33,101 bases of DNA from Thiobacillaceae bacterium. Its GTDB lineage: Bacteria > Pseudomonadota > Gammaproteobacteria > Burkholderiales > Thiobacillaceae. Position 1 is the first letter of the stretch, and every line of letters starts with the position of its first letter. Shown one piece after another: positions 1-33,101 of this stretch. The stretch is from positions 1 through 33,101 of the forward strand of contig JAAPAA010000299.1 in the NCBI GenBank assembly GCA_012274165.1, in the 5' to 3' direction. A program made the position numbers and the translations under genes. The notes under the pieces are model-generated. The model worked only from the letters and a program-made list of their open reading frames with translations. It did not search any database and was not told the origin of the DNA.

Positions 1-15
1 CCCCAAGGAAGCCTC

Positions 16-1236
16 ATGACAGCAACAAAGATCCAGCCCGGCGACGACCTGCACCTGACGTCGCTGATGGCGCCCCACTCCCTGAATTTCGTGACCGGTG
101 CCGATCGCGCAGCACTGCTGGCCTACGGCCGGGACGTGTTCGCCGCAGGACTCGCCGGGGCAGCTCCTGCCGCTGTGGCAGGGCCGGCCGACGACTTGGC
201 AGAGCTGGCCATGCTCAACAAGCTGGTCGAGCTGGGCACACAGGCATATGGCGCGCTCGCAAAGTCCAACAGTGATGACGGCCCAGCCGGGACAGCCGCA
301 TATGTGCGGTGGCAGGAGCGGCGTGCCGAAATGGGCGAGTTGATCCGCGCCCACAAAGCGCCCGCCCTGGAAGCGCCTCCCGCTGTGGCGCCTCAGGGCG
401 AGTACCCGCATGAGCAAATGGATGCCATGGCGCTCGATCGCTACAAAGTTGTGCCCTCTAACGCCAGCATGCTTTGGAGCCACGCGGTCGTAGCCGGAGA
501 CGGCACGCAGCAGCTCTATGTCGGCCGCGAGGTCGAATGCCAAAACATGGCGCGCAAGTTTGCAGGGGCATTCCTTGATGGCGCCTTTGCATTCCACTCG
601 ACAGCTGCCGCTCCCACCGCCCCGGCCGCGCCCGCCCTGGAAGCGCCTTCGGCCTACAACTCTGCAGGCCCGATCAAGCGGTACATGCTCGACTGCAACA
701 TTGACGGCATGGACCAGTTTCGTGAATTTATTCTAGCAACAGACCACGACACACTTGTTCACGACGTGCTGGCAAACGCAGACCCAGCAGGCACGGTGCA
801 GGAGAACGGGCTGTTGCGGGACCAGGTACGTCAACTGGACGCCATGGTCGGACGCATGAAGCGAGAGGCAGTAGCGCCCCAGGCACCTGCTGCGCCTGCC
901 GATGCGCAAGCCTTTGCGGAGTGGTGGGATAGGGAGCGCGGCACCGCGCGCAATCGCCTGCCGGGCGATGACTGGATGGACCTGAGCAACGAGGACCGCG
1001 AGCAGTACGAAGCAGCCTTCAACGCCGGCATGCGCGCGGCCAAGGCAGCACCTGCTGCGCCTGCAGTGGATGCAGTGGATGCGGACGGCGCTCGGTATCG
1101 ATACCTGCGAGACGAGCATATCGGAGACGATCCTGAGTCCATCAACCTGCCTCCGGGCAAAAAGCGCGGGCTGGATTCCGCGGTCGACGCAGCCATCGCA
1201 GCCCAGGCAGCAGCCAAGGGGGAGCACGATGACTGA
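16..1236 (+). CDS. Hypothetical phage accessory protein, Ala/Pro-rich linkers, C-terminal 'RYRYLRDEH...LDSAVDAAIAAQAAAK' module (Ea22-like style)
   Basis: 406-aa ORF, AAGGA before ATG, ATGA overlap with next gene. Confidence 0.75.
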   Translation: MTATKIQPGDDLHLTSLMAPHSLNFVTGADRAALLAYGRDVFAAGLAGAAPAAVAGPADDLAELAMLNKLVELGTQAYGALAKSNSDDGPAGTAAYVRWQERRAEMGELIRAHKAPALEAPPAVAPQGEYPHEQMDAMALDRYKVVPSNASMLWSHAVVAGDGTQQLYVGREVECQNMARKFAGAFLDGAFAFHSTAAAPTAPAAPALEAPSAYNSAGPIKRYMLDCNIDGMDQFREFILATDHDTLVHDVLANADPAGTVQENGLLRDQVRQLDAMVGRMKREAVAPQAPAAPADAQAFAEWWDRERGTARNRLPGDDWMDLSNEDREQYEAAFNAGMRAAKAAPAAPAVDAVDADGARYRYLRDEHIGDDPESINLPPGKKRGLDSAVDAAIAAQAAAKGEHDD

Positions 1237-1540
1237 AGCCATCTACGACGAGCAGATCGCGCCTCTGCTGATGCAGGCAGGGAAGCTGTGTGAACAGCAC
1301 GGCCTGGCCATGGTGGCCGTAGTTGAGTACGACAAGGAGGCGCGCGGCACAACCCGCATGCTGCCCGACAGAGCCGGCCTCGCCATGCGCATGCTGGCCA
1401 TGCTGGCCGCCAGCGGCAACAACATCGACAGCTACCTGATCAATGTCATCCGCTTCTGCAAAGAAGAAGGCATCTCCCTTGAACAGAGCATGTTCCTTCG
1501 GCAGTACTCGCGCCCCGCAGCGCACAAGGAGAGCACATGA
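1229..1540 (+). CDS. Hypothetical phage protein (start trimmed from ORF 1070)
   Basis: ATG at 1229 next to previous stop; ATGA overlap with 1537. Confidence 0.7.
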   Translation: MTEAIYDEQIAPLLMQAGKLCEQHGLAMVAVVEYDKEARGTTRMLPDRAGLAMRMLAMLAASGNNIDSYLINVIRFCKEEGISLEQSMFLRQYSRPAAHKEST

Positions 1541-1941
1541 AGCATTTATGGGAAGCGGGTCACCGCTATTACTGCAATGAGAGCAACTACTTCGCCCGGG
1601 AATCTTGCGAGTCCCAATACCGCTCCTTCGCGGCCTTCTTGGAGGCCGAGGGCAACAGCGATATGGACTACAACCTGCTGTTCCGTTGGGACTGGAAGGA
1701 AGAAACAGAGGAAGGCGAGCCGACGTTCAATGGCGACGTGTACTACCGAAATGGAAAGCTGAAACTGTTCTGGATGGGGCAGCGCAAGGGGCTGTATCGC
1801 TGGTCTGTAGTGGATGTGTGTCGGGCGGATGAGCCTGCAGTGATCGAGTTTCTGAGACCTCGCTTGGAACACCTCATGTCACTTTGGGAGCCCCTGTTTG
1901 ATGAGCGCGCCCAGGCGCAGCAGAAAGGACCTGCATCGTGA
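1537..1941 (+). CDS. Hypothetical phage protein
   Basis: 134-aa ORF, ATGA-coupled. Confidence 0.65.
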   Translation: MKHLWEAGHRYYCNESNYFARESCESQYRSFAAFLEAEGNSDMDYNLLFRWDWKEETEEGEPTFNGDVYYRNGKLKLFWMGQRKGLYRWSVVDVCRADEPAVIEFLRPRLEHLMSLWEPLFDERAQAQQKGPAS

Positions 1942-2471
1942 CCATCATCAGCACCAGCGAACTCACTGGCCCCGCACTTGATTGGGCTGTGGCGCAAACA
2001 GCCGAGAAGTGCGAAGGAATTATGTTCAAGGTCATTGGCGGCATGCCTGTCGGCATCGACGCGGAAGATGGCAAAACCATCTGCATTTTCTTCAACCTGC
2101 CGCGCGGCAATTTCAAGGACCGGCTGCTGCAGCAAAACCGATTCGGCGCCGATGGCGCTCACGCTGTGCGCTACGAGCCCAGCCAAAACTGGGCCCAAGC
2201 CGGGCCGATCATTTTCCGTGAGCAGATCGGCATCAGCCCGCCGGGATCGCGCGTCCATCGCAACGGCGGAAACAGCCCAGGCTGGGGCCCTTCCGGCATC
2301 TGGACCGCTACCACATGGCATGCAGGCGCCAATGGCCGCCGCTCCATCGCGTGGCACGAAACCGAGCCACTGACTGCGGCCATGCGCTGCTACGTCGCAA
2401 GCAAGCTGGGCGACAGCGTGGACGTGCCCGATGAACTAGCGCCGGCAGCCGAGAAAGGACAGACCCCGTGA
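1938..2471 (+). CDS. Hypothetical phage protein
   Basis: 177-aa ORF in a coupled gene chain. Confidence 0.65.
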   Translation: MTIISTSELTGPALDWAVAQTAEKCEGIMFKVIGGMPVGIDAEDGKTICIFFNLPRGNFKDRLLQQNRFGADGAHAVRYEPSQNWAQAGPIIFREQIGISPPGSRVHRNGGNSPGWGPSGIWTATTWHAGANGRRSIAWHETEPLTAAMRCYVASKLGDSVDVPDELAPAAEKGQTP

Positions 2472-3004
2472 CCACAGCACCAACACCCGACCTGCGCGCC
2501 CTGGCCGAGGCCGCCAAAGACTGGGCCTCCTGCAACGAGGCATGGCCGGACCCAGAGGATATCTACGTGGCCGTGGTCGGCGGCATCATGGACGGCGAGC
2601 ATTACCCTGTCGCCCAGATCGAGGCCGACAACTACGGCACAGATGGCGAATCGCTCAAACTGGCCCAGTTCTACGCCGCGGCGAACCCTGGCGCCGTGCT
2701 GGCACTGCTGGACCGCATCGCCGAACTGCAGGAGCAGCTCGTGGCCGAAGCCCGCGCCGCTGCTGAGCAGAAGCTGCGAGCCGACCAACTGGCCCAGCAA
2801 CACCGCATGCAGGCCCAGATGCATGCACAGGCCACCCAGCAATTGGCAGAGCTGGAGGCGCGCAAGCCGCTGCCGCCCGCGCGCGTGGATGAGCTGATGG
2901 CCGAGGCCGGCTACTTGGGGGCGTCCGCCGAGAGCCGCGCGGACTTCATCAACGGCCTTCGCCACGCTGAGCGCGCCCACGGCATCACCGGAGGATCGTC
3001 ATGA
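2468..3004 (+). CDS. Hypothetical phage protein with coiled-coil-like middle region
   Basis: 178-aa ORF, coupled. Confidence 0.65.
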   Translation: MTTAPTPDLRALAEAAKDWASCNEAWPDPEDIYVAVVGGIMDGEHYPVAQIEADNYGTDGESLKLAQFYAAANPGAVLALLDRIAELQEQLVAEARAAAEQKLRADQLAQQHRMQAQMHAQATQQLAELEARKPLPPARVDELMAEAGYLGASAESRADFINGLRHAERAHGITGGSS

Positions 3005-3276
3005 CCTACGACCAGATCATCGAAGCCTGGAACGCACAGGCTGACCACATGAACCATTGGCCCGAACTCAGCGAGCAGGAGAAGGTCGAGTGGGCCAGGC
3101 AGTGCGCGCTGGAGGAGGCTGCCAAGGTCTGCATGGACAAGGCCTGCAAGATGAAGTTCGAATACGTGTATACCGAGAAGAAAGGCTACAGCGCCACACG
3201 CGACGAAAACAGCGCCACAGCCTGGGCGCTGATGAACTGTGCGCGGGACATCCTGGCCAGGAAGGGGCAGCCATGA
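3001..3276 (+). CDS. Hypothetical phage protein
   Basis: 91-aa ORF, coupled. Confidence 0.65.
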   Translation: MTYDQIIEAWNAQADHMNHWPELSEQEKVEWARQCALEEAAKVCMDKACKMKFEYVYTEKKGYSATRDENSATAWALMNCARDILARKGQP

Positions 3277-3590
3277 AAATCCAGGCAACAGGAGTCCAAA
3301 TGATTGATGCTGACACGCTCATGTTTGCCGCGAAGGCATGCGAAATCCCATCCAGTGAAATTGCGCAATGGGACCCGATTAGCGATGACGATGCATCGCG
3401 CACGCTCGAGGAATATCTGCAACTGATCACCGAGATCAGGCCGGAGGCGGCTGGGGCTTTTGTGTGGCGAATCGGATCAGGCGTGGATGTCCGCGTCTGG
3501 GCCAGGATCAGCGAAGCGGGCAGCATGGATGGAGCAGTGCGCCTGGCGCGTGTACGTGCGGCGGCAGAGATTGGGAAGGTCATGCCATGA
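3273..3590 (+). CDS. Hypothetical phage protein (start trimmed from ORF 3057)
   Basis: ATGA overlap at 3273-3276. Confidence 0.6.
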   Translation: MKIQATGVQMIDADTLMFAAKACEIPSSEIAQWDPISDDDASRTLEEYLQLITEIRPEAAGAFVWRIGSGVDVRVWARISEAGSMDGAVRLARVRAAAEIGKVMP

Positions 3591-3733
3591 GCAAGCGAGC
3601 CCGCGAGCGCGGCGACAAGCGCGACTGGCCAAAGCTATGGGGCAAGGAAGTTCAGGACATCAACTGGCCCGATCTCGGCAACGGAAGGATCTGCACTTTC
3701 ACGATCTGCGGCACTCGGCGGCGTCGGAGATGA
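3587..3733 (+). CDS. Short ORF (MSKRARERGDKRDWPKLWGKEVQ...), possibly the remnant of a gene upstream of int, running out of frame into the int remnant
   Basis: ATGA-coupled start; shifts frame relative to the integrase C-terminus. Confidence 0.4.
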   Translation: MSKRARERGDKRDWPKLWGKEVQDINWPDLGNGRICTFTICGTRRRRR

Positions 3734-3894
3734 TCAACAACGACATTGACCTGTACACCGTGGGGGCAGTGCTAGGACACAAAGATCAGCGGAGCACTGC
3801 GAGGTATTCCCACCTGGCCACACGGTCCCTCGATTTGGCCATCAAAAAGATAGGGCAAAAATCCCCCACCACAGAGCGCAAAAAAGCCGCTTGA
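3690..3894 (+). pseudogene. int: Truncated tyrosine recombinase / phage integrase, C-terminal catalytic part only
   Basis: HDLRHSAASEMIN...LGHKDQRSTARYSHL: HxxR, GH and Tyr motifs present; N-terminal and first-Arg box absent upstream. Confidence 0.75.
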
Positions 3895-3925
3895 CGCTAT
3901 CTATACGATAGCAGCCAAGCGGCTT
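3884..3925. terminator. Bidirectional-looking hairpin at the end of int
   Basis: AAGCCGCTTG / CAAGCGGCTT 10-bp outer stem with inner GCTATC/GATAGC; A-tract on left side. Confidence 0.6.
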
Positions 3926-3931
3926 GCATTC

Positions 3932-3990
<59 letters not shown>

Positions 3991-4108
3991 TTTGTACGCA
4001 GTCCTTGCAGATGCCGCAAGTTGTTGATCTACATGGCCTTGGGCGAGTGCGGCAGCCGCATTCTGTGAAGCCTGTGCGGGGTCTGTGTCAAAAATTCCCC
4101 CACCACTT

Positions 4109-4552
4109 TCAGCCCTTCGAAGCGCCCGCAGACTTGACCTTCTCGACCGTGCGCAGGCTGGCGATGCCAAGCATGCCAGACAGGATCACCCAGAGAGCTT
4201 CGGCCTCCAACATCGGGGGCGCATTCATGGTCATGGGCACCCAGCCCTTGGCTTGCATTAGAGCCCAGGCCCACACCAGAAACGGGTAGACCAGGTACTG
4301 ATAGAAGAGCGAGGCCGCGCCCACCCAGCCAATGGCGGGCCGCCACCCAGCCACGAACAGGCTGGCGTTTGCAGCCTCGGCCTTGTTGACCTCCATCTGG
4401 CCAGTTGCCAGGCTGGCGTCGATCTTGGCCGCCTCAAGGCTGACCTTCTGCAGTTCAATCTGTGCATCCAGCCGCTCTTTGTCGGACGTGAACAGGTCGT
4501 CAGCGATCTTGCCGATGGCATCCACGATGCCCCCCAGGATCAACGGATTCAT
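4109..4552 (-). CDS. Holin (3-TM holin family)
   Basis: DLFTSDKERLDAQIEL...ASLFVAGWRPAIGWVGA pattern with TM segments; coupled to endolysin. Confidence 0.8.
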   Translation of the reverse strand: MNPLILGGIVDAIGKIADDLFTSDKERLDAQIELQKVSLEAAKIDASLATGQMEVNKAEAANASLFVAGWRPAIGWVGAASLFYQYLVYPFLVWAWALMQAKGWVPMTMNAPPMLEAEALWVILSGMLGIASLRTVEKVKSAGASKG

Positions 4553-5055
4553 GCGGCCTCCTTGAGGGTACGGTTGAGCCAGCCCAGCAGGAACTTGCTC
4601 TGGCTCCTGTCGCGCGTCACGATGTCTCGGTAGCGGGCCATCTTGGCGATGGTGTACCGCGCGCTGAAAAGCTCAGGGTCGGACATGTTGAGTGCCGCCA
4701 GGGTGAGCGGGCCAACTGCGCCATCCGGCGTGACTCCAGCAACAACCTGGGCGATCTTGACCGCCGTGCCAGGGCCAGCATTCACCCCGAAGTCAAACAG
4801 GTGCCGCGCGATCGCCTGGGACGACACGTCATCCAGCCGCATCACATCCCAGAAGTTCTGCTTGTAGAAGGCGCGCACTGCGTCAGCCGCTGGCCTCCCG
4901 CCAGCGTCAATTGCATCCCAGCCGCTCCAGTTCGGCCATCGGTTGCGCGCGATCCCGGCATAGGTCATGCCGCCCTTGTCGCCGGCAACGTTGGTCAGCT
5001 TGTAGCCACCCTCGTTCACGATCATGGATTCAAATGCTGGTAGGAAATCGCTCAT
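4549..5055 (-). CDS. Endolysin, glycoside hydrolase 108-like muramidase
   Basis: VNEGGYKLTNVAGDKGGMTYAGIARNRWPNW and C-terminal peptidoglycan-binding-like region. Confidence 0.85.
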   Translation of the reverse strand: MSDFLPAFESMIVNEGGYKLTNVAGDKGGMTYAGIARNRWPNWSGWDAIDAGGRPAADAVRAFYKQNFWDVMRLDDVSSQAIARHLFDFGVNAGPGTAVKIAQVVAGVTPDGAVGPLTLAALNMSDPELFSARYTIAKMARYRDIVTRDRSQSKFLLGWLNRTLKEAA

Positions 5056-5366
5056 TTGGTCTTCCTCGGGGCTTCACTCTGCTTAAGCACACGGATGTCG
5101 GACTCTGCTGTGTCAAGCCGGAACTGCAGGAGCGTCAGCGCCCCTGAAAGGCCGTTCTGTGTGTTGTCCTTCACCTTCAACTCGGCACGCAACTCCCGGA
5201 TGTCGCCGCGCAGGGCCACGATCTCTTCCGCTGCTTTCTCGCCCTTGAAGTACATCGTCACGATCAGCATTGAGATCGTGCCCAGCACAGAAAGCAAGTA
5301 AGGAAGCGGGAGCTTCAGCTCAATGATTCGCTGCGCCGGCCCAGACGGCTCTAGGGAGGTTCTCAT
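5052..5366 (-). CDS. Membrane-anchored coiled-coil protein of the lysis cassette (holin or spanin-like)
   Basis: Single N-terminal TM then coiled-coil; coupled to endolysin. Confidence 0.5.
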   Translation of the reverse strand: MRTSLEPSGPAQRIIELKLPLPYLLSVLGTISMLIVTMYFKGEKAAEEIVALRGDIRELRAELKVKDNTQNGLSGALTLLQFRLDTAESDIRVLKQSEAPRKTK

Positions 5367-5434
5367 CTGTGTTGTCCTATCTGTCCTATTTCCTCGTGCA
5401 ATTCGCAGCGCTCGGACTGTTGTTGATCGCCAAG

Positions 5435-5857
5435 CTAGTAAGCGGCGGCTTTGTTCGGCATCGAAAGAAGGCCGCCAAGCGCACGCCCGGAGAGCTGGCT
5501 AGCAGGGCCAAGCAGCCCGAACATCGCCGCGTTGCGCAACGTCTCATCAGTGGACCCGCTGGGCTGCAGGAAGCCCATGCCAGCGCCCAGGAGGCCTGCA
5601 CCGGCCAATGTGTTTGCGCCAGGTGCAAATGCGACGGGCACCATGCTCAACGTGCTCCCCAGGACTGAGCCCGCGCGCCCCATGCCGGTGGACAGCAGCG
5701 GCGAGTCGAGTTCGCGCAGATCCCGAATGTCCTGCTTCGACAGTTGACCCAGTGACTGCTGTATCCCAGACTTCGTGTTGTTCATACCCTGTCCGATGCC
5801 AGCAAGGAGCAATTCGAGCGGGCTCATGCCGCTTATGGGGTCGTATTCACCAGCCAT
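5435..5857 (-). CDS. Hypothetical virion-associated protein, Gly/Leu-rich
   Basis: 140-aa ORF in late operon. Confidence 0.6.
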   Translation of the reverse strand: MAGEYDPISGMSPLELLLAGIGQGMNNTKSGIQQSLGQLSKQDIRDLRELDSPLLSTGMGRAGSVLGSTLSMVPVAFAPGANTLAGAGLLGAGMGFLQPSGSTDETLRNAAMFGLLGPASQLSGRALGGLLSMPNKAAAY

Positions 5858-5867
5858 GTTTTCTCAA

Positions 5868-5890
5868 CAAAAAGCCCGCTCAAGGCGGGC
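5868..5890 (-). terminator. Intrinsic terminator inside late operon
   Basis: Minus strand GCCCGC-CTTGA-GCGGGC followed by TTTTTGTT. Confidence 0.7.
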
Positions 5891-5898
5891 ATAGGACT

Positions 5899-6024
5899 AT
5901 GGAAAATTTGCGTGAGACCATCAATCAGATGATCAGGAACAGCAACTTCAGCCCGGGCTTCATCGGGTGGATTGGCGCGCTGATCGTGCTTGCTTTGTAC
6001 GACTCATGGAGGGGGCGCAAGTAG
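5899..6024 (+). CDS. Antisense-oriented 41-aa hydrophobic peptide ORF
   Basis: MENLRETINQMIRNSNFSPGFIGWIGALIVLALYDSWRGRK: one TM plus basic tail; only a weak SD. Confidence 0.35.
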   Translation: MENLRETINQMIRNSNFSPGFIGWIGALIVLALYDSWRGRK

Positions 6025-8151
6025 GCCCCCGGTGTATGCAATGGCTGGGTTGAGCAGGCCGCGCATTACGGGTTCTCGCTGCACCGGTCCGAGCAGTCCG
6101 GGCGTCACGTTCTCTGCTGCTCGCTGCTGGATCGTCGCGCGCACGTTCTGCACAGCCGGGTTGACCATCGGGCCGACAACTGGGACGTTGCGCAGCATGT
6201 CCAAGCCTCGGCCCAGCAACAGCGCCCCTGAGTTGCTGTTGTTCACAGCAGAGCCTACGGGCTGCACCTGGGTGTAGCTGGCTACGCGCCCGACGCGCTT
6301 TAAGGTCTCGATCTCGTCAGGCTGGAAAAACAGGGCCAGCTTCTTGTCGCCGATCTGGCTCAGCGCCTTGTTGTACGCCGACTGGCTGAACTTGCCAACT
6401 TCGTCAGCAGCACCCCCCAGAGCCTTGTCCTTCAGGTGCGCCACGATGGCATCGCGTATCACCGGGACGCCTTGTGGGCCAACCTCCTGGGCCAACATCT
6501 GTGCTTGGTTCGGGGTGCCACCAATCACATACTTCTGAGCAATCTTCAGCGGGTCCGAAGTCTCGCTCTTGGACAGCACACTGCGAACCAGTGGCGATGA
6601 ATCCTCATAGGCGTAGGCAGCGCGTGTCGCACCTCTGGCGCGATTCACTGCATCAATGGCCGATCCTGGCGCCGCATCCATCGAGCGCAATCGCTGCGCC
6701 ATATCGCCAGTAAGCACTGAGTTCCCGAAGTCTATGCCGCCCGGGTTGGTGATCGGCTGCACCTCGGATCGACTGAGAACACGCGCGGCCGCGCTGGCAG
6801 CAGCACCCTCGTTGCCGCCCTTTGCAATTTCGCGCGACAGCATGGACTGCAGGTTGCGGTAGTCCTGCGGGGTGAATGGCTGCTTTCCTTGCTGGAACGC
6901 TCCCATGTATTGGGAAATTGTGGGGTTCATGAAGGGCATCAACCCCTCTTCACCTAACGTTTGGTTGATGTCGCTGATCACCTTGGGCGAGATCGGCTGA
7001 CGATACCCTGGCGAGGACTTGGCGGCATCCCATGCGGACTGCTCAGCAGCACGCAGGTTCGCCTGCTTCCCCAGGACAGTAGACGCGATCTGTTCACCAG
7101 CACGCAGCGCATCGCCACGACCAGCACCTTGCTCATTGAGCGACTGGATGAGGCGCGTGTTGTTCTGGTTCTGGATACGTGCCATGCCCTGCAGTTGGTC
7201 GTCTGCAGAGTTGGCGCCCATCTTGGCGAGGTTCATCTCGCGCGTGATCTGCACAGGGTCTTGCGTAACCATGCCGCGCGTTGGGACAAGTCCAGACGCC
7301 TGGAAATCAGCAAAACGACGCACAGCATCGGCATTGACCTCGCGGCCTGCTTGCAAGGCATCACGCAACTCAGTGCGAAGCGCCTGGCGCGCACGTTCCG
7401 GGATTTGCGAATAGTCTCCACCGGAGCGCTCGAAGATCACATTGATCTGTGCATCCAACTGCTGGGGCGTCATCTTCGGCGTCAGAGCGCGCTTCACGCC
7501 GGCTGCGGCACCTTGTACCAGGCCAGGGGCAAAGCCGCCAGCTACGCCGCCAATAAGGCCAGCAGCAGCTTGCTGCAACTCATCCCCGCCACCCTCACGC
7601 GACAGGCCAGACAGACCGCCGCCGCCTGCTGCAGACGTCAATTGAGCTGTAGGCGCTGTGGACAGTGCGCTCCCCACGGAGCCAGCCAAGCCGGGAAGCT
7701 TTGCCAGTTGCTGCGCGCCACCCAGGCCAGCGCCTGCGCCCGCGACAAGGCGGGTTGCGTCGCCAACCACGCGCTCCAGTTCATCGCGTGGCTTTGGCAG
7801 TCCAACGAAGTCAGAGAAGCTTGTTGCCACCTGGCCCAATGGAGCGGTGTTGATGCCAGCAGCACGCATGAGGCCAGCCACAGGCTCGGTGAAAACCTGC
7901 AGAGCATTGGCCGCGCCTTCCAGGCCATAGCGCCCCGTCAAACCAATTTGGCGCGGGATGCCAGAGATGCCTCGGTTGACCGCTTGGCCCGCCTCCTGCA
8001 CTGGCTGCGCAGGCGCAGCAGGCGCGCTTTGCTGCAGCCAGTCGGCAGGCACGGCCATTCCGTTTTTCTGCAGTTTCGTGACCAGGTCGGCCTTTGTCGT
8101 GCCATCCGGGACATTGCTGATGATGGTGCCATCCGGCAGACGTACATCCAT
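6004..8151 (-). CDS. Large internal virion / DNA ejection protein
   Basis: 715-aa ORF starting MDVRLPDGTIISNVPDGTTKADLVTKLQKNG; position in late operon. Confidence 0.65.
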   Translation of the reverse strand: MDVRLPDGTIISNVPDGTTKADLVTKLQKNGMAVPADWLQQSAPAAPAQPVQEAGQAVNRGISGIPRQIGLTGRYGLEGAANALQVFTEPVAGLMRAAGINTAPLGQVATSFSDFVGLPKPRDELERVVGDATRLVAGAGAGLGGAQQLAKLPGLAGSVGSALSTAPTAQLTSAAGGGGLSGLSREGGGDELQQAAAGLIGGVAGGFAPGLVQGAAAGVKRALTPKMTPQQLDAQINVIFERSGGDYSQIPERARQALRTELRDALQAGREVNADAVRRFADFQASGLVPTRGMVTQDPVQITREMNLAKMGANSADDQLQGMARIQNQNNTRLIQSLNEQGAGRGDALRAGEQIASTVLGKQANLRAAEQSAWDAAKSSPGYRQPISPKVISDINQTLGEEGLMPFMNPTISQYMGAFQQGKQPFTPQDYRNLQSMLSREIAKGGNEGAAASAAARVLSRSEVQPITNPGGIDFGNSVLTGDMAQRLRSMDAAPGSAIDAVNRARGATRAAYAYEDSSPLVRSVLSKSETSDPLKIAQKYVIGGTPNQAQMLAQEVGPQGVPVIRDAIVAHLKDKALGGAADEVGKFSQSAYNKALSQIGDKKLALFFQPDEIETLKRVGRVASYTQVQPVGSAVNNSNSGALLLGRGLDMLRNVPVVGPMVNPAVQNVRATIQQRAAENVTPGLLGPVQREPVMRGLLNPAIAYTGGLLAPPP

Positions 8152-9356
8152 TATTTGAGGCTCGAAAAGTCTACGACACCACCGCCTGCAGGCGCTTGCG
8201 CGGCCTCGGGCTGTGGGACGGTGAGGAACGGCGCCAGGGCTCCTGCATTGGGGTTGCTCAGGAGGGGCTGCACATTCTGGTTGTGCTGGCGGATGCGGTT
8301 CTCTGCGGTTTTGCGCGCCACTTTGGAGAGCGTCTGGATCTCTCCGATGGACATGCTGATGTCTCCAGAAGCCGCCTTCCGCAGAATCGCTCGCTCGCTC
8401 TCGGTGATCTGGCCTTGGCCCTTCATTTGGCTTGCTGCGTCCAACTCCAACTGCGCCATCGCTTGCATGGCTGCGCGGGTCTTCTCCAGGGTTTCCTTGG
8501 AGCTTTTCCCGTTCAATCCCAGTTGAGTACCAACCTGCATCAAAACCTGAGCTGGGGCCGTCAGAGGGCCGGCCATCACCTTCCCGCTGTTGATCGCTGC
8601 ATCCAGGTTGTTCAAGGTGCCAATCGTAGATTGCGCCCCTTTCGCGCCGGCCAGCGATGCATCCAGCTGGCTCCCTGCGCCCTTGGCGATCTCATTCAGG
8701 AACGACTTTTCAGTGTTGACGCTGATGTTGTTGCTTGTGCGCGCGGCGCCGGCCGAGGCCTTGCTGATCTCGTAGTTCTGGTACGCCTTGTTGGTCAAGA
8801 TGTTGCCTTGGGCATCCATCTGGAACGGCTTGTTGGGATTGGGGATAGCTCGGTTCGCGTTGTTTGGGTCAAACGGGTTGACACCCACGCCTTCCACAAA
8901 CTCCAGCTTGTCACGGGGCATAAGATCCCCATAATTTCGGCTCTGGGCGAATTTCGCAAGAGACTCAGGCGTGAACTTCGTCGGGTCGATCTTGTCCACA
9001 GGAATCTCTTTTTGCAGAGACTGCAAGAGCTGCATGCCACGCAGCGGATTGACGCCCATGACGGCGTTGGCATAGCCCTGCATGTCAAAGCTGCTCAGCG
9101 ATCCGCCGCCACCAGAGCGCAGGAACTGAGGCGCAAGCGCGCTCTCCTGGTCCTGCAGGTCCCAGGCCTTGGTCTGCTGGTCGCGCTGACGCTTTTGGAA
9201 CGACTGATCATCCGCAGCGCGCCGCGCCTCGTTTGAGTACTGCACAGCGCTCAGCAAGCCCGGTCCGAAGCGCTGCCCAGAGCCAGCTGCAGCCAGCAGA
9301 CCCAAACCCAACTGAGACTCGGGGCTGCTCAGGAAATCGAGAAGTCCAGCCATCAC
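8151..9356 (-). CDS. Internal virion / injection protein
   Basis: 401-aa ORF, coupled. Confidence 0.55.
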   Translation of the reverse strand: MMAGLLDFLSSPESQLGLGLLAAAGSGQRFGPGLLSAVQYSNEARRAADDQSFQKRQRDQQTKAWDLQDQESALAPQFLRSGGGGSLSSFDMQGYANAVMGVNPLRGMQLLQSLQKEIPVDKIDPTKFTPESLAKFAQSRNYGDLMPRDKLEFVEGVGVNPFDPNNANRAIPNPNKPFQMDAQGNILTNKAYQNYEISKASAGAARTSNNISVNTEKSFLNEIAKGAGSQLDASLAGAKGAQSTIGTLNNLDAAINSGKVMAGPLTAPAQVLMQVGTQLGLNGKSSKETLEKTRAAMQAMAQLELDAASQMKGQGQITESERAILRKAASGDISMSIGEIQTLSKVARKTAENRIRQHNQNVQPLLSNPNAGALAPFLTVPQPEAAQAPAGGGVVDFSSLK

Positions 9357-10162
9357 GCACCTCCGCCACCGAAGTCACCGTATTGATCACGCCTGAATTT
9401 GTCCTGCGCGTACTGTCGGCGCAGGTACTCCAGCTCGTCATCGCTCAGATTGCCTGTATTGCTCTCTGGCGCCTTGGGCTCAGGGATCGCACCGCTGGTC
9501 CATGGATTCAGCGCCTTGAAATCGATCTGCCCATAGGCCTCTCCAGGGTTCGTCCTCATCGTCGGGATCATGTCAGTCGGGCGCAGGCCGCTGGACTGCA
9601 TCCCCTGGCCTGTGCCCTGAGTCATGTCCTGGCCTCCGCCGCTCATCAGGCCTCCAGCACTACCCAGCGCACCAGAGATGCCCCCCAGAAGGCCACCGTT
9701 TGTCAGCGGCGAATAGCCTTGACCCGCCTGACCCAACAGACCAGCCAACGCGCCACCCTGACCACCGCCTGCAGCCTGCCCCATACCACCCATGCCAGGC
9801 GCCATGCCCGCGCCCATGCCGCGCTCTGGCTGCAGGAAACCGCCCAGCTCAGAACCAGCAGGCGCGCGCTGGTAGTTGCTGTTCATGAGCCTGTTGGACA
9901 GGGCCATCATGCCGGGCGCAATGCTCTGCCGGTAGTTGTCGAGGTCGCCGTAGAGGTTCTGGTAGCCGGTCTGCTGCAGCTGGTTCAGTGGGTTCTGCTT
10001 GTAGTACTCGCGCAGCTTCGTCGCGTCGCCAAGCACGTCCTTCAGGCCTTGCTGGGCTGGGCCCCACGGTTCGCGCGTCTGGCTTTGAGACTGACCGCCG
10101 CCGCTGTCACTGAACAGGCCGCCAACCAAGGCGCCGCCAATTTGTCCGATTGCACTTGGCAT
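9353..10162 (-). CDS. Gly/Met-rich virion protein
   Basis: 269-aa ORF in virion block. Confidence 0.5.
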   Translation of the reverse strand: MPSAIGQIGGALVGGLFSDSGGGQSQSQTREPWGPAQQGLKDVLGDATKLREYYKQNPLNQLQQTGYQNLYGDLDNYRQSIAPGMMALSNRLMNSNYQRAPAGSELGGFLQPERGMGAGMAPGMGGMGQAAGGGQGGALAGLLGQAGQGYSPLTNGGLLGGISGALGSAGGLMSGGGQDMTQGTGQGMQSSGLRPTDMIPTMRTNPGEAYGQIDFKALNPWTSGAIPEPKAPESNTGNLSDDELEYLRRQYAQDKFRRDQYGDFGGGGA

Positions 10163-10163
10163 G

Positions 10164-10520
10164 TCAGAGGTCCTTTTCTACTGAAACTGATTTGATCCGG
10201 TAGCCGGGACGGCGGCGGGTCATCCCACGACGCACTTCGGCCACCACTTTCTTGCACCCAATGGACCGGCCCCAGGCCTCCATCTCGTCCACCAACTCGT
10301 TGTTGAATACGCCCGCGCTAGCCACCAGGTGCAGGACACGGCATGTCTTGCCGCCGATGACTTCGCTGATGGCCCAATAGCCCTGGTGCTCCCATAGCTG
10401 GGCAAGGTCCGCGCGGCAACGTTCCAACCACATCTCCGCGGTGTCCGTATGTGTGCGGCGGAATGCAGGTTCCAGGGCGACCGCAGCTTCGTCAGGCACG
10501 GTGCTCGGAATGAAGTGCAT
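10164..10520 (-). CDS. GNAT-acetyltransferase-like small phage protein
   Basis: ISEVIGGKTCRVLHLVASAG...VDEMEAWGRSIGCKKVVAEVRRGMTRRRPGY pattern. Confidence 0.5.
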   Translation of the reverse strand: MHFIPSTVPDEAAVALEPAFRRTHTDTAEMWLERCRADLAQLWEHQGYWAISEVIGGKTCRVLHLVASAGVFNNELVDEMEAWGRSIGCKKVVAEVRRGMTRRRPGYRIKSVSVEKDL

Positions 10521-11536
10521 TACGGTGTGCTCCAGAAACCGGTGCTAGGGCCCTTCAACCCCAGGCCGGACCCGCCACTACTGACGCCTCCGCCACCACT
10601 GCCAGAGCCCCACAGATTGCCGATCTGGCCGCCGAGTTGCGCGCCACCCAGAGCACCCAGCAAGGGATTCCCGTTCACATTGGAGGTGCCTGTAGACGTG
10701 CCAAAACCAGACCCTATCCCGTTGAACAGGTTGCTGAACTGGTTCAGGTAGTTGAGCGGGTTGTTCTGGATGTTGGTGCCAGCATTGATGCCCGTCTGGT
10801 TGTTGTTGAGCTGGTTCCAGGTGTTGTTTGCGAGGTTTGCACCCTGCAGTGCCCACTGGTTGTTGTCGTTGTTGATGCCTCGGTCGAGGTTGGCATAGCC
10901 CAACCCCAGGTTGCCCTGCCCAAGGTTGTAGCTGTTGGCCGCGTTGTAGTAGCCCAGGTCGTTATTGCGCCGGCCCAGGTCGTACTGCAGGCCGGTGTTG
11001 TAGCCGTTGCCGTACAGGTTGGTCAGGGCCGACCCGAGTTGGGCCTGCATGTCGTTCTGAGCGTTGGCTTCAATGACGCCCTGGCGCGAGCCGCCATACC
11101 CACCCGCTGCAATAGCCGAGGAGCCGATCCCCGGCAGCACGCGGTTGTTGAAGTTGTCCGTCATGTTCTTGGACAACGCATCTCCCATCTGGGAGAGATA
11201 GGGGTTCGTGCCTTGCGAGTAATAGGGCTGGTTGTTGCCCATCGAGCCGCTGAATGCCGTATTGCCACCCGCAACGCCTGCACCCCCCGCGGCTTGGCTA
11301 CCAGTGCCAGGCGCCATGTTGTTGCCAGTGCCGACACTGAACGACCCGCCACCGGCTGGTGCCCCGCCACCGCCGCCCGCGCCCCACGACGCAGGTCCGA
11401 CAACTTGGCCGCTGTCATAGAGCCTCTTCGTCGCCGAGTTGAAGAACGAGTCAAGCCCACTGAAATCAGGAGTCGGTGCAACCGGGGCATTCGGGTTGTA
11501 GCCCAGGATCCCCAACATGTCTTGAGTAGTCGCCAT
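10520..11536 (-). CDS. Asn/Gly-rich virion or tail protein
   Basis: 338-aa low-complexity ORF with repeated NNxLGxxNA/GYANLD units. Confidence 0.55.
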   Translation of the reverse strand: MATTQDMLGILGYNPNAPVAPTPDFSGLDSFFNSATKRLYDSGQVVGPASWGAGGGGGAPAGGGSFSVGTGNNMAPGTGSQAAGGAGVAGGNTAFSGSMGNNQPYYSQGTNPYLSQMGDALSKNMTDNFNNRVLPGIGSSAIAAGGYGGSRQGVIEANAQNDMQAQLGSALTNLYGNGYNTGLQYDLGRRNNDLGYYNAANSYNLGQGNLGLGYANLDRGINNDNNQWALQGANLANNTWNQLNNNQTGINAGTNIQNNPLNYLNQFSNLFNGIGSGFGTSTGTSNVNGNPLLGALGGAQLGGQIGNLWGSGSGGGGVSSGGSGLGLKGPSTGFWSTP

Positions 11537-11545
11537 CTGTTTCTC

Positions 11546-11791
11546 CTAGCCTAGAAATTTCCACGATCCGCCGCGATAGCAGTACACCCCCGGGCCAGAG
11601 CCAGGGTTCCAATCCACGCCGTCAGCCAACACCGTCATGCCAACGAACGTCTTGTTCGGTTCAACATGAATCTCTTGGAGCTGCAAAAAAGGAAACGGCC
11701 CGAGTTGGGCCGCTTGGATGTTCAGTAGCTCCTGCTGGAGCCAACCCGGGATGTCAGCCGGGCTCGGGGGAACGTTTCTTGGAGCGTACAT
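11546..11791 (-). CDS. Hypothetical virion-block protein
   Basis: 81-aa ORF coupled to 11791 gene. Confidence 0.55.
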   Translation of the reverse strand: MYAPRNVPPSPADIPGWLQQELLNIQAAQLGPFPFLQLQEIHVEPNKTFVGMTVLADGVDWNPGSGPGVYCYRGGSWKFLG

Positions 11792-13329
11792 CAGTACCTC
11801 CCTGTGACGACGTAGTCAATGTCAAGCGACTGGAACCGCCAGGGCTGGTTGTCCAGGGACTGGATGCGCAGTCCGATGAAACGGCCATTGGCGAACGTGT
11901 CAATCTGGCCGTATGCACTTGCTCCGATGGTGTGAATCACTGGAGCTGACCATGCGATGGGCGATTCCATCGACATCTGACCACCTACCTGAATCTGCAC
12001 CTTCGTCCCCTGCGCACCCTGAGCACGGAACCGGATGCCACGAACAGTCTTTACAGTGTCAGGGCTGCCCAAGACAATGCCGGTCCGTTCCACAAGGCTC
12101 GTATAGCTCGATCCGTTGATCGTCCCCGTGATTTCCACGGCGTTGATGATCGGAGCCGATGCGCCAATCAACAGTCGCTCCTGGGCCGGAGACAGTGGAT
12201 CCTCATTCCACGCCTGAGCAGCATCCTGCCAAGCGTAGTTCTGCGACGCCCAGGTGTTCGTCGTGCCCGAGTCCAGCTGACCGATGGCGCCGCACGTCAC
12301 ATTGCGCAGGCTGCGGATGCTCCATGTGTTCTCTTCCCAGTTCCAGCAGGCCGCCAAGGTGCAAGCGGTTTTGCCGAGCTCAGGGAAGCACACCCATACC
12401 TCCTTCGTCGGAGGGTTCGCAACCACGAAAGCGCGCGTGCGATTCACCGAGTCAATCTGTGCGAACAGCCACTTGCGCAGCCGACCACTGATGATCGACT
12501 GCGGACCTTGTCCAGAATGGATGATCACGTCACCATGGGTCAGCACCACATGTCCAACTGGTGTCTGTGCAATGCAACCACGGGCCAGTGCACCAACAGC
12601 ACCCGGCAGGCGCTGCAACTGGAAGATGTCGGCGCCTCCCGTGGCCCGCATCGAATACATGCTGTTTTCCTTGTAGACAATGTTCATGTCTCCAAGAGGG
12701 AGCTGATCAACGAGCAAAGACGGCTCTTCTGCGATCTCCAATTCGCCTGCAAGTTTTGCCTTATTGGTCACATCCCATGTGGCTGGGACGGCGCCTGGCG
12801 CAGCAGCATCCGACCACTTGACCATGTGCCTGAACCGGCTGGCTCCCTTCGTGATATCCAATGCGACCAGGAAGTTCTTGAAAGGCCGCACCGAAGCAGC
12901 GCGCCACGTGCTGTCCCAACCCGGGAGAGCCAGCATCACGCCAGTACCAGCCCAATACCACGGCACGTCCTTGCTGTTGTTTGCTACAAGGACGCCATTG
13001 AGCACACCACCAGTCCAGCGATCATCAATCGCCCCGCTGGGAGCCGGAGATGGGGTGATCGTTGTGCGTGTCGTGCCGTCATCGGCATAGACAGCACCCA
13101 AGCCAGCGTGGATCCAGTAGCGTTTGCCGCCTTGGTAGTACGGCTGCAGCCAATACGGGATCGTCGTCGGCGTTGTGAAGACCTGCAGCTCGCCCTTCAT
13201 GCGCTCGACGCCGCCATCACGAAATCGCGTGTTGATGCCGTCAGACCATGCGTTAGTTGGCAACTCCTGGGACTGCACATCCTTGTTGATGCCCAGCTTC
13301 CCGAGATCCGTGAAAGTTTGGATGCTCAT
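11791..13329 (-). CDS. Tail hub / DNA-stabilisation-like podovirus protein
   Basis: 512-aa ORF; positional and composition evidence. Confidence 0.55.
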   Translation of the reverse strand: MSIQTFTDLGKLGINKDVQSQELPTNAWSDGINTRFRDGGVERMKGELQVFTTPTTIPYWLQPYYQGGKRYWIHAGLGAVYADDGTTRTTITPSPAPSGAIDDRWTGGVLNGVLVANNSKDVPWYWAGTGVMLALPGWDSTWRAASVRPFKNFLVALDITKGASRFRHMVKWSDAAAPGAVPATWDVTNKAKLAGELEIAEEPSLLVDQLPLGDMNIVYKENSMYSMRATGGADIFQLQRLPGAVGALARGCIAQTPVGHVVLTHGDVIIHSGQGPQSIISGRLRKWLFAQIDSVNRTRAFVVANPPTKEVWVCFPELGKTACTLAACWNWEENTWSIRSLRNVTCGAIGQLDSGTTNTWASQNYAWQDAAQAWNEDPLSPAQERLLIGASAPIINAVEITGTINGSSYTSLVERTGIVLGSPDTVKTVRGIRFRAQGAQGTKVQIQVGGQMSMESPIAWSAPVIHTIGASAYGQIDTFANGRFIGLRIQSLDNQPWRFQSLDIDYVVTGRY

Positions 13330-13850
13330 AGCGTCTTGGCGTATGCGAACAGCCCCGGCAGATCAGCGGAAATGCCGAGCGCATCGGCCAGTTGCAGCAC
13401 TGTCTGGCTGTCGTTCTCAATGGATTCAGCGCGCCAATCCACAAGTGCGCGGTATCTGGCGTCGTGATCAGGGATAGCATCGATAGCGGCCAGGATCGCG
13501 TCTTCCTTGATTCCTTTGAGGTCAAACAACGCAAGCAGGGCTTGGCGTTTTGTGACACGCACACGCGCTGCGTCCCTGGCTTCTTGCTCTGACCGAGCCT
13601 TGGCAGCGGCCACGGCCTGCAACTCCTCAGCGGACAACGGCACAACGGACCACTGCTGCCGCCACACGTCATCGATCTCGACAGGCTCGATCTCGACAGG
13701 CTTGTGCGTGTCAGCGTTGTGTGCAGGCATGTCCGATGGCTCTACGAGCGCATAGCACTCCAGGTTGTGAGCCATCATCGTCAATGGATGCCTTTCCTGT
13801 ATCTGAGAAATATTCAGCGGATATTCACCAGTTTCTTTATTCAAGTACAT
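13326..13850 (-). CDS. Tail-fibre-assembly-like protein
   Basis: Position directly after adhesin gene; charged C-terminal region. Confidence 0.45.
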   Translation of the reverse strand: MYLNKETGEYPLNISQIQERHPLTMMAHNLECYALVEPSDMPAHNADTHKPVEIEPVEIDDVWRQQWSVVPLSAEELQAVAAAKARSEQEARDAARVRVTKRQALLALFDLKGIKEDAILAAIDAIPDHDARYRALVDWRAESIENDSQTVLQLADALGISADLPGLFAYAKTL

Positions 13851-13859
13851 ATTCGCACC

Positions 13860-14573
13860 TTAAATCACATCACCGAGCCGAGTACCTGTGACCAGCCAAG
13901 TTACATATGAATTTCCGTCAACGTAATAGCCTGCAGGCCCACCAGATGACGGCGTAGAGTAGCTGGGATTTGATGGGCCAGAAGGCTCAGCAGTGCCACT
14001 AGCTGTGCCAGTATCTCCAGAAACTCCAGCCGCGCCGACTGCGCCTCCATTGCCGCCACGACCACCAGTCGCAGAGTTGACGCCTGATATAGATCCAGTA
14101 GTTCCCTGGCTGCCAGAGCCTCCTGACGCTCGATATTCGTAAGCTGTCCCGTTATATACATACCCACCCCCAGCCCCACCTGATCCGCCCGAGCCGTTAC
14201 TACACGCAGAGTATGCGCAAATTTGCACATCACCGCCGTCACCACCGCCGCCGCCACCACCGAATATGGTGCCGTTATTCGTGACCGTGATCTTGCGGCG
14301 CGTGTATATGCCCGTACCTCCACGGGAGTTTCGACTACCGCCGTATCCACCAATTCTTCCATTATTTATGATAATGACAGATTCGTCCGGGAAATCATTA
14401 GGAATCACTAGAGCGCCGACATCTCCACCGGAGAGGACGTTAATTGTTATTTTCCCGTAGCCTAGCCATCCCTGAGCCCTAGCAAGTGCTAGAAGATCGG
14501 GATTAATGCTTAACCCTGAAAAGTTAAGTATTACACCTTGCCCACCAGAAGCCATTATCCAGCGCGCTGTCAT
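13860..14573 (-). CDS. Glycine-rich tail adhesin / receptor-recognition protein
   Basis: GGRGGNGGAVGAAGVSG, GGGGGGGDGGD and terminal GYYVDGNSYVTWLVTGTRLGDVI. Confidence 0.65.
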   Translation of the reverse strand: MTARWIMASGGQGVILNFSGLSINPDLLALARAQGWLGYGKITINVLSGGDVGALVIPNDFPDESVIIINNGRIGGYGGSRNSRGGTGIYTRRKITVTNNGTIFGGGGGGGDGGDVQICAYSACSNGSGGSGGAGGGYVYNGTAYEYRASGGSGSQGTTGSISGVNSATGGRGGNGGAVGAAGVSGDTGTASGTAEPSGPSNPSYSTPSSGGPAGYYVDGNSYVTWLVTGTRLGDVI

Positions 14574-16051
14574 GGGTTGTGCACTCCTGCAATAAATCCG
14601 TCTATGTACGAACCTTCGGTGTTGAAGAAGGTCATCGTAAGTGTTTGTTCAGATGCGTATGTTGGAAATCCGGCGCCTGCAGGAAACCTGAAATTAGTGT
14701 TGAAACTTATGGGCCACGCCCCTCCCGAGAATTTCAAACGCAGTGTTATCTGATCACCCAGACCACGAAGAGCTCCCGTAAAGTACGTGTTGTACTGCAC
14801 TGTCAGCTGATGAATTGAGCCCTTTGATGGGTCAAGGTAGTAAACCTTCGCATCACCTGGTCCAACTCCGGTGTTTGTTGCATAGACTTTTTCACGAAAA
14901 TCAAGATCCGAAACGGCTCTTGCCCACGGATGCCACACACCGTCAACTTGGTATCTACGGAATTGTGTGCCCTGAGCAAGAGACCCCGACGCCATGGCGA
15001 ACGTCGCAGTCTGCACAGTACGGACTCCACCTCGATCCCACGTCTCCACTATCCACCCATGCACGGTCAAGCTACCTTGCATAGGCCAATCCGTGCCGCC
15101 CCCGGTAGTGGACTCAAAGAAGCCAACGGTCCCTTGCGGGGATGCAGACATGGGCGTCGCAGTGCTGTAATAAGCCACCGCACGCGGGACTACTTCCTGC
15201 GCTTGCGGAAACTGTTCCCCTGTGGCCCCCGCAGGACCCGACAGATACGAAGTCAGCACGTTGGACCATGACGCATTCGTGCCGTTCGTCGTGATGACCT
15301 TGCCAGCGTTGCCGGCCTGGCCGGGGAGAGCCGAGGACAAGGCTGTAGCGTTCACGAAATCTAGGCTTGCTGCAGCGCTTCCGGCTGAACCTGTTGCAGC
15401 TGTCGCAACGTTGACGGTCGCCCCTGTGAAGTTGTGCGTACCCGTGTAGATTTCGCCAGACTTGGAAGCCTTGGCATTGATCTGGGCCTGAATGTCGCTC
15501 GTCGCCGTTGCAAGGTAGCCCTGAATCGTTGGCGTCAGCGGGCCGATTGTTGTCGTGTTCGGGAAGGCATGAGTCCCGGTCCACACTTGGCCGCCAATGG
15601 CTCCCTTGGCGTTGATCTGAGCCTGAACACCAGAGGTAACGCCAACCATGCGGTTCAGCTCAGTTGTGGACGCAGTGATCGGGCCTGTGTAGTTCGGCAG
15701 ACGCGTGGCCCACTCGTTTTGCACAAACGCCGTCGATGCCGCTCCTGTGGTGCTGGTAGCCTGGGCTAGCGTCGGGACAGCAACGGAAACGCCGAAGACA
15801 TGGGGGCCACTCCAGTTTTGTCCAGTGATCGAGCCTTTGCTGTCGATCTGGCTTTGGATTGGCCCGTTAACGCCGACCAGATAGTTGATCTGCACGTCTG
15901 TGGCATTGATTGCGCCAGCCACGTTGGGGAGCGTTGTCTTGATGACCGTCTTGGTCACACGGATGTGGTCATCCCCTTCCGACACCATGTCGGAGGCCAG
16001 GGGCCACGCAGTGTTCAACTGCGAAGGATAGAGGGCGGTTTCTACAGACAT
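14570..16051 (-). CDS. Tail fibre protein with internal repeats
   Basis: Start trimmed to M45 (MSVETALYPSQLNTAWPLASD); three QxQI(N/D)xKG...GxxWxGxHxF repeats. Confidence 0.7.
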   Translation of the reverse strand: MSVETALYPSQLNTAWPLASDMVSEGDDHIRVTKTVIKTTLPNVAGAINATDVQINYLVGVNGPIQSQIDSKGSITGQNWSGPHVFGVSVAVPTLAQATSTTGAASTAFVQNEWATRLPNYTGPITASTTELNRMVGVTSGVQAQINAKGAIGGQVWTGTHAFPNTTTIGPLTPTIQGYLATATSDIQAQINAKASKSGEIYTGTHNFTGATVNVATAATGSAGSAAASLDFVNATALSSALPGQAGNAGKVITTNGTNASWSNVLTSYLSGPAGATGEQFPQAQEVVPRAVAYYSTATPMSASPQGTVGFFESTTGGGTDWPMQGSLTVHGWIVETWDRGGVRTVQTATFAMASGSLAQGTQFRRYQVDGVWHPWARAVSDLDFREKVYATNTGVGPGDAKVYYLDPSKGSIHQLTVQYNTYFTGALRGLGDQITLRLKFSGGAWPISFNTNFRFPAGAGFPTYASEQTLTMTFFNTEGSYIDGFIAGVHNP

Positions 16052-16692
16052 CAGTACCCCCTGAAGATGTTGAAGCGGCGCTTTTGGATCTGGCCGAATT
16101 CGGTGGCCAGCGGAACAAGCTTGTTGTTGCTCGCCTCTTGATTGCTGCAGCGCTGGATTGCGTCTCGGAACTTGGCGTCCCACTTCACAACGTTTTGGTC
16201 ATCGAACATGAAGTCGCCAGCCTCGCAAAGCGCGCCGAACAGATACACATCCGGGTAGTTCGTGAGGATGGTGTTGGTGGGGTTGCCGTCCGACAGATCA
16301 AACAGCTGGTGATAGCGGAACTGGATTGGATAGATTTGGTTTGCCGGGCAATGGAACCTTATGTTTGGACCATCCACAGCCCAATACAGCGGCCGGTTCG
16401 GGACGTTGTTGTATGGAAGTGATTCCGGCAGGAACTGGTCCAGTGCCTCAATCGGGTTGATGTCAGCGAGCCAGAGCTTGATAGGACTCTTGAAGTCTGC
16501 CGGCAGAGGGACGATGTCGCTGTTTGGCGTGGTTGCCAGAGGGACGGTCACTTCAAGGTTGATGATGTCCACCAGGCTCTTGATGCGGGTCTCAGCCAAG
16601 CTGATGAAGTCAGGGACACGGGCTGCCAGATCAGATCGCTTGAGCCATGCAGCGACAGCCGACTGCAACTCGCTGTATGTCGCGATGCTCAT
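16051..16692 (-). CDS. Head-to-tail adaptor-like protein (P22 gp4-like position)
   Basis: MSIATYSELQSAVAAWLKRSDLAARVPDFISLAETRI pattern. Confidence 0.65.
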   Translation of the reverse strand: MSIATYSELQSAVAAWLKRSDLAARVPDFISLAETRIKSLVDIINLEVTVPLATTPNSDIVPLPADFKSPIKLWLADINPIEALDQFLPESLPYNNVPNRPLYWAVDGPNIRFHCPANQIYPIQFRYHQLFDLSDGNPTNTILTNYPDVYLFGALCEAGDFMFDDQNVVKWDAKFRDAIQRCSNQEASNNKLVPLATEFGQIQKRRFNIFRGY

Positions 16693-16859
16693 TGCTCGGC
16701 CTTCCTGGGGCGGCCACGCTTCTTCGGCTCTTGCACGTCTTCGCCAAGCGCAGAAAACCCTGCTGTGCGAGCGTCAGCCTCTTCATCGTCATTCAGGACG
16801 ATGCGCCACTCGCCCTCGACACCGCCCTTGCATAGACCTTTGGGGAATTCTTGGAACAT
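16689..16859 (-). CDS. Small protein with AT-hook-like C-terminus (KKRGRPRK)
   Basis: 56-aa ORF MFQEFPKGLCKGGVEGEWRIVLND...PKKRGRPRKAEQ, ATGA overlap with adaptor gene; absent from the supplied minus-strand ORF list. Confidence 0.6.
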   Translation of the reverse strand: MFQEFPKGLCKGGVEGEWRIVLNDDEEADARTAGFSALGEDVQEPKKRGRPRKAEQ

Positions 16860-16878
16860 GCTTCCTCCACGAAGAAGA

Positions 16879-16892
16879 CCCGCCGAAGCGGG
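16879..16892 (-). terminator. Hairpin after coat gene
   Basis: CCCGC-TTCG-GCGGG then TCTTCTT on minus strand. Confidence 0.55.
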
Positions 16893-16901
16893 GCCTCATG
16901 G

Positions 16902-18098
16902 TCAGTTGCTCAGGATCCGGCAGGCCAGCTGCGCACGGATGGTCTTGTAGCCGTACAGCACATCGAGGCGGCAAGGGAACTTGTCGTTGTTGATGTCGTA
17001 CTGTCGGACGATGCGCATCGAGATGCCGTCCATGACTTGACGAGACGCGAAGTCCACGCCCTGCGGCATTACCAGGTCAGCGGTCGCAAAAGCGAACGCG
17101 TCCTTGTGGAACGCCAGAGAAGGCTTGTAAAGCGCTGATGCGCCGCCCACCTTGGCCACGGCCACGCCGTTGGCGATGCCAGCAGCCACCACGTTCTGAC
17201 GGCCGCCAGAGGTGTAGATGGCCGGGCTGATGTTGATGGTGCCTGCGCCGCCTGCATAGTCCGCCGTGACCACGAACTGCTGCAGCGTGCCGGTGTCAAC
17301 CTTCGACTCAGGATGCACACGGTTCGCACCGACGAACGTGATGATGTCGCCCTTCTTGAACGTGGTCGAACCAGTAGCCAGCACCACCTGGGTGGAGCCG
17401 TTGGCCGTCACAGCGCCGTTGACCGTGTAGCCGGTGGCCGCGGCGGCTGTGCCGGTCAGGCTGTTCTGGATCAGCGTGTTCTCGTAGAAGTCGTAGCCAC
17501 CAGTGCGGCCCATCGAGCCCTCGCGGTATTGCTCCTTGATCGCCGTGGAGTCCTGGAACAGGCCCTTGAGAGCATCCACCAGATCGACGTTATCCTGCGT
17601 GTTCAGCAGCACACTGCGGTTGCTGTCCATGGGCGCCAGGCTGTCGTTCAGCACCTTCCGCGAGTTCATCAGAGCGCGGAAATTGGCCGCACTGCCGATG
17701 TTGTTCACGTTGTTGTACACGTCAGCCATCATCGACAGCGCATCCGCCTCGATGTTCGCAGCCAGCACGGCCATTGCGGGGTCGAGCACACGCTTCGAGA
17801 AGTCGTCCAGGCTCAGGGTCAGGTCCACCGAGGTGAAGTTCAGATCGACACCCTTCTGGGTGGCAACCTGCAGCGTTGTGCTGATTTCAGTGGTGTCCTG
17901 CGCCGACAGGGTAGGACCAGTACGAACGACGTATTCGTTCGGCAGCCGGATCTTCAGCGAGTCGCCGATCTTGGCACCCGTCTTGGCGAACGAGTCGTCG
18001 TAGGTGCGGTTGATGTTGCCCACGAAGTTGAGCTTCTGGTGCAGGATACGCAGCGCCTCACGGGTCACTGCGGTGGGGGTAAGAATGCTGTTTGCCAT
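16902..18098 (-). CDS. Major capsid protein, P22 coat family
   Basis: MANSILTPTAVTREALRILHQKLNFVGNINRTYDDSFAKTGAKIGDSLKIRLP. Confidence 0.88.
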   Translation of the reverse strand: MANSILTPTAVTREALRILHQKLNFVGNINRTYDDSFAKTGAKIGDSLKIRLPNEYVVRTGPTLSAQDTTEISTTLQVATQKGVDLNFTSVDLTLSLDDFSKRVLDPAMAVLAANIEADALSMMADVYNNVNNIGSAANFRALMNSRKVLNDSLAPMDSNRSVLLNTQDNVDLVDALKGLFQDSTAIKEQYREGSMGRTGGYDFYENTLIQNSLTGTAAAATGYTVNGAVTANGSTQVVLATGSTTFKKGDIITFVGANRVHPESKVDTGTLQQFVVTADYAGGAGTINISPAIYTSGGRQNVVAAGIANGVAVAKVGGASALYKPSLAFHKDAFAFATADLVMPQGVDFASRQVMDGISMRIVRQYDINNDKFPCRLDVLYGYKTIRAQLACRILSN

Positions 18099-18144
18099 CT
18101 GTATCTCCGGCGCCTCTCGGCGTTAGGAATGAAGAAAAGCGGCC

Positions 18145-19008
18145 TTATCGGCGCGCCCTGACTTGCGAGTTCCGCCACTTGGTCCACTCCTCGACAGACA
18201 TGCTGTCGGGGTCCATCGATCCGCGTGTCTTGCTCGTCGAGTTCACGCGAGTGACTGGCTTTTCCTGGACCGGAGCTTTGCGCTGTGTGGCCTGCTTCCT
18301 GGCTGTGTCGAACTGGTACGAGCGGAACAGGTCGATCACGAAATTCGGCGTGGTCACGTTCGCCAGTTGCGACTCGGAGTAACCACGACTCTTTCCGTAC
18401 TCGACCAGCTTTGCGGCGAGATCCGGGCCCCAGCCAGGGATTTCGCGCTGCAGGACGGCCTTTCCTTCATCCAGTGACCGTGCAGCTTCTTGCTGTTGCC
18501 ACTGGCTGAACTGTTGCTGTCGTTGCGCGAGTGCTCCTGCAGCCTGTCCACGAATGGATTGCAGCTGCTGCATTCGCAACATGACCTTCTGCACCTGAAG
18601 CGGGTCCTGTTCGTGGAGCTGCTGCAGGTTGATCTGCTGCAGTTGCGCGAACTCCCGATCAATCGAGCGGATGTCCGCCACGATGTCCAAGTTCTGTTGG
18701 TCAAATTGGCGCACTTGCTCTGTGCGCTCGCGCTCGGCTTCAATTGCCTTGCGCTGGGCCGCTACCTCTTGCGTTTTGCGGGTGTAGTCCGCTTGCATGA
18801 GGCGCTCGGCCTTGAGGCGTTCAATGTCGCCCTTCTTGCCACGGACCTTGAGGCCGTCTAGGTCCTCTTCAAGTTCATCCTCTTCCGCGTCCGGTTGCTC
18901 GTTTTCGAGGCCTTCCGCTTCAAGTTCCTGATCTTGCTGCCCGTTTGACGCGGCGCCTACGTCCTGTTCTTGCGCCAGGGAATCCCCGGAGGGTTGTTCC
19001 TGTTCCAT
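18145..19008 (-). CDS. Scaffolding protein
   Basis: Acidic N-terminus, long Gln-rich coiled coil, basic C-terminus, between portal and coat. Confidence 0.75.
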   Translation of the reverse strand: MEQEQPSGDSLAQEQDVGAASNGQQDQELEAEGLENEQPDAEEDELEEDLDGLKVRGKKGDIERLKAERLMQADYTRKTQEVAAQRKAIEAERERTEQVRQFDQQNLDIVADIRSIDREFAQLQQINLQQLHEQDPLQVQKVMLRMQQLQSIRGQAAGALAQRQQQFSQWQQQEAARSLDEGKAVLQREIPGWGPDLAAKLVEYGKSRGYSESQLANVTTPNFVIDLFRSYQFDTARKQATQRKAPVQEKPVTRVNSTSKTRGSMDPDSMSVEEWTKWRNSQVRARR

Positions 19009-19056
19009 TACTGCTCCTGCGGTCGTTTCTCAACGATGCGCTGCCCCAATCAGGCC

Positions 19057-21165
19057 TTACGGCATGGCTGGTGGGGGCTGTTCACCAGGCATTAAAAAAC
19101 CGCCCTGAGGCGGCTGTTGTTCTTCGCTGTGTTCAGGTGGCTCCATCGCCTGCCTGACGGTCTCCATGACCAGCATCTGTATATCCTGCGGGCTCATCGC
19201 AGGCTGCGTGAGCTTCAGTCGGTTTGTGACTGCGTTGTACTCATCGATCTCCAGCTTCTTGGCATCAATCTGAGCGTTCAGCATGGCTTGCGCATCCTTG
19301 CTCTTCTCCTGCTCAAGTTGCTGTGTCAGCTGCTGGATCTGTTGCTGCAACTGGCCGACAGCCTGCTTGGCCATCTGGTCCATTTGCTGCATCTGCTGCT
19401 GCATTTGCTGGACCTGTGGGTTCTGACCCTGCAGCTGAGGCGGCAGCATCATCTTCATGCGCGCCGCGATGTCATCAGCACCTGGCCAATCGAGGTTCTT
19501 GACCAATAGATCCCCAGCCACCTGCATCATCGGCGGGAACATCTTGCCAAGCTCCATCATTTGGGCGGCGGCTTCCTCGCGCTTCGTGCTGTACGAAGGA
19601 CCAACTTCACAGGTCACATCGTATTTGCCAGCAGTGACGTCAAACACCTTGGTCAGCCCCTGAACCGTCTCCTGCTCTTTCCCAGCCTCATACACCTTGC
19701 TTTGTTGACTCTTGGCTGGGTCAGGGGTGAACGGCTGGTTGATCGGCACTGACTCGTTCGTGCCATCCTCATAGATCACACGGATCATGCGTGGCGCGCT
19801 GTACACCTTTGGGATCAAGTCCACCAGCACACGGCCAGCGTGACGAATGGCACGGGCCAAGTTGTCGATGTAGTTGAACGTCGCAGTGTCCGACTCGCGC
19901 TGACGCTGCAGGATGGCTCGGCCCGATGTCTCATTGCTCCGCGCACCCAGAGCAGCGTCGTAGATGCCCATCACGGCCTTCATGTCGTCCGAGGCGTTCA
20001 GAGCCTCTTGCAGCGCTCCAGCAGGCGGGCCAGCAAATGGCTGGCGTTGCGGCGGCTGAGCACCATCGAATTCAATGTATGGGTGCGACACCACGTTCGC
20101 AGTGGCCCACTTCGCTTGGTCGCTATTGAAGGCCCCCTTCGGCCCGATGAATGGAGTCTTTGGCGCCAGTGCAACCAGCTCGGTCGAAGCTGTGCGCCAG
20201 TAGTTGAACATCTGCTGCGGGTCTTTGGCCCAGCGCGTCAGGCTGATGAAGTGGCGACGCCCTTCAACAATGACCTCGTCGCCGTACACCGGAATGATCG
20301 GGATGTACTTTCCCGCCCAATCGTTCGTCTCCAGGATCTCGGCGCCGCTCATGATGCGCTGCGTGACCTTATATGTTTTTGTTGGCCGCGTCTCCACGAT
20401 CTGCAAGCCCTGCGCATCGCACAGGTCCTTGATCTTCAGATACTCTGGCTCGTAGAGAACCATGCCATCAGAGAGCTTCAGGAGCGTCGCGGGGACCTCC
20501 TTGCGCGTCCAGTACTCAGCCACCCGGACAAGCTCGTTGTCTCGCCAGCCATTGGGGAGGTCTTGATAGTCAGTTTCCCAGTTGACCTTATCCGCGCCCT
20601 TCCAGCGCTTCTTGAACGCTTCGGCTGTGAACAACTCTGTGATGAACGACTTGTTCCAGTCGCTGGAGTCAGCGCAGTTGCTGTTCTCGTCACCGTAGAC
20701 CGTCAAGGGATTGACGATGCGCTCAATGAAGATGTCTTGGTCGAACTGGTCGTCGCAAGCGTAGTCAGTGGTGATGCGGAAATAGCCAAACCCGCCAGTC
20801 ACGGCATTGTCCAGCGCTGTGTCGTAGGCGATGTCGGCGTTGGACGTGTACTCGATGTTGCGGATCAGACCATTGAAGATCTCTGCTGTCTCGCGTGTCG
20901 CGCCCGAGTCCACTGGGTGGACCTTGATCGCAGGCTTGTTTTGGCGTGCGTCATTCAACACCTGGCGGGTCATCGCGGGAAGGCGATTGATTGTCAGGCA
21001 CGGTCGCCCATCCAGCTCTCGCTGACGCTTCACGCCATCCGGCCATTGCTCCCCCAGGCGGGAGAACTTGACGTCATCGATCCACTGCTTGCGGTTGGTA
21101 GCTTCGGCGTCTTCAGACAGCCGGAACTCCTCAAGCGCATCAGTGAGTTCATCTTTGTCGCTCAT
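19057..21165 (-). CDS. Portal protein, P22 portal family
   Basis: 702 aa; RKQWIDDVKFSRLGEQWPDGVKRQRELDGRPCLTINRLPAMTRQVLNDARQN. Confidence 0.88.
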   Translation of the reverse strand: MSDKDELTDALEEFRLSEDAEATNRKQWIDDVKFSRLGEQWPDGVKRQRELDGRPCLTINRLPAMTRQVLNDARQNKPAIKVHPVDSGATRETAEIFNGLIRNIEYTSNADIAYDTALDNAVTGGFGYFRITTDYACDDQFDQDIFIERIVNPLTVYGDENSNCADSSDWNKSFITELFTAEAFKKRWKGADKVNWETDYQDLPNGWRDNELVRVAEYWTRKEVPATLLKLSDGMVLYEPEYLKIKDLCDAQGLQIVETRPTKTYKVTQRIMSGAEILETNDWAGKYIPIIPVYGDEVIVEGRRHFISLTRWAKDPQQMFNYWRTASTELVALAPKTPFIGPKGAFNSDQAKWATANVVSHPYIEFDGAQPPQRQPFAGPPAGALQEALNASDDMKAVMGIYDAALGARSNETSGRAILQRQRESDTATFNYIDNLARAIRHAGRVLVDLIPKVYSAPRMIRVIYEDGTNESVPINQPFTPDPAKSQQSKVYEAGKEQETVQGLTKVFDVTAGKYDVTCEVGPSYSTKREEAAAQMMELGKMFPPMMQVAGDLLVKNLDWPGADDIAARMKMMLPPQLQGQNPQVQQMQQQMQQMDQMAKQAVGQLQQQIQQLTQQLEQEKSKDAQAMLNAQIDAKKLEIDEYNAVTNRLKLTQPAMSPQDIQMLVMETVRQAMEPPEHSEEQQPPQGGFLMPGEQPPPAMP
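19094..19113 (-). terminator. Intrinsic terminator within portal coding sequence
   Basis: Minus strand CCGCC-TCAG-GGCGG-TTTTTT. Confidence 0.6.
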
Positions 21166-21166
21166 G

Positions 21167-22471
21167 TCATCCCATCCAAGAAATTACTTGCGGCGTTGCC
21201 TTGCGTTGCGCCTGAGGCTCTTCATAGGCTACGCACATCAGCCCGAATGCATCGGCGCCGTGGCTCGACCAGTCGTGCTCAGGGCCTAGGCCGATGCCGC
21301 GCTGCTCGTCTCGCTTTTCGTGATACCAGCCCAGTGCCTCAAGCCCGGGCTGGGTCGTGGCCTCGTTGAACCACATCGACCCGAACAGGCGCCTGCCAGC
21401 CTCAATGCGGGCCTTGGCTGCGCCCTTGCCTTGGTTCGGCACTACCGTGACCGTGTAGCCCGCCTGGCGTAGCGCGGACTCGTATGACACGTCATGCACC
21501 TTGTCTTGCGTGGCGCCATCGTGCGGCAGCCAGATCTGAGCTTTGTCGTAGCCGTGCTCACGCATCCAGTTCAGATGCGATGACAGCGGCTGGCCCACTT
21601 GCTCGTAGTAGTCGAGCACTCGAATCTCTTTGCCGACGAACTGGGCTATCCACATCGCGAAGGCATCAGCCCTTGCGCCTGTGCCGCCAATATCCACGAA
21701 TGCTCGCAGCGTCATCAGCGGGTCAGCCGGTACACGCCCAATCCTGTTGTCCTGCCGTGCCTTGACGATGTGCGAGGCGAAGTACGCGCCCTCGATTACC
21801 GTGGCGTAGTCGCCTTCCCAGATGTGCGCGTACTGCTCAGGTCGCTCAGCCAGGTCACGCAGCCGCACACGCTCAAGCAGCGCAGGAAACTTCGGGTTGT
21901 CCTTCCAGTTGCAGCGCACGTACTTCATGCGCGGATCGCTCGAGCCTTTGAACCGCTTCTCGACCGGCGCACTCTTGCGCTTCGGATTCCACGTCACCCA
22001 TAGCTCGGCATTCCAGTCCGTGCCTTCTTCCCGCAGCGTGGGGATCAACGTTGTCCAGGCCTCATCCGTCACTGGCTCGGCTTCATCCACCCAGCACAAC
22101 AGCAAACGGCCCTTGGACTTGATCGACGCGATGTTGCGGTCCAGTCCAGCAAAGGCGAATGTGATCCGCCCATCACGGCTCTTGATGTACTTGTCACCAA
22201 CGTCGTAGTAGGCAGCAAGCCAGGGCTCATCCTCTATCGCGCGCTTGCACTCTTCCAGAGAGCTATCCTCAAGCGAGTTCATGAACTGCCGAGCACACAG
22301 CAAGATGCCGGTGACACCAGCCTTGCCGTACTGGTATCCCTTGACCGCGGCCATCTTGGCGAAGCTGCGTGTCTTGCCAGACCCTCGACCGCCATAGCAC
22401 GCGCGCACGTCCGCCTCCCCCGAGAACAGCTCAATCAGCTTCTCAGGGATGGCAATCTGCGCAGTGGTCAT
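21167..22471 (-). CDS. Terminase large subunit
   Basis: Walker A YGGRGSGKTRSF; LLCWVDEAEP Walker-B-like; 434 aa. Confidence 0.9.
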   Translation of the reverse strand: MTTAQIAIPEKLIELFSGEADVRACYGGRGSGKTRSFAKMAAVKGYQYGKAGVTGILLCARQFMNSLEDSSLEECKRAIEDEPWLAAYYDVGDKYIKSRDGRITFAFAGLDRNIASIKSKGRLLLCWVDEAEPVTDEAWTTLIPTLREEGTDWNAELWVTWNPKRKSAPVEKRFKGSSDPRMKYVRCNWKDNPKFPALLERVRLRDLAERPEQYAHIWEGDYATVIEGAYFASHIVKARQDNRIGRVPADPLMTLRAFVDIGGTGARADAFAMWIAQFVGKEIRVLDYYEQVGQPLSSHLNWMREHGYDKAQIWLPHDGATQDKVHDVSYESALRQAGYTVTVVPNQGKGAAKARIEAGRRLFGSMWFNEATTQPGLEALGWYHEKRDEQRGIGLGPEHDWSSHGADAFGLMCVAYEEPQAQRKATPQVISWMG

Positions 22472-22875
22472 TTCAGGGGAACTAGCTCTACTCTCGTAAC
22501 GGTCTCGACTGGGCCGCCATCCTTGCCGGACAACTCCTGCCGGTCAGTGATCAGGCCCAGCAGCTTTGCCTTGCCCATCGTTGCGGCCACCATCGCAGCA
22601 GCCTGAGGCTTCTCAGAAGTGCTTGCCGCAACTCGGGCCTCTTCAAGCTCGCGGATCAAGTCACTCACCGTGATTTCGTGGCGTTCAACATGCGAAGCCT
22701 GGAGCGCAGCCACCCTTACCGCGACATTACCGTTTGCCAGTAACTCACTGGCCTTCACCGCAATCACTGCTGGCTTCATGTTCTCGGCGTTGTAGGAGCG
22801 CCGGTACGCTTCAGAGGCGTTGCCCGTTTCCACGTAGGCAAGGGCAAAGGCCTCCTGCTTGATGGTCAGGGCCAT
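22468..22875 (-). CDS. Terminase small subunit
   Basis: LTIKQEAFALAYVETGNASEAYRRSYNAENMK pattern; coupled to TerL. Confidence 0.88.
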   Translation of the reverse strand: MALTIKQEAFALAYVETGNASEAYRRSYNAENMKPAVIAVKASELLANGNVAVRVAALQASHVERHEITVSDLIRELEEARVAASTSEKPQAAAMVAATMGKAKLLGLITDRQELSGKDGGPVETVTRVELVPLK

Positions 22876-22951
22876 GGTGGTCTTTGTTGGGTGCAGGGCT
22901 AAGCACTCGAAGGAGGGGCAGTTGAGGGGTTAGTGCCGCCCTGCGGAAATG

Positions 22952-22983
22952 AAAAAGCCCCGGCCATTTCTGGTCAGGGCTTT
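22952..22983 (-). terminator. Intrinsic terminator between Q-like gene and terS
   Basis: Minus strand AAAGCCCTGACCAGAAATGGCCGGGGCTTTTT. Confidence 0.75.
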
Positions 22984-23061
22984 GATGTTGCTCGCACCCA
23001 TCCCGGCGCAAACCGGGACGTTCTAGTGCTGTTGCTAACGATGGCTGCCACGTTACCAGAA

Positions 23062-23454
23062 TCATTTGCGGATTGCAACAGGCTTTGCGCGATTCTTCAG
23101 CATCGTTCTGGCGTCATGCACCAGTTCGCAGAGCGCATCCATCGTGACTCCCAGGAGCTTTGCCGCCTTCTTTGGGTTGTTGGCGTAGACGTACCACCAT
23201 CGGACCGCGTGGCGGTTCTTCTCGGGCAGGTCGACTACTAGCTTTTCCAGCGTGTGTGCGTCCAAGCTGTTGACCGGGATGTGATCCAGCGGGACAGACT
23301 CGCTGGCGTCCTTTTCCTTGAAAAACCGCCACATGGGATGCGAGTAGGCGCTGTTCCCGTTGCGAGCCCACCGTGCCCAGTTCTGCAGCCTCAGGTGGAT
23401 TTCCTCGTGCTCGGCTTTGATCAGGTTGTAGTCGACGTAGGCTTTCATCAGCAT
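23062..23454 (-). CDS. Q-like antiterminator / late-gene regulator
   Basis: Position between NinG and terminator/terminase; C-terminal HTH-like PKKAAKLLGVTMDALCELVHDARTML. Confidence 0.55.
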   Translation of the reverse strand: MLMKAYVDYNLIKAEHEEIHLRLQNWARWARNGNSAYSHPMWRFFKEKDASESVPLDHIPVNSLDAHTLEKLVVDLPEKNRHAVRWWYVYANNPKKAAKLLGVTMDALCELVHDARTMLKNRAKPVAIRK

Positions 23455-24032
23455 GTGGGCTCCTTCTTTGCTTGCTTGTTCAGTGCTCGGTAGTGGTCGC
23501 GGATAGAGATCAACTCTTCTCTGGTCCATTTGCGCGGCTGGTTATCAGACTCAAGTGCTTCCACAGCCTCCAGCCCAATGCGGGCCACAAGGCCAATGCG
23601 GTAGTCAACAGCACGGCCAGCACCCCAGCGGTTGCAAACCTTGCGCTGGGCATGAGCATTCCTCTCGTCAAATCGGAGATGGGACGCACTTCCCGTGGAG
23701 CGGTAATGGCCGCAGTCGAACGCGCCACCCACTTCTCCTGCTCCCAAAGGTAGGCCGCAGCAAATACAAGGCCTCGCACGGTCTCGCTCCCTGATGAATG
23801 AGTTGAATGCAACTTGAGCCTCCTTGATCAGATCAGGAATGGTCTTGATGGCCTCTTTGCGCCGGCGCGTTTCAGCCTTCTCTACTCTGGTAGCGGCCCT
23901 CACCTGCTTCTGGCGCTTGCGCTCTGCCTTGGCGCCCTCGGCCTCTGAGTAAGCGTCGATGCAGGCCGGGTGGATGTGCTGGCCCGGCTCCAGCTTGCCC
24001 TTGCAGTGGGGGCAGCGTGTGCGGCGCATCAT
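23448..24032 (-). CDS. ninG: Recombination protein NinG
   Basis: CPHCKGKLEPGQ...CICCGLPLG...FDCGHYRSTGSASHLRFDERNAHAQRKVCNRWGAG. Confidence 0.88.
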   Translation of the reverse strand: MMRRTRCPHCKGKLEPGQHIHPACIDAYSEAEGAKAERKRQKQVRAATRVEKAETRRRKEAIKTIPDLIKEAQVAFNSFIRERDRARPCICCGLPLGAGEVGGAFDCGHYRSTGSASHLRFDERNAHAQRKVCNRWGAGRAVDYRIGLVARIGLEAVEALESDNQPRKWTREELISIRDHYRALNKQAKKEPTC

Positions 24033-24193
24033 GGCTTGAGAATCTCCCAGCGCAGGCCAGCGAAGTACCATGCCTTCCTGAATCCATAGCGCTCCGAGAA
24101 AAGCGGCTCGCATCCCCTCGATGGCTTCACGTATAAGCCATAGCCGAAGATGCGCACCCAGAACCCCCAGCGGAAGAAGCATGTTTTGATCAC
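24029..24193 (-). CDS. Small membrane-like protein (GTG start)
   Basis: GTGA overlap with NinB stop; MIKTCFFRWGFWVRIFGYGLYVK..., 54 aa. Confidence 0.55.
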   Translation of the reverse strand: MIKTCFFRWGFWVRIFGYGLYVKPSRGCEPLFSERYGFRKAWYFAGLRWEILKP

Positions 24194-24603
24194 TGCTCGC
24201 CCTCCCACGCCTTGAACTGCACGTTCTGTTGCGCGCCGAAGGACTCCATCAGCGTCTGCAGCTCGCACATCTCAGCCTTGGTCATGCGGCTTGTGGACTG
24301 GCCGCAGACGACGAATCCGCCATCCAGACCTGGCACGACCTTCGTGCGCTTGAGCGCGGCGCTGAACACGTCCTTCCATTCCTCGCTGGTCAGCTTGTGG
24401 CCGTGCCAGTTCACCTGGGCGCTGATGTCGGCGAGCATCGACCACAGGCGGCGGTTCTGCGCATCGCTGCGCTTCTCTGGCCTCAGTTCCGCAACCATGC
24501 GCTTGCCATCGCGCACGGCCTCCTTGGCGTTCTTCCAGAGGAAGCTGATGGCCTTGTGGGCTTGGCCCTCTTCCCACAGGCTCAGGGTGAGGCGGTCAGT
24601 CAT
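24190..24603 (-). CDS. ninB: Recombination protein NinB
   Basis: RSDAQNRRLWSMLADISAQVNWHGHKLTSEEWKDVFSAALK. Confidence 0.88.
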   Translation of the reverse strand: MTDRLTLSLWEEGQAHKAISFLWKNAKEAVRDGKRMVAELRPEKRSDAQNRRLWSMLADISAQVNWHGHKLTSEEWKDVFSAALKRTKVVPGLDGGFVVCGQSTSRMTKAEMCELQTLMESFGAQQNVQFKAWEGEQ

Positions 24604-24781
24604 GGCGCACCTCCTTGACGACTTCCCGCCTCATTCTCCTGATGTACCGCTCTGCCTCTCCGACAGAAGAATGGGTGTTCGCGAAGCCCATCTGGAACCA
24701 GAAGAATGGCAGCCACCAATAGCTCACCTGAGCCTCATATCCAAGGTATGCGTCTCGGACGATCCTGTAGCGGTTTTTCAT
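24596..24781 (-). CDS. Small hypothetical phage protein
   Basis: 61-aa ORF MKNRYRIVRDAYLGYEAQVSYWWLPFFWFQ...; coupled. Confidence 0.55.
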   Translation of the reverse strand: MKNRYRIVRDAYLGYEAQVSYWWLPFFWFQMGFANTHSSVGEAERYIRRMRREVVKEVRHD

Positions 24782-24927
24782 GCCTGCGCCCCCTTCCCCG
24801 CCCACGACTCGTAGGCGGCTTGGGGTGTCAGGCCGAAGCCGTAGACCCGGCCGGCCAGGAGGAAGCCCTGGTAGACCGGAGAGAAGCACAGCCAGACGCC
24901 GCGCTCTTTGCGCATGCGGGGCTTCAT
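24778..24927 (-). CDS. Small hypothetical phage protein
   Basis: 49-aa ORF MKPRMRKERGVWLCFSPVYQGFLLAGRVYGFGLTPQAAYESWAGKGAQA, ATGA overlaps both sides. Confidence 0.6.
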   Translation of the reverse strand: MKPRMRKERGVWLCFSPVYQGFLLAGRVYGFGLTPQAAYESWAGKGAQA

Positions 24928-25418
24928 GCTTGCTCCTTCGGCGCAACTCCGCGCCCACGGTGAAACCCAGCATCCACGCCATTCCCAGCCGTTTTCGACC
25001 CGTTTTCAGCCGTTTCCGCGCCCATGGCGAGCGCTTGAGCCGCAGCACAGCGCAGGATGGCCAGGCGCATGCGGTCCGCGCGCTGGGATTCGTCGGGCAC
25101 GTCTTCCATGAAGCCAAAGCAGGCACGTTCTGGCGTTGGCGTGTATCCATCAACCGATGCACTGACCCATGGGTGGTTGTCTGCCGGGTGGTTGTGCTCC
25201 ACGCTGATGCGCAGGGCAGCAGCCAGATCCATCGCCTGCTCGCCGCAGTGCCTAGGGTTCCACGGCCTCGCCGGACCGTCGAGATTCCACAGATAGGCCC
25301 GACCATCCACTTCCTTGAAAAACCATCCCTCGCACTCGGATGGCCACGGCTCGCCTTCGGCCAGGACGTGCATGCCCCTGGCCCGAGCCGCCGCCTCCAG
25401 CATTTCGCGCTCGGTCAT
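24924..25418 (-). CDS. Hypothetical phage protein
   Basis: 164-aa ORF, coupled. Confidence 0.65.
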   Translation of the reverse strand: MTEREMLEAAARARGMHVLAEGEPWPSECEGWFFKEVDGRAYLWNLDGPARPWNPRHCGEQAMDLAAALRISVEHNHPADNHPWVSASVDGYTPTPERACFGFMEDVPDESQRADRMRLAILRCAAAQALAMGAETAENGSKTAGNGVDAGFHRGRGVAPKEQA

Positions 25419-25924
25419 GCTGCGTCTCCTGTCTTGGCTGCGGCCTGGGCGGCGAGAGCGGCGTCCACAGCAACGGGGTCGAATAGTTGATGCGCGGCCG
25501 AGAACTCGATCCAGTTGCCGCTGGCGTCATCCACGCGACGGATGTTTCCCCTAGAGTCGAGGTGGAATGACCATCGCGGAACCTTGCACAGGCGCTGGCG
25601 CACGGCCTCGAAAGCCGCATCGCGCGCAGCCACAGTGCCGGCCGTGAACGGCAGCAGGCCCTCGGTGTCAAATGCCTCGCCATTGGCGGCAGCATTCAGC
25701 GCATCCAGCCAGTTCTCGGGCAGGTTGCATTCCGCGCCCAGGCCGGCGTAGCAGGTGGCTGCCAAGCCGCGCAGGGCCTTGTTCTCTGCGTCCAGGCGGC
25801 GCAGCTCGGCGGCTGCCTTCTCGTGAACTGGCACGCCGTCATACCAGCGATGGCTGGATTTCTTCATGCTTCCGAAGAACTCCGCAAGTTCCAGCGCCTC
25901 GCTCTGTGTCTTTGTCTTGCTCAT
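25415..25924 (-). CDS. Hypothetical phage protein with VDAALAAQAAAK C-terminus
   Basis: Start trimmed to MSKTKTQSEALELAEFFGS; coupled. Confidence 0.65.
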   Translation of the reverse strand: MSKTKTQSEALELAEFFGSMKKSSHRWYDGVPVHEKAAAELRRLDAENKALRGLAATCYAGLGAECNLPENWLDALNAAANGEAFDTEGLLPFTAGTVAARDAAFEAVRQRLCKVPRWSFHLDSRGNIRRVDDASGNWIEFSAAHQLFDPVAVDAALAAQAAAKTGDAA

Positions 25925-26124
25925 TGCCCCACTCCTTTGTTGATCCACTCGGCCCGCTTCTGGGCCTGCTCTTGAGTTACTGCCTTGTGCTGGTCACAGG
26001 CCGGCGCCGCGGCGCTGTACGTGTGGCCCTTGGCGCGCTTCATGCATTGCGCAAAGCCGAGCCGGCGCATCCCTGGGTCTGTTTTCTTGGGCTGCCAGTG
26101 CTGGCAGGTGATGCAGGTGGTCAT
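25921..26124 (-). CDS. Small Cys-containing phage protein
   Basis: MTTCITCQHWQPKK...GFAQCMKR...PACDQH, coupled. Confidence 0.65.
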   Translation of the reverse strand: MTTCITCQHWQPKKTDPGMRRLGFAQCMKRAKGHTYSAAAPACDQHKAVTQEQAQKRAEWINKGVGQ

Positions 26125-26882
26125 GGGGCCTCCTGGCTGGGCGACAGGCCCAACAGCATTTCGCTTACGGTTCGCTCGCAAATGGCGACAAAATCGCCGG
26201 GAGACTCCTCTGCAACAAGCGCCAGATCAATCCAGGAATCTGCAGACGACTCGTAGGCGGTAATCCAAGCCACCAACTCCAATCTCGTAATTGCTGCCCC
26301 ATCCATGAACTTGGTGTAGAACTCGGGCACGTCATGAGCAGCCCGCTTTGCCAACGCAGAAGCGAAGGAGCGGCATTCAGACCACACGTGCCCATGCCTA
26401 CCTCTCTCCGGGCCGACAAGCGATGCGAACCTCTCATCCATGGATGCAGAAGCCTTTGCAAGGACTTCGCGACCTTTACGCACCAGTTCATGACCCTCAT
26501 CGAACTGCCAGGCGCTCAAAATCGCTTCAACCTGCTCCGGGGTCGCTCCAGAGAACCATTCACGCGTCACTGATTTGCAGGACTTGGACAGTTCAGCGAT
26601 GAGGAATGCCTCAAGGACACTTGGCCCATAAACCTCGAATACACGCGATTCCTTGACTTCGGCCATGGCGACACGCGCGGTATTTGCGTGGGAAAGGATC
26701 CGGGTCCTGGGGTCGCGCTTGCTGTGCCCGACTTTGAGCAGCCCGCTGGATAGCGCCACGTAGTAAACGAAGCCCTTCTCTGCCATACGCCGGACTTTCG
26801 TCTTCGCGAATTCATTCGCCAGTTCAGCGATCTCCCGGCTGCTCATGGTCAGCGCGGGCGCGATGTTTTGCAGTGCGTTCAT
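26121..26882 (-). CDS. GIY-YIG/T5orf172 (MUG113)-like protein with Rha-antirepressor-like N-terminus
   Basis: LTMSSREIAELANE then FVYYVALSSGLLKVGHSKRDPRTRILSHANT; start by ATGA overlap. Confidence 0.55.
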   Translation of the reverse strand: MNALQNIAPALTMSSREIAELANEFAKTKVRRMAEKGFVYYVALSSGLLKVGHSKRDPRTRILSHANTARVAMAEVKESRVFEVYGPSVLEAFLIAELSKSCKSVTREWFSGATPEQVEAILSAWQFDEGHELVRKGREVLAKASASMDERFASLVGPERGRHGHVWSECRSFASALAKRAAHDVPEFYTKFMDGAAITRLELVAWITAYESSADSWIDLALVAEESPGDFVAICERTVSEMLLGLSPSQEAP

Positions 26883-27088
26883 GCCGTCTCCTTGTTGGTC
26901 AATGCGAAGTGGAAGACACCGAACTTGTCGGCCTCTTTGCTCTCGGGGCGAACGCGGCCGGCGCGGATGGCGCTCTCGCCCTCGGCCTGGGTCACATTGG
27001 TGTATTTGCCGTCCTTGACCACGTAGAAGCCGAAGCCTTGGCGGTAGCGCAGGACCGCGCCGCCGCGCAGGTGCTGGATGAGGGTCAT
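26879..27088 (-). CDS. Small hypothetical phage protein
   Basis: 69-aa ORF, ATGA overlaps both sides. Confidence 0.6.
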   Translation of the reverse strand: MTLIQHLRGGAVLRYRQGFGFYVVKDGKYTNVTQAEGESAIRAGRVRPESKEADKFGVFHFALTNKETA

Positions 27089-27552
27089 TGCCATTTCTGC
27101 TTGCCCTCCATGCCCAGCGCCTGGCGTGCGAACAGCAACACGATTGGCCTGATGCGCTCACCCGCCTCCGCGCGCTTCAGCTTCGACCTAGCCCATTCCT
27201 TCGGGTCGTGGCGCGGCGCCATCGCGGCCTTCAGGTCGGTCTGCTTGGCGATCTGCTCAGCCACCACCTTCTCGCTGGCCCGGGGCGCCTCCAACTGCTT
27301 GAACTCGGGCAGCGGGCAGCAGTTGGCAATGGCACGGAACTGGCTCACGTTCGGGCAGCGGTCGGGCAGGTTGCGCAGGGCGTAGCGCAGCGGCTCCAAG
27401 TTGCGCGCGAAGCCGGAAAGCTCGTTGCCCCAGTCGCTCTTCACCAGGTTCATGTCCACGCCTTCCCACTGGCGCAGCCACGTCGCTCCATAGCGGACCT
27501 GCATCTTGGTGAAGATGGCCTCGATCACATCGGTGAAGGTCTCAACGGCCAT
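27085..27552 (-). CDS. Replication-P-like hypothetical protein
   Basis: AIFTKMQVRYGATWLRQWEG..., follows DUF1376 gene. Confidence 0.6.
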   Translation of the reverse strand: MAVETFTDVIEAIFTKMQVRYGATWLRQWEGVDMNLVKSDWGNELSGFARNLEPLRYALRNLPDRCPNVSQFRAIANCCPLPEFKQLEAPRASEKVVAEQIAKQTDLKAAMAPRHDPKEWARSKLKRAEAGERIRPIVLLFARQALGMEGKQKWQ

Positions 27553-28543
27553 ACGAGCCTCCGTCGATCTCCAGCTGCGGCTGGGCTCGCGGCGTCACGT
27601 CGATCACGTCGCCGCCGTTCATGAATCGCTGGGCGGCCTCAAACCCTGCGCCAGGAGCTTTTCTCGCAGCCATCGGCGAGACCTCCTCGACGCGCTGGCG
27701 GGCCGCGCGCTGTGCGAAGGTCTCTACGGGTGCACCAGGGTCAAACGAACGCATGGCGGGGCCAATAGGGGCCTTCCTGAGCCATTCGGCATTGAAGCCC
27801 TGCCATCCGCGCTCAACGCAGGTGCGAACTGCCTGCTCGACAGTGATGCCCGCCGCGCCGGCCTCGCGCTGCAGCGCGTCAACCACGGTCTGGCTCACCG
27901 GCCCAGCCTTCTTTGCCCTGCGGACCTGCAGCCATTCCGCGAAGAGGCTGGCCGGCACACCGTCGATGGACGACACTGCGGATCGCTTGCCGGAGCCACG
28001 GGCAGGCTTGGCAGGAGCCGAAGGCGACGAAGAATCGTCAGATTCTTCTTTATTTGGTGTTGGTGTTGGTGTTGGTGTTGGTAGCTCAGCATCCGTTGAG
28101 CGTTCGTTGAGCGTTCGTTCGCCGTTCGCTTCTTCGTCGCTCTTCTTCTCGGAAACGTTCGCTCCAGCCTTCGCTTGACGGGCGCGCACCGATGCTTCAG
28201 CGGACGCTTTTGCCTTCGACTGCTTCTCCTTCATCTTGGAGATCTCGTCGTTGCAACGAGCGTGCAGCCATCCGTCATCCGTCAGGGTGAAGAACTCGTT
28301 CAGCACTCGCTCAACGTCCGCTGCATTGGCCTTCATGCGGATCTTGCGCGCGACATCAGCAGCGTCGGCGGGGAGCGGCCCTTCGTTGAGGTAGTAGGCG
28401 TCGAGCAGACGGCGATATGCGCAGTCCTCGATGGGATCGAGGTGCGCTGTATGGGCGATGTAGTCGCCGATGTGGAATGGGTAGTAGTTGATGGCCGTCT
28501 CCTCAAATGCGCGCAAGGCGCATAGCAGAGCGGCGGTCAACAT
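27542..28543 (-). CDS. DUF1376-family replication protein (true start uncertain; core begins at 28492)
   Basis: INYYPFHIGDYIAHTAHLDPIEDCAYRRLLDAYYLNEGPLP. Confidence 0.8.
   Translation of the reverse strand: MLTAALLCALRAFEETAINYYPFHIGDYIAHTAHLDPIEDCAYRRLLDAYYLNEGPLPADAADVARKIRMKANAADVERVLNEFFTLTDDGWLHARCNDEISKMKEKQSKAKASAEASVRARQAKAGANVSEKKSDEEANGERTLNERSTDAELPTPTPTPTPNKEESDDSSSPSAPAKPARGSGKRSAVSSIDGVPASLFAEWLQVRRAKKAGPVSQTVVDALQREAGAAGITVEQAVRTCVERGWQGFNAEWLRKAPIGPAMRSFDPGAPVETFAQRAARQRVEEVSPMAARKAPGAGFEAAQRFMNGGDVIDVTPRAQPQLEIDGGSYGR
28054..28081. repeat. TTGGTG hexanucleotide tandem repeat (about 4.7 copies) coding (PT)n hinge
   Basis: TTGGTGTTGGTGTTGGTGTTGGTGTTGG. Confidence 0.9.
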
Positions 28544-28703
28544 CAGCTTGGCTGACTTTCCCGCTGGCTACGACGATGCGTTGATCTTGGGATTTCTCGC
28601 AAGCCCTCTGGAACCGGAATCCACGAGCGACAGAGCGCGCCGGGATGGCGAAGGCGTTGGATTGATGGTCTTGAGACCTGGGTCTAGATTGCATTTTTAG
28701 TCC

Positions 28704-28784
28704 ATGCCTTGTAGGACGCCCCATGGCCGTAAGACCATCTGGCGGTCGCTGCACAAATTCAGCGCGGGACGCCCTACAAGGCAT
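28704..28784. repeat. 81-nt imperfect inverted-repeat element with two internal hairpins
   Basis: ATGCCTTGTAGGACGCCCC / GGGACGCCCTACAAGGCAT, 17 of 19 positions paired. Confidence 0.75.
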
Positions 28785-28863
28785 ATTTGTGACGGAAACT
28801 CGCCCGCCAGGGCAAGCGCACAGCCGCCAGGCCGTGCTGAGATGATTTTAGCCGAGAGCGGCA

Positions 28864-29067
28864 TCACAGTCCAGGGCTAACGGCCTGCTTAGCACGTGTG
28901 CGCCGCATATCTTTTCTGATCGCGTCAGCCACGACTTTTGCAGTTGCTGATGCGGGCTTACCGCCAGCTTTGATGCGCATCAGAGTCCTCAGTGCCAGCT
29001 TGTGGCGCTGAGAGAACTCCGTGACGTTTATGCCACCCAGGTGGGCGCGTATGTCGATAGTATTCAT
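28864..29067 (-). CDS. Small Cro-like putative DNA-binding regulator
   Basis: MNTIDIRAHLGGINVTEFSQRHKLALRTLMRIKAGGKPASATAKVVADAIRKDM, divergent control-region position. Confidence 0.5.
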   Translation of the reverse strand: MNTIDIRAHLGGINVTEFSQRHKLALRTLMRIKAGGKPASATAKVVADAIRKDMRRTRAKQAVSPGL

Positions 29068-29081
29068 GAGTCGATGGTAGT

Positions 29082-29091
29082 GCAACGTTGC
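29082..29091. promoter_or_regulatory. Palindrome GCAACGTTGC, candidate operator
   Basis: Perfect 10-nt palindrome just upstream of regulator gene. Confidence 0.4.
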
Positions 29092-29136
29092 GCGCATGGC
29101 AACATCCACGTCGCCAGAATATTTTTCAAAAAGTTC

Positions 29137-29167
29137 TTGCAATGCTCCGTGCCATGTGGCACATTAA
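29137..29167 (+). promoter_or_regulatory. Candidate rightward promoter with embedded operator
   Basis: TTGCAA, about 17-19 nt, CACATTAA; GTGCCA-TG-TGGCAC dyad at 29149-29162 in spacer. Confidence 0.35.
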
Positions 29168-29249
29168 ACCCATCGCAGCAACAAACGCCCCAGGGCGGCT
29201 GCGGAGGGTGGGAGGCGATAGAGCCTGCGCCGACGGATCTTTAAAAACC

Positions 29250-29420
29250 GAGGGCTACAGAGAGATGCGGAATGCGCAGGCTGATGCGCGGGAACATAAG
29301 TTGGGCCATGCAGGTGGTGCACCCTCGTTCTGCATGATGCCGACCGACTGGTAAGCGGCCCTAAACGGCTAGTTGGTCATGCTGGAGTTCAGTACCAGCC
29401 CGCATCTCTCTGTAGCTCTC
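29250..29420 (+). ncRNA. Putative structured RNA closed by 21-bp stem
   Basis: GAGGGCTACAGAGAGATGCGG pairs with CCGCATCTCTCTGTAGCTCTC; four inner hairpins found by hand. Confidence 0.55.
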
Positions 29421-29428
29421 AAGGAAGG

Positions 29429-29572
29429 ATGAACAGGCCGCAAGGCCCTGCCCCTGTGATCTGTCGGCAGAAGCAAAAGACAGGTGGCGCGAGAACCAAC
29501 ACTCGCGAGCCGGGCCCAGCTGGGGCTAGATCAAAAACGCGTGCTGGAGCCCGCCAACGTCCTCGAATCTGA
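29429..29572 (+). CDS. Short, very basic ORF
   Basis: AAGGAAGG-ATG; MNRPQGPAPVICRQKQKTGGARTNTREPGPAGARSKTRAGARQRPRI. Confidence 0.4.
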   Translation: MNRPQGPAPVICRQKQKTGGARTNTREPGPAGARSKTRAGARQRPRI

Positions 29573-29678
29573 GGCCGCTGGAGTTCGGGGAGATGCCAGC
29601 CGTCCACCTTGTACGTCAACAGGGATCAAACCTCAGTCTTGCGCGCAGGGCTGAGGTTTGTTCACAAGGAGCACAGAC

Positions 29679-29999
29679 ATGGCATTCCACTACTTCAGCG
29701 ACATCACGGGCGAAGCTGAAAAGCTGTCCGCCATCACCGGCATGCCAAACAAGGAATTCGCCGCCCGCTGGCCCGGCGTGAAGGGCTTCCGCTACGACGG
29801 ATATCAGATGTGGGTTGGTTGGTCGCAGTCCGGCGCCCTGATGCCGGTCACGCGCCGCATCGAATACAAGGCTCGGCCCTCTCTGCACGAGTGCAATGCC
29901 AAGTGCCTGAATGGCAAACACAGCGGCACTTGCGAATGCCGGTGCGGCGGCAAGAACCATGGCCGGGGCATGTTCACCAAGATGCTGGAGGCCGCATGA
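29679..29999 (+). CDS. Hypothetical phage protein with Cys-rich C-terminus
   Basis: AAGGAG RBS; ECNAKCLNGKHSGTCECRCGGKNHG motif. Confidence 0.7.
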   Translation: MAFHYFSDITGEAEKLSAITGMPNKEFAARWPGVKGFRYDGYQMWVGWSQSGALMPVTRRIEYKARPSLHECNAKCLNGKHSGTCECRCGGKNHGRGMFTKMLEAA

Positions 30000-30175
30000 C
30001 GGTCACCAAGCTCAACGACAAGCGAAAGCAGGCCCAGCGCGCCAACTACAAGGCGGCCGTGCTGGACGCGTTCGATGCGCTGTTCCCGAAAGAGCGGCAG
30101 CAGCAGGCCATCGGCAAGCCTCAGCGCCTCGACACCGACCCCGAAGTGCGGCGCAAGGCAAAGCAGCAGCTCTGA
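29996..30175 (+). CDS. Small hypothetical protein
   Basis: 59-aa ORF, ATGA overlap. Confidence 0.55.
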   Translation: MTVTKLNDKRKQAQRANYKAAVLDAFDALFPKERQQQAIGKPQRLDTDPEVRRKAKQQL

Positions 30176-30184
30176 CCCACCCCC

Positions 30185-30246
30185 TTCCCCTGACCCAGTT
30201 CAGGGGAAAGACCAAAGCGCATTCAGCCGAGTGCGCTTCGTTTTTT
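30185..30246 (+). terminator. Tandem hairpin plus intrinsic terminator
   Basis: TTCCCCTGA/TCAGGGGAA then AAGCGCA/TGCGCTT-CGTTTTTT. Confidence 0.75.
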
Positions 30247-30266
30247 CAACCACCACGGAGTGACTC

Positions 30267-30608
30267 ATGAGCACACAGACACGCGAGACCTTGAAGGCTG
30301 AAATCAACGCCGCCAAGAAGGCCCTGGAGGCTGCACAGCAGGCCTACGACGAGTTCGACCAAGCAGCCGAGAACAACGTATTCCCATCTTTGGAAGATGC
30401 CGAGGCTCTGCAGGATGTCCTGGCGAACCGCGCGTTCGATGACTGCCAAGGCGCCTACAACTGTGGAAATGATGTCTATGAGCAGGAGTTCATGGTTGGC
30501 GATGTGGTCTACGTTGCCACACTGAAGTGCGAATACAACCGCCACGACAAGACCTACTACTACCTGGATGGCCAGGAGTTCAGCATCGCCCCGAAGGCGT
30601 CCGCCTGA
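30267..30608 (+). CDS. Hypothetical phage protein
   Basis: 113-aa ORF with upstream GGAG. Confidence 0.65.
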   Translation: MSTQTRETLKAEINAAKKALEAAQQAYDEFDQAAENNVFPSLEDAEALQDVLANRAFDDCQGAYNCGNDVYEQEFMVGDVVYVATLKCEYNRHDKTYYYLDGQEFSIAPKASA

Positions 30609-30614
30609 CCGCCC

Positions 30615-30676
30615 GCCCCTGGCGCACAGGGGCAGAACCAAAGGCGCCATGACCCTTCGCGGCGCCTTTGGTTTTT
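30615..30676 (+). terminator. Tandem hairpin plus intrinsic terminator
   Basis: GCCCCTG/CAGGGGC then AAAGGCGCC/GGCGCCTTT-GGTTTTT. Confidence 0.75.
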
Positions 30677-30690
30677 CAACAGGAGCAGAC

Positions 30691-31086
30691 ATGACGCCAG
30701 AACAGAAGTTGAAGCACGCAATCCTGCTGCTTGCCGCCAAGTGGAAAGACATCACCCTGGCCGCTGATGCAGAGATCACCGCCGAGAACGTGGATGCCCT
30801 CTACGAAGAGCACGACGAGGGCGGAATGCTGCAAGACGCGCGCAGCGAGCTCCGCAGCACCGGCGAGGAAACCGGCCTCAGCGCACCTGGATCGCGCAAC
30901 TACGAGACCGAGGCAGTCGCCAAGCAGATGCCAGACGGCTCCTGGGTCGGCTGGACGCACTACTACGGCGGCGGCAAGCACAGCGAACCCGACGCTATCC
31001 CATGGATGGAGGACGCCTACGACCTGATCTGCACGGAAGAGCAAGTCACGGTGACAAAGCGGACGTTCGCCAAAGTCCCCGAATGA
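30691..31086 (+). CDS. Hypothetical phage protein
   Basis: AGGAG RBS; 131-aa ORF from ATG 30691. Confidence 0.65.
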   Translation: MTPEQKLKHAILLLAAKWKDITLAADAEITAENVDALYEEHDEGGMLQDARSELRSTGEETGLSAPGSRNYETEAVAKQMPDGSWVGWTHYYGGGKHSEPDAIPWMEDAYDLICTEEQVTVTKRTFAKVPE

Positions 31087-31131
31087 ACCCCTCCCCCGGC
31101 TCGTAGCCGGGGCACACCAAGGAGATGAGAG

Positions 31132-31281
31132 ATGAACTGCAACGAGAACTTTTGGGATAGACCGCCAGAAGAGCGAGCAGACCGCATGCGAGATGCCGCA
31201 GACCGTGGCGGCGTCGAAAACTTCTTCGACCTCTCGCCGGAAGAGCGCGCTGAGGCCTACAGGCGCGGCCAAGAAGACTGA
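31132..31281 (+). CDS. 49-aa protein with internal repeat
   Basis: AAGGAGATGAGAG-ATG; MNCNENFWDRPPEERADRMRDAADRGGVENFFDLSPEERAEAYRRGQED. Confidence 0.6.
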   Translation: MNCNENFWDRPPEERADRMRDAADRGGVENFFDLSPEERAEAYRRGQED

Positions 31282-31285
31282 TCCC

Positions 31286-31576
31286 CCCGCCCTGGCAAGC
31301 CCAGGGCCCATCACATCTGCAACTGGGTCCCTCGGGATAGTGCTGCAGCTCTGCCGGTTGCAGTTGTGATGGTTTCCAGCCGCGCGCGCACCGGAGATGG
31401 ATGCAAGCGATTTGCGCGCAACACGCGGCTCTCTCTTTCCAGCCGGGCCCTGGGGGACTATCTCCAACCCTCCCTGACTCCCCAGGCGTGCCAGCAATGG
31501 CGCCGGCTCTTTTCATCGGACCGCAGCACACCGCTCCGGGCCTTTTTCATTGGCCTGCGGGCCGCAAGGAGGCTTC
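31286..31576 (+). ncRNA. Hairpin-rich noncoding region ending in terminator-like sequence
   Basis: GCCCTGG/CCAGGGC; CCATCACA-T-CTGCAAC / GTTGCAG-T-TGTGATGG; GTGCCA-GCAA-TGGCGC; terminal CGGACCG/CGCTCCG then CTTTTTC. Confidence 0.4.
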
Positions 31577-31978
31577 ATGACGAGCAACCCAAAGCCCGAT
31601 TCTCTATACGAGAACAATCGCGCGTTCGACGCTTACTACTACAGCTTCGGGATCACGAAGTGCTACCCCGTCGATGTGGTGTTGCACGCAGTGGCCAAGG
31701 CCGGAAAGGCGTATCACAACACCTCGGAGTGGGGCGAACAGTGCGAGCCATGGACAGACCACCTGAAAGGCGACTGCCCTATCGACTGGATCTGGAATGC
31801 GGCAGCGTCTGCCGCCGAGCAGTTCCGGCAACTGGCCGGGCAGCGCGACGACCTGATGGCGGCATTAAAGGAGACTTTGGCCTTCTGTGAGGCGAACACG
31901 TTTGGCGGCGATGACACTGCCGCGCTAATCGCCAAGGCCCGCGCCGCCATCGTCAAGGCCACCGGGAGCACGCCATGA
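31577..31978 (+). CDS. Hypothetical phage protein
   Basis: AAGGAGG RBS; MTSNPKPDSLYENNRAFDAYYYSFGITKCYPVDVVLHAVAKAGKAYHNT. Confidence 0.7.
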   Translation: MTSNPKPDSLYENNRAFDAYYYSFGITKCYPVDVVLHAVAKAGKAYHNTSEWGEQCEPWTDHLKGDCPIDWIWNAAASAAEQFRQLAGQRDDLMAALKETLAFCEANTFGGDDTAALIAKARAAIVKATGSTP

Positions 31979-32349
31979 ACGCCCGCCCCCCATGTTTCGT
32001 CTCCTTCGCGGCAGACACGCATGTCCAGCGGCTGAGCGACGACGACGCGGCCAGCGACTACTGGGCTGTCCAGGCTGATCGTGAGATCCGCACCGGCCTA
32101 CGGCTCACGAAACCCGCCGACTGGTTTGAGACCCGCATATCCGGCCCGCGCGGCGGCTGGTCGCCCGACGAGCTGCTGCTGCACGCCCTGGACTGCGACA
32201 ACGAGCCCGTGCGTGGCGTGTTCTCGCGGCTGATGGTGGGCCAGGCCAGCGCCGCCGAGCTGCACACCGCGCTGGTGGACTTCGCGCTCGAGCACTGCAG
32301 CGAGGGCGTGGCCGCCGCGCTGGAACAGGAGGCCCGCAATGCAGGTTGA
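31975..32349 (+). CDS. Hypothetical phage protein
   Basis: 124-aa ORF, ATGA-coupled. Confidence 0.6.
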   Translation: MNARPPCFVSFAADTHVQRLSDDDAASDYWAVQADREIRTGLRLTKPADWFETRISGPRGGWSPDELLLHALDCDNEPVRGVFSRLMVGQASAAELHTALVDFALEHCSEGVAAALEQEARNAG

Positions 32350-32536
32350 CCCCGCCCGCGCCGCGGCGAACCCGGCCGTCGCCGAGTACCTGATCGGCGA
32401 GCAGCAGGCCGAGATCGCCCGGCTGCTTGCCCTGGTGGCCAGCCTCACACCCGCCGCGCCGCTGGCCCCCGAAGCCCTGCGCGCCGCGCTCGCCCAACAA
32501 CCCCAGGCGCTCCAGCACTGCGCCGATGCAATTTGA
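32339..32536 (+). CDS. Small hypothetical protein
   Basis: 65-aa ORF overlapping previous stop. Confidence 0.55.
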   Translation: MQVDPARAAANPAVAEYLIGEQQAEIARLLALVASLTPAAPLAPEALRAALAQQPQALQHCADAI

Positions 32537-32545
32537 GGACACACC

Positions 32546-32953
32546 ATGAACTGGCAACCGATTGAGACGGCTCCAGCAGGCAAGAGCGTGCTGGCCTGCA
32601 ATGCACTCGGCTACGTGGGGCGCGCCATCTTGTTGAACGGAAAGTGGGAGCACATAGGCAAGCCCACGCACTGGATGCCGCTGCCTGCGGCGCCAGGCGC
32701 TCCTGCAGGTGAGGAGTCATTCGAGGATCGCATCAGCGACTGGGCGCACGGCGATGCACTGGATGCCGCGCGCTGGCGCGAACTGCTGCGCTTCGTCGGC
32801 GGCCACTACTCGACCACGCAAGGTGTTTGGTTCAGCGTCACGCACCTGAAGGCGGTCCCAGGCACCGACATCACCGATGGCCGCGTGGAAGATCATTTCA
32901 CCAAGGCTGTGGATGCGGCTATCACAGACCGGGCCGCCAAGGAGACGCCATGA
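32546..32953 (+). CDS. DUF551-like phage protein
   Basis: MNWQPIETAPAGKSVLACNALGYVGRAILLNGKWEHIGKPTHWMPLP. Confidence 0.7.
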   Translation: MNWQPIETAPAGKSVLACNALGYVGRAILLNGKWEHIGKPTHWMPLPAAPGAPAGEESFEDRISDWAHGDALDAARWRELLRFVGGHYSTTQGVWFSVTHLKAVPGTDITDGRVEDHFTKAVDAAITDRAAKETP

Positions 32954-33101
32954 GCGCATCGGAATTTGAAAGCAACGTGCTTGCCTTCGATCCTTTTGAA
33001 GGCGACTTCGGCGAACCCGGCGACAGCGTGCTGCGGGACAAGATGGTCAACGTGCGCACGCCTGGACCGTGCTCGCACTGCGGATGCCAGATCCACAAGG
33101 G
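32950..33101 (+). CDS. Zinc-finger-like phage protein, incomplete at window edge
   Basis: DKMVNVRTPGPCSHCGCQIHKG..., ATGA overlap with previous gene. Confidence 0.6.
   Translation, partial: MSASEFESNVLAFDPFEGDFGEPGDSVLRDKMVNVRTPGPCSHCGCQIHK

Follow-up and report, generated by a model that had tools for sequence, protein, structure and literature searches.

The C4 antisense RNA of P1/P7-type phages, which constitutes an Rfam family, is a short structured RNA of phage control regions, and HK022 put and EAR are structured processive antitermination RNAs in phage or operon leader positions. Phi80 M3 RNA is a small phage RNA and a substrate of RNase P, and T4 rnaC and rnaD (species 1 and 2) are small stable phage RNAs located beside tRNA genes in the T4 tRNA cluster. 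The element analysed in the present study, at positions 29250-29420 of a 33,101-nt stretch of Thiobacillaceae DNA (the window), represents a single copy of a phage RNA family that is very common but had not been catalogued before. This family resembles C4 RNA as a short structured RNA in phage control regions, but the members tested have no Rfam match and no antisense relation was found. With put and EAR it shares the presence of a structured RNA in leader positions, whereas its copies often carry an immediate terminator and occupy many non-leader positions; put was set apart by its description. Like the family, M3 RNA is a small phage RNA, and it was rejected as a member, being annotated as a lambda oop homologue in a phage that gives no match to the family model. 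The T4 RNAs are likewise small stable phage RNAs beside tRNA genes, but they lack the GGCUGA and UCAGC loops, do not match the family model and yielded no evidence of homology. T4 rnaC (L238:1409-1672) has a canonical tRNA T-arm-like hairpin close to its 3′ end, which may be compared with the upstream modules described below.

With tRNA (RF00005), the family has in common a 7-bp acceptor-like stem, a linker of 2-3 nt, a D-like hairpin, a variable part, a 5-bp T-like hairpin abutting the stem, a loop-loop contact (predicted for the present family) and the location of copies in phage tRNA clusters. It differs from tRNA in having neither an anticodon arm nor a T-loop or D-loop consensus, in the predicted 5-bp Watson-Crick kiss between its loops and in a payload that can exceed 170 nt. 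The sequence-only reading that drew attention to the element knew of no phage RNA class with this architecture, and the searches agree: none of 4227 Rfam models scored above its gathering threshold for the window element or the tested relatives, Rfam at E <= 10 returned chance matches only, all outside the element, and ARAGORN detected no tRNA in it. A tRNA gene was thus rejected. No description of the RNA was found in the literature searched, core sequences included (main texts, mostly outside subscription journals), and the inspected records carry no RNA-gene annotation of the element.

Fold of the window element

The features of the element and its 5′ flank, all on the plus strand, are as follows.

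29236-29247, plus strand: boxA-like GATCTTTAAAAA, just 5′ of the closing stem; lineage-specific, tentative
29250-29270, plus strand: closing stem, 5′ strand; the inner 7 bp (29264-29270) are acceptor-like and family-wide, the outer 14 bp lineage-specific
29271-29273, plus strand: AAT linker from closing stem to hairpin 1; AAT in 141 of 169 family members
29274-29289, plus strand: hairpin 1, D-arm-like, GCGCA-GGCTGA-TGCGC; the stem covaries in homologues and the loop is nearly fixed
29280-29284, plus strand: loop 1 half of the predicted kissing helix, GCTGA; partner TCAGT at 29389-29393
29290-29380, plus strand: hypervariable payload, 91 nt, with hairpins at 29307-29336 and 29342-29378
29381-29399, plus strand: hairpin 4, T-arm-like, GCTGG-AGTTCAGTA-CCAGC; abuts the closing stem with zero spacer
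29389-29393, plus strand: loop 4 side of the predicted kissing helix; partner GCTGA at 29280-29284
29400-29420, plus strand: closing stem, 3′ strand; pairs with 29250-29270

RNAfold assigned -89 kcal/mol to the plus strand of 29250-29420, compared with -61.7 +/- 4.3 for dinucleotide shuffles (z = -6.4), and none of 200 shuffles was as stable; the minus strand was less stable than the plus strand (-77.8, z = -5.6). The minimum-energy structure comprises the closing stem, hairpin 1, two middle hairpins and a last hairpin directly abutting the 3′ strand. Among short-range inverted repeats of the window, the closing stem ranks first (21 nt; 95% strict complementarity and one G-U). All five helices proposed from the letters alone were thus recovered at their positions by RNAfold and the inverted-repeat search. 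In the window, the loops of hairpins 1 and 4 are complementary, GCUGA at 29280-29284 with UCAGU at 29389-29393.

Across the family, the closing stem is shared only in its inner 7 bp, the full 21 bp being a trait of the window lineage. In this lineage the module found upstream of other copies is absent, and the stem is preceded instead by GATCTTTAAAAA, which has the exact sequence of a boxA from the 16S-23S spacer of a genome of the same genus. The payload type of the window occurs in one further contig only (L036), and the two copies differ by compensated pair changes in both middle hairpins. Some close relatives (the L003, L005 and L009 types) have the same layout with other loops.

Elsewhere in the window, a 19-nt inverted repeat at 28704-28784, ATGCCTTGTAGGACGCCCC / GGGACGCCCTACAAGGCAT (89% complementary, 43 nt apart), lies between a DUF1376 replication gene and a small minus-strand ORF and may be another structured RNA. 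The minus-strand feature at 28864-29142, previously taken for a divergent regulator, has no match in Pfam or PHROGs. Just 5′ of the first plus-strand gene there is a strong hairpin at 29626-29663, AACCTCAG..CTGAGGTT, and for this gene ATG 29680, after an AGGAG-like site, looks a better start than TTG 29658.

Distribution, scaffold and payloads of the family

The first relatives were detected in IMG/VR by searching with a 17-nt piece of the closing stem, and in other proviral contigs the flank and closing stem of the window are conserved around wholly different interiors. Hairpin 1 was also found by blastn in unrelated phages, and HK633, Pseudomonas phage DO4 and Acidovorax phage AP1 have the core in common but enclose it in a different closing stem. 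Exact hairpin 1 and exact hairpin 4 each occur in at least 120 IMG/VR contigs; where both motifs are present, 6 to about 180 nt separate them, exact hairpin 1 being accompanied by a strict-pattern hairpin 4 within 330 nt in 176 of 286 cases (redundant contigs counted). The 54-nt core has matches in 233 public phage records and in 1049 of 5426 complete E. coli genomes (about one fifth), and its carriers include P1, P7, D3, HK633 and lytic Klebsiella phages. Named species genomes with exact hairpin 1 belong mostly to Enterobacterales, Pseudomonas, Xanthomonadales and Burkholderiales; because about two chance matches are expected, by estimate, for the 19-mer search of this collection, lone matches in planctomycete MAGs are not trustworthy. 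Covariance model R1 matched 18 of 399 genomes drawn evenly from the host phylum at E <= 0.001, several of them weakly. Weak family-model matches in HK022 (L381:2583-2692, 20.9 bits) and P1 (L228:3261-3382, 23.8 bits) may be diverged relatives. The K-12 prophage CPS-53 lacks the element upstream of yfdP.

The consensus reads closing stem, AAU, (GCGCA GGCUGA UGCGC), payload, (GCCGG AGAUCAGCA CCGGC), closing stem. The core thus consists of a conserved 7-bp closing stem, AAU, a 5-bp hairpin with loop GGCUGA, an insert and a 5-bp hairpin with loop AGAUCAGCA, which abuts the closing stem. The conserved closing stem is as long as the acceptor stem of a tRNA and, together with hairpin 4, makes a 12-bp stack; as in tRNA, the 7-bp acceptor-like stem is continuous with the 5-bp T-like stem, and pairing is high through bp 7 and lower beyond.

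Covariation, proposed earlier as a check on the structure, is present among the homologues: 93.8% of cells are paired, and 14 of 23 pairs show two-sided changes. Double-changed cells numbered 92, compared with 27.7 in column shuffles, none of 500 of which reached as high a value, and slid controls were far lower. Since this first alignment was drawn from scans that required pairing, the test was repeated with loci anchored on hairpins 1 and 4 only. All seven closing pairs are then present at 135 of the 160 loci, formed by 48 different 7-mers; bp 2-7 are Watson-Crick in 89-96% of loci compared with 35-69% when shuffled, and the paired fraction drops to 61% for bp 8, reaching background or values close to it by bp 10. 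Hairpin 1 covaries as well (GCGCA/UGCGC, GCGUA/UACGC, GCCCG/CGGGC, GCAAA/UUUGC and others). The reading of the locus as a structured RNA with tRNA-like topology is therefore borne out by both the significance of the fold and covariation. A protein-coding gene was rejected, each of the three sense frames being interrupted by a stop codon in 140 of 214 elements, compared with 108 among shuffles.

Complementarity of the loops GCUGA and UCAGC holds for practically all members, and the D-like and T-like loops are predicted from this to pair (GCUGA:UCAGC), giving an elbow. Because the loops are nearly invariant, this helix is argued from complementarity and not from covariation, and two-sided changes in it were never seen in the family alignment. 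A scan of 3.08 Mb for the topology with any loop-loop complementarity returned 274 hits, 244 with a CTGA loop and 30 scattered; as most of these loci had been fetched for carrying a motif, the scan is informative for its low noise rather than for the count. No hit was obtained in shuffled versions of 11 non-coding regions.

The tRNA topology, the stack of 7 + 5 bp, the copies in tRNA clusters and the T-arm-like hairpins of some payloads (12 of 149 payload clusters, compared with 1.6 when shuffled) might suggest a degenerate or mis-folded tRNA gene or the remnant of a tRNA array. However, ARAGORN and Rfam detected no tRNA, loops of 6 and 9 nt with the predicted 5-bp kiss replace the D- and T-loop motifs, and the core is tightly conserved instead of decaying, which makes such an origin scarcely plausible. 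A 3′ CCA is not a consistent feature: it stands next to the acceptor-like stem at the expected offset in about 8% of copies, and CC at positions 9-11 is only mildly enriched.

The insert between hairpins 1 and 4 ranges from 6 nt, in a minimal element (L222), to more than 170 nt. Clustering sorts the 214 payloads into 149 unrelated clusters, and 112 of these are singletons; the larger ones are mostly found under several different closing stems, and unrelated interiors also occur inside one and the same closing stem and flank. Compensatory changes affect 18 of 46 predicted pairs (whole element) in payload cluster 1 and 16 of 39 in cluster 2. This maintenance of structure by compensatory change in the clusters indicates that payloads are folded RNAs exchanged as modules, and their stability is barely above that of shuffles (mean z = -0.5). 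Payload antisense matches to nearby phage sequence showed no excess, and a payload target was not found in that way.

Constant ends around unrelated interiors, together with payload clusters common to different closing stems, would also fit a DNA-level mobile cassette that recombines through its conserved inverted-repeat ends and carries the interior as passenger DNA. We consider this highly improbable, since the closing stem varies and covaries across the family (48 different 7-mers), as do hairpin 1 and the payload stems, terminator placement fixes one strand, and copies are few. The host assembly has a single copy and element-positive E. coli genomes a median of one; many near-identical copies per genome, as expected of a MITE or dispersed repeat, were not seen in either, and the MITE alternative raised by the sequence-only reading was rejected. 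A further explanation treats the scaffold as a signal for processing or stability that lacks any function of its own and is used by payloads that are unrelated small RNAs. This explanation accords with a constant frame around mutually unrelated variable RNAs. It is nevertheless quite unlikely, given that the minimal elements with a 6-nt payload imply that the scaffold alone can be kept and that the near-invariant loop sequences suggest recognition beyond folding.

Transcription signals and genomic context

Intrinsic terminators occur within 150 nt downstream of 37 of 208 copies, compared with 2.0 in shuffles, and most start 0-33 nt after the 7-bp stem, with a cluster at 6-13 nt. This enrichment just downstream fixes the strand of the element, supporting the modelled strand and a role in trans. 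A sigma-70 promoter of its own was not enriched (15 compared with 15.6 when shuffled). A boxA as a general upstream signal was rejected, the enterobacterial GCTCTTT enrichment being the 3′ strand of an upstream helix; boxA is therefore retained, tentatively, for the window lineage only.

A second stem-enclosed hypervariable module lies directly upstream of 54 of 195 elements (helix score >= 9), compared with 4.3 in shuffles and 6 in control stretches. Such modules (e.g. L114, L164 and L356) have their own covarying closing helix, including AAGAGCATTG/CAGTGCTCTT and TGGCGATTG/CAGTCGCCA, and lie 0-6 nt before the element.

No neighbouring gene is constant across the inspected copies, which are located in phage tRNA clusters (D3, Madison, ST4, Kintu and 6947), P1-type arrays, Q-holin gaps (HK633 and YA3) and immunity regions, between repressor and yfdP in E. 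coli (L382), between portal and terminase genes, and beside recT, primase or rusA. The tRNAs near viral-contig copies are on the same strand in 30 of 30 cases, and a tRNA gene lies within 1 kb of only 12% of viral copies (17 of 142; control, 8 of 142). In P1, P7 and 813R1, tRNA genes flank the copies on both sides, and a C1 operator, annotated in P1 and P7, lies upstream of them. P1-like phages carry the elements in tandem arrays, with tRNA-Asn/Thr on one side and a later tRNA gene on the other. In these arrays (L387:2310-3250, L228:2690-3420 and L386:1090-1900), kissing-core elements alternate with stem-enclosed hypervariable modules, one of which has an intact T-arm, and order and content differ among P1, P7 and 813R1.

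The location of the window element between a regulator and an operon had suggested that it replaces a CI-type repressor in the immunity region. Relatives beside repressor genes do exist (E. coli L382; L207), but the many unrelated positions of the others do not sustain this proposal. The same location of the window and L382 copies, and the boxA-like site preceding the window-lineage element, could point to a cis-acting leader of the following operon, such as an antiterminator of the put/EAR kind, an attenuator or a riboswitch-like sensor. However, a neighbouring gene shares the strand in only about 64% of cases, whichever side is taken (30 of 46 and 29 of 46), and the functions of these genes differ, the immediate terminators after many copies argue against antitermination, and the apparent boxA of enterobacterial members belongs to the upstream helix; a cis-acting role thus appears rather unlikely.

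Proposed role of the RNA family

Considering these results, we propose, with moderate confidence, that the family is a phage-encoded non-coding RNA acting in trans, a processed tRNA-shaped scaffold that displays exchangeable payloads. A trans-acting RNA using host machinery is favoured because the element is independent of position, is confined to one strand, is followed by terminators and has no constant partner gene. The RNA would be transcribed within a longer phage transcript, and a discrete folded molecule would be the end product. Its conserved scaffold would comprise the 7-bp acceptor-like stem, the AAU linker, the D-arm-like hairpin and the T-arm-like hairpin abutting the stem, with the separately evolving hypervariable payload placed where a tRNA has its anticodon arm and variable loop. 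The tRNA layout suggests tRNA-like processing and stability, and the scaffold would most likely make the RNA stable, open it to processing by tRNA-type enzymes of the host and perhaps allow one host factor to recognise it. The hypervariability of the payload points to targets that change, and the exchangeable payloads would most likely contact different targets in trans; our favoured reading is that of a putative decoy or inhibitor acting against host defence or tRNA-acting proteins. More speculatively, phages of Beta- and Gammaproteobacteria might possess an evolvable RNA "display", in which the tRNA-shaped scaffold, often in tandem with the second hypervariable stem-enclosed RNA and sometimes in arrays, presents payloads as decoys or inhibitors against changing host defence proteins, for example tRNA-targeting ones.

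The element has no Rfam family, although about one in five complete E. coli genomes and hundreds of phages carry it. Its occurrence in well-studied laboratory phages (P1, HK633 and D3) makes expression and function directly testable. If the proposal is correct, a conserved RNA scaffold whose payloads are swapped rapidly would give phages a new means of varying their RNA effectors, and would be nature's parallel to the tRNA scaffolds that stabilise recombinant RNAs.
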